From NCBI GenBank assembly GCA_902764575.1, contig CACWWI010000004.1, positions 1-35,551 of the forward strand: a stretch of 35,551 bases of DNA. Direction: 5' to 3'. The notes under the pieces were generated by a model that was given only the letters and a program-made list of their open reading frames with translations, was not told where the DNA came from and made no database searches. The stretch comes from an uncultured Coriobacteriaceae bacterium. GTDB lineage: Bacteria; Actinomycetota; Coriobacteriia; Coriobacteriales; Eggerthellaceae. The translations under genes were made by a program, and so were the position numbers. Below, piece by piece: positions 1 to 35,551 of the stretch; the stretch's first letter is position 1, and each line of letters begins with the position of its first letter.

Positions 1-201
1 CCTCTGAGCGCCGCCTTTTTACCGCGCCCACAAAGAAATCGGCCAAGTCTAGTAAGCGCCAAGCGGACCCAATAAGAGGAGAACCACTCCCGCGTAGTTC
101 GGCCGATTTCAAAGCGCGGTTGGGAGGCGGGGAAAAGCGAAGCGGGGCGCGCGGGGGAGGTCCCCGGCGCCCCGCGAGGGCGGACAGCAGAGGACAGGCG
201 C
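1..201 (-). repeat. Palindromic intergenic repeat, copy A (cut by window edge)
   Basis: This gene-free stretch follows the rho stop codon. Its inner arms are CGCCTTTTTACCGCG (12-26) with CGCGGTTGGGAGGCG (115-129), and AAATCGGCC (36-44) with GGCCGATTT (101-109). The inner arms enclose a 56-nt centre (45-100). The right end carries GAGGGCGGACAG, shared with the copies near 15.1, 18.5 and 31.2 kb. The left outer arm lies outside the window. Several arm differences from the other copies still allow G-U pairing in RNA. It lies directly after rho on the strand of rho transcription, so it may act as an mRNA 3' structure. It encodes no recognisable protein. Confidence 0.8.
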
Positions 202-1947
202 CTAGAGTTCTAAACTCTCGGTCTTCCCGTGTTGCGCCTTACGAGCCATGCGCAGCAGGAACTCGTTGTTGTCGTCGGTCTGCTTGATGGACTTGATGAG
301 CATGTCCATGGCGCGCTCGGTATTGTTCATGTTGGCAAGGATGCGGCGCACCGCCCAGATGATGGGAGCCATCTGCTGGTCGAGCAGCAGCTCTTCCTTG
401 CGCGTGCCCGAAGCAACCGGGTCGATGGCCGGGAAGATGCGACGGTCGGCCAGCTGGCGGTCGAGCCTCAGCTCCATGTTGCCCGTGCCCTTGAACTCCT
501 CGAAGATGACCTCGTCCATCTTCGAGCCGGTCTCGATGAGGGCCGATGCCAGGATCGTGAGCGACCCGCCGTGCTCGATGTTGCGCGCGGCGCCCAGGAA
601 GCGCTTGGGCGGATAGAGCGCCGTGGAGTCGACGCCGCCCGAGAGCACGCGGCCCGACGCGGGCTGCGCCAGGTTGTAGGCGCGGGCCAGGCGCGTGATC
701 GAGTCGAGCAGGATCACGACGTCCTCGCCCTTCTCCACGAGGCGCTTCGCGCGCTCGATGACCATCTCGGCGACGGCGATGTGATTGTCGGCGGGCATGT
801 CGAACGTCGAGGAGATCACCTCGCCGTGGATGGAGCGCTGCATGTCGGTGACTTCCTCGGGGCGCTCGTCCACGAGCAGGCACATCAGGTGCACCTCGGG
901 GTTGTTGGCGTGAATAGCCGCGGCGATGTCCTTGAGGATGGTGGTCTTGCCGGCCTTGGGGGGCGACACGATCAGGCCGCGCTGACCCTTGCCGATGGGC
1001 GCCACCAAGTCGATGACGCGCGCTGTCGTGGTGCTGTGACCGTGCTCCATGATCAGGCGCTCGCTCGGGTAGATGGGCGTGAGGTCGGCGAAGCGCGGAC
1101 GGTTGCCCAGCTCCTCGAGCGGCACGCCGTTCACGCGGTTGATCTTCTGGATGGCCGCGAACTTCTCGTTATCGCGCGCCGGGCGCGTGGTGCCCTCCAC
1201 GTAGTCGCCCTTGCGCAGGCCGTTGCGCTTGATGAGCGACATGCCCACGTAGCAGTCCTTCTCGCCGGGCAGGTAGCCGCTGCAGCGCAGGAACCCGTAT
1301 CCGTCGGAGAGGATGTCGAGCACGCCCTCCACATCGAGGAACCCTTCGGCCTTTACGCTCGCGTCGAAGACTACCTCGACGAGCTCGGCCTTCTTGAGGC
1401 CGGTGGCGTCAACGCCGAGCGCTGCGGCGCGCTCGCGGAGCTCGCCCACCTTGAGCTCGGCGAGCTCATCGCGCGACACGCTCGGCTCGACCTCTCGGTT
1501 GTTCCGCTGGCGGCGCTGGTGGCGCTGGTTGTTCCGCTGCTGGTTGTTGTTGCGTTGCTGGTTGTTGTTGCGCTGTTGGCGCTGGCCGCGCTTGCCCTCG
1601 TCGTCGGAGCCGTCGGACGCACGGTCCTGATCGGTGGCCTCTGCGGCGTTTTCGCCCGACTCCACCGACACGCTCGCCCTGCGGGCGCGGCGGCGCGGTT
1701 TTGCAGAATCTGCGCCTTCCTCGGCGGCAGGTGCGCCCTCCGCCTCGCTGGCCTTCGCGGCGCGGCGGACGCGGGTGCGCTTGGCAGGAGCCTCCTCGGC
1801 CTGGGAATCCTTGCCCGCCTCGGATTGGGCTGCCTCGCCTTCCGCGGCCTTCGCCGTGCGCTTCGCGCGGCGGCGCGGCGCCGAGGACGCCTCGGCGGCC
1901 TCCACTTGTTCGTTCGTTTCCTTGGTGTTCTTCGTTTCCTCTGCCAT
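202..1947 (-). CDS. rho: Transcription termination factor Rho
   Basis: This is the hexameric RNA helicase that ends transcription at C-rich, unstructured RNA. The 581 residues start with about 150 residues of low complexity, first Ala/Glu/Arg-rich and then Asn/Gln/Arg-rich (RNNNQQRNNNQQRNN around 126-140), an extension typical of high-GC actinobacterial Rho. A Rho N domain follows (about 158-200), then the cold-shock-like RNA-binding domain (DGYGFLR near 215-221) and the RecA-type ATPase with P-loop SPPKAGKTT (328-336) and LLVDERPEEV. Its ATG directly follows the TAA of the upstream transaldolase gene, so its ribosome binding site lies inside that gene and translational coupling is likely. 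Palindromic repeat copy A begins right after its stop. Identification is secure. Confidence 0.98.
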   Translation of the reverse strand: MAEETKNTKETNEQVEAAEASSAPRRRAKRTAKAAEGEAAQSEAGKDSQAEEAPAKRTRVRRAAKASEAEGAPAAEEGADSAKPRRRARRASVSVESGENAAEATDQDRASDGSDDEGKRGQRQQRNNNQQRNNNQQRNNQRHQRRQRNNREVEPSVSRDELAELKVGELRERAAALGVDATGLKKAELVEVVFDASVKAEGFLDVEGVLDILSDGYGFLRCSGYLPGEKDCYVGMSLIKRNGLRKGDYVEGTTRPARDNEKFAAIQKINRVNGVPLEELGNRPRFADLTPIYPSERLIMEHGHSTTTARVIDLVAPIGKGQRGLIVSPPKAGKTTILKDIAAAIHANNPEVHLMCLLVDERPEEVTDMQRSIHGEVISSTFDMPADNHIAVAEMVIERAKRLVEKGEDVVILLDSITRLARAYNLAQPASGRVLSGGVDSTALYPPKRFLGAARNIEHGGSLTILASALIETGSKMDEVIFEEFKGTGNMELRLDRQLADRRIFPAIDPVASGTRKEELLLDQQMAPIIWAVRRILANMNNTERAMDMLIKSIKQTDDNNEFLLRMARKAQHGKTESLEL

Positions 1948-2628
1948 TTACGCGTTCTGCACTTTCTCCCAGTCCTTCATGAACGAATCGAGCCCACGGT
2001 CGGTGAGCGGATGCGCGACCATCTTTTTGAGAACGCCGAACGGCACGGTGGCGATGTCGGCGCCCATGAGCGCAGCCTGCGTCACGTGGTTTGCCGAGCG
2101 CACCGATGCGGCGATAATCTCGATCTGCTCGCCGTTGACCGTGTTCTCGCTGAAATCGTAGTTGCCGATGGCCTGCACCACGTTGTTGAGCTGGTCGAGG
2201 CCGTCTTCGGATATGTCGTCGAAACGGCCGATGAACGGGCTGATGTAGCGCGCTCCCGCACGTGCCGCCAGGATGGCCTGCGGAACCGTGAAGCACAGCG
2301 TCATGTTCACGGGGATGCCCTCGTCGGCCAGCGTGCGCGTGGCGGCAAGGCCCTCCACCATTGTCGGCACCTTAACCACGACGTTGGGGGCGATGGCAGC
2401 AAGACGGCGGCCGTCGGCCACGATCTCGTCGCGCGTCATGGCGACGCTCTCGGCGCTCACGGGTCCGTCGACGATCTCGCAGATGCGCGCGATGTGGTTC
2501 TCGAAATCGGCAAGCTTGCCGCCGATACGCGCATAGAGCGTCGGGTTGGTCGTCACGCCCGCCAGGGCGCCCCAGCTCGCCGCTTCCTCGATCTCGTTAA
2601 GGTCGGCAGTGTCCAGGAAAAATTTCAC
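1948..2628 (-). CDS. tal: Transaldolase (small FSA/TAL-type)
   Basis: This sugar-phosphate enzyme of 226 residues belongs to the short transaldolase / fructose-6-phosphate aldolase family and would act in the non-oxidative pentose phosphate pathway. The GTG start at 2628 is chosen because AAAGGAGGAG lies just upstream and the family start KFFLDTADLNEIEE follows at once; the longer frame upstream lacks support. The Schiff-base lysine is K86 in VVVKVPTM. Two positions that separate the subtypes can be read: Glu60 in VSAES (Gln in E. coli FSA) and Phe130 in ISPFIGRFD (Tyr in FSA). Both favour transaldolase over fructose-6-phosphate aldolase; this is inference from known family determinants. The stop codon abuts the rho ATG. 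Confidence 0.93.
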   Translation of the reverse strand: MKFFLDTADLNEIEEAASWGALAGVTTNPTLYARIGGKLADFENHIARICEIVDGPVSAESVAMTRDEIVADGRRLAAIAPNVVVKVPTMVEGLAATRTLADEGIPVNMTLCFTVPQAILAARAGARYISPFIGRFDDISEDGLDQLNNVVQAIGNYDFSENTVNGEQIEIIAASVRSANHVTQAALMGADIATVPFGVLKKMVAHPLTDRGLDSFMKDWEKVQNA

Positions 2629-2810
2629 AGCTCCTCCTTTGGGGATTTCCTGCATGTCCTCGCAGGAGATGCACGGCACGCCGCACTCGCCCGCGTATGC
2701 AAATGATAGGGATTCAAAAGGACGCTGCTTATGGTAAACGAACCCCACCCGCTTCGCAAGCGAGAATCACACAAAGCCCCCGAACAACCGTGGAAAAGCC
2801 GAGGATGCGG

Positions 2811-4391
2811 TTACAGCCTCACGAACCAGAGGTTCTCGAGGTCGGGAATGGCGGCGCGAATCTGCTCGATGAGCGCCTCGTCGACGTCGCCCTCGATGTT
2901 GAGGTACACGACCGCACTCTGCGAGTCTTCGCGCTTCCCAATCTGCATCGTGGTGATGTTCACGTCCGCGTCCCCCAGGATCGTCCCGATGACGCCCATG
3001 CGACCCGGTGCGTCGACGTACTTCATGATGAGCGACTGGGCAGCGGGCTCGATATCGAAGCTGTAGCCGAACAGCGAGATGATGCGCGCCGGGCGGTCGG
3101 TGCCGTACAGCGTGCACGCAATCGAGTTCGCCTCGGTCTCGAGCGCAAGCATGGAGTCGTAACCGCCCGCATTAACCTGCGAAGCCGTGGTGGCCTCGAT
3201 GCCATGGCGCTGCGCGACCGCCTCAGCGTTCTGGCCCGTTACGGCGCCCACGTTCTTGTAGGCCATGATGCCCTTGAGCGCGCTCGCGAGCAGCATCGAC
3301 GTGTCCGCGCTGGCAAGCGTGCCGTACGCGGTGAGTGCCAGGCGCTGGGGCACGTCGGCCTCGAGCTGCGAGAGGATCTTCCCCATCATCTGGCAGGCCG
3401 TCAGGTACTGGCCGTACTTGTCCATGACCTCGGGGGGCACGTTCGACATGTTCACGGCCGTCGGCACGATCGAGCCCGCAAGCCCCTGGGCCACGAACGT
3501 TGCTATCTGCACGCCCGCACGGCGCTGGGCCTCGGCGGTCACGGCGCCGATGTGGGGCGTGAGGACGGCATTGGGGAACTCGTGGAGCACCGAATCCTCG
3601 CACGGCTCGTTCTCGAGCACGTCGAAGCCGATTGCGCGAATCTTCTCGGCGGCGACGAAGTCGGCCATCGACTTCTCGTCGAATATGCCCGACCGCGACA
3701 CGTTGACGATGATGACCCCGTCCTTCATGGCGGCGAACTGCTCGGGCCCGAACATGCCGGTCGTCTCGGCCGTCTTGGGCATGTGCACGGTGATGAAGTC
3801 CGCGAGCGGCAACATATCCTGCACGTCCTCGTACAGCTCCACGCCGAGCGTGGTCGCGCGCTCCTTGCTGCAATAGGGGTCGTAGGCGATGAGGTTCATG
3901 CCGAACGCCGCGGCGCGCTGCGCCACCAGCCCGCCGACACGGCCCAGCCCGAAGATGGCGAGCGTCTTCTCGTAGAGCTCGCAACCCTTGAAAGCGCCGG
4001 GGGTCCACTCCCCCGCATGCATGGAGGCGTTCGCCTGCGGCACGTTGCGCGCAGCCGCCAGGATGAGCGCCATGGCGTATTCGGCGGCCGACATGATGTT
4101 GGAATTGGGCGCGTTGCACACGACGATGCCGCGCTCGGTGGCGGCCTCGAGGTCGATGTTGTCGATGCTCACGCCGGCCCGGCCGATCACCCGGAGCCTC
4201 CGCGCGACCTCGATCACCCTCCTGGTAACAGGCGTGTGGGACCGAACGATGAGCCCGTCGTAGTTGCCTATGCACTCAACGAGGTCGTCTTCGGTGAGCC
4301 CCAGCTTCACGTCGACGTCGAGCCCCCGCGTCTTCAGGACCGAGATGCCCGCTGCGTCGATCTCGTCAGATACCAGCACCCTATGAGCCAT
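2811..4391 (-). CDS. serA: D-3-phosphoglycerate dehydrogenase
   Basis: This enzyme oxidises 3-phosphoglycerate to 3-phosphohydroxypyruvate, the first step of serine synthesis. At 526 residues it is the long form, with a catalytic and NAD-binding core (1 to about 310), an intervening domain and a C-terminal ACT domain (about 450-526, starting near DAPGRMGVIGTIL) that usually binds serine. The nucleotide motif is GLGRVG (148-153). Active-site residues appear as R233 (NVSRSGIFDE, where the family more often has ARGG), E262 (NEP) and H280 (TPHIGA). The ATG at 4391 has GGAGGGAG upstream and begins MAHRVLVSDE. It lies 102 nt after ilvN on the same strand, consistent with an ilvBN-serA amino acid operon. 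Confidence 0.96.
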   Translation of the reverse strand: MAHRVLVSDEIDAAGISVLKTRGLDVDVKLGLTEDDLVECIGNYDGLIVRSHTPVTRRVIEVARRLRVIGRAGVSIDNIDLEAATERGIVVCNAPNSNIMSAAEYAMALILAAARNVPQANASMHAGEWTPGAFKGCELYEKTLAIFGLGRVGGLVAQRAAAFGMNLIAYDPYCSKERATTLGVELYEDVQDMLPLADFITVHMPKTAETTGMFGPEQFAAMKDGVIIVNVSRSGIFDEKSMADFVAAEKIRAIGFDVLENEPCEDSVLHEFPNAVLTPHIGAVTAEAQRRAGVQIATFVAQGLAGSIVPTAVNMSNVPPEVMDKYGQYLTACQMMGKILSQLEADVPQRLALTAYGTLASADTSMLLASALKGIMAYKNVGAVTGQNAEAVAQRHGIEATTASQVNAGGYDSMLALETEANSIACTLYGTDRPARIISLFGYSFDIEPAAQSLIMKYVDAPGRMGVIGTILGDADVNITTMQIGKREDSQSAVVYLNIEGDVDEALIEQIRAAIPDLENLWFVRL

Positions 4392-4493
4392 GACCGCTCC
4401 CTCCGCCTGGTTTTCAGCTACATCCATGGTACCAAATAGCAAGGGGAAGGAACCGCGGCATGGGCCTAACGGCCTCGTCGTCAGGCGGGGGGC

Positions 4494-4991
4494 CTACGAC
4501 CTTTCCTTGCTGTTGCGCGAAATGGCGATCTTGCCGGTGCGGGTGATCTCCTTGATGCCGTAGGCGGCCAGAAGGTCCTCCATGCCCTGCAGCTTGCTCT
4601 GCGAGCCGGTCGCCTCGATCGTGAGCTCGCTTGCGCCCACGTCGACGATGTTGGCGCGGAACAGGTTGGCGATCTCTATGACCTCGCTGCGGCGCTCGGG
4701 CGGCGCGCTCACCTTGAACAGCACGAGCTCGCGCTCGATGTAGGAATCGTTGGTGAGGTCCTGCAGCTTGTGCACGACCACGAGCTTGTTCAGCTGCTTG
4801 GTAATCTGCTCGTACGACTCGTCGTCGGCCACGACGATGATCGTGATCCTCGAGCGCGAGGGGTTCTCGGTCGGGCCCACCGACAGCGAATCGATGTTGA
4901 ACCCGCGCCTCGAGATGAGGCCGACGACGCGCGCCAGCACGCCCGACCTGTTCTCGACCAGCACCGACAGCACGTGCTTCATCTCGCTCAT
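4494..4991 (-). CDS. ilvN: Acetolactate synthase small (regulatory) subunit
   Basis: This is the regulatory subunit of acetohydroxyacid synthase, which activates the catalytic subunit and mediates feedback inhibition by branched-chain amino acids. The 165 residues hold an N-terminal ACT domain (about 5-75, HVLSVLVENRSGVLARVVGL) and a C-terminal small-subunit domain (about 80-160, LVLFKVSA). The ATG overlaps the ilvB stop as ATGA (4988-4991), the usual sign of translational coupling. A second in-frame Met three codons in is possible but less favoured. The length matches the Gram-positive IlvN/IlvH family. Confidence 0.96.
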   Translation of the reverse strand: MSEMKHVLSVLVENRSGVLARVVGLISRRGFNIDSLSVGPTENPSRSRITIIVVADDESYEQITKQLNKLVVVHKLQDLTNDSYIERELVLFKVSAPPERRSEVIEIANLFRANIVDVGASELTIEATGSQSKLQGMEDLLAAYGIKEITRTGKIAISRNSKERS

Positions 4992-6868
4992 AGCTCGTCT
5001 CCGTCCCCGTCGTCATCGAACAGGCCGGCGATGGCGGCACCGTCCGATTCGCTCTTCGCCCGCTCCCATTCGTCTGCGCGGCAATCGCCTGCCGCGAGCT
5101 CGTCTCCCAGCTCCCCTCCGGGCGCCACCATCGGGAACACGGCCTGGTCGCGCGAGATGCGCAGGTCCACCAAGTACGGGCCCTCCGACGCAAGCATGCG
5201 CTCGAGGGCGCCCTGCACCTCGTCGGGGTCGGTCACGCGCTCGGCTCCCCACGAATAGGCCTGCGCCAGCTTCACGAAATCGGGGTTGTCCTCGAGCTCT
5301 GTCGCCGAGTACCGCTTGTCGTAGAACAGCTTCTGCCATTGGCGCACCATGCCGAGCGCCCGGTTATCGAGCACCACGACCTTCACCGCCGCGCCGTTGA
5401 CCGCCGCCGTAGCCATTTCCTGGCTGTTCATCTGGAACGACCCGTCGCCCGCTATGCACACCACCTGGTCGTCGGGAAACGCCAGCGCCGCCCCGATGGC
5501 GGCCGGGAACCCGAAGCCCATGGTGCCGAGCCCGCCCGACGACAGGAACGTCCGCGGTACCTCGCGGTCGATGAACTGGACTGCCCACATCTGGTTCTGG
5601 CCCACCTCGGTCGTGACGATCGACCGCTCGGGGTCGAGCATGCCCGACAGCTGCGCGAGCGCCACCTCGGGCACGATCTGCCCGGGAACCTCGAGGGCGC
5701 GCGGGTCGAGCACGGGAAGCTCCCTGCGCCATGCGAACACCTCGTCCACCCATGCCCGGGTATCGGGAACCGAGCCCGACGACTCAACCTCCTCGATGAG
5801 CGCCCCCAGTACGATGGAAAGGTCGCCCACGATGGGCACCTGCGCCTCGCGGACCTTCCCGATCTCGGCGGGGTCGATGTCGATGTGGATGACGGCGGCG
5901 CGCGGGGCAAACGACTCCACCTTGCCCGTCACGCGGTCGGAGAAGCGGGCACCGCACGCGATAATCAGGTCGGACTCGTTGAGCGCGCGGTTGGCGTACT
6001 TCGACCCATGCATGCCGACGGGCCCCAGGTTGAGGGGCTCGTGCGTCGGAATGGCTCCCTTCGCCATGAGCGTGGTCACCGAGGGAATGCCGAGGTCCCG
6101 CATGAACTTCAACGCGAGCTCGGATGCCCCCGACGAGACGATTCCGCCGCCTGCGTACAAGATCGGGCGCTTGGCCTGCGCGATGAGCGCGGCAGCCGCG
6201 CGCACCTGGCGCGCGTTCCCGCGGTAGGTCGGCTTGTACGACGGGATGCTCACCTCGTCGGGATACTCGAACACGACCTCCTCCTGGGCAAGGTCGCTCG
6301 GCACGTCGATGAGCACGGGGCCCGGCCTGCCGGTCTTCGCGATGTGGAAGGCCTCGCGGAACGTGCGAGCCACGTCGTCCACCGACTTCAAGAGGTAGCT
6401 GTGCTTCACGACGGGCATGGTGATGCCCACGATGTCGGATTCCTGGAACGAATCGGTGCCGATGACGGCGCGCGGCACCTGGCCGCTCACGACCACGAGG
6501 GGAACCGAGTCCATGTAGGCGGTGGCGATGCCCGTAACCGTGTTCGTCGCCCCCGGACCGCTCGTCACCATGACAACGCCCACGTCGCCCGTGGCGCGCG
6601 CGTACCCGTCGGCCTCGTGTACCGCGCCCTGCTCGTGACGCGCGAGCACGTGGCGGATCACCTGGGAATCGTAGAGGGCGTCGTACATCTGGATGGCATG
6701 CCCTCCCGGGTACCCGAACACGATCTCGACGCCCTCGGCCTCGAGCGACGCCACGACCGCCTGTGCGCCCGTCATGCGCTGCCCTTGCTTGGGGTTCTCG
6801 CTGCCCGGGCCCTTAGGCGCACCGGCACGCGCCAACGGCCCCATCATCTGCCACTTGCTCTCGCTCAT
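4988..6868 (-). CDS. ilvB: Acetolactate synthase large (catalytic) subunit
   Basis: This thiamine-diphosphate enzyme condenses two pyruvates, or pyruvate and 2-ketobutyrate, in valine/leucine/isoleucine synthesis. The ATG at 6868 is preceded by GGGGGA and gives 626 residues; the open frame continues upstream into engB antisense and is not used. After about 30 variable residues come the Pyr domain (GYPGGHAIQMYDAL, ARHEQGAVHEADGYAR with the catalytic Glu), the central domain, and the PP domain with the cofactor motif GDGSFQMNSQE and downstream NRALGMVRQWQ. An acidic tail of roughly 45 residues rich in Asp/Glu extends the C terminus beyond most homologues. It runs into ilvN with an ATGA overlap. 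Confidence 0.96.
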   Translation of the reverse strand: MSESKWQMMGPLARAGAPKGPGSENPKQGQRMTGAQAVVASLEAEGVEIVFGYPGGHAIQMYDALYDSQVIRHVLARHEQGAVHEADGYARATGDVGVVMVTSGPGATNTVTGIATAYMDSVPLVVVSGQVPRAVIGTDSFQESDIVGITMPVVKHSYLLKSVDDVARTFREAFHIAKTGRPGPVLIDVPSDLAQEEVVFEYPDEVSIPSYKPTYRGNARQVRAAAALIAQAKRPILYAGGGIVSSGASELALKFMRDLGIPSVTTLMAKGAIPTHEPLNLGPVGMHGSKYANRALNESDLIIACGARFSDRVTGKVESFAPRAAVIHIDIDPAEIGKVREAQVPIVGDLSIVLGALIEEVESSGSVPDTRAWVDEVFAWRRELPVLDPRALEVPGQIVPEVALAQLSGMLDPERSIVTTEVGQNQMWAVQFIDREVPRTFLSSGGLGTMGFGFPAAIGAALAFPDDQVVCIAGDGSFQMNSQEMATAAVNGAAVKVVVLDNRALGMVRQWQKLFYDKRYSATELEDNPDFVKLAQAYSWGAERVTDPDEVQGALERMLASEGPYLVDLRISRDQAVFPMVAPGGELGDELAAGDCRADEWERAKSESDGAAIAGLFDDDGDGDEL

Positions 6869-6933
6869 GTTCGTCCCCCGACCTCGATAGGCCTCCTGTT
6901 CGCATCGCCCCATGATAGCACCAGAACAAACGA

Positions 6934-6942
6934 TGCTAGAAT
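6934..6942 (+). promoter_or_regulatory. Candidate extended -10 promoter for engB
   Basis: TGCTAGAAT matches the extended -10 pattern TGnTATAAT with one difference and ends 34 nt before the engB ATG. No convincing -35 hexamer is present, which is usual for extended -10 promoters. It lies in the short divergent gap between ilvB and engB. Confidence 0.45.
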
Positions 6943-6976
6943 TGGGAGGCTCACACCCACGCAGAACGGAGAAAAC

Positions 6977-7564
6977 ATGGGCATCAACTTCAGGGGCGCG
7001 ACCTTCGAGCGGTCGTACGGCACTTCTGCCCAGCTGCCCGAGTCCACGCTGCCCGAAATCGCCTTCGCGGGCCGTTCGAACGTGGGGAAGTCGTCGCTGC
7101 TGAACAAGCTCTGCGACCACAAGGGGCTGGCGAAGGTCTCGCAGACGCCCGGCAAGACGGCCACGATCAACTTCTTCGCAACCAAGGAGGCCTACCTGGT
7201 CGACCTGCCCGGCTACGGCTACGCGCGCGTTTCGCAGTCGGAGCGCGACCGCTGGGCCGAGCTCATCGAAGGCTATTTCAACCAGGATCGCAATTTCGCG
7301 CTCGTATGCTCGCTCATCGACATCCGCCATCCCGCGAGCGCGCTCGACGAGAACATGGTCGGGTTCCTGCAAGAGGCCGAGCTCCCCTACCTCATCGTGC
7401 TCACGAAGGGCGACAAGCTGTCAAAATCGAAGTGCGGCCAGCAGCGCGCGGCCCTCAAGCGCCAGCTCGGGGTGGCCGACGACGTGCCCATGATCGTCAC
7501 GTCCAGCCTCAAGGGAAGCGGCATAGACGAGCTGCGCAAGACGATTTCGGAAGCTATCCTGTAG
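6977..7564 (+). CDS. engB: Ribosome biogenesis GTPase EngB/YsxC
   Basis: This is a small TRAFAC GTPase that assists assembly of the large ribosomal subunit. The 195 residues contain G1 GRSNVGKSS (32-40), the switch region with T62 in PGKTATINF, G3 DLPGYG (76-81) and G4 TKGDK; a G5-like SSLKG is near the end. The ATG at 6977 follows GGAGA with good spacing and yields the standard family length. It is one of few plus-strand genes here, divergent from ilvB and convergent with rnhA. The name EngB/YihA/YsxC is used for the same family. Confidence 0.96.
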   Translation: MGINFRGATFERSYGTSAQLPESTLPEIAFAGRSNVGKSSLLNKLCDHKGLAKVSQTPGKTATINFFATKEAYLVDLPGYGYARVSQSERDRWAELIEGYFNQDRNFALVCSLIDIRHPASALDENMVGFLQEAELPYLIVLTKGDKLSKSKCGQQRAALKRQLGVADDVPMIVTSSLKGSGIDELRKTISEAIL

Positions 7565-7597
7565 AAACGGCCCTTCCGGGCGAAGGACCCTTGGCCG

Positions 7598-8077
7598 CTA
7601 GCCGGCAAAGCCCTCGTCGGCGATGAGGTCCTCGCCGTCGGCGGCGGCGGTGGCGAGCGCATCGCAGCGCTCGTTCTCCTCGTGGCCGGCGTGGCCGCGC
7701 ACCCAATGGAACGTCACCTCGTGCGGTTCCACGGCGGCGATCAGGCGCTTCCAGAGGTCGACGTTCTTCACGGGCTGCTTCTGGGAATTCTTCCACCCGC
7801 GCTTGATCCAACCAGGGATCCAATGGTCGGTGAAAGCCTTCACCACGTACTGAGAATCCGAGTAGAAGTCGACCGAGCAGGGCCGCTTGAGCGCCTCGAA
7901 GCCCGCGATGGCGCCCATGAGCTCCATCCGGTTGTTCGTGGTCGTGCGATAGCCCTGCGAGAGCTCGCGCTCGTGCACGCCGCCCGAAGGGTCGGTGAAC
8001 CTCAGGACCGTGCCGTACCCGCCCGGCCCCGGGTTCCCCCGCGATGACCCGTCGGAATAAACCTCTACGTGCTGCAT
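7598..8077 (-). CDS. rnhA: Ribonuclease HI
   Basis: This enzyme cuts the RNA strand of RNA-DNA hybrids during replication and R-loop removal. The 159 residues contain the four metal-binding carboxylates of the family: D9 ([15 protein letters not shown]), E52 ([10 protein letters not shown]), D74 (FYSDSQYV) and D139 (NERCDALA), plus the active-site loop His in WVRGHAGH. The basic segment [16 protein letters not shown] (around 90-105) corresponds to the substrate-handling region of E. coli-type RNase HI. It starts only 9 nt after the stop of an upstream NlpC/P60 gene, so the two are probably co-transcribed, though they share no obvious function. Confidence 0.96.
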
Positions 8078-8086
8078 CCCTAAGCC

Positions 8087-9193
8087 TTAGTAGCGGACGA
8101 TGATCATGCCGGACTGAACCGGGCCGATGATGACGCCGATGCCGTAGTCGGCAGCATGGATCATCTGGCCGCCGCCGATATAGATGCCGGTGTGCGTCCA
8201 GTTGACGCAGATGTCACCAGGCTGCGGGTCGGACACCTGCGGCCAGTTCATGAACGTGTACGTGGTGCCGAGGCGGGTGTGGGAGCCGGTCAGGCAGTAG
8301 CTCACGAGACCGGAGCAGTCGTAGCCTCCAGGGCCCACGCCGCCCCAAACGTAGGGGGCGCCCAGGCAGGCGTATGCGCGGCTCACGGTGTCGGAGCCGC
8401 CCTCGTACACGGCGCCCTCGGAAACGACCGGCGTCGAGTCGGCAGCGGCGTTGTAGCCAGACCCGCCGCCCGACTCCTCGGCGGCTGCTGCGGACTGTGC
8501 CACGATGGCCGCGGCACGGGCTGCCTCGGCAGCCTCCTGGGCCTTACGCTCCTCTTCCAGCAGCTGCGCTGCTTCGGCGCTCAGGCTGTCGTAGGTCGCC
8601 TGCATTTCAGCAACGGTCGCCTGGGCCTGCTCGGCTGCAGCCTCGGCCTCGGCGGATTTCTCCGCAGCGATCGTCGCCTGCGCGTCGTAGATGGCAGCCT
8701 GCTCCTCGGCCTCGGCCTTGAGCGAGCGCTGTTGCTCGATGAGGTCGGCATCGCTCTGGTTGAACTTGTTCACGGCATCGTAGGTCGTCGCGAACTCCTC
8801 GAACGAGCTCGCGCCGAGCAGAATCTCGAGGAACGACACGCCGCCCGAACGGTACATCTCGCGCGCGCGCTCACCCAAGCGCTCCTGCACGTCGGCGATC
8901 TGCACGTTGAGTTCGTTGATGCGCTTTTCGGCCTCATCGCGACTCGCCTCGGCCGCCTCCTGGGCGGCAAGGGCCTCGCCGTACTCGGCCGACAGGCGGT
9001 CGAGGGTCTCCTGCATGGCGTTCAGGTTGGCGAGCGCCTCCTCGGCTTCGGCCTGCTTCTCCGCTGCAGTCACTGCGAAGGCCGACCTCGGAGCCGACAC
9101 GATGGCGACGACGGCCACCACGAACAGCAATGCCGTGAGTGCCGCACCAGCCTTCTTGAGGGTAGACGAAATCGTTGGCGTCGTATGCTGCAT
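8087..9193 (-). CDS. Secreted coiled-coil NlpC/P60 peptidoglycan hydrolase (paralogue 1)
   Basis: This is a predicted secreted peptidoglycan endopeptidase of 368 residues. A signal peptide (basic start, hydrophobic 16-33, AFA cleavage region near 38-40) precedes a long Ala/Glu-rich coiled coil (about 42-235), a Gly/Ser linker, and a C-terminal NlpC/P60 domain (about 265-368). The catalytic Cys is C293 in YDCSGLVSY and the His is H334 in HTGIYIGGG, with H346 as the probable third residue. The layout resembles actinobacterial RipA and firmicute CwlO-type proteins, in which the coiled coil regulates the enzyme. The ATG is preceded by GGAGG. The next upstream gene is a close paralogue of nearly equal length. 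Confidence 0.92.
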   Translation of the reverse strand: MQHTTPTISSTLKKAGAALTALLFVVAVVAIVSAPRSAFAVTAAEKQAEAEEALANLNAMQETLDRLSAEYGEALAAQEAAEASRDEAEKRINELNVQIADVQERLGERAREMYRSGGVSFLEILLGASSFEEFATTYDAVNKFNQSDADLIEQQRSLKAEAEEQAAIYDAQATIAAEKSAEAEAAAEQAQATVAEMQATYDSLSAEAAQLLEEERKAQEAAEAARAAAIVAQSAAAAEESGGGSGYNAAADSTPVVSEGAVYEGGSDTVSRAYACLGAPYVWGGVGPGGYDCSGLVSYCLTGSHTRLGTTYTFMNWPQVSDPQPGDICVNWTHTGIYIGGGQMIHAADYGIGVIIGPVQSGMIIVRY

Positions 9194-9440
9194 TGTTTAA
9201 CCTCCGTTTGCATAGCGTTCCGCACAGTAAAAAACTACCATAGAAACCCGCCGACTGGCCAAAAACACACGTTTGGAAACAAATCAGGATGGCTCAGTCA
9301 CAATTCGACCGTGGAATATCCACAGTTCAGGCCCAAATTGTGCATGCATCTACCACATACACAACATGATGTGGAACATGCCGGGCCCGCAATGTTCGGC
9401 AGTTAACCCGCTTCTAAAGCCCTCTGCCGGCCCTTCAAAA

Positions 9441-9466
9441 CGAAAGCCCCCATGCGGGGGCTTTCG
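9441..9466 (-). terminator. Rho-independent terminator of NlpC/P60 paralogue 2
   Basis: An 11-bp perfect stem, CGAAAGCCCCC with GGGGGCTTTCG, closes a 4-nt loop and is followed on the minus strand by TTTT. It starts 20 nt past the stop of the gene ending at 9487. It should separate transcription of the two peptidase paralogues. Confidence 0.9.
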
Positions 9467-9486
9467 AAGCTCGTCGATGCGCTGCG

Positions 9487-10590
9487 TTAGTTCGCGCTCA
9501 CGAAGAACCCGCCCTTCGAGGGATCGTACGTGGTCTCCGCTACACCGCGGGACTCGTCGATCGCGTGGATGAGCGTTCCCTCGCCCGAGTAGATGGCGAC
9601 ATGGCCAAGGTCGGGGCTGATGTAGAGGTCGCCTGCCTGGGGCTCGGACACGCGCGTGTAGTTCGCGAACGAATACGAGGTGCCCAAGCGCGTGTTGGAC
9701 CCGGTGAGGGCGTAGCTCACGAGGCCGGAGCAGTCGAAGCCGCCGTCCGACCCGCCGACGCCGCCCCACACGTAATTCGAGCCGATCATGGCACGGGCGC
9801 GGTCGACGACCGCGTTGCCCGTTGCGGCGCTGTAGGCGCCCGCCGACTCGTACACCTGGCCGGTCTGGATGTCGGTAACCGTGCCGTCGTCGTTCACATA
9901 ACCGCCCTCGGTCACGTAACCGTTGGCGTTAGCACCGTATGCCGCGTAGGCAGCCGCCTGCTCCTGCAGGTAGAGCTCCTGCGCCTCGGCGCTCAGCTGG
10001 TTGAAGGTGGCTTCCATCTCCTGGACGAGAGCCTCGGCCTCGTGGTACTTGTCGGAGGCCTCCTTGGACTTCTGCTCGGCGATCGCAGCCTGCTTCTCGT
10101 ACTCGGCCTCTTCTTCCTTAACCTTCTCGAAGAGGACCTTCGCCTGAGCGGAAAGCTGCGCGTCGTTCTCGTTCATGCGGTTGAGCAGGTCCCAGTTCTG
10201 GGCGAACTCGTCCCAGCTGGCCGCCCCGAGCAACAGGTCGAGGAACGACGTGTTACCGCTGCGGTACATGTCGCGCGCACGGTCGCCGAGCCTCGCCTGG
10301 ATATCGGCGATTTCGCCCTTGAGCTCGTCGATACGCCCCTGGGCCTCCTTGGCCTTCGTGTTTGCCGCCTCGTATTCGGTGAGCGCCTGGATGTAGGCAT
10401 TCGACGCCTCGTCGAGCGTGGCCTGCATGGCGTTGAGCTCGTTCATCACGCTCTCAGCCTCCGCGGCCTTCTCGGCGGCAGTCACGGCATAGGCGGGGCT
10501 GGCGGGGAGCAGGCATGCGAACGCGAGCGCGGCGGCGATGGCCACCAGAGAGCATGCCCCTACAAACTTAACCTGGGTAGTGCACTTCAT
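9487..10590 (-). CDS. Secreted coiled-coil NlpC/P60 peptidoglycan hydrolase (paralogue 2)
   Basis: This predicted secreted cell-wall endopeptidase has 367 residues from the ATG at 10590, chosen because GGAGGG lies upstream and a signal peptide follows directly (hydrophobic 10-30, PAYA cleavage region at 32-35). A Glu/Ala-rich coiled coil covers about 36-212, then a Tyr/Gly-rich linker, then NlpC/P60 (about 260-367) with C287 in FDCSGLVSY, H330 in LGHVAIYSGEG and H342. It shares with paralogue 1 the coiled-coil segment around LGDRARDMYRSGNTSFLDLLLGA and the phrase SGLVSYxLTGSxTRLGT, so the pair arose by duplication. Linker and C terminus differ, which could mean different regulation or substrate. 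It ends in its own terminator. Confidence 0.92.
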   Translation of the reverse strand: MKCTTQVKFVGACSLVAIAAALAFACLLPASPAYAVTAAEKAAEAESVMNELNAMQATLDEASNAYIQALTEYEAANTKAKEAQGRIDELKGEIADIQARLGDRARDMYRSGNTSFLDLLLGAASWDEFAQNWDLLNRMNENDAQLSAQAKVLFEKVKEEEAEYEKQAAIAEQKSKEASDKYHEAEALVQEMEATFNQLSAEAQELYLQEQAAAYAAYGANANGYVTEGGYVNDDGTVTDIQTGQVYESAGAYSAATGNAVVDRARAMIGSNYVWGGVGGSDGGFDCSGLVSYALTGSNTRLGTSYSFANYTRVSEPQAGDLYISPDLGHVAIYSGEGTLIHAIDESRGVAETTYDPSKGGFFVSAN

Positions 10591-10690
10591 ACGTGAATCC
10601 CTCCGTTTCCGGTGTCGTTCAGCATTGAAAAGGGTACCAAACATATGTGGAGAAATGAGCACAACTCGCCACTTATGGTGAGAATCTTGT

Positions 10691-10730
10691 CCCATTTTCC
10701 GCCCTGACCTTTGCGTATGAGGAAAATGGG
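10691..10730. promoter_or_regulatory. 10-bp perfect inverted repeat upstream of paralogue 2
   Basis: CCCATTTTCC (10691-10700) and GGAAAATGGG (10721-10730) are perfect inverted repeats with a 20-nt spacer. They lie in the 240-nt gap between metG and the NlpC/P60 gene, about 100 nt upstream of the latter's start. A related CCTCATTTTC occurs near 10773. The function is unknown; an operator or part of a promoter region is possible. Confidence 0.4.
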
Positions 10731-10830
10731 TGTTTCTCGTTTCAGCCAGGTGAGCTGCACCGATATGCCGTTCCTCATTTTCGGGCCACAAGGCCCCTCG
10801 CCTTCGCGCGGGATGTCGAGGGGCACGCGT

Positions 10831-12819
10831 CTAGAAGAAGTCGTAGCGCGGAGGCAGCTCTTCCACCACATGGCCTTCAGGCGCCGGATCGAGCTCGCCG
10901 AGCGTCGCGAAAGCGTGGTCCCAGGAGAAGAACGCCTGCTGGTCGAAGCGCAGTTTCGCGCAGATGTCCTCGCAGCCCGCGGGCACGACCGGGTGCATCA
11001 GCAGCGAGCAGATCCACAGGAGATACGCGGAGTCGACGAGCACTTGCTCGCGGGCTGCGGCATCGTCGGCAGACTCCGCCGCCGATATGCCGTCGGCCCA
11101 ATGCTTGTTGGCGTAGCGGATGAACTCGTCCATGAGCGACATCACCGTGTGCAGCTCGGCCTTCTTCATGGTGCGGTCGTAATCGGACAGCGCCTTGCGC
11201 GCGCGCTCGACCACCTCGGGCGTCGGGTCGCCGGCGGGCAGCACGCCCCCGAAGTTGCGCTTGGCCTCGTAGAGCACGCTGCGCGCGAGGCGGTTGAACA
11301 CGTTCGAGAGCAGCTTGGACTCCTTGAGCGCCGGGTCGGCCACACGGGTGTCGTTGCGCACGGCCTCGTCGGGCTCGAACGCCTTCGGCTTGAAGCCGAC
11401 CGATTTCTGCCCCAGGCCCAATGCCAGGAAATGCGCGCGCAGCTGCTCGCACGTGTAGTGCTCGAGCAGCTCGTCGGCCGTGGGCGGCTTCACCGTGCCC
11501 GATGACGACGCCTTCTTGTTGCCCAGCAGCACGTGATAGTTCGCGATGAGGCGCGTCTGGCGCATCGGGTGCTCGGAGGGCTCGTGGAAGAAGATGTCGC
11601 CGGGGCGCAGCGCCTCCCACATGGCCGGTTGCGCCACGCCGTAGAAGTACAGGTTGTCCTGGCCGATGAACTGGTAGACGCACGCGTCGTCGGCGCACCA
11701 GAAATCGCGCCAGCTGCCCGCGGGCAGGCCGCGCGCATCGTTTGCGGCGATGGTGAACGAGATGGGCGCCCACAGGCTCTCGGGCCAGCACCATACGGTG
11801 AGCCCCTCCACCCCGTCGATGACCGGCGCCTTCACGCCCCACTCGATGTTGCCGGTAATGCGGAACGGCACGAGCGCCTTGCCCGTGCGGAAGCGTAGGC
11901 CGGCGCGGCGCAGCACGTCGCGAGCGGCGTCGCGCTCCCCGATGGTCGCGAACTCAACTTCGAACGATGCCTTGCCCTTCTCGGGCTCGCGCACCTCGTG
12001 CGGGGGCAGCTGGCCGGCAACGCCGTCGAACAGCTCGCGCTCGTCGTTCTTCACGTAGATGATGGGCGCGCCCAGGAACTCGGCGCACGTTTGCGGCACG
12101 ATGGCGCGGACGTCCGGGTCCTTCTCGAGCTCGGCCACATGCCCGCGCAGGAAGTCGCGAAACGCCGGCAGGTCGAAGTACCAGTTGGCAACGGGACGCA
12201 TCTCGGGCACGGTGCCGGTGACGGTCGAGCGCGGCGCGATGAGCTCCTCGGGAGCGTAGCTGTGACCCAGGTCGCACTCGTCGGCGTAGCCTTTCTCCGA
12301 CTTGCAGCCCTGCACGGGGCAGCGGCCGACGACCTGGCGGCCGTTCAGGTAGATGCCGGCCTCGGCGTCGTAGAACTGCTGCGTCTCCTCGAGGTGCAGC
12401 CAACCGTTCTCGTGGAGCCGGCGGATGATGTTGTCGGTGAGCTCCTGGTGGCATTCGCCCGCGTGGCCGATGCCCGAGCCCTCGTAGATGTCGAGGCTGA
12501 TGTCGTAGGCGTCGAGCGTCGCCGCCTGCGCATCGTGGTTGCGCTGCACGTACTCGGCGATGGTGCCCGTGAACTCGCCCGCTTCCACCAGTTTGCGGTA
12601 GCCCTCGTCGATGGGCGACCCGAAGCAGTCGGTGCCGCAGACGAAGCGCACGTTGTCGGCACCGATGCGGTCGCGCAGGAAGCGCGCGTAGCAGTCGGCC
12701 GGCACGAACACGCCGGCGATATGGCCGAAATGCAACGGCTTGTTTCCGTAGGGCATGCCCGCCGTAACCACCGCGCGGCGCGGCCACTCCTGCAGCTCGA
12801 ATGAATTCGAAGAGGTCAT
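10831..12819 (-). CDS. metG: Methionyl-tRNA synthetase-like class I tRNA ligase
   Basis: This enzyme charges tRNA-Met or is a close paralogue of one that does. The 662 residues begin with the catalytic fold: TAGMPYGNKPLHFGH, with the HIGH-type signature HFGH at 30-33, and FVCGTDCFGSPI. A metal-binding knuckle region follows (CPVQGC, then CDLGH), then ELIAPRSTVTG and WYFDLPAF as in MetRS. FIGQDNLYFYG and an anticodon-binding helical domain come next. Where KMSKS is expected there is KKASSS (435-440), so the first Lys and a Ser remain but the loop is unusual. No C-terminal OB-fold tRNA-binding domain is present. It starts 29 nt after sppA with GAGGGGAG upstream, so both genes probably share a transcript. 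Confidence 0.82.
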   Translation of the reverse strand: MTSSNSFELQEWPRRAVVTAGMPYGNKPLHFGHIAGVFVPADCYARFLRDRIGADNVRFVCGTDCFGSPIDEGYRKLVEAGEFTGTIAEYVQRNHDAQAATLDAYDISLDIYEGSGIGHAGECHQELTDNIIRRLHENGWLHLEETQQFYDAEAGIYLNGRQVVGRCPVQGCKSEKGYADECDLGHSYAPEELIAPRSTVTGTVPEMRPVANWYFDLPAFRDFLRGHVAELEKDPDVRAIVPQTCAEFLGAPIIYVKNDERELFDGVAGQLPPHEVREPEKGKASFEVEFATIGERDAARDVLRRAGLRFRTGKALVPFRITGNIEWGVKAPVIDGVEGLTVWCWPESLWAPISFTIAANDARGLPAGSWRDFWCADDACVYQFIGQDNLYFYGVAQPAMWEALRPGDIFFHEPSEHPMRQTRLIANYHVLLGNKKASSSGTVKPPTADELLEHYTCEQLRAHFLALGLGQKSVGFKPKAFEPDEAVRNDTRVADPALKESKLLSNVFNRLARSVLYEAKRNFGGVLPAGDPTPEVVERARKALSDYDRTMKKAELHTVMSLMDEFIRYANKHWADGISAAESADDAAAREQVLVDSAYLLWICSLLMHPVVPAGCEDICAKLRFDQQAFFSWDHAFATLGELDPAPEGHVVEELPPRYDFF

Positions 12820-12848
12820 CGCTCTCCCCTCTCGTGGTTTCTCTGGGC

Positions 12849-13979
12849 CTACAGGAGGCCCGCCTTGCGTGCGAGGTCGGCCAGTTCGGCGAACTTGGCA
12901 AGGTCCTCGGCAGAACTCTTCTCCTTGCCCAGGAGGCCGGATAGGCTCGTCAGGTCGTAGCTCGACAGGTAGAGCTCCGTTGTGTCGTAACTGGAGATGC
13001 CCGCGAGCTCGGCAGCCTTGTCGAAGGCATCCTCGCGCGTTCCCACGGCATCGGCAAGCCCGTTGGCCACCGCATCGTCGCCCGTGAACGGCATGCCCGT
13101 CGCAACGGCCTTCACCTGCTCCTCGGTCATGCCGCGCCCCTCCATGACGTTGCGGATGAACATGTTGTTGATCTTGTCGACCATGTCCTGGTAGTACGCG
13201 CGTTCCTCGTCGGTGAGCGGGCGGTAGCCGTACGACGAGTCCTTGCTGTCCGACGAGGTGATGACGTCCATGTTGATGCCGAGCATGTCGAGCAGGCCCG
13301 AGAGGTCGGTCAGCTGCATGGCGGTGCCGATGGCGCCGATCTCGGTAGAGTGCGCGACGTAGATGTAGTCAGACTGGGCCGAGATCATGTAGGCCGCGGA
13401 AGCGTTGATCGAAGCGCTCGAGACGACGACGGGCTTGCTGAACCCCTTGAGGTACTCGGACATCTCCTCGCCTGCGGTCGCAGTACCGCCACCCGAGTTC
13501 ACGCGGATGACGAGCGCCTTGATGTGGGAGTCGTCCTCCGCCTCGTCGAGCAGCTCCTTGAAGCCCTCAGGGCTGCACACCGTGCCGTCGTACTGGATGG
13601 TTCCGTCGAGGTTTATGAGCGCGACCGTGTCGGTCGTCAGCTTCTGCTTGCTGTACGAGCTGCCGAGCGTGGCAACCGCATCGCTGCACGCCTTCACGCA
13701 GAAGGCCGTGAACGCGAAGAGGCACACGATGAGCACGATGGCGACAATCCACCCGCGTGACTTCTTCTGGGAGGGCGCCGGCTGGACGGGAGCGGCGACA
13801 TAGGGCTGCGGCCCCGGATACGGCGCCTGGAACGGCGGCTGCCCGCCATACGGGGGCTGGTACCCCCTGGGGGGTTGGCCGCCAGCTGGAGGTGCCTGCT
13901 GCGGTCGAGGCGCTGGGCGCGGCTGCACCGGCTGCTGCGGAGCCGGCTGCTCGTTCAGGTTCTCGTCGTTGTTGGGCAT
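12849..13979 (-). CDS. sppA: Signal peptide peptidase SppA (membrane serine protease)
   Basis: This is a predicted membrane-anchored protease that degrades leftover signal peptides. The ATG at 13979, with GGAGG just upstream, gives 376 residues: a Pro/Gln-rich cytoplasmic tail (about 10-70), one membrane segment (about 76-97) and an S49-family domain (about 118-340). The NSGGG loop is at 161-165. The Ser nucleophile is probably S194 in NASAAYMIS and the general-base Lys K246 in SSDSKDSSYG, matching the short Bacillus-type Ser-Lys enzyme. The Pro-rich tail is not typical of the family and could be an interaction segment. It precedes metG in a likely two-gene unit. Confidence 0.92.
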   Translation of the reverse strand: MPNNDENLNEQPAPQQPVQPRPAPRPQQAPPAGGQPPRGYQPPYGGQPPFQAPYPGPQPYVAAPVQPAPSQKKSRGWIVAIVLIVCLFAFTAFCVKACSDAVATLGSSYSKQKLTTDTVALINLDGTIQYDGTVCSPEGFKELLDEAEDDSHIKALVIRVNSGGGTATAGEEMSEYLKGFSKPVVVSSASINASAAYMISAQSDYIYVAHSTEIGAIGTAMQLTDLSGLLDMLGINMDVITSSDSKDSSYGYRPLTDEERAYYQDMVDKINNMFIRNVMEGRGMTEEQVKAVATGMPFTGDDAVANGLADAVGTREDAFDKAAELAGISSYDTTELYLSSYDLTSLSGLLGKEKSSAEDLAKFAELADLARKAGLL

Positions 13980-14035
13980 GGTGCCTCCGTCTTGAGAGTC
14001 TCGATACATAACCGCATATTGTACCCCATGAAAAA

Positions 14036-14074
14036 GCGATGGGCCAAAGGGAACGCTCCCCTTCGGCCCATCGC
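14036..14074 (-). terminator. Rho-independent terminator after the DUF4956 gene
   Basis: The arms GCGATGGGCC (14036-14045) and GGCCCATCGC (14065-14074) form a 10-bp stem, extended inward by AAGGG/CCCTT. On the minus strand five Ts follow. It lies 20 nt past the stop of the DUF4956 gene and upstream of sppA. Confidence 0.93.
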
Positions 14075-14094
14075 GGCGACTCTGTTCGAGCGCC

Positions 14095-14787
14095 CTACAG
14101 CTGCTCGCGGCGCGCCTTCGGACTGCCGAGCGAAATCTTCAGGTTGCCGTTGAGGCAGCGCAGCTCGTCGATCATGCGCTTCTCCAGCCCCGCATCCTTC
14201 ATGGCAACGCGGTACTCCAGCTGGTAGAGGCTACCCATGTTGGTAGTGCTCACGTTCTCGAGCTCGTAGGAGCGCGTGTAGCTTCCGAGCACGTCGTCGA
14301 ATGCACCCTCGAACTCCAGGTCTTCCGGCGTCGTGATCTTGAGCAGCTTGCTCGCCTCGCGAGGCTGGCCGAACGGCGTGGTGACGTACAGGATGTTGAA
14401 CACGCCGACCACGACGGTGAGGATGGCCGCCACGCCGATGTAACCCATGCCCGTGGCCAAGCCGATCGCCATAGCCAGGAACACGCTCCCGATATCCTTG
14501 GCCGTACCCGCGATGGAGCGGAAACGCACGAGGTTGAACACGCCCATAACCGCCACGCCCGCGCCCAAGTTGCCGTTGACGAGCGTAATGACCATCTGCA
14601 CGATAACGGGAAGCAGCGCCAACGTGATGACGAAGTTCTTTGAGTAGTCGTGCTTGTACATGTAAATGAGGGCGCCGATGAGACCGAGCACGATCGAGGC
14701 GAGCGTGCACCACATGAACCCAGCCGTAGTAACCGTAGCCATGGCCGACTCAGTAGTCCCCAGCACCGAAGTGAAGAGCAAATCCAT
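14095..14787 (-). CDS. DUF4956 family membrane protein
   Basis: This is a 230-residue membrane protein of the DUF4956 family, whose function is not established. It shows at least four hydrophobic segments (about 22-44, 53-72, 75-92 region, and 102-135), a conserved-looking VFNLVRFRSIAGTAKDIGSVFLAM stretch typical of the family, and a soluble C-terminal domain (about 140-230). DUF4956 genes often sit beside VTC-domain genes; here the VTC gene is 4 kb away, pointing the other way, with a repeat-flanked block between. The ATG is preceded by GGAAGGA. It has its own terminator. A link to polyphosphate metabolism would be inference from gene neighbourhood only. Confidence 0.85.
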   Translation of the reverse strand: MDLLFTSVLGTTESAMATVTTAGFMWCTLASIVLGLIGALIYMYKHDYSKNFVITLALLPVIVQMVITLVNGNLGAGVAVMGVFNLVRFRSIAGTAKDIGSVFLAMAIGLATGMGYIGVAAILTVVVGVFNILYVTTPFGQPREASKLLKITTPEDLEFEGAFDDVLGSYTRSYELENVSTTNMGSLYQLEYRVAMKDAGLEKRMIDELRCLNGNLKISLGSPKARREQL

Positions 14788-14803
14788 GATCAGTTCCTTC
14801 CCA

Positions 14804-14824
14804 TTCCAGTTCTTCCAACTGGAA
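14804..14824 (-). promoter_or_regulatory. Inverted repeat in the leader of the DUF4956 gene
   Basis: TTCCAGTT (14804-14811) and AACTGGAA (14817-14824) are perfect 8-bp inverted repeats around a 5-nt spacer. They lie 17-37 nt upstream of the ATG, between a possible -10 (TACCAT, minus strand, 14829-14834) and the ribosome binding site. This could be an operator or an mRNA hairpin. Confidence 0.4.
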
Positions 14825-14888
14825 CGGAATGGTACAAGGGCAACCTTAAGTCATCCTGAAACCCCGTGCGCCCCTCCGGTCATTTTCT

Positions 14889-15138
14889 TCAAGCGGAAGA
14901 GCGTAGCCCGAGCATGGCGCCGGCACCTCCCCTCCGCGCCCCTCTGAGCGCCGCCTTCCAACCGCGCCCACAAAGAAATCGGCCAAGTCCAGTAAGCGCC
15001 GTACGGCCCCTATAAGAGGAGAACCATTCCCGCGTAGTTCGGCCGATTTCAAAAGCGCGGTTGGAAGGCGGAGAAAAGCGAAGCGGGGCGCGGAGGGGAG
15101 GTGCCGGCGCCATGCTCGGGCGGACAGGAGGACAGACG
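14889..15138 (-). repeat. Palindromic intergenic repeat, copy B (complete)
   Basis: This fills most of the 351-nt gene-free gap between the DUF4956 and histidine kinase genes. Its 36-nt outer arms (14907-14942 and 15085-15120) are perfectly complementary. The inner arms CGCCTTCCAACCGCG (14952-14966) and CGCGGTTGGAAGGCG (15056-15070) pair perfectly, as do AAATCGGCC (14976-14984) and GGCCGATTT (15041-15049). The centre is 56 nt, as in copies A and C. The right end, CGGGCGGACAGGAGGACAGACGC, runs up to the histidine kinase stop codon. The left flank (14829-14865) is similar to the flank of copy C. No coding function is apparent. Confidence 0.9.
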
Positions 15139-16530
15139 CTACTCGATTGGGAGAGTAACAGTAAATGTCGTACCAGTTGAGGTGCTGCTTGCGCAGGTGA
15201 TGTCGCCTTCGTGCTCGCGGGCTATCTCGCGGGCGATGGCGAGGCCCAGGCCGTAGCCGCCCGTCCCTGATGTGCGAGCCTTGTCGGTGCGGTAGAAGCG
15301 GTCGAAGATGTGGGGCAGGTCCTCGGACGCGATGGTCGAGCCCGTGTTGCGTATCGCGAGCGTCGAGACGCCGCCCGCGGACGACAGGCTCACGGTTACC
15401 TCGCCGCCGTCGTCGACGTACTTGAGCGCGTTCTCGATGAGAGTGGAAACCATCTTGCGCAGCCTCTGGGAGTCGCCGTTCACCCGCAAGTTCTCGGCTA
15501 TGTCGCTCTCAAGCGTGCAGCCGCGCTCGAATGCGACCGATTCGAACTGCAGCACCAGGCCGTCCACAAGATCGCTGTAGTCGAGCTGTTCGTGCTGGAT
15601 GCTGCTGCGCGATTCCACCTGCGCCAGCTCGAGCATCTCGTTCACGAGGCCCTGCATGTTCTCGGCCTCGATCTGCGTGCTCTCGATCCATTGGCTCTGG
15701 CTCGCTATGCTCGACTCGGGGTGCTTGAGCAGGATCGATGTGTTCGCGAGCACCACGGTGAGCGGCGTCTTGAGCTCGTGGGAGGCGTCGGCCACGAACT
15801 GCCGTTGGGCCGTCCAGGCCTCCTCGACGGGCCGCAGCGCCCATTGGGACAGCTTGAGAGAGATAAGGAAGAACACCGCGAGCACCACCAGCGCGGCGAT
15901 GGCAAGCGTCAGCGCGAGGGGCTGCCAGCTCGCCGTGGATGTCGTGTCGGCGAAGGCGACGTACGTCGTCGTCTCGACCGTGCGCTTCTGGTAGTGCAGG
16001 CCCAGGTCGTCGAACGTCCCCGTTCCGTCGCTCACCGCGAGCACGCGCGTCGATGCCGTCGAGAGCACGTTCTCGTCGATTTCGGCGGTGGCGAAGCCGG
16101 AAACGAGATCGAGCTCGGCGGTCTCGGACGTCTTCGTCACCTGATACACGGCAACGGGAACCAGGTCGCGCCCTTCCCTGCCCTCGCCGCCGATGCGGGG
16201 GCCTTGGAACTGGGAACCGCCGGCGGCCTGTGCGCCGTCTGGGCCCCCATCGCCCTTCGGATGGCCATCGCGGCCATCGAACGCACCCGGCCCTTCGGAC
16301 GATGCGCTCGAGCTGCTCCCGCTGGAGAAGCTCCCCTGCGATGCGTCGAAATCGGGACCGCCGCTCCAGCCCTCGGCGGCGCGGTTGAGCGCGTTCATCA
16401 TGGCCACGTCGACACTCGACATCGCGCGCTGGTACTCGCTCACGCAGATTCCCGTGAACACGAGCGCCAGCACCACGGCCACGGACGCCATGACGATCGC
16501 GATGAACTTTATGCGCAGCTTGCGGAGCAT
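15139..16530 (-). CDS. Sensor histidine kinase
   Basis: This is a membrane sensor kinase of 463 residues, the likely partner of the OmpR-type regulator encoded upstream. It has a membrane segment at about 8-30, an extracytoplasmic region (31-200) with a Gly/Ser/Asp-rich low-complexity part (60-120), and a second membrane segment (203-226). A short linker leads to the HisKA domain with phospho-accepting H251 in ASHELKTPL. The ATPase domain follows, with N-box LIENALKYVDDGGEV, LPHIFDRFYR, and GYGLGLAIARE. The ATG lies 3 nt past the metA stop, with GGAG inside the metA end, suggesting coupling. The signal cannot be read from the sequence. Repeat copy B follows its stop codon. Confidence 0.93.
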   Translation of the reverse strand: MLRKLRIKFIAIVMASVAVVLALVFTGICVSEYQRAMSSVDVAMMNALNRAAEGWSGGPDFDASQGSFSSGSSSSASSEGPGAFDGRDGHPKGDGGPDGAQAAGGSQFQGPRIGGEGREGRDLVPVAVYQVTKTSETAELDLVSGFATAEIDENVLSTASTRVLAVSDGTGTFDDLGLHYQKRTVETTTYVAFADTTSTASWQPLALTLAIAALVVLAVFFLISLKLSQWALRPVEEAWTAQRQFVADASHELKTPLTVVLANTSILLKHPESSIASQSQWIESTQIEAENMQGLVNEMLELAQVESRSSIQHEQLDYSDLVDGLVLQFESVAFERGCTLESDIAENLRVNGDSQRLRKMVSTLIENALKYVDDGGEVTVSLSSAGGVSTLAIRNTGSTIASEDLPHIFDRFYRTDKARTSGTGGYGLGLAIAREIAREHEGDITCASSTSTGTTFTVTLPIE

Positions 16531-16533
16531 GCA

Positions 16534-17661
16534 TCATCTCCAGGGGTCGGGCTCGAACAGCGGGGGATCCTCGCGACGGTCGGAATACGGGTCGTAGCCG
16601 TCGTCGTCCTCGTTGGGCGCGCGCAGGTACTCGGACACCCGCGGCTTCTGCTCGTCGGGTTCCCAGCGCAGCGGGCGCGTGGCGACCTCGGTCATACGCG
16701 CATCGGCCTCGGCGGCTTCGTCCGCGATCTTGTGCGTTTCCTCCAAGCCGACGCGGCGCACGTCGTAGGGGGTGGTCTGGTACACGTAGTAGTTCAGCCA
16801 GTTCGTGTAGAGCAGCTGCGCGTGCGCGCGCCAGTTCGACTTTGGCATGTTGTTGGGGTCGTCCCCCGGGAAGTAATGGCGCGGCACCGCGATGTCGAGG
16901 CCCTTCTTCACGTCGCGCTCGTACTCCCCGCCCAGCGTGGCGCGATCGTACTCGGGATGCCCGAACACGAAGAAGTTCCTGCTATCGGTGCTCTTGGCCG
17001 CGTACACGCCCGCCTCGTCGGATATCGCGAGCACCTCGAGGTCGGGATGTGCCTCGATGTCGCCGATGCGCACCTCGGTGTAGCGCGAATGCGGCGCCCA
17101 GAACGTGTCGTCGAAGCCGCGCAGCAGAGGCGAGGTCAGCTTGATCTGGCGATGCTCGAACACGCCTGACATCTTCTTGCTCAGCTCGTGCTTCGGCACG
17201 CCGTAGTGGTAGTAGATGCCCGCCTGGGCACCCCAGCAGATGTGCAGCGTGCTGTGCACGTTCGTGCGCGTCCACTCCATGATCGAGCAGAGCTCGGGCC
17301 AGTAGTCCACGTCCTCGAAGTCGAGCAGCTCGACGGGCGCGCCCGTGATGATCATGCCGTCGAAGCGCTCGTGCTGCACCTCGTCGAACGTGCGGTAGAA
17401 CGCCTCGAGATGCTGATCGGACACGTTCTTGTGGTCGTGGCTGGCCATGTGCATGAGCGTGATCTCGATCTGCAACGGGGTGTTCGACAGCTTGCGCAGG
17501 ATCTGCGTCTCGGTGGCGATCTTCGTGGGCATGAGGTTGAGCAGCACCACGCGCAGGGGACGGATGTCCTGGTGCATGGCGCGGTACTCCGTCATGACGA
17601 AGATGTTCTCGCTCGCCAGCAAGTCGGTCGCCGGCAACGCGTCGGGTATGCGGATGGGCAT
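16534..17661 (-). CDS. metA: Homoserine O-acyltransferase MetA (probable acetyltransferase)
   Basis: This enzyme activates homoserine by O-acylation, the first dedicated step of methionine synthesis. The 375 residues show the family's catalytic residues: C142 in ICWGAQAG, H235 and E237 in FGHPEYD. Position 111, in TGAPVE, is Glu; in this family Glu111 is linked to acetyl-CoA and Gly111 to succinyl-CoA, so an O-acetyltransferase is inferred. The C-terminal tail beyond about 310 is longer than E. coli MetA and acidic. The ATG has GAGGAAA upstream. The gene lies between a response regulator (88 nt upstream) and the histidine kinase (3 nt downstream), an unusual place for a biosynthetic gene. Confidence 0.95.
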
Positions 17662-17749
17662 GGTTTCCTCGATTCGCCGTTTCAGTTGCGAGAGCTGATT
17701 GTATCGTAACTTCGCGCCGATGGGGACGCCTATCAGCCCTCTCGAGGCG

Positions 17750-18421
17750 CTAGCCCTCGACCAGGCGGTACCCCACGCCGCGGACGGTCTCGATCTGCAC
17801 GGACGTGCCGAGATGCTTCAGCTTCTTGCGCAGGAACGAGATGTACGCCTCAACGTTGTTGTCCACCGCGCTCGACTCCACGCCCCACACCTTGGCGATG
17901 AGCGTTTCCTTCGACACGATCTGGTTGCGGTTGGTCATGAGGATCTGCAGCAGCGAGAACTCCTTGAACGACAGGTTGATCGACTTGCCGGCACGCGACA
18001 GGTCGTGGCTCTCCAGGTTCAGCTTGAGGTCGCCGAACTCCAGGTTCTCGAAGACCACCTGGCCCGTGCGGCGCGTGAGCGCACGCAAGTGCGCGAGCAG
18101 CTCGGCCGGGCTGAACGGCTTGGTCATGTAGTCGTCGGCCCCCGAGTCGAGGCCCTCGATCTTATCGGGAATCTGCGCCCTCGCCGTAAGCATGAGCAAC
18201 GGCGTCGCCACGTTCTTCCTACGCAGCTCCTTGGCCACCTCGAAGCCGTCCATCTTGGGAAGCATCACGTCGAGGATGATGACGTCGTAGATGCCCGACT
18301 CGCCGTATTCCAAGCCGGACTGCCCGTCGTGAACCATATCGACCTGGTAGTCGTTCTCCTCCAGGATCTTCCCTACGGCCTGCGCCAACCTTACGTCGTC
18401 TTCAACGATGAGAATCTGCAT
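17750..18421 (-). CDS. OmpR/PhoB-family response regulator
   Basis: This 223-residue transcription regulator is probably phosphorylated by the histidine kinase encoded two genes downstream. The receiver domain (1 to about 118) has the acidic pair E7/D8/D9, phospho-acceptor D51 ([13 protein letters not shown]), T79 and K101 (TKPF). The C-terminal winged-helix domain (about 125-222) carries [28 protein letters not shown] and VRGVGYRL. An intact receiver and DNA-binding domain imply a functional regulator. Its targets are unknown; metA directly downstream and the operon itself are candidates. Repeat copy C lies just upstream. Confidence 0.95.
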
Positions 18422-18485
18422 GTTCTTCCGCCTTTCCGCTTGATGTCTTCATTCTACTCAAGTTGCTGAACTCTCCCTGAAAGAA

Positions 18486-18744
18486 CGCGTCTGGCCCTCT
18501 GTCCGCCCTCGCGGGGCGCCGGGACCTCCCCTCCGCGCCCCCTTCGCTTTTCTCCGCCTTTTAACCGCGCTTTGAAATCGGCCGAACTACGCGGGCGGGG
18601 TTCTCCTCTTATTGAATCCGTACGGCGCTTACTGGACTTGGCCGATTTCTTTGTGGGCGCGGTAAAAAGGCGGCGCTCAGAGGGGCGCGGAGGGGAGGTG
18701 CCGGCGCCATGCTCGGGCTTCGCTCTTCCGCTGGAAGGAAATTT
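18486..18744 (+). repeat. Palindromic intergenic repeat, copy C (inverted relative to A and B)
   Basis: This occupies most of the 396-nt gap between the divergent response regulator and VTC genes. It begins ACGCGTCTGGCCCTCTGTCC, with the same end as copy D. The outer arms (18515-18541 and 18682-18708, 27 nt) differ at one position. The inner arms (18555-18569 and 18658-18672) have one mismatch, and AAATCGGCC (18575-18583) pairs with GGCCGATTT (18640-18648). The 56-nt centre is 18584-18639. Together with copy B it forms a large inverted repeat bracketing the response regulator, metA and histidine kinase genes. The rest of the gap (18745-18817) holds the presumed VTC promoter region. Confidence 0.9.
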
Positions 18745-18750
18745 GGGAGG

Positions 18751-18787
18751 GGGGTTTCAGGTTTCTTTAAGTGGGGGTGGGTAGTAT
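18751..18787 (+). promoter_or_regulatory. VTC upstream region similar to the DUF4956 upstream region
   Basis: GGGGTTTCAGG (18751-18761), then TTAAG and TAGTAT (18782-18787), align without gaps to the minus-strand region upstream of the DUF4956 gene (GGGGTTTCAGG 14865-14855, TTAAG, TACCAT 14834-14829). The hexamers are possible -10 elements. No good -35 is seen. The similarity continues from repeat copies B and C and suggests the two promoters have a common origin. Confidence 0.5.
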
Positions 18788-18817
18788 GGGGAGCAACGTT
18801 AGGAAAGGCGGGAGATT

Positions 18818-19732
18818 ATGGCTACGGCGGGAGATACGTTTGAGCGCAAGGAGAAGAAGTACCTTGTGACTGCGGAGCAGTGCAGGGCGATCAAAGAAGC
18901 GCTTGCTTCGCATATGCGGCTGGACGATTACGGTGCTACGCGCATCGACAGCCTGTACCTCGATACGCCCGACCGGTCGCTCATCTGCCGTTCGCTCGAG
19001 AAGCCCGTTTACAAGGAAAAGATGCGCATCCGCAGCTACGGGCCGTTTTCCGAGGCGCGCTCGGTGTTCGTCGAGATTAAGAAGAAGTACAAGGGCATCG
19101 TGTACAAGCGCCGTGTGATCATGAGCACGGAGGGCGCACGGGCCTTTTATTCAGGCGAGCTCTCCTATGAAGAGGCCTGCGCCCAGTTCCCGCTCGAAGG
19201 GACTAATCCCGAGAAGATGCTCGCCCCTGGCAAGGTGCAGATCGCGCGGGAGATCGATGCGTTCCTTCATCGTTACGAAGGCCTGGCGCCCTCGATGCTC
19301 ATCAGCTGTCTGCGCGAGGCTTGGTGCCCGCTCGACCCCGACGATGAGGACTGCGTCGACCGCATCACCTTCGACGAGGACATCTGTTACGTCGACCTGA
19401 TGAACCCTTCGTCGGCCCAACGATGCCGCGTTACCGGCCCCGACCAGGTCGTCATGGAGATCAAGTGCGCCGGCGGGTACCCCGTCTGGCTCTGCGACCT
19501 CCTTACCGAGGTGGGCGCCTTCCCGCGCTCCTTCTCGAAGTACGGCAATGCCTACAAGCGCGTTCTGGCCGACCAGGGCGCCATCGATATCCGCGATTCG
19601 GATTCGGGCAAGGTCTCCGTCCACCGCATCCCCACGGCACGCGAGCGCGCGGGCATGCACGACGAGCCGCTGCTCTCCCCCTCCGTCGGATTCGAGGTCG
19701 CCACGCCCCGCACCTTTGCCCGCGCATCGTAG
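18818..19732 (+). CDS. VTC-domain (polyphosphate polymerase-like) protein
   Basis: This 304-residue protein carries the VTC domain of the CYTH-like tunnel fold, which in yeast Vtc4 makes polyphosphate. Family features in order are FERKEKKYLV (9-18), RIDSLYLDT (about 42-50), KEKMRIRSYG (about 66-75), VFVEIKKKYKGIVYKRR (about 83-99) and VMEIKC in the last third, giving the alternating basic and acidic residues of the tunnel. The final 50 residues look disordered. AGGAAAGG lies 9 nt before the ATG. The bacterial family's reaction is not proven. DUF4956 proteins are the usual neighbours and one lies 4 kb away in reverse orientation. Confidence 0.87.
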   Translation: MATAGDTFERKEKKYLVTAEQCRAIKEALASHMRLDDYGATRIDSLYLDTPDRSLICRSLEKPVYKEKMRIRSYGPFSEARSVFVEIKKKYKGIVYKRRVIMSTEGARAFYSGELSYEEACAQFPLEGTNPEKMLAPGKVQIAREIDAFLHRYEGLAPSMLISCLREAWCPLDPDDEDCVDRITFDEDICYVDLMNPSSAQRCRVTGPDQVVMEIKCAGGYPVWLCDLLTEVGAFPRSFSKYGNAYKRVLADQGAIDIRDSDSGKVSVHRIPTARERAGMHDEPLLSPSVGFEVATPRTFARAS

Positions 19733-19854
19733 AAGGTGCCCGCTGAGCTGGTATAACCCGCTTTTTCCAGCTATCGCGTCCCGTTCTTCTATATACTGGT
19801 TCACTGCATTCTCCGGAGTGCGCTGCACGGCTATGGAAGCAGGAGGCGATTCAG

Positions 19855-20517
19855 TTGAACACCAGCAAAAGCAAACGAATCATCGCGATTGCGCTCGGCG
19901 CCCTCATGGCTGCCCTGATCGCGCTCGCGGGCTGCTCGGGCGGCTCGACAGGTGGGACCACCACCAGCAAATCCTCAACGAGCGAGAAGAGCTCTGCCAG
20001 CGCTGAAAGCTCCGCCAGCGCCGCAAGCTCTTCCGTCACTACGAGTTCCGCCGCTGCAGACTTCTTCGGGCAGGCGTCGAGCTCCTCGGCGTCCAAGAGC
20101 GCCGCCGACCAATCCCGCGACGGCTGGTACACGACCCGGCTCTACCTTCAAAGCAGGGACGGGGCGCCCGTTCCCGACAATGCCAAGAACCGCTGGTCCC
20201 AGATAACGTTCGACGGCAATACGATGATCGTGAACGGCTTCCTCAGCCGCGGGTCCTCGAAGGAGGCGGCCGAGAAAGCGAGCTCGGCCGAGGACAAGGC
20301 GCCGGGCGTCAACTCGTTCGCGGTCTCGGACTTCTGCAAGTTCACCACGAACACGCCCATCGAAAGCTCCAACACCCAGCCGATATCGGCTGACTACGAG
20401 GGCTTCAAGAACGGCCTCTACAACCGCGCCATGGACATCAAAGACGCCATGGTCACATTCCACGTGCTGAACGGCGAGGTGGTCGAGGCCACCCAATGGA
20501 CCAAAGCAGTCGGCTAG
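19855..20517 (+). CDS. Putative lipoprotein of unknown function
   Basis: I do not recognise this family beyond its export signal. The frame starts with TTG at 19855, 8 nt after AGGAGG; no better start exists. The 220 residues begin with a basic stretch, a hydrophobic core (9-25) and a lipobox ALAGC with C27. A Ser/Ala/Lys-rich linker (about 28-80) follows, then a globular C-terminal part (about 85-220) with no obvious catalytic motif. TATACT (19792-19797) could be a -10 element, but no clear -35 accompanies it. It lies 122 nt after the VTC gene and ends 20 nt from the convergent acetyltransferase gene. Confidence 0.8.
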   Translation: MNTSKSKRIIAIALGALMAALIALAGCSGGSTGGTTTSKSSTSEKSSASAESSASAASSSVTTSSAAADFFGQASSSSASKSAADQSRDGWYTTRLYLQSRDGAPVPDNAKNRWSQITFDGNTMIVNGFLSRGSSKEAAEKASSAEDKAPGVNSFAVSDFCKFTTNTPIESSNTQPISADYEGFKNGLYNRAMDIKDAMVTFHVLNGEVVEATQWTKAVG

Positions 20518-20537
20518 GAGCCCAACGCGTCTGAGCG

Positions 20538-21065
20538 CTAGAAACGCAGCTCCATGATGTAGTCGTCCATGATGTAGCCCTCGCCGATGTCGGTTTCCAC
20601 GGAATCGATCGTGTCGAAACCCGTGCCCTCGTACGCGCGGATGCCCAAGTCGTTGTACTTGTTCACGGTGAGGTACATGGCCTCGAACCCGCGCGCGAAG
20701 CAGAGGTCCTCGTAGAACTCGATCACGCGCCGCGCATACCCGTGCCCGCGCGCTTCGGGGAACAGGTAGATCTTGGAAATGAAGAAGCGGTTCGTCTCGG
20801 GCTCGTTGTGGCCGCCCGTGAACCCGACGATGCCCTTCTCGAGCCCATCGTCGTCTTGCTCGGTAGCCACGAGCAGCCAGTACTCGTAGTCGTGCTCGGC
20901 CATGTCGCGCTCGATCGCAGGCAGGCTCTGGAACTTCTCGATCATGTACTCGGTCTGGGCCTCGCCGATGATGGCGGGCCAGTACCCGCGCCAGATCTCG
21001 CCCGCCATGCGCGCGAGCAGTTCCTGATCCTGCGGGGTCTTTACGGGCACGAACGAAAGGCTCAT
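20538..21065 (-). CDS. GNAT-family N-acetyltransferase
   Basis: This 175-residue protein has the acetyl-CoA binding motif A of the GNAT fold, IYLFPEARGHGYARRVIEFY (about 95-114), followed by LTVNKYNDLGIRAYEGTGF, the usual alpha4-beta6-beta7 region. The start at 21065 is chosen for AGAGGA upstream and MSLSFVPVKTPQD; ten extra upstream codons are open but lie in the terminator hairpin of glyS. The substrate cannot be inferred; small molecules and proteins are both possible. It converges on the lipoprotein gene. Confidence 0.88.
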   Translation of the reverse strand: MSLSFVPVKTPQDQELLARMAGEIWRGYWPAIIGEAQTEYMIEKFQSLPAIERDMAEHDYEYWLLVATEQDDDGLEKGIVGFTGGHNEPETNRFFISKIYLFPEARGHGYARRVIEFYEDLCFARGFEAMYLTVNKYNDLGIRAYEGTGFDTIDSVETDIGEGYIMDDYIMELRF

Positions 21066-21085
21066 GGGATTCCTCTTCTCTACGA

Positions 21086-21120
21086 GAAACCGCATCGGAA
21101 ACGGTGCCCGATGCGGTTTC
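21086..21120 (-). terminator. Terminator hairpin after glyS
   Basis: GAAACCGCATCGG (21086-21098) and CCGATGCGGTTTC (21108-21120) form a 13-bp perfect stem with a 9-nt loop. It lies 25 nt past the glyS stop and before the acetyltransferase start. The T-run on the minus strand is short, so termination may be partial. Confidence 0.75.
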
Positions 21121-21144
21121 GGCTCAGCATTTTCTCGCAGTGCT

Positions 21145-23218
21145 CTACTTCGCCTTGGCCATCTTGCCGAAGTCGGCCACGTTGGCGAACACGGACACGA
21201 AGCGGTTGAGGAGCTTCATGTTGTTGGCGCGGACGGACGCGTCGTCGTCCATGACCATGACGTTGGCGAAGAAGTCGTCGATCGGGGCGCGCAGCGCCGC
21301 CAGGTCGGCGAGGGCCGCAGGATAGTCGTCCTCGGCGAGCGCCTTGGCCACCTTGCTCTCGGCCTCGGTGACGGCGGCGGCCAGCGCATGCGCGTGCTCG
21401 TTGAGCAGCGACTCGTCGACGTCGGCACCGGCTTCGGCCTCGCGCAGATTGTTCGCGCGCGCGTAAGCGGTGGCCAGGTCGTCGAACGTCTCCTTGTCGT
21501 TGGCGCGGGCGCTCTCGAGCGCACGCGCGCGGGCGACGATCGTCATGGGCTCCTCAACGCCGGCGGTCAGCACCGCGTCGACCGTGTCGGCAGCGCAGCC
21601 GCCGTCGCGCAGCATCACCTTCGTGCGCGTGACGAAGAAGTCGATGACCTCGGCGCGCACCGCGGCGCGATCGAACTCGAGGCCGCCCTTCTCGTAGATG
21701 TCGAGCGACGCGTCGATGGCGTCGATGAGCGACACGTCCAGACCGTCCTCGAGCATCGCGAGGATGCCGATGGCGGAACGGCGCAGCGCGAACGGGTCGG
21801 ACGAGCCGGTCGGCCCCTGCCCCACGGCGAAGAGGCCGCAGATCGTGTCGAGCTTGTCGGCGGTCGCCACGACCTTGCCCACCATGCTCGCGGGCGTGTC
21901 GTCGCCCGAGAAGCGCGGACGGTAGTGGTCGGCGATGGCCTCGGCCACCTGGTCGGTCTCGCCAGCGGCCTTGGCGTAGTAGCGGCCCATGATGCCCTGC
22001 ACGCTCGTGAACTCCACGACGGCGCCCGTCACGAGGTCGGCCTTGCACAGGAACGCGGCGCGCTCCGCGTCGGCGGCATCCTGGCCGGCCAGGCCGGCAT
22101 CGGCGGCAAGCGCCTTGGCGAGCGCGACCACGCGGTCGGTCTTGGCGCGCGTCGTGCCGAGCGATTCCTGGAACACGACTTCGGAGAGCTTCTCCACATA
22201 GGCCTCGAGCGGTGCTTTGAGGTCCTCGTCGTAGAAGAACTTCGCATCGTACAGACGGGCAGCGACCACGCGCTGGTTGCCGTCGACGATGTTGTCGTGG
22301 TACTTCGGGTTTCCGTTGCTCGTGATGAGGAACTTGTTGGTGAGCGATCCGTCGGCGTTGAACAGCGGGAAGTAGCGCTGGTGCACCAGCATCGCGTCGA
22401 CCGTGATCTCCTTGGGGACGGCCAGGAACAGCTCGTCGAACTCGCCGACCATGACGGTCGGGTCCTCGGTGAGGTTGACGACCTCCTCCATCGTCCGGGC
22501 GGGCAGCTCGGCCACGAGGCCGGTTTCGGCCTCGATCGCTTTCACCTGCTCGCGGATGGTGGCCTCGCGCTCGGCCTCGCTCGGCACCACATGCGCGCTA
22601 CGCAGCGTGGAGATGAGTTCGTCGGCATTGGCGACCTCATGCGGGCCGGGTGCAAGGAAACGGTGGCCGCACGTGGTGTTGCCGGCCGTGAGGCCTGCGA
22701 ACTCCACGGGCACGACCACGTCGCCGAGCATGGCGAAGAGCCAGCGCACCGGGCGGCTGAACTGCTCGCGGCGGCTGCCCCAACGCTGGGACTTCGGCCA
22801 CGAGATGCTCGTGATCAGGTTGCCGAGCAGGTCGGGAAGAAGCGCGGCCACGTCGACCGACGGCGTCTCCTTCACGGCGTACACGTACTCGGTCCCGTTC
22901 TCGTCGCGGCGCTCGAGCGCGGCAGGGTCGACTCCCTTGCCCCGCGCGAAGCCGACTGCGGCCTTGGTGGGCTCGCCGTTCTCGTCGAAGGCGATCTTGG
23001 CGGCAGGGCCGCGGAACTCCTCGACCGTCGCCTCAGTGGCCTCGGGAACGTCCGCCACGACCACGATCAGGCGGCGCGGCGTGGTGTACACGGCGATGTC
23101 GCCATGCGGAATCTTCGCGCCGTCGAGCGCATCTGCGGCCAGGCCGCCGAGCTTGCCCGTGGCGGCATGCAAATCGAACGCGGGCAGCTCTTCGGTGCCG
23201 ATCTCGAATGCGAGCGTC

Positions 23219-23229
<11 letters not shown>
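21145..23229 (-). CDS. glyS: Glycyl-tRNA synthetase beta subunit
   Basis: This is the large subunit of the bacterial alpha2beta2 glycyl-tRNA synthetase; it recognises tRNA-Gly. The 694 residues match the family length. The N terminus [17 protein letters not shown] is diagnostic, and further family segments are visible ([46 protein letters not shown], and the C-terminal anticodon-binding region). The ATG at 23229 has AAAGGGGG upstream and overlaps the end of glyQ by 11 nt, implying coupled synthesis of the two subunits. Confidence 0.97.
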
Positions 23230-24139
<910 letters not shown>

Positions 24140-24177
24140 AGTGCGTTACTTCCTTTCCCCATGCGCCTGCGGCGCAC

Positions 24178-24753
24178 CTACGATAACAATCCGAAACTCG
24201 ACAACGGCCAATACACCAACGAGGCGCGCCCGGAGATGGTATCGACCGGAACCGCCCCGAAGTACCGCGAGTCCTGCGATTCGGTACGGTTGTCGCCCAT
24301 CACCCACACCGAGCCTTCTGGCACTTTGTAGGGATACGAGATATCCGCGTTCACAGCAGTGCGGCTCAACGGATACGAGGGCTTGCCCTTGGTGTACGGC
24401 TCGTCAAGCGCCGCCCCGTCGACGACCACCTCTCCGTTGACGAGGTCGACCGTCTGGCCGCCCGTCGCTATCACGCGCTTGATCAGCGTGCGCGTGGGAA
24501 CCTCGGGATCGGTGAACGTCACGATATCGCCCCGCTCGGGCTGGCGCATGTAGTACGTGACCTTCTCGGAGAACACCATGTCGCCCGGCATGATCGTGTC
24601 CTGCATGGACTTCGACGGAATCTCGTATGGAACGAAGAGGAACGTGCGCAGCAGGATAGCAATCACGACGACCGCCGCGATCATCGCGACGATTCCGAGC
24701 ACATTGCCCTTCCACGACGAGGAGCTCGTCTCTTCGCGCTTCTCTTCTTCCAT
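24178..24753 (-). CDS. lepB: Signal peptidase I
   Basis: This membrane protease removes signal peptides from exported proteins. The 191 residues have one N-terminal membrane anchor (about 18-36) and the S26 motifs: the Ser nucleophile S49 in PSKSMQDTI, the general-base Lys K92 in LIKRVIATGG, and box E GDNRTESQDSRYFG starting at G153. The single anchor matches the Gram-positive type. It follows trmD on the same strand, as is common for the rpsP-rimM-trmD-lepB group; the gap of about 88 nt holds a small hairpin (near 24796-24811) without a T-run. Confidence 0.96.
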   Translation of the reverse strand: MEEEKREETSSSSWKGNVLGIVAMIAAVVVIAILLRTFLFVPYEIPSKSMQDTIMPGDMVFSEKVTYYMRQPERGDIVTFTDPEVPTRTLIKRVIATGGQTVDLVNGEVVVDGAALDEPYTKGKPSYPLSRTAVNADISYPYKVPEGSVWVMGDNRTESQDSRYFGAVPVDTISGRASLVYWPLSSFGLLS

Positions 24754-24841
24754 CGGCTGCCGGTGTCCTATCGACTCGTTCGGTTTAGCTGCTCATGCGG
24801 CTAAAAGCCGCAAGCTTGAATGATACCGCGCATCACGAGGG

Positions 24842-25658
24842 CTAAGAGCCGCTATCCAGACTCTTCAAATAATCCCAATCGTCTTCGGAGAGCGTGGCGG
24901 AATCGATGAGGTCTGGCCGCGCGGCACGCGTGCGCCGAAGGCTCTGCTCGCGGCGCCACCTCGCCACGGCCGCATGGTCCCCCGACAGCAGCACGGCGGG
25001 AACCTCCTTGCCGAGAAACTCGGCTGGTCGCGTGTACTGCGGATGCTCGAGCAAGCCACCCGCGAAGCTCTCGTCAGCAGCCCCGTCCTCGGCCCCGAGT
25101 ACCCCGTCGATCTTGCGCACCACGGCATCGATCACGCCCATCGACGCGAGCTCGCCGCTCGTCAGGCCGTAATCGCCGAGCGAAATCGCCGAGCGATATC
25201 TGGCAGTCGGCCAGATCGTAGGCGCGCTCGTCTATGCCCTCGTAGTGCCCGCACACGAACAGCAGGCGCTCCTCACGCGCGAGCTCGCAAGCCATGGCGT
25301 CGTCGAAGGGCCTGCCGCAAGGAGACAAAAAGATGGTCTTGGGACGGATGCCGTCGGCGTGGCGGGGAGCGGGCCCCGTCGTGGGCTGCTCGTTGCCGGT
25401 TGCGGCTGGCGCAGCGTATCCCACGTCGCAGCCCGTGATGGCCTGGTACGCCTCGAAGATGGGCTCGCACTTCATGATGAGCCCGGCCCCTCCCCCGTAC
25501 GGGTCGTCATCGGTCGTCCGATGGCGGTCGTGCGTCCAATCTCGCAGGTCGTATGCAGTGAAGTCGAGTATGCCCTTGTCTTGGGCGCGTTGCATCATAG
25601 ACGACCCCATAACGGAATCGTACATATGCGGAAACGTTGAGAGCGTTTCTATGATCAT
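24842..25658 (-). pseudogene. trmD: trmD, tRNA (guanine37-N1)-methyltransferase, frame broken by 13-bp duplication
   Basis: TrmD methylates G37 beside the anticodon and prevents +1 frameshifting; it is nearly always essential. The first part (25658 to about 25200) reads normally through MIIETLSTFPHMYDSVMG, YGGGAGLIMKCEP, LSPCGRPFDD and [11 protein letters not shown] to DCQISLGD. The rest is in another frame from about 25170 to 24842 ([32 protein letters not shown]). The cause is visible: AATCGCCGAGCGA is present twice in tandem (25171-25183, 25184-25196). Removing one copy restores [20 protein letters not shown] and a 267-residue protein of normal length. As written, translation yields 194 residues with a random tail. 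Real mutation, reversible variation and assembly error cannot be told apart here. Confidence 0.93.
25171..25196. repeat. Perfect 13-bp tandem duplication inside trmD
   Basis: AATCGCCGAGCGA occurs twice with no gap and no mismatch. Thirteen is not a multiple of three, so the second copy shifts the reading frame of trmD on the minus strand. Perfect identity suggests a recent slippage event. Confidence 0.95.
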
Positions 25659-25708
25659 GACGGCTCCTGCTGGCTGGCGAGGCGGTGCGGCACCGGCTTA
25701 TCGCCCTC

Positions 25709-27151
25709 TTACACGAGCTCGCCGGCCTCGTAAGCCGCCATGAACCGCTGGTAATCGGCCTCGTTCTGGTAGGCATAGGCGTCCGCGAACTCGGCAATCG
25801 CCTTGTCGAACTTATCGGAGTTGCCCAGGTACGCGGCGATGGCGAACCGATCGCCCGTGCGCGCGTGGGCGTGCGCGAGCGTCCACCCGCACGCCTTCGC
25901 GAGCTTGCACAGCTGATCGGGGTTGAGCAGGGACAGGTCGATGGAGCCCTTCCCGTCCCAGAGCTGGCGCACGTAGTAGTCTCTCCGCTTCCCGTCCTCG
26001 CCAGGCAGCCTGCACCAGCCGAGCAGCATGTCGCTTGCCGTTTGCATGGCGCGTTGGCCCTCGACGACGCGCTGCCCGTGCTGCTTGAACTTGCTCTTGC
26101 CCACGAACCGCTCGAGCACGGATTCCTGGGCCTCCTTCACCTGCAGGACCAGCGGATCGTTGGAATCGGCGCCCTGCATGACGACGATCCAGGCGCGCGT
26201 GCCCACGCTGCCCACGCCCACTACCTTGTGGGCCACGTCGACCACCGTGTACTCGTTCACGAGCAGCTGCTTGTGCGGGGTGAGGGTCGACCTGTACTCC
26301 GAGAGGACCCCTTGCATCAGGCGCTCGATAGCCTGCTCGTCGAAGCGCTCGATCATGTGCCCCTTCGGCTGCTTCGAAACCAGGTCGCGCATGGGAACGA
26401 TAACGGGAGGGTCGCTCACGACGCGCAGCTCGCCATCGACGACCTCGGTGAGCTTCTGGATAGCCCGTGCGTTGTTCTTGCCCTTCGCCTTGGCGATCAC
26501 CTTATCCGCCTTCTTCGCCGCCTTGGCAGTGAGGCCGGTGGCCACCTTCGCGCGAAGCGAGTCCACGTCGAGATGCGCGTACCACACGTCCAGGTGCCCC
26601 ATCTCGGCGAACCTGGCCATGCCCTCGCGATAGCCCTGCGCGCATGCGAGCACGGCCGCCTTGCGCTGCTTCTTCTTGAAACCGTTGTCGCGCCCGCAGA
26701 TCTCCACGCTGGCGGCGAGGCGCTTCACGTCCCACTCCCAGGGGCCGGGCAGCGTCTCGTCGAAGTCGTTGATGTCGAACACGGTGCGACGCTCGGGACT
26801 GTAGAACAGCCCGAAGTTCGAGATATGGGCATCGCCGCACGCCTGGACGTTGATGCCCGTCGACTGCGTTTCCGCCAGATCGGAGGCCATGATAAGCGCG
26901 CCGCCGCGGTAGAACGTGAAGGCCGAGGCGCTCATGCGCTCGTAGCGCAGGGGCAGCAGCGCCTGCACGCGCGTCTTCCCCTGGCTGCGCAGCAGCGCTA
27001 CGGGATCGGGCCGATCGACTGCAGGCGCCCACTGCGCATGCGCCTCTCTCGGCACGCTCGCGCGCAAGGCCTTCCCGCGCTCGATGCTCTGCTCCTTGGA
27101 ATGCGCTTCGGGCGAACCCAGTGCCTCGATCAATCTCTCCCGCAATCCCAT
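25709..27151 (-). CDS. DUF2252 family protein
   Basis: This is a 480-residue cytoplasmic protein of the DUF2252 family, distantly related to kinase-fold proteins and of unestablished function. Visible family stretches are FYRGGALIMASDLA (about 80-93), ACGDAHISNFGLF (104-116) and VFDINDFDETLPGPWEWDVKRL (about 124-145), whose His, Asn and Asp residues could form a phosphotransfer-like site. A Lys/Ala-rich stretch follows near 228-250. A GAGGT lies close to the ATG and a stronger AAGGAAAGGA further up. It lies between an ABC1 kinase-like gene and trmD, where no such gene is normally expected, 50 nt before trmD. Confidence 0.88.
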   Translation of the reverse strand: MGLRERLIEALGSPEAHSKEQSIERGKALRASVPREAHAQWAPAVDRPDPVALLRSQGKTRVQALLPLRYERMSASAFTFYRGGALIMASDLAETQSTGINVQACGDAHISNFGLFYSPERRTVFDINDFDETLPGPWEWDVKRLAASVEICGRDNGFKKKQRKAAVLACAQGYREGMARFAEMGHLDVWYAHLDVDSLRAKVATGLTAKAAKKADKVIAKAKGKNNARAIQKLTEVVDGELRVVSDPPVIVPMRDLVSKQPKGHMIERFDEQAIERLMQGVLSEYRSTLTPHKQLLVNEYTVVDVAHKVVGVGSVGTRAWIVVMQGADSNDPLVLQVKEAQESVLERFVGKSKFKQHGQRVVEGQRAMQTASDMLLGWCRLPGEDGKRRDYYVRQLWDGKGSIDLSLLNPDQLCKLAKACGWTLAHAHARTGDRFAIAAYLGNSDKFDKAIAEFADAYAYQNEADYQRFMAAYEAGELV

Positions 27152-27382
27152 ATGACCTCGTTGTCCTTTCCTTCCATTGCCCTCCGGCTAGGAACCCTGC
27201 GCTTCTCGCAACCACGGACCCTGTACGCCGAAACCCCCCCATTTTGGCGGCGTCCAACCGAGAGCATAAATCTCATGGTTACATGATAGACAAAAGAACG
27301 CCGTTTAACCTAACGGGGATTCAACAAAACAAAGTTTGCGGGAACACGCCTTGCCCCTGCCCAAGCGTTCGTTCCAGGCCTC

Positions 27383-29008
27383 CTACTTCAAGTAGGGCCG
27401 TATCTTCACGAACACGTAAATTGCGAGCGCCACGCCCACGACCAAGCCCAGCCCGCCGAACAGCGGCACGCCGCCCAAGGAGACGGCACTTGCGCTGGCG
27501 CCCAGGATGCACGCGCCGATGACGAGACCCATGGCGATGAGGGCGATGGCGACAAGACCGGCAGCGGCGCGGATATCGCGCGATAGCTTTTCGGTTGCCG
27601 ACAGCTGCATGCCCACCTTCACATGACCCTTCTGCACCATGTCGAGCGTCTGGTCGATGCGCATGGGCAGCGACGCCATGGCCTCCGCGCTCTCGATGGT
27701 CTTGCTTGCGATGCCGGCTGCCGCACGGCGCAGGCTGTTCGGGTCGAAGCTCGACTTCAGGTAATCCACGAGCACCGCCATAATGTTGAGCCGCGGGGAG
27801 ATGTGGTGGATGGTGCCCTCGAGCGTCACCAGGCCACGGCCGAGGTTGGTGAGGAACGGGTCGACGTCCATGCCGACATCCGTGAGCGAACCGGTAAGCG
27901 ACGAGATAAGCGCGCCGGTGTCGAACTCTTCCAGATCGACGTCGATAAACTGGCCGGTCACGTCCTCGCACATCTCGAGCAGCTGCGAGTGGTCGATCGG
28001 GCCGGTGGGCGTGGCCACCTTCAGCACCGCGCGCTTCAGGCCGTATGCGTCGCCCTTCACGAGCGCCAGGATGAGCTCCTTCAGGGTATCGCGCTGGGTT
28101 CCCGTCATCGTACCCATCATGCCGAAATCGATCCACTCGATGCCGCCGTCCTCGGTCAGCATGACGTTCCCGGCGTGCGGGTCGGCATGGTAGAAACCGT
28201 CCTCCATCATCTGCTGCATATAGTTGTGGGCAACGAGGTATGCGATCGCATCGCGCTCCTCGCCGGTCTTGCCCATCTCGTCGATCTTCTCGGCGGGCGG
28301 CGCGGAGACGAAATCCTCGGTGAGGATGGCGCTCGTCGAGTAGTCGCGGTAGCACTTGGGGCTGGTCACGTTCTCGCGCGGCTCGTTGTTTGCGTAGAAG
28401 CGGTCGAGGTTGGCCTCCTCGTTCTTGAAATCGAGCTCCTCCATCGAGGTCTTGACGAGCTCGGCGACCAGGTCCTTGAGCGACAGGCCGCCCTTATCCT
28501 TGTTCACGGCGTCGAGGATCTCGACCAGGCGCTCCATGATGGCCAGGTCGTTGGTGACGGTCTCGACGATGCCGGGACGCTGCACCTTCACGGCCACGAT
28601 CTCGCCCGTGGGCAGCTCGGCCTTATGCACCTGAGCGATGGAGGCCGACCCGAGCGGCTTCTCGTCGAAGCTTGCGAACAACTCGCTCAGGGGCTTGCCC
28701 AGCTCCGTTTCGACCTGTTGCTTCACGTCGGAGAAGTCGAGCGGGCGGGCGTTCGTGCGCAGCTCGCCGAGCGCCTCGCAGTACTCCATGGGCAGCATGT
28801 CGGGGTGCGTCGAAGCAATCTGCCCGAGCTTGACGAACGTCGTGCCCAGGTCCTGGATGAGATCGACCGTCGTCTCAGGGGTGAGGCCATCCTTGATATC
28901 GTATTTTTTAACGATCTCAAGGATCTCCTTGAACCGGGCCCTCGATTCCGCCTTCTCTTCCTTGCTGCGCTTGCGCGCCCTCTTCATCGATAGACCGAAA
29001 TCCGCCAT
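27383..29008 (-). CDS. ABC1/UbiB (AarF) family kinase-like protein
   Basis: This 541-residue protein belongs to the atypical ABC1/ADCK/UbiB kinase family linked to quinone and lipid metabolism. Diagnostic parts are KLGQ (60-63) in the KxGQ motif, LGSASIAQVH (119-128, the Ala-rich nucleotide loop), VAVKVQRPG with K141, HADPHAGNVM (catalytic region) and WIDFGMMG (metal-binding Asp). Two C-terminal membrane segments follow (about 485-506 and 515-535). AAAGGAG precedes the ATG. The cellular substrate is unknown; a role in respiratory quinone supply is possible but not shown. It interrupts the rimM-trmD order together with its neighbours. Confidence 0.93.
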   Translation of the reverse strand: MADFGLSMKRARKRSKEEKAESRARFKEILEIVKKYDIKDGLTPETTVDLIQDLGTTFVKLGQIASTHPDMLPMEYCEALGELRTNARPLDFSDVKQQVETELGKPLSELFASFDEKPLGSASIAQVHKAELPTGEIVAVKVQRPGIVETVTNDLAIMERLVEILDAVNKDKGGLSLKDLVAELVKTSMEELDFKNEEANLDRFYANNEPRENVTSPKCYRDYSTSAILTEDFVSAPPAEKIDEMGKTGEERDAIAYLVAHNYMQQMMEDGFYHADPHAGNVMLTEDGGIEWIDFGMMGTMTGTQRDTLKELILALVKGDAYGLKRAVLKVATPTGPIDHSQLLEMCEDVTGQFIDVDLEEFDTGALISSLTGSLTDVGMDVDPFLTNLGRGLVTLEGTIHHISPRLNIMAVLVDYLKSSFDPNSLRRAAAGIASKTIESAEAMASLPMRIDQTLDMVQKGHVKVGMQLSATEKLSRDIRAAAGLVAIALIAMGLVIGACILGASASAVSLGGVPLFGGLGLVVGVALAIYVFVKIRPYLK

Positions 29009-29046
29009 GCCCCGTTTCTCCTTTTACGCTCAGTACAGTGCTCAAT

Positions 29047-29063
29047 CGATAGTACCACTATCG
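29047..29063. promoter_or_regulatory. Small perfect inverted repeat upstream of the ABC1 gene
   Basis: CGATAGT (29047-29053) and ACTATCG (29057-29063) are perfect inverted repeats around ACC, 39 nt upstream of the ABC1 gene start. This could be an operator site. No clear promoter hexamers were identified around it. Confidence 0.35.
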
Positions 29064-29139
29064 TCCGATGGGCGCGCGCCGATCAAGCGGCTGGGCAGCA
29101 TCAGCCGCCTGCATCGTGTACCCTGGCCCGCTAAAGCAA

Positions 29140-29169
29140 GAGCCCGGCGTCCTCGCGGATGCCGGGCTC
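29140..29169 (-). terminator. Rho-independent terminator after the DUF1269-like gene
   Basis: GAGCCCGGC (29140-29148) and GCCGGGCTC (29161-29169) form a 9-bp stem with a 12-nt loop, followed on the minus strand by TTGCTTTAG. It lies 38 nt past the stop at 29208. It should reduce read-through from the ribosomal operon into the ABC1 gene. Confidence 0.85.
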
Positions 29170-29207
29170 GCTGCATTCGTCAGCTATTTAGGCAGAACCC
29201 CCGAACG

Positions 29208-29831
29208 CTAAATGGGAGACGCTTGGGTCATCGTCCTATTGACAGATTCTTCGTACTCTTCGAAATCTTTCTTGGCCTTTTCCTCGCGCTCCGCCTTGCG
29301 CTGGGCCTTGATCTCGTTCGCCACATCTTCGCTGACCTGTTCCTCGAGCCGGCGCAATTCCTCGGCTTCCTTCGCGACGTCTTCGGCATCGTAGCGGATG
29401 GCCGTGGTCTTGTACGCTGCAAACACGGCGTCGAAGGCGGGTTCGTCTTCCTCTACCAGCGCAACGATGGCCGTTTCGCCCTCGAAGAGCTTGCTGGAGA
29501 CCACGGCGACGGCGTTGACGGCGTCAACCGCCTTGTCGGCGTCGGAGGCGCTCCCTGCATAGGCGCCCACGCCAGCGCCCAAGATGACGCCGATCGGGCC
29601 GCCGAGGATGCCTATGAGCGAGCCGACGACCATTCCCATGGCCGTGCCATCGCCAGCGGTGGTATCCGTGGAATACCCGTCAAGCACATCGATGTTGCCG
29701 CCCTTGTTCCTGATGAGCGAAGCCTCTGGAGCGGAATAGCCCGGGCCCGCGATTTTCGTGCGCAGCTCGTTGAAGGCCTGGAAGGCCTCGCTCTCGACAT
29801 CGAAGATGGTGATGACTACGTTCTTCTTCAT
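29208..29831 (-). CDS. DUF1269-like protein with glycine-zipper membrane hairpin
   Basis: This 207-residue protein starts with a small alpha/beta region (KKNVVITIFDVESEAFQAFNEL, 2-23), then a Gly-rich hydrophobic hairpin (about 63-93, GMVVGSLIGILGGPIGVILG) that may insert in the membrane, then a second soluble region (about 98-150) and a long charged helix (about 148-200, Glu/Lys/Arg-rich). The layout fits proteins annotated as DUF1269; the function is unknown. AAGGAGC precedes the ATG. On the minus strand TGATAGCAT, near 29888, could be an extended -10. It follows rimM by 110 nt and ends in a terminator. Confidence 0.78.
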   Translation of the reverse strand: MKKNVVITIFDVESEAFQAFNELRTKIAGPGYSAPEASLIRNKGGNIDVLDGYSTDTTAGDGTAMGMVVGSLIGILGGPIGVILGAGVGAYAGSASDADKAVDAVNAVAVVSSKLFEGETAIVALVEEDEPAFDAVFAAYKTTAIRYDAEDVAKEAEELRRLEEQVSEDVANEIKAQRKAEREEKAKKDFEEYEESVNRTMTQASPI

Positions 29832-29941
29832 GCTTGCTCCTTGCTCCTAAGTTCGGACAGTCGGCCTTGATATCGACCGTGCACCCATGCTATCACGCAC
29901 GCACCCCGCAGCTTGATGACACTTTGGTATAAAGTTTCGTT

Positions 29942-30457
29942 CTATAAGTCCAGGAGGCCCTGGGGCAGAACCGCGCTCACCGTGCACGATTCCGAATCGA
30001 CCTCGCGCACGATTTCGTCCACGACTGGAACGAGCACCGTGCCGCCATCCGGGCGCTCCACCTCCAGGAGGTCCTGCCCGGGGTTACTCACGAGGCCCGT
30101 CACCTTCCCCACCGCGCCAGCTTCCGCGTCGATGAGGGTCCAGCCCTCCCAGAGGGCGGGCTCTTCCTCGTACAGGGACTCGCCGAGCGCGTCGCGGCGA
30201 ATCAGGCAATGGCAGCCCGCCAACCCGTGGGCAGCCTCGCCGTCGACACCCTCGAAGACGACTTCCGCAGAACGGTCGTCGATCTCGTTCACCGACTTGA
30301 CCACCGCACGGCGCGGAAGGTCGGTCTGCGGCGGGACGAAAGCCACCTCATCTCCCGCCTCCAGCAGAAAAGGAAGGCCCGCCGTGCCGCGCACGACGAG
30401 CCTTCCGTCTAGGTTCTTGGGTTTCGCCAGTACCGCTACGTCGATCCAGGCGCGCAT
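29942..30457 (-). CDS. rimM: 16S rRNA processing/ribosome maturation factor RimM
   Basis: RimM binds ribosomal protein S19 and helps mature the head of the 30S subunit. The 171 residues show the N-terminal RimM barrel (IDVAVLAKPKNLDGRLVVRG, 5-24) and the C-terminal PRC-barrel (about 98-168), with VTGLVSNPGQDLLEV and VPVVDEIVREVD matching the family's PRC signature. Its ATG directly follows the TAG of the KH-domain gene, so translation is probably coupled. In many bacteria trmD comes next; here three unrelated genes intervene. Confidence 0.94.
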   Translation of the reverse strand: MRAWIDVAVLAKPKNLDGRLVVRGTAGLPFLLEAGDEVAFVPPQTDLPRRAVVKSVNEIDDRSAEVVFEGVDGEAAHGLAGCHCLIRRDALGESLYEEEPALWEGWTLIDAEAGAVGKVTGLVSNPGQDLLEVERPDGGTVLVPVVDEIVREVDSESCTVSAVLPQGLLDL

Positions 30458-30709
30458 CTAGTCGAGAATCTCGACTTCCACGCGCATGTCGTTGCGCGAA
30501 GCGGCCGCGCGCGCCAGCGTGCGGATGGACTTGATCACGCGGCCCTGGCGGCCGATGACCTTGCCCGTGTCCTCCTCGTTGACGCTGATCTCGATCAGCA
30601 CCGCGCCTCCGTCCTCACGCGACGTGATCTCGAGGTCGTCGGGGTAGTCAACGAGCGGCTTAACAACGCACTCGACGAGGCCGGCGATGTCCTGGGTGTT
30701 CTCGGCCAT
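30458..30709 (-). CDS. khpA: KH-domain RNA-binding protein KhpA
   Basis: This is a small RNA-binding protein of 83 residues with a single type II KH domain. The GxxG loop is GRQG in GKVIGRQGRVIKSIRTL. It is usually encoded between rpsP and rimM, as here, and in Gram-positive bacteria works with KhpB/EloR in control of cell elongation and small-RNA biology. It starts 3 nt after the rpsP stop and abuts rimM, so the three form one transcript. Confidence 0.94.
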   Translation of the reverse strand: MAENTQDIAGLVECVVKPLVDYPDDLEITSREDGGAVLIEISVNEEDTGKVIGRQGRVIKSIRTLARAAASRNDMRVEVEILD

Positions 30710-30712
30710 GCC

Positions 30713-30955
30713 TTAAGCTTCCTTGTAATCGGCCCACAGGCGAGCGACCGTGTCGGTCGGCTGGGCGCCGTTGCTCATCCAGTAATCCACGCGCTCCTTG
30801 TCGAACTTCACCATCGACGGGGTGACGCAGGGATTGTAGCGGCCGACTTCCTCGATGAAGCGCCCGTCGCGGGGCTTGCGGGAATCGGCGACGACGATGC
30901 GGTAGTACGGACGCTTCTTGGCGCCGTGACGTGCGAGACGAATCTTAACTGCCAT
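30713..30955 (-). CDS. rpsP: 30S ribosomal protein S16
   Basis: This is ribosomal protein S16, required for assembly of the 30S body. The 80 residues start [20 protein letters not shown] and continue with [21 protein letters not shown], both diagnostic of S16. AAAGGAG precedes the ATG with suitable spacing. It heads the rpsP-khpA-rimM transcript and has a clear promoter about 50 nt upstream. Confidence 0.98.
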
Positions 30956-31004
30956 GTAAATGAACTCCTTTTGCTACTACAGGCTATGAAAACAGCAACT
31001 CGGT

Positions 31005-31033
31005 ATTGTATGGTGCGGCCGCGATTAAGGCAA
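31005..31033 (-). promoter_or_regulatory. Sigma-70-type promoter of rpsP
   Basis: On the minus strand TTGCCT (31033-31028) and TACAAT (31010-31005) are separated by 17 nt. This is the best promoter match in the window and lies about 50 nt upstream of rpsP. An inverted repeat overlaps its -35 element. Confidence 0.8.
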
Positions 31034-31053
31034 GAAGTGAATTGCTGCCTTAA
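31025..31053. promoter_or_regulatory. Inverted repeat overlapping the rpsP -35 element
   Basis: TTAAGGCA (31025-31032) and TGCCTTAA (31046-31053) are perfect 8-bp inverted repeats, 21 bp from centre to centre, about two helical turns. The downstream half covers the -35 hexamer. This geometry suits a dimeric repressor or activator, but no regulator is identified. Confidence 0.5.
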
Positions 31054-31082
31054 CCAAAGCGCCACAACACGCGTCTGACCCA

Positions 31083-31243
31083 CTGTCCGCCCTCGTCTGC
31101 GAATGGGAAGCGGCTATCGCCGGGAGAGGGCGTAGCCGCTTCCGCAGGTACTAAATTCCTTTTTCTTCAGTTAACCGAGGACGCCGTAGGCCTAGCCCTC
31201 CCCCGGCGATAGCCGCTTCCCGTTCGCAGGCGAGGGCGGACAG
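31083..31243 (-). repeat. Palindromic intergenic repeat, copy D (same ends, different interior)
   Basis: CTGTCCGCCCTCG (31083-31095) pairs perfectly with CGAGGGCGGACAG (31231-31243). Next come 28-nt arms (31097-31124 and 31202-31229) with one mismatch that would be a G-U pair in RNA. The outer sequence, ACGCGTCTGACCCACTGTCC on the left, matches copy C, but the interior is unrelated to copies A-C. It lies between the end of the small membrane protein gene and the rpsP promoter, where it could act as a terminator or insulator. Confidence 0.88.
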
Positions 31244-31247
31244 GAGG

Positions 31248-31865
31248 TTAGGCGCTCTCTTTCTCGTCCTTAGGCTTGCGGAACCGAGCGAAGAACCCCT
31301 GCTCCTTCTTGGCAGCTTCTTCGGCTTGTGCGGCATCGAACTTCTCGGCCGCTTCCTTTTCCTGCGCGCGCTGCTCGGCGCGGACGCGCTTCTGCTCTCG
31401 GCGCGCCTCCTTGGACTTGCCGTTCATGATGGAGGCGTTGTAGATCTTGCGCTCCTTGCGGATCTTGCCCAGGTCGAGCCAGAACGCCAGGATGATCAGC
31501 GCGTATGCGGCAATCATGAGGCCCATGGACAGGTTGCGGAACGACTCGTCCAGCTTGGCCTGCACGAGGAACGACCCGGCGGTGCAGGCGATGGCGCCGA
31601 TGAGCATGATCCACCAGTAACGGCGCAGGCGCTTGTAGCCCTCGGTGTCCTCGTAGCGGTGCGTCGGCAGCGCCTCGGCCTTCTCCATGGCCTTGCGCTC
31701 GCGCTCGCGTGCTTCCTGCTTCTTCTGCTTCTTCGACTTCGGCGCGGGGTCGCGCACAGTGGCTGCGCGGGCCGTCTTGGGTTTTGCGGACGCAGAGCTC
31801 TTGCGCGTCTTACCGCTGCGGTTCTCGTCCTGGTAACGCTCGTTCATGGGGTTGCGCTGGCTCAT
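31248..31865 (-). CDS. Small two-pass membrane protein of unknown function
   Basis: I do not recognise this family by name. The 205 residues have a long, very basic N terminus (1 to about 80, Lys/Arg/Ala-rich), two membrane segments (about 84-104 and 112-130) separated by a short loop, and a charged helical C terminus (about 135-205, KEARREQKRVRAEQRAQEKE). The strong positive charge at both ends suggests cytoplasmic tails that could touch RNA, DNA or acidic lipids; this is inference. The ribosome binding site is weak. It lies 41 nt after purC, probably in the same transcript. Its stop codon lies just inside the conserved end of repeat copy D. Confidence 0.82.
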   Translation of the reverse strand: MSQRNPMNERYQDENRSGKTRKSSASAKPKTARAATVRDPAPKSKKQKKQEARERERKAMEKAEALPTHRYEDTEGYKRLRRYWWIMLIGAIACTAGSFLVQAKLDESFRNLSMGLMIAAYALIILAFWLDLGKIRKERKIYNASIMNGKSKEARREQKRVRAEQRAQEKEAAEKFDAAQAEEAAKKEQGFFARFRKPKDEKESA

Positions 31866-31906
31866 GAGTGCTGCACTCTCTCGTTTCTCTCAGTTGCGGC
31901 CGCCGC

Positions 31907-32779
31907 CTAGAAGGCGAACGTGCGGCCGGTGATCTTCTCGTAGGCTTGGATGTACTTCTCTGACGTCTTCTCGATGACTTCCTGGGGAAGGCGCGGCGGG
32001 TTGCCCGTCTTGTCCCAATGGGCGGTGAGCCAGTCGCGCACGAACTGCTTGTCGAAGCTTGCCTGGTCGCGGCCGGGCTCGTATTCGTCGCCGGGCCAGA
32101 AGCGCGAGGAATCGGGCGTGAGCACCTCGTCAGCCAGGATGATCTGGCCGTTCAGGCGCCCGAACTCGAACTTCGTGTCGGCGATGATGATGCCGCGGTC
32201 GGCCGCATGGTCACGTGCGGTCGTGTACACCTTGAGCGACAGGTCGCGCAGGGCGGTGGCGTCTTCCGTCCCGATGAGCTCGGCGCAACGGTCGAAGCTG
32301 ATGTTCTCGTCGTGGTCGCCGATCTCGGCCTTCGTCGAGGGCGTGAAGATGGGCTCGGGAAGCTTGGAGGAGTTCACGAGGCCCTGCGGCAGCTCGATGC
32401 CGCAGACGGTTCCCTCGCGCTGGTACTCCTTCAGGCCGCTTCCGGCAAGGTAGCCGCGCACGATGCACTCAACGGGGAACATCTCCGCCTTGCGCACGAG
32501 CATGAACCGCCCGCGTAGGTAATCGGCGTAGGGCTGGAACTGTTCGGGCAGGTCGGCCACGTCGGTCGACACCAGGTGGTTTTCGACTACGCCGTCGAGC
32601 AGCTCGAACCAGAAGCACGAGATCTGCGTGAGCACCGCGCCCTTGTGGGGAATCTCGTCGTCGAGGATGTAGTCGAACGCCGAGATGCGGTCGGTTGCGA
32701 CGAGCAGCAGCTTGTCGCCCAAATCGTACAGGTCGCGCACCTTGCCCTGCGCATCGGGCCTGATGTCGATACCAGCCAT
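31907..32779 (-). CDS. purC: Phosphoribosylaminoimidazole-succinocarboxamide synthase
   Basis: SAICAR synthetase joins aspartate to CAIR in purine synthesis, using ATP. The 290 residues from the ATG at 32779 (AAGGGG 7 nt upstream) begin MAGIDIRPDAQGKVRDLYDL; the open frame extends upstream without a good start. Family segments are LLLVATDRISAFDYIL, HKGAVLTQISCFWFELL, PVECIVRGYLAGSGLKEYQ, LPEPIFTPSTKAEIGDHDENI, and IADTKFEFGR with the metal-binding region. The longer single-domain form matches the roughly 290-residue type. It lies 120 nt after the queuosine-precursor transporter gene. Confidence 0.96.
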   Translation of the reverse strand: MAGIDIRPDAQGKVRDLYDLGDKLLLVATDRISAFDYILDDEIPHKGAVLTQISCFWFELLDGVVENHLVSTDVADLPEQFQPYADYLRGRFMLVRKAEMFPVECIVRGYLAGSGLKEYQREGTVCGIELPQGLVNSSKLPEPIFTPSTKAEIGDHDENISFDRCAELIGTEDATALRDLSLKVYTTARDHAADRGIIIADTKFEFGRLNGQIILADEVLTPDSSRFWPGDEYEPGRDQASFDKQFVRDWLTAHWDKTGNPPRLPQEVIEKTSEKYIQAYEKITGRTFAF

Positions 32780-32899
32780 GTCATGCCCCTTCAATCGAAA
32801 AACGTCGAACTTGTCCATTTTAGCGACGGCGGCACGTGTGAGCGGTAAATACACGCAGAAAGCGTTTGGGGCAGGGGGCGTCCCCTGCCGCATGTATCC

Positions 32900-33586
32900 C
32901 TAGGAGGCCGTGGGGGAGGTGCGCTTCGCCCCGCCGCGGGTGAGCAGGTAGAAAATCGGGGTGTCGAGCGCGGCGAGCACGAACTTGCACAGGTACTGAC
33001 CCACCATCATGGCGCCCAGCTGGCCGATCATCGCGGGGTCGAACAGCCATCCGAAGCCGATGCCGAACGCGATGCCGATGAACACCACCGTATCGATGAT
33101 CTGCGAGGTCATGGTCGACGCGTTGTTCCAGATCCAGCGGCTGCGCGCCGTTCCCCCGTTCGCCAGCACCCGGTTGCGGATGCGGTGGAAGATGAACACG
33201 TCCCACGACTGCGCAAGCAGATACGCGGTCATGCTTGCCACCACGAACACGGCGTTTTGCCCCAGTAGCAGGTCGTAGGCCGCCTGCATGTTCGGGTCGG
33301 CTGCCGGCAGCGCTTCGCCGACGAGAATCAGGCAGGTTGCCAGGATCTGGCAGAAGAACCCGCCGAGCACCACCATGCGCGCCTCCTTGGCGCCCCAGAT
33401 CTCGCCGATGACGTCGGTCATGAGGAACGTCACGCAGTAGCAGATCACGGCCGACGGCACGAGGATCGTGCTCCCGAACAGCGGGATGCCCGTCTGGACG
33501 GTCTTCGCCGTGATCACGTTGGAAATGACGAGTGCCACGGCGAAGACCATGGCACACAGCATGAGGTTAGTATTCGTTTTCTTCAC
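32900..33586 (-). CDS. Queuosine-precursor transporter (YhhQ/VUT family)
   Basis: This 228-residue membrane protein belongs to the YhhQ (vitamin uptake-like, VUT) family, which imports queuosine precursors such as preQ0 or preQ1. It has about six hydrophobic segments and family stretches VISNVITAKTVQTGIPLFG, FLMTDVIGEIWGAKEAR and AQSWDVFIFHRIRNR. The start is GTG at 33586, six nt after AAGGAG. That ribosome binding site lies inside a preQ1-I riboswitch, so expression should fall when preQ1 is plentiful. A broken queF lies about 1 kb away, so this transporter may be the cell's source of the precursor. Confidence 0.93.
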   Translation of the reverse strand: MKKTNTNLMLCAMVFAVALVISNVITAKTVQTGIPLFGSTILVPSAVICYCVTFLMTDVIGEIWGAKEARMVVLGGFFCQILATCLILVGEALPAADPNMQAAYDLLLGQNAVFVVASMTAYLLAQSWDVFIFHRIRNRVLANGGTARSRWIWNNASTMTSQIIDTVVFIGIAFGIGFGWLFDPAMIGQLGAMMVGQYLCKFVLAALDTPIFYLLTRGGAKRTSPTAS

Positions 33587-33593
33587 GTGCTTC

Positions 33594-33628
33594 TCCTTGT
33601 TTTTTTAGGTTGGTGATTGCGACAACCT
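33594..33628 (-). ncRNA. preQ1-I riboswitch controlling the transporter
   Basis: On the minus strand AGGTTG (33628-33623) pairs with CAACCT around the 10-nt loop TCGCAATCAC. An A-rich tail ends in AACAAGG. From memory this matches the Thermoanaerobacter-type preQ1-I aptamer: same UCGCA in a 10-nt loop, 5-6 bp stem, A-rich tail and terminal ACAAGG. The last bases are the ribosome binding site of the transporter gene, so ligand binding should block translation start. The ligand fits the function of the gene. Confidence 0.92.
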
Positions 33629-33656
33629 CTCAGATACGGCTGAGAACCGAGAGCGT

Positions 33657-33665
33657 ATTATAGCA
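33657..33665 (-). promoter_or_regulatory. Extended -10 promoter of the transporter leader
   Basis: On the minus strand TGCTATAAT is a perfect extended -10 element, with TATAAT at 33662-33657. Transcription would start near 33650 and run through a short hairpin (CTCAG/CTGAG) into the riboswitch. No clear -35 was found. Confidence 0.7.
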
Positions 33666-33740
33666 AAATCAATGTTAAGGCTATCGGTTTGCTTCCGCAT
33701 ACCGTTATACTTCACAGTGACGATATCAAGGAGGTATGCA

Positions 33741-34610
33741 ATGAAGTGCATCAAATGCGGCCATGAACTCAAGGACGGTGCCGTTTATTGCATCAGGTGC
33801 GGCACTATGCAGGTTTCGATGGAGGGCGAGCGCCTGAGCGCTAAGGACCTCGCCGATTCCGAGAAACCGATCGGCATGCGCCATGCACGCGAGTTCGAGC
33901 AACCCCCCAGCAACAACGGCAAGCGCATCGCCATCGTCGTTGTCGTGCTCGTGGTCGTTGCGGCGATCGTCGCAATCCTCGCGTACACGTGCATGGGGCA
34001 GAAGAAGTCGGAAGACGATTCCGCGAACGCAGCTGCAAGCGCCGTGTTCTCGTCCCAGTCGGCTTCGTCGACCGCTACGTCCACCTCGTCTACCGCGTCG
34101 TCGACGGCGTCGAGCGCCGCAAGCTCTACGGCCGCCTCTTCGTCGGCTGCTTCCTCGTCGGCCTCGGCTGCTTCTTCCGCCGCGTCGCAGAGCGCTGCGG
34201 CCCAGAACCAGCCAGCTACTCAGGAGCAGCAGCAGCCGCAGCCGCAGCCGGCGCCGGAGCCCGAGCCCGAGCCGCAGCCGCAGGTGGGCGACCAGCCCAG
34301 CTACGCCCCCCAGCCCACGTCGGGTGACTACGTGCTCGGCGACAGTTCCTCGCGCTACTACTCGCGCGACGAGCTCGAGTCCATGAGCGCTTCCGACCTC
34401 TACTACGCGCGCAACGAGATCTTCGCGCGCCACGGGCGCATGTTCCACCGCTCCGACCTGCAGGCGTACTTCGACTCCAAGGACTGGTACAACCCCATCT
34501 ACACGCCCGAGCAATGGGATGCCATGGGCAATCAGCTCAGTGACGTCGAGAGCCAGAACTCGCGGTTGATGGCCGAAGTCGAAGCGAGTAAGAACTCGGG
34601 TTACCTGTAG
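33741..34610 (+). CDS. Zinc-ribbon membrane protein with C-terminal YARHG domain
   Basis: This is a 289-residue single-pass membrane protein of unknown role. An N-terminal zinc ribbon (C3, C6, C17, C20) is cytoplasmic, a membrane segment covers about 62-85, and the outside part is a long low-complexity linker: Ser/Ala/Thr-rich (about 95-155), then Gln/Pro/Glu-rich (about 157-190). The C terminus (about 205-285) is a YARHG domain, LYYARNEIFARHGRMF (220-235), with DWYNP. This domain occurs on exported proteins of bacteria and is thought to act at the cell surface. AAGGAGG lies 6 nt before the ATG at 33741. TATACT (33706-33711) is a possible -10. It ends in a strong terminator. Confidence 0.9.
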   Translation: MKCIKCGHELKDGAVYCIRCGTMQVSMEGERLSAKDLADSEKPIGMRHAREFEQPPSNNGKRIAIVVVVLVVVAAIVAILAYTCMGQKKSEDDSANAAASAVFSSQSASSTATSTSSTASSTASSAASSTAASSSAASSSASAASSAASQSAAAQNQPATQEQQQPQPQPAPEPEPEPQPQVGDQPSYAPQPTSGDYVLGDSSSRYYSRDELESMSASDLYYARNEIFARHGRMFHRSDLQAYFDSKDWYNPIYTPEQWDAMGNQLSDVESQNSRLMAEVEASKNSGYL

Positions 34611-34658
34611 GATGCCGCGTTCGGGACGCGTCCCGAACTGCGTGAATCTGCGCTTATC

Positions 34659-34690
34659 GGGCAGGGACGAGCTCCCTGCCCGTTTTCTTT
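34659..34690 (+). terminator. Rho-independent terminator after the YARHG gene
   Basis: GGGCAGGGA (34659-34667) and TCCCTGCCC (34673-34681) form a 9-bp stem with a 5-nt loop, followed by GTTTTCTTT. It overlaps the stop codon of the oppositely oriented queF remnant. A separate perfect palindrome, TTCGGGACGCGTCCCGAA, lies just upstream at about 34620-34637. Confidence 0.93.
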
Positions 34691-35083
34691 AGGCCATGTC
34701 CAGCTGCTCGAACAGCCGCTTGGCCGCGATGTCCGCGTACCCGTAATCGGGGTTGGCCCAATTGGCAAACGGGTGGATGGCGATCCCGCCGCGCGGTACG
34801 AACACGCCTTTCACCTCGATGTACTTCGGGTGCATGAGCTCCACCAAGTCATTCAAAATGACGTTTCCACCATGCGCTCCGCGGGGATGTAGTTGATGAG
34901 CATCGTCGCGAAGTCGGGTTGGCCGGTAATGGGGCAGAGCGTAGTGAACTCGGGGCAGCGCAGCGTAACCATGTAGTCGCGTTCGGGATGCGCGTTCTCA
35001 AACGACTCGAGCACACCCGGGTCATACGTCTGCGGGATTGCGGCCTTCGAACCCAAGAGGGTGATGTCATCGTATTCGCTCAT
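34689..35083 (-). pseudogene. queF: queF remnant, preQ0 reductase with internal deletion
   Basis: QueF reduces preQ0 to preQ1 with NADPH, the last free-base step of queuosine synthesis. The start at 35083 (GAGGAAG upstream) gives [24 protein letters not shown] and [14 protein letters not shown] with the catalytic Cys, up to ERMVE. The conserved [20 protein letters not shown] segment, which includes the QueF signature motif, is missing. The reading frame stops after three foreign codons (TSF). The remaining 3' part continues in another frame as [20 protein letters not shown] to RLFEQLDMA. By comparison with B. subtilis QueF, about 67 nt are gone. The surviving parts look otherwise unmutated, so the loss seems recent. 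Confidence 0.92.
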
Positions 35084-35551
35084 GTCTTCCTCGCTTGCCT
35101 CGTCTACTAAGTCTTCCTTGCTTGTCCGCCCTGGCTGGCGGCCGTGCGGGCTACGCACGCCTGTCTTCCTTGCTTGTCCGCCCTGGCTGGCGGCCATGCG
35201 GGCTACGCTCGACGCGTCGTCGCTTCGAGCCAATTTTCCCGCCAAGGGCGGGCGGGAAAATGGGTCTCTCAGCTCCTTTGGCTTGACCTCGCTACGCCCG
35301 CATGGCCACCAGCCAGGGCTACTCTTCCTTCATCGAAAGAGCCCTTTGGCTTAACCTCGCTACGCCCGCCCGACCACAAGCCAAGGCCACCCTTCCTTCT
35401 CCGCGGGACTGCCTTTGGCTTGACCTCGCTACGTCCTCCCGCCAGCCAGCCTGAGCTGCTCGTTCGGGTTCTTGCTTGTTTGGTGCGGTTGGGGCCGTAG
35501 GGTATTATACGGCTAGGCAATTTGAAGGTGGGGATGGTGGGTAGTAATTCG
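35084..35551. repeat. Gene-free repeat region (tandem and inverted repeats)
   Basis: No gene is supported in these 468 nt. A 46-nt unit beginning GTCTTCCTTGCTTGTCCGCC occurs at 35111-35156 and 35163-35208 with one difference. A second unit starting CCTTTGGCTTGACCTCGCTA occurs at 35275, 35343 and 35412, spaced 68-69 nt. Parts are inverted: 35180-35203 pairs with 35296-35319 over 24 nt with one mismatch, around an inner hairpin ATTTTCCCGCC/GGCGGGAAAAT (about 35233-35261). TGTCCGCCCT is shared with the ends of repeats A-D. Confidence 0.85.
35480..35508 (+). promoter_or_regulatory. Candidate promoter reading out of the window
   Basis: TTGGTG (35480-35485) and TATTAT (35503-35508) are spaced by 17 nt. 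It would transcribe to the right, toward a gene beyond the window end. The -10 is good and the -35 is weak. Confidence 0.4.

Follow-up and report, generated by a model that had tools for sequence, protein, structure and literature searches.

A MetRS-family paralogue in Coriobacteriales and Bacillota that is most likely a second type of glutaminyl-tRNA synthetase

The locus and its product

We analyzed a window of 35,551 nt on the forward strand of contig CACWWI010000004.1, which belongs to assembly GCA_902764575.1 of an uncultured Coriobacteriaceae bacterium (2.48 Mb in 268 contigs, 95% complete) from the family Eggerthellaceae of the order Coriobacteriales. Throughout, G and L numbers label genomes and loci. 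The gene under study encodes a paralogue of methionyl-tRNA synthetase (MetRS), whose features are collected in Table 1. The open reading frame and the motifs named in the first-pass annotation, including RSTVTG at residues 197 to 202, were all found. The C-terminal tRNA-binding domain is absent, as had been noted, and is also absent from one of the canonical MetRS proteins described below.

Table 1. Coordinates of the paralogue gene and its features within the window
Feature	Position	Strand	Basis
MetRS paralogue, 662 aa, proposed MetRS-derived glutaminyl-tRNA synthetase	10831..12819	-	ATG start; Pfam, AlphaFold, structural match
G21-M22-P23-Y24, N-terminal side of amino-acid pocket (E. coli A12-L13-P14-Y15)	12748..12759	-	Alignment
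HFGH, class I HIGH motif, residues 30-33	12721..12732	-	HFGH 48, HLGH 2, YFHY 1 of 51 rows
D64-C65; D64 is the counterpart of E. coli D52	12625..12630	-	D64 in 46/46 and 51/51 rows
Zinc-knuckle half CPVQGC (C167, C172), residues 167-172	12304..12321	-	Invariant in three alignments
Zinc-knuckle half CDLGH (C182, H186), residues 182-186	12262..12276	-	Invariant in three alignments
Inserted domain, residues about 253-312, beta-alpha-beta-beta-alpha-beta	11884..12063	-	Predicted models, alignment
WCWPESLWAP, residues 343-352, replaces MetRS W-x-D-A-P motif, three residues longer	11764..11793	-	Alignments
QFIGQDNLYFYGVAQ, residues 383-397; Q387, N389, Y393, Q397 at E. coli K295, I297, H301, W305	11629..11673	-	Alignment
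KKASSS, residues 435-440, KMSKS-loop equivalent (core K436-A-S-S-S440)	11500..11517	-	Alignment
C-terminal helical bundle, anticodon-binding type, residues about 501-623	10951..11319	-	Model helices; weak Anticodon_1
N509-R-L-A-R-S514, at the place of E. coli anticodon-reading N391...R395	11278..11295	-	N509, R510, R513, S514 in 51/51 rows

Pfam recognized only tRNA-synt_1g (204 bits) and a weak Anticodon_1 match (E 0.14) in the protein. Its scores fell far below the curated NCBIfam equivalog cut-offs for MetRS (PRK00133 and TIGR00398; 230 versus 587 bits and 173.5 versus 336.35 bits), placing it outside MetRS by this measure, and searches for canonical glutaminyl-tRNA synthetase (GlnRS; TIGR00440 and PF00749) gave no match up to an E value of 1. 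AlphaFold modeling, which the first-pass annotation had proposed, predicted a MetRS fold (mean pLDDT 90.5) with E. coli MetRS (1f4l) as its best structural match (Z 35.7, 521 residues aligned, rmsd 3.0, 25% identity). Foldseek matches of the model include the MetRS-like domain of PyrN with a glutamyl-adenylate analogue (PDB 9l8v); a PDB search with residues 320 to 470 alone gave only MetRS and no PyrN among the matches listed. The inserted domain, which is missing from E. coli MetRS and from both MetRS proteins of the source genome, is ferredoxin-like in its predicted topology; with no Pfam match and no Foldseek match at E <= 0.001, we assigned it to no family. Judged by its sequence, the protein is a member of the MetRS family by descent yet falls outside MetRS both by the cut-offs and by the pocket residues considered below.

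A tRNA-synt_1g search of the source genome's contigs detected two canonical MetRS genes with KMSKS besides the paralogue, one (contig C180) for a 679-residue protein whose C-terminal extension can be aligned to the C-terminal domain of E. coli MetRS and one (contig C100) for a 531-residue protein that lacks the C-terminal tRNA-binding domain. These two genes rule out an earlier suggestion that the paralogue, its loop adapted, is the only MetRS of the cell. Canonical MetRS and the paralogue also occurred together in all six further genomes, which we reached through loci L127, L130, L099, L104, L091, and L116. The other suggestion, that of a paralogue with reduced or different activity, held in part: the changed methionine pocket, the gene content, and the gene order point to a different activity, and nothing suggests a merely reduced MetRS activity.

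The KKASSS loop does not contribute to this argument. It had been read correctly where KMSKS is expected, but it is the norm of its family rather than a peculiarity of this protein, with a core of KASSS in 50 of 51 alignment rows and KVSSS in the remaining one, and with K436, A437, S438, and S439 invariant among 46 aligned family members. We therefore dropped it as a mark of reduced activity. KKASSS fits the loose class I pattern K-x-S-x-S, Pyrococcus abyssi MetRS has KKFSTS at the aligned position, and the class I signature HxGH is likewise present in 50 of 51 rows. The zinc knuckle, flagged earlier for unusual spacing, indeed reads C-x4-C ... C-x3-H, but this spacing is also a family trait (invariant in 25/25, 49/49, and 51/51 rows), and conservation of C167, C172, C182, and H186 across the family excludes a chance origin.

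Amino-acid pocket and anticodon positions

An excerpt of PMC3742241 gives the methionine pocket of E. coli MetRS as L13, Y15, H23, D52, W253, A256, Y260, G294, K295, D296, H301, and W305, and an excerpt of PMC7041857 puts the methionine side chain close to positions 13, 256, and 297. Our alignment numbering counts Met1 and thus runs one above the E. coli numbers of both papers, and the correspondences come from sequence alignment rather than from model coordinates. Six pocket positions are retained in all 51 rows of the paralogue family (Y24, D64, W345, A351, G386, and D388), with three extra residues (SLW) directly before A351. Most of the others are replaced almost uniformly. E. coli L13 corresponds to M22 and Y260 to F355 (each 50/51), K295 to Q387 (46/51), I297 to N389 (45/46 in a first alignment and 51/51 in a larger one), and H301 to Y393 (46/46 and 51/51). 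W305 corresponds to position 397, which is Gln in 31 rows and Glu in 20. The window protein thus differs from E. coli MetRS at all of L13, Y260, K295, I297, H301, and W305, carrying M22, F355, Q387, N389, Y393, and Q397. The alignment is gapped around the R233-type position.

Glutamine is nearly isosteric with methionine. A polar Asn in place of the hydrophobic residue at the 297 site and a Tyr at 301 would fit an amide-terminated side chain as long as that of methionine. Position 397 divides the family: Gln397 occurs in all 23 rows of Coriobacteriales, and Glu397 is confined to Bacillota, where it occurs in 20 of 28 rows, including those of all 11 genomes described below that have the paralogue without GatB. 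This split weakens the transfer of any inference from those genomes to the window's own protein, and the window's enzyme could differ from theirs.

The anticodon positions may also depart from E. coli MetRS. Its anticodon readers N391, R395, and W461 align with R510, S514, and A580 of the paralogue, and a shift by one residue would let N509-x3-R513 match N391...R395.

Distribution, gene content, and gene order

The paralogue was present in 57 of 61 closely related genomes, the source genome included (E <= 1e-20), and in 43 of the 44 of these that are at least 90% complete with at most 5% contamination. In a sample of the phylum, all 23 genomes with the paralogue among 296 (E <= 1e-60) belonged to Coriobacteriales. 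The best 80 of 562 loci include Gordonibacter, Adlercreutzia, Slackia, Raoultibacter, Rubneribacter, Olsenella, Thermophilibacter, and Atopobium, along with two genomes titled Ruminococcus and Oscillospiraceae. In Bacillota its distribution is scattered, with the paralogue present in 24 of the 51 genomes from G345's order, in 17 of the 197 from G346's order, and in 3 of 398 in a draw across the phylum of G345. The phylum draw added two genomes to those of the two orders, giving 43 paralogue-positive Bacillota genomes. A tree of 51 paralogues and three MetRS proteins groups Coriobacteriales (92/100) and Bacillota other than L219 (85/96), with both supports below the level that the tool stars and with L219 (G809) basal. 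Very long outgroup branches (8.55 for the MetRS of contig C100) keep this tree from placing the paralogue within MetRS.

We searched 80 genomes, picked by hand from 140 and comprising 59 with and 21 without the paralogue, for GatB (PF02934), GlnRS (TIGR00440), and AsnRS (TIGR00457), judging GatCAB by GatB alone. A short GatB match in G352 (44 of 277 positions) was scored as present, and G050 was scored as lacking the paralogue from the search of kin genomes. The 60 genomes outside this test include 11 paralogue-positive Bacillota (G367, G369, G371, G372, G381, G396, G857, G871, G927, G938, and G951). Two members of the sample, G393 and G395, are near-copies of each other.

GatB was not found in 12 of the 80 genomes. 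GlnRS was also missing from 11 of these 12 (G345, G374, G379, G380, G393, G394, G395, G800, G821, G839, and G840; all multi-contig drafts), and every one of the 11 carried the paralogue together with AsnRS over its cut-off. The twelfth, G397, had no paralogue but encoded GlnRS (750 bits) and AsnRS. In every one of the 80 genomes at least one of GatB, GlnRS, and the paralogue was found. Among the 11 copies, that of G840 has a broken HIGH motif (YFHY, against HFGH in the other ten), which weakens both its count here and the comparison of its locus below; this copy may be failing. PF00749 yielded a single protein, a GluRS, in each of G345, G364, G800, G900, and G982.

Absence of both GatB and GlnRS requires five changes (gains or losses) on the paralogue tree, with the genomes falling into the clusters {G800, G821, G839}, {G379, G380}, {G345, G393, G394, G395}, G374, and G840. 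Recurrence of the absence in three clusters of two to four related species makes assembly gaps alone an unlikely cause. A crude two-by-two Fisher test of this absence against presence of the paralogue gave p = 0.058, uncorrected for kinship, so the argument for a glutamine role is one of necessity in 11 genomes rather than of correlation. Among the categories given in an excerpt of PMC3927822, which surveys GluRS, GlnRS, and gatCAB in bacteria, none lacks both GlnRS and gatCAB.

Other observations on gene content count against this role. GatB was present in all 28 tested genomes of Coriobacteriales, 27 of which have the paralogue. AsnRS exceeded its cut-off in 10 of the 28, so that Asn-tRNA alone does not demand GatB there, and was missing from 18, in which GatCAB may serve Asn-tRNA. 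The source organism has GatB and neither GlnRS nor AsnRS over the curated cut-offs. Two genomes, G559 and G592, hold both a canonical GlnRS and the paralogue. Canonical GlnRS exceeded its cut-off in 8 of the 80 genomes, 7 of which keep GatB; an excerpt of PMC4206432 describes coexistence of GatCAB with AsnRS and GlnRS in Bdellovibrio, Deinococcus, and Thermus.

We examined the loci of 28 of the 43 paralogue-positive Bacillota genomes. The paralogue directly adjoins gltX in 19 of them, with gltX upstream in 16 and downstream in 3, and the occurrence of both gene orders supports a functional link between the two genes. In one further locus (L223) gltX lies two open reading frames away, and in eight the genes are unlinked. 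Canonical glnS occupies a similar place in some genomes, directly beside gltX in G397, G799, and G803 and two open reading frames away in G802; the stretch examined in the other four glnS genomes contained no gltX. The G802 locus (f38-gltX-f44-x-glnS) resembles the G840 locus (f38-gltX-x-f44-paralogue), with protein identities of 48% for f38, 74% for gltX, and 64% for f44.

No gltX gene was found beside the paralogue in the loci examined from Coriobacteriales. A conserved operon across this order was dismissed, since SppA lies upstream of the paralogue in Eggerthellaceae only, with Rho farther upstream in several, and the neighbors vary elsewhere in the order. The window contains no dedicated tRNA beside the gene, and a scan of 33 loci gave one tRNA-Tyr. 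An anti-phage role was also considered and set aside, as PADLOC gave no match.

Most of these Bacillota carry a distinct type of GluRS. Of 24 paralogue-positive Bacillota examined, 22 (20 of 22 in the main GluRS alignment plus G368 and G840) have a long form in which RKD occupies one aligned place, and the two exceptions, G559 and G592, are those with a canonical GlnRS as well. Among Bacillota lacking the paralogue, the RKD-type GluRS occurred in three of six with GlnRS (G397, G802, and G803) and in none of seven without it. The main alignment left out G061, G071, and G840, and the G000 sequence ends before the compared region. The G042 GluRS has an RKD tripeptide away from the aligned place. 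We infer that the RKD-type GluRS leaves tRNA-Gln to another enzyme.

Proposed function and relation to known systems

Considering the altered pocket, the logic of the missing enzyme, the gltX neighborhood, and the GluRS type together, we propose that the paralogue is a class I aminoacyl-tRNA synthetase from the MetRS family that most likely charges tRNA-Gln with glutamine, a reading to which we assign a probability of roughly 0.77. Bacillota groups that lack GatB provide the strongest case, which would extend to the source organism through the shared, nearly invariant pocket. In the mechanism that we infer for each catalytic step, glutamine would be activated with ATP in the retuned pocket. 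N389 and Y393 would replace I297 and H301 there and give polar contacts to the side-chain amide, perhaps aided by Q387 and the Gln or Glu at 397. The helical bundle would then bind tRNA-Gln in place of tRNA-Met, and Gln-tRNA-Gln would form in one step with no need for GatCAB. In Bacillota without GatB, the paralogue would be the sole source of Gln-tRNA. In the source organism, GatCAB would supply Asn-tRNA and the paralogue Gln-tRNA directly, possibly redundantly with GatCAB.

Charging of another amino acid, for instance Glu onto tRNA-Gln in the manner of GluRS2 or a non-standard residue, with the GatB-less genomes using an unknown route to Gln-tRNA or having assembly gaps, is unlikely in our estimation. 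The draft state of those genomes and the restriction of the search to GatB favor this explanation, and Glu397 in the same genomes leaves room for a different side chain. However, a GluRS2-like role requires GatCAB, and GatB was not found in 11 paralogue-carrying genomes; moreover, the absence recurs in clusters of related species and is accompanied by AsnRS in 12 of 12 GatB-less genomes, as true loss predicts. We regard it as very improbable that the protein serves as an additional or altered MetRS, such as a resistant, stress-related, or relaxed-specificity form. Such an enzyme would account for the MetRS fold, the 204-bit Pfam match, and the Z score of 35.7 to E. coli MetRS, yet pocket positions 260, 295, 297, 301, and 305 are changed and, apart from 305, fixed or nearly so within the family. 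The positions aligned with the anticodon readers differ as well (N509-x3-R513 could match after a shift by one residue), the scores lie far below the equivalog cut-offs, and all seven genomes checked contain one or more canonical MetRS genes.

The protein might instead be a tRNA-independent ligase that activates an amino acid for a metabolite, like the cupin-linked MetRS-like hydrazine synthetases PyrN, Spb40, and Tri28. As described in part of PMC2922099, the cupin-linked ligases are MetRS paralogues that group with MetRS of the archaeo-eukaryotic type, are frequent in Actinobacteria, and always occur beside a conventional MetRS; PyrN activates Glu according to an excerpt of PMC8664883, and its domain is among the structural matches of the window protein. 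Nevertheless, the window protein has no fused cupin domain, and the 20 neighboring proteins scanned, a minority of all neighbors, included neither a cupin nor a lysine N6-monooxygenase. Near-universality in one order (57/61) and adjacency to gltX in 19 of the 28 Bacillota loci examined also speak against a metabolite ligase, as does the anticodon-type helical bundle retained in the predicted model, and such a ligase would leave the genomes with no other detected Gln-tRNA route unexplained. We consider this possibility quite improbable.

It is known that two unrelated classes of LysRS exist, and two origins of GlnRS, if true, would be a parallel case. We think it likely that GlnRS arose twice, with the MetRS-derived enzyme taking over glutamine coding in one actinobacterial order and several Bacillota lineages, apparently displacing glnS beside gltX and letting GatCAB be lost, probably more than once. 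In an excerpt of PMC3927822, GlnRS is viewed as a late arrival derived from GluRS. No paper naming a MetRS-derived GlnRS was found in the open-licence literature, a coverage to which preprints and most subscription journals do not belong. How each amino acid got its synthetase is a central question in the evolution of the genetic code, and a second GlnRS, different in subfamily origin and using the near-isosteric pocket for methionine, would, if true, be a natural experiment in specificity change. It would also revise annotation across a whole order of gut bacteria and explain genomes seemingly unable to make Gln-tRNA, and it may serve as a starting point for engineering synthetase specificity.

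Among known systems, MetRS of the archaeal and E. coli type (PRK00133 and TIGR00398; 1f4l, 1rqg) shares the fold, the HIGH motif, a KMSKS-type loop, the zinc-knuckle region, and the helical bundle with the paralogue, which differs in its altered methionine pocket, its inserted domain, its KASSS loop, and its low identity to 1f4l. PyrN and Spb40 (excerpts of PMC2922099 and PMC8664883; 9l8v) are likewise MetRS-derived with a changed amino-acid specificity, as we propose for the paralogue, and the retuning to glutamate in PyrN sets a precedent for a MetRS pocket that can be altered; in contrast to them, the paralogue lacks a cupin, neighbors gltX in Bacillota, and is near-universal in one order. 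The indirect pathway of GluRS and GatCAB yields the same product, Gln-tRNA-Gln, but in two steps with an amidotransferase whose GatB was not detected in the 11 paralogue-positive genomes. Canonical GlnRS matches the paralogue in the proposed reaction and, in some Bacillota, in its place beside gltX, and the paralogue substitutes for it in gene content; nevertheless, the two belong to different class I subfamilies, as the window protein matches neither PF00749 nor glnS.

Pocket position, inserted domain and neighbouring genes

At residue 397, a pocket position of the MetRS-like paralogue, we observed Gln in all 23 aligned sequences from Coriobacteriales and Glu in 20 of the 28 from Bacillota, the latter including those of all 11 genomes that lack both GatB and canonical GlnRS. 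The inserted domain has a beta-alpha-beta-beta-alpha-beta pattern and found no match in Pfam. Directly downstream of the paralogue lie two tandem genes for PcsB-like proteins, each combining a coiled coil with NlpC/P60.

Coordinates of the features discussed
Feature	Sequence	Position
Residue 397	window	11629-11631
Inserted domain	window	11884-12063
Coiled-coil + NlpC/P60 protein	window	8087-9193
Coiled-coil + NlpC/P60 protein	window	9487-10791
E. coli-type MetRS	contig C180 (L004)	473-2512
Paralogue, G592	L214	6983-9001
Canonical GlnRS, G592	L214	12605-14338
Paralogue, G840	L223	7052-8977 (-)
Long GluRS	L127	6301-7941

Canonical MetRS genes beside the paralogue

The window's own genome encodes, in addition to the canonical MetRS on contig C100, a second MetRS of the E. 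coli type with a C-terminal extension. The contig carrying it, C180, spans 3.9 kb. A single canonical MetRS, resembling the C100 gene in score and length, was detected in each of the four Coriobacteriales genomes searched (those of L099, L104, L091 and L116). Either contamination or an additional MetRS gene in this genome could account for the E. coli-type copy.

Paralogue copies and partner enzymes across genomes

Genome G592 encodes the paralogue and a canonical GlnRS separated by approximately 3.6 kb. In the G840 paralogue, YFHY replaces HFGH, and searches of that genome found neither GatB nor canonical GlnRS; a decaying copy, a sequence error or an assembly gap may account for this combination. 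Within Coriobacteriales in our 80-genome table, GatB was present in all 28 genomes, and AsnRS was split, scoring above the cut-off in 10 of them.

GluRS of a long type, extended at the N-terminus and bearing an RKD motif, also emerged from the L127 locus and the GluRS alignment. The L127 protein scored 286 against gltX_bact, just below the cut-off of 290. This long type co-occurs with the paralogue or GlnRS and is a candidate discriminating GluRS.

Follow-up and report, generated by a model that had tools for sequence, protein, structure and literature searches.

A likely mobile palindromic element behind a coriobacterial gene, with a stem kept as pairing and not as sequence

Copy D, the palindrome at positions 31083-31243, is likely a member of a genus-specific, non-coding and mobile family of MITE-like palindromic elements, whose stem stays paired while its sequence is free to change. 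It lies in the window, the whole stretch of 35,551 nucleotides analysed here, which corresponds to contig C4 in a genome of 2.48 Mb and 268 contigs (G000, apparently a MAG). The PurC protein of the window is 85-89% identical to those of Enteroscipio and the MAGs SIG38 and RUG13381, which places this gut-type actinobacterium in the Eggerthellaceae. The family occurs in multiple copies with shared ends, its members are nested in one another and are present or absent at orthologous sites, and in a sister genome, G113, they are bordered by 8-bp target duplications. At first sight it is an ordinary mobile repeat, MITE-like and nearest in habit to the YPAL elements of Yersinia. What sets it apart is that its stem keeps the pairing from copy to copy but not the sequence.

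The palindrome is real, as originally described. It has a 53-bp core stem (31083-31135 with 31191-31243) round a 55-nt centre. The pairing extends, imperfectly, to 61-nt arms (31071-31131 and 31195-31255) that are 89% complementary, and the folding energy is -137 to -146 kcal/mol. The canonical orientation is the minus strand, as for the upstream gene. On that strand, the 53-nt 5' arm (31191-31243) begins with CTGTCCGCCCTCG, the conserved apical tip, CCTACGGCGTCCTCGG...CCTGCGGAAGCGG, occupies 31136-31190 (tip model R1 matches 31120-31203), and the 3' arm (31083-31135) terminates in CGAGGGCGGACAG, a left-type end where other copies have the right end TACGCTCTTCCG. Copy D does lie where a minus-strand gene ends, as was claimed. 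The gene, P0001 (31248-31865), encodes a hypothetical membrane protein and lies downstream of purC; copy D begins at its stop codon. The left end on this side, GCGCCTAACCTCC (31244-31256, minus strand), includes the TAA stop codon at 31248-31250. On the other side, a second left-type end, ACGCGTCTGACCCA (31069-31082, plus strand), faces rpsP (minus strand, start ~30955). The sequence that follows copy D on the P0001 strand, CGGACAGTGGGTCAGACGCG, has no T run, so copy D is not classed as an intrinsic terminator. In the closest relative, G114, an intrinsic terminator follows P0001. Since copy D occupies this place without a T run of its own, the sequence makes it a plausible candidate for the transcript end of P0001; it would probably be a 3'-UTR hairpin that forms the 3' end of the mRNA and replaces the terminator of the relatives.

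Related elements are abundant in the genome. BLAST located 74 places in G000, at least 20 copies carry the tip, and the copies are short (~160-280 nt) and non-coding. In canonical order, a D-type element consists of the left end GCGTCTGxCCTCCTGTCC, an arm, the tip, the complementary arm and the right end TACGCTCTTCCGCTGGAAGGAA. The arm starts with GCCCTCG in many copies; the stem is 17-53 bp long and its sequence varies from copy to copy. The tip follows the pattern GCCTACRGC...CTGCG(G/C)AAGCGG, in detail GCCTACRGC..TCCTCGG, about 25 A/T-rich nucleotides and CCTGCGGAAGCGG, and 17 of its columns are invariant in an alignment of 30 sequences from nine genomes. One hairpin is nested inside the tip loop of another on contigs C50, C3, C177, C114, C37 and C72.

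The window itself holds three copies of another interior type. Copy A (1-200, minus strand) is cut by the contig start and directly adjoins rho (202-1947) at its stop codon. Copy B (14882-15139, minus strand) abuts the stop codon of a histidine kinase gene (15139-16530), and copy C (18480-18745, plus strand), an apparent recombinant with outer stem arms of two types, lies between divergent genes. These copies share the left end with copy D, whose interior is unrelated to theirs. Across the genome the two types, A-C (~260 nt) and D (~160 nt), have both ends in common, in agreement with the original proposal of like ends and unlike interiors. The proposal that the terminal 13-mer forms an inverted pair was not borne out. 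With 20 occurrences in 2.48 Mb, against one for a reversed control, the 13-mer, CTGTCCGCCCTCG, is not due to chance, and it is clearly paired round a single element in copy D alone. Nearly all other copies have CTGTCC on one side only and GGGC-TACGCTCTTCCGCTGGAAGGAA on the other; this right end was found at 22 sites, and its control at none. Of the shared end, only the inner GCCCTCG/CGAGGGC is part of the stem. Copies A (here 1-187) and C also show differing arm subtypes on their two sides (CCTCCCAACC versus GGTAAAAAGG; CGCGGGG versus GAGCATGG), as if recombined between copies.

The family is confined almost entirely to one genus. Of 138 genomes of the bacterial family, 9 gave whole-element DNA matches, and all 9 belong to the genus. 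A covariance model of the tip matched 8 of 396 class genomes, six of them in the genus (G000 and five further); outside it, there are two copies in G102, a complete genome of a related genus, and one doubtful match in G243. Across the genus, conservation is strongest in the apical tip and not in the ends. No family element was found in the plasmids, phages and viral contigs searched. An orthologue of P0001 is present in 14 of 15 genus genomes. Of these, only G000 and G126 have an element behind its stop codon, and the arms of the two elements are unrelated. At the other 12 of these 14 sites there is either an ordinary terminator or simply the following gene, and no element was found at the copy D locus in the named relatives SIG38, RUG13381, Enteroscipio and Parvibacter. 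Stop codons appear to be preferred neighbours: 26 of 63 elements start -10 to 25 nt from a sense stop codon, compared with 4% expected at random positions. Near the 3' ends of a TelA-like gene and a TrmH/SpoU-type methyltransferase gene, elements occur independently and in differing orientation across species (L217, L255 and C39; L201, L202 and L254), and these genes may be insertion hotspots.

The evidence for transposition comes from G113. The ~20 copies examined there have the same tip and carry inverted ends, GTTACTGTTCA(C/G)AC; four elements are flanked by exact 8-bp target duplications (GCCAAGAA, GAAAACGC, GCTCGGCT and GAAGAGTA) and a further one by a 7/8 match. The 14-nt end of the palindromes, GTTACTGTTCACAC, recurs in a single truncated IS copy, ~300 nt ahead of an IS66-type transposase gene. 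This gene, truncated itself, matches NF033517 with an E value of 1e-19, a match that falls short of the curated whole-protein cut-off, and it is the only PF03050 gene in G113. The sister genome thus shows transposition. No inverted ends outside the hairpin were found in G000, unlike G113. A scan of all offsets revealed no target duplication at the G000 element ends, no IS66 transposase (PF03050) was found in this 95% complete MAG, and no transposase or recombinase flanked by the family ends was identified there. A search for IS66 in G000 and eleven other genomes found genes in G116, G117 and G124, with no matching ends in the surrounding sequence that was examined, and none of the 860 ORFs of the element loci recurred as a neighbouring candidate transposase. 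With neither a duplication nor an IS66 gene in G000, we infer the mobility of copy D itself from the family and do not file it as a proven MITE; duplications and transposase-shared ends are seen in G113, not in G000. The original prediction of a mobilised element with exchangeable interiors therefore stands as regards mobility, on the strength of nesting, differences in occupancy and the G113 duplications, and falls as regards recognition through a paired 13-mer. The suggested check for target duplications in relatives gave a positive result in G113; in G000 neither duplications nor a transposase with these ends were found. We propose that an element is built of a long stem that carries an invariant apical tip and is flanked by conserved ends, that a transposase would move it in trans, and that it would insert mostly in the short gap behind a stop codon.

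The stem behaves differently from the tip. In 66 elements, 93% of the arm positions are Watson-Crick paired, though the arms vary between copies; L277 has 50-bp arms with zero mismatches. Among 399 pairs of the G113 family there are 29 compensated, 23 one-sided and 2 uncompensated double changes, with 0.33 double changes expected under independence; many compensated changes are shared by descent and the independent events are fewer, about 16 distinct changes by eye. Flips confined to a single copy include A-T to T-A (L201) and A-T to C-G (L318). At an orthologous locus of G120 and G121, where the upstream genes are 92.5% identical, the tip and its immediate flank are nearly identical and the two arms show concerted changes, one of them from GGG.CCC to AAT.ATT. 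Beside the tip, 49 two-sided cells were counted versus 15.5 in shuffles, above all 500 of them. In G119, G124 and G126 the arms look mutually unrelated, although homology can still be recognised in part of the tip loop. The copying of the arms from the insertion site at each insertion was also considered and rejected, because the G113 family has nearly the same arms at every site.

This pattern suggests that one arm is corrected against the other at the DNA level. When one arm mutates, the other would follow, probably through a template switch of the polymerase between the arms during replication. Multi-base compensated changes are a described signature of template-switch mutations (PMC8794818), and for this reason we prefer arm correction in replication, with selection for a hairpin function as a possible addition. 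Tentatively, we further propose that only the tip and the ends may be inherited as sequence and the stem as complementarity, its arms evolving in concert via template switching so that each copy has a stem of its own.

Compensatory change in a stem is normally taken as proof of a functional RNA. The copies might thus be regulatory parts and not mobile DNA, either a structured RNA gene or a 3'-UTR hairpin with a protein bound to its tip and with selection for RNA pairing. The strong covariation, the invariant internal-loop nucleotides of the tip and the orientation of the elements after stop codons are in keeping with this explanation; a sense stop is found at 26 of the 63 elements and an antisense stop at the other side of 15 (p=0.04 for the difference). 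Pairing selected on the transcribed strand should, however, make G.T outnumber A.C. Outside G113 and G116 the sense strand has 26 G.T and 25 A.C mismatches, which argues against a strand-specific RNA wobble. In addition, nine stems of at least 25 bp are entirely free of mismatches, occupancy at copy D's own gene changes between species, and orientation varies at the 3' ends of the same TelA and methyltransferase genes. Rfam gave no match in the window, and for copy D only sub-threshold chance matches, none above the gathering threshold. We regard a functional RNA as unlikely to account for the family. The very strong covariation in the absence of a G.U signature indicates that DNA-level arm correction may here mimic RNA conservation.

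It is very unlikely that the elements are REP/BIME repeats mobilised by a RAYT (Y1 transposase). They resemble GTAG REPs in being intergenic palindromes with GTAG at the stem base and alternative complementary stem bases among members; CTAC/GTAG occurs at their stem bases, with GTAG adjoining the stems in the tip and the right end. Two Y1_Tnp genes of RAYT size are present in G000 (L157:1111-1917 on C42 and L158:931-1869 on C96). Each is, however, surrounded by a short palindrome family of its own (TGAGTCAGGCCCCCTGGGGGACGACTCA and CCCCGCGGGAAATCGGTTTCCCGCGGGG), and mobilisation by a RAYT was rejected on these grounds; no cognate RAYT was found. The 8-bp duplications of G113 also speak against it, as single-strand Y1 transposition is not known to create them. 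GTAG REPs have stems of 5-13 bp and loops of 2-20 nt (PMC3733652), versus 17-53 bp and ~50 nt here. An assembly artefact is the least probable explanation of all. Within the genus, the search covered fragmented assemblies that seem to be MAGs, and assembly from short reads can even out differences between arms or fold a contig back on itself, which might create seemingly perfect palindromes and two-sided changes. Many copies are situated at contig ends, and contig C37 starts with a giant inverted repeat (G000:C37:1-460) in which ~95 bp of unique flank is folded back beyond a nested element. This fold-back is probably artificial, with the hairpin as the cause of the misassembly. Against a general artefact, the unique flanks differ on the two sides of elements, target duplications are exact, mismatches persist in many arms, and two copies occur in G102, itself a single 3.2 Mb contig, where their arms of 26-27 bp are unrelated and nearly perfect.

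Copy D is exceptional in that a left-type end closes it at either side. These ends, GCGCCTAACCTCC and GCGTCTGACCCAC, are not identical, and both arms contain the unusual stretch GGCTATCGCC; copy D therefore looks like a single element with its outer end replaced. It also lies at a synteny breakpoint, as its downstream neighbour in G000 differs from the common one; the same is true in G126. Recombination between two inverted copies would yield both two left ends and broken synteny, and copy D is probably its product. A chimeric join in the MAG assembly is possible. More generally, the family offers an explanation for assembly breaks and for one synteny breakpoint in the genus.

Among known systems, the YPAL/RU-2 palindromic sequences of Yersinia are ~168 bp long, have internal inverted repeats, are intergenic and recently mobile, target sites near dyad symmetries with duplications of 3-26 bp, and have a proposed effect on the upstream transcript (PMC2229807). 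Our family is similar in size, in its internal rather than terminal inverted repeats, and in location, recent mobility, targets and proposed influence on the upstream transcript. It differs in that YPAL is one sequence family with duplications of variable length, whereas here the arms vary under an invariant tip and the duplications, where found, are of 8 bp. The G113 elements are like IS66 and its MITEs, with inverted ends in common with an IS66-type transposase gene and 8-bp duplications; those of G000, without such ends, duplications or an IS66 gene, are not. IS66 biology is not known to include long stems topped by a conserved tip. Quasipalindrome correction is comparable in its multi-base compensated changes and long perfect stems, but its descriptions concern RNA genes and mutational hotspots and do not extend to mobile hairpins that form a family under an invariant tip (PMC8794818). 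With many copies at hand, the rate of arm correction could be measured. If the stem is indeed inherited as complementarity, the family would be a natural multi-copy system for gauging palindrome correction.

Two further palindromes were noticed. One, with the variant tip GCCTATAGCAGTTCAGC...CACAAGCGGC, is a neighbour of the elements at L194 and L186 of G120 and G121, ~110-220 nt rightward of their tip, and shows the opposite pattern, with arms nearly identical between the species and a diverged apical loop. The inverted arms noted at 35.1-35.3 kb exist, but belong to a related-looking third type (35111-35470, plus strand) with the ends TTGTCC/GCCCTGG...CCAGGGC/TACTCTTCC. It contains direct repeats of 49 nt and 57 nt, spaced 52 and 68-69 nt.
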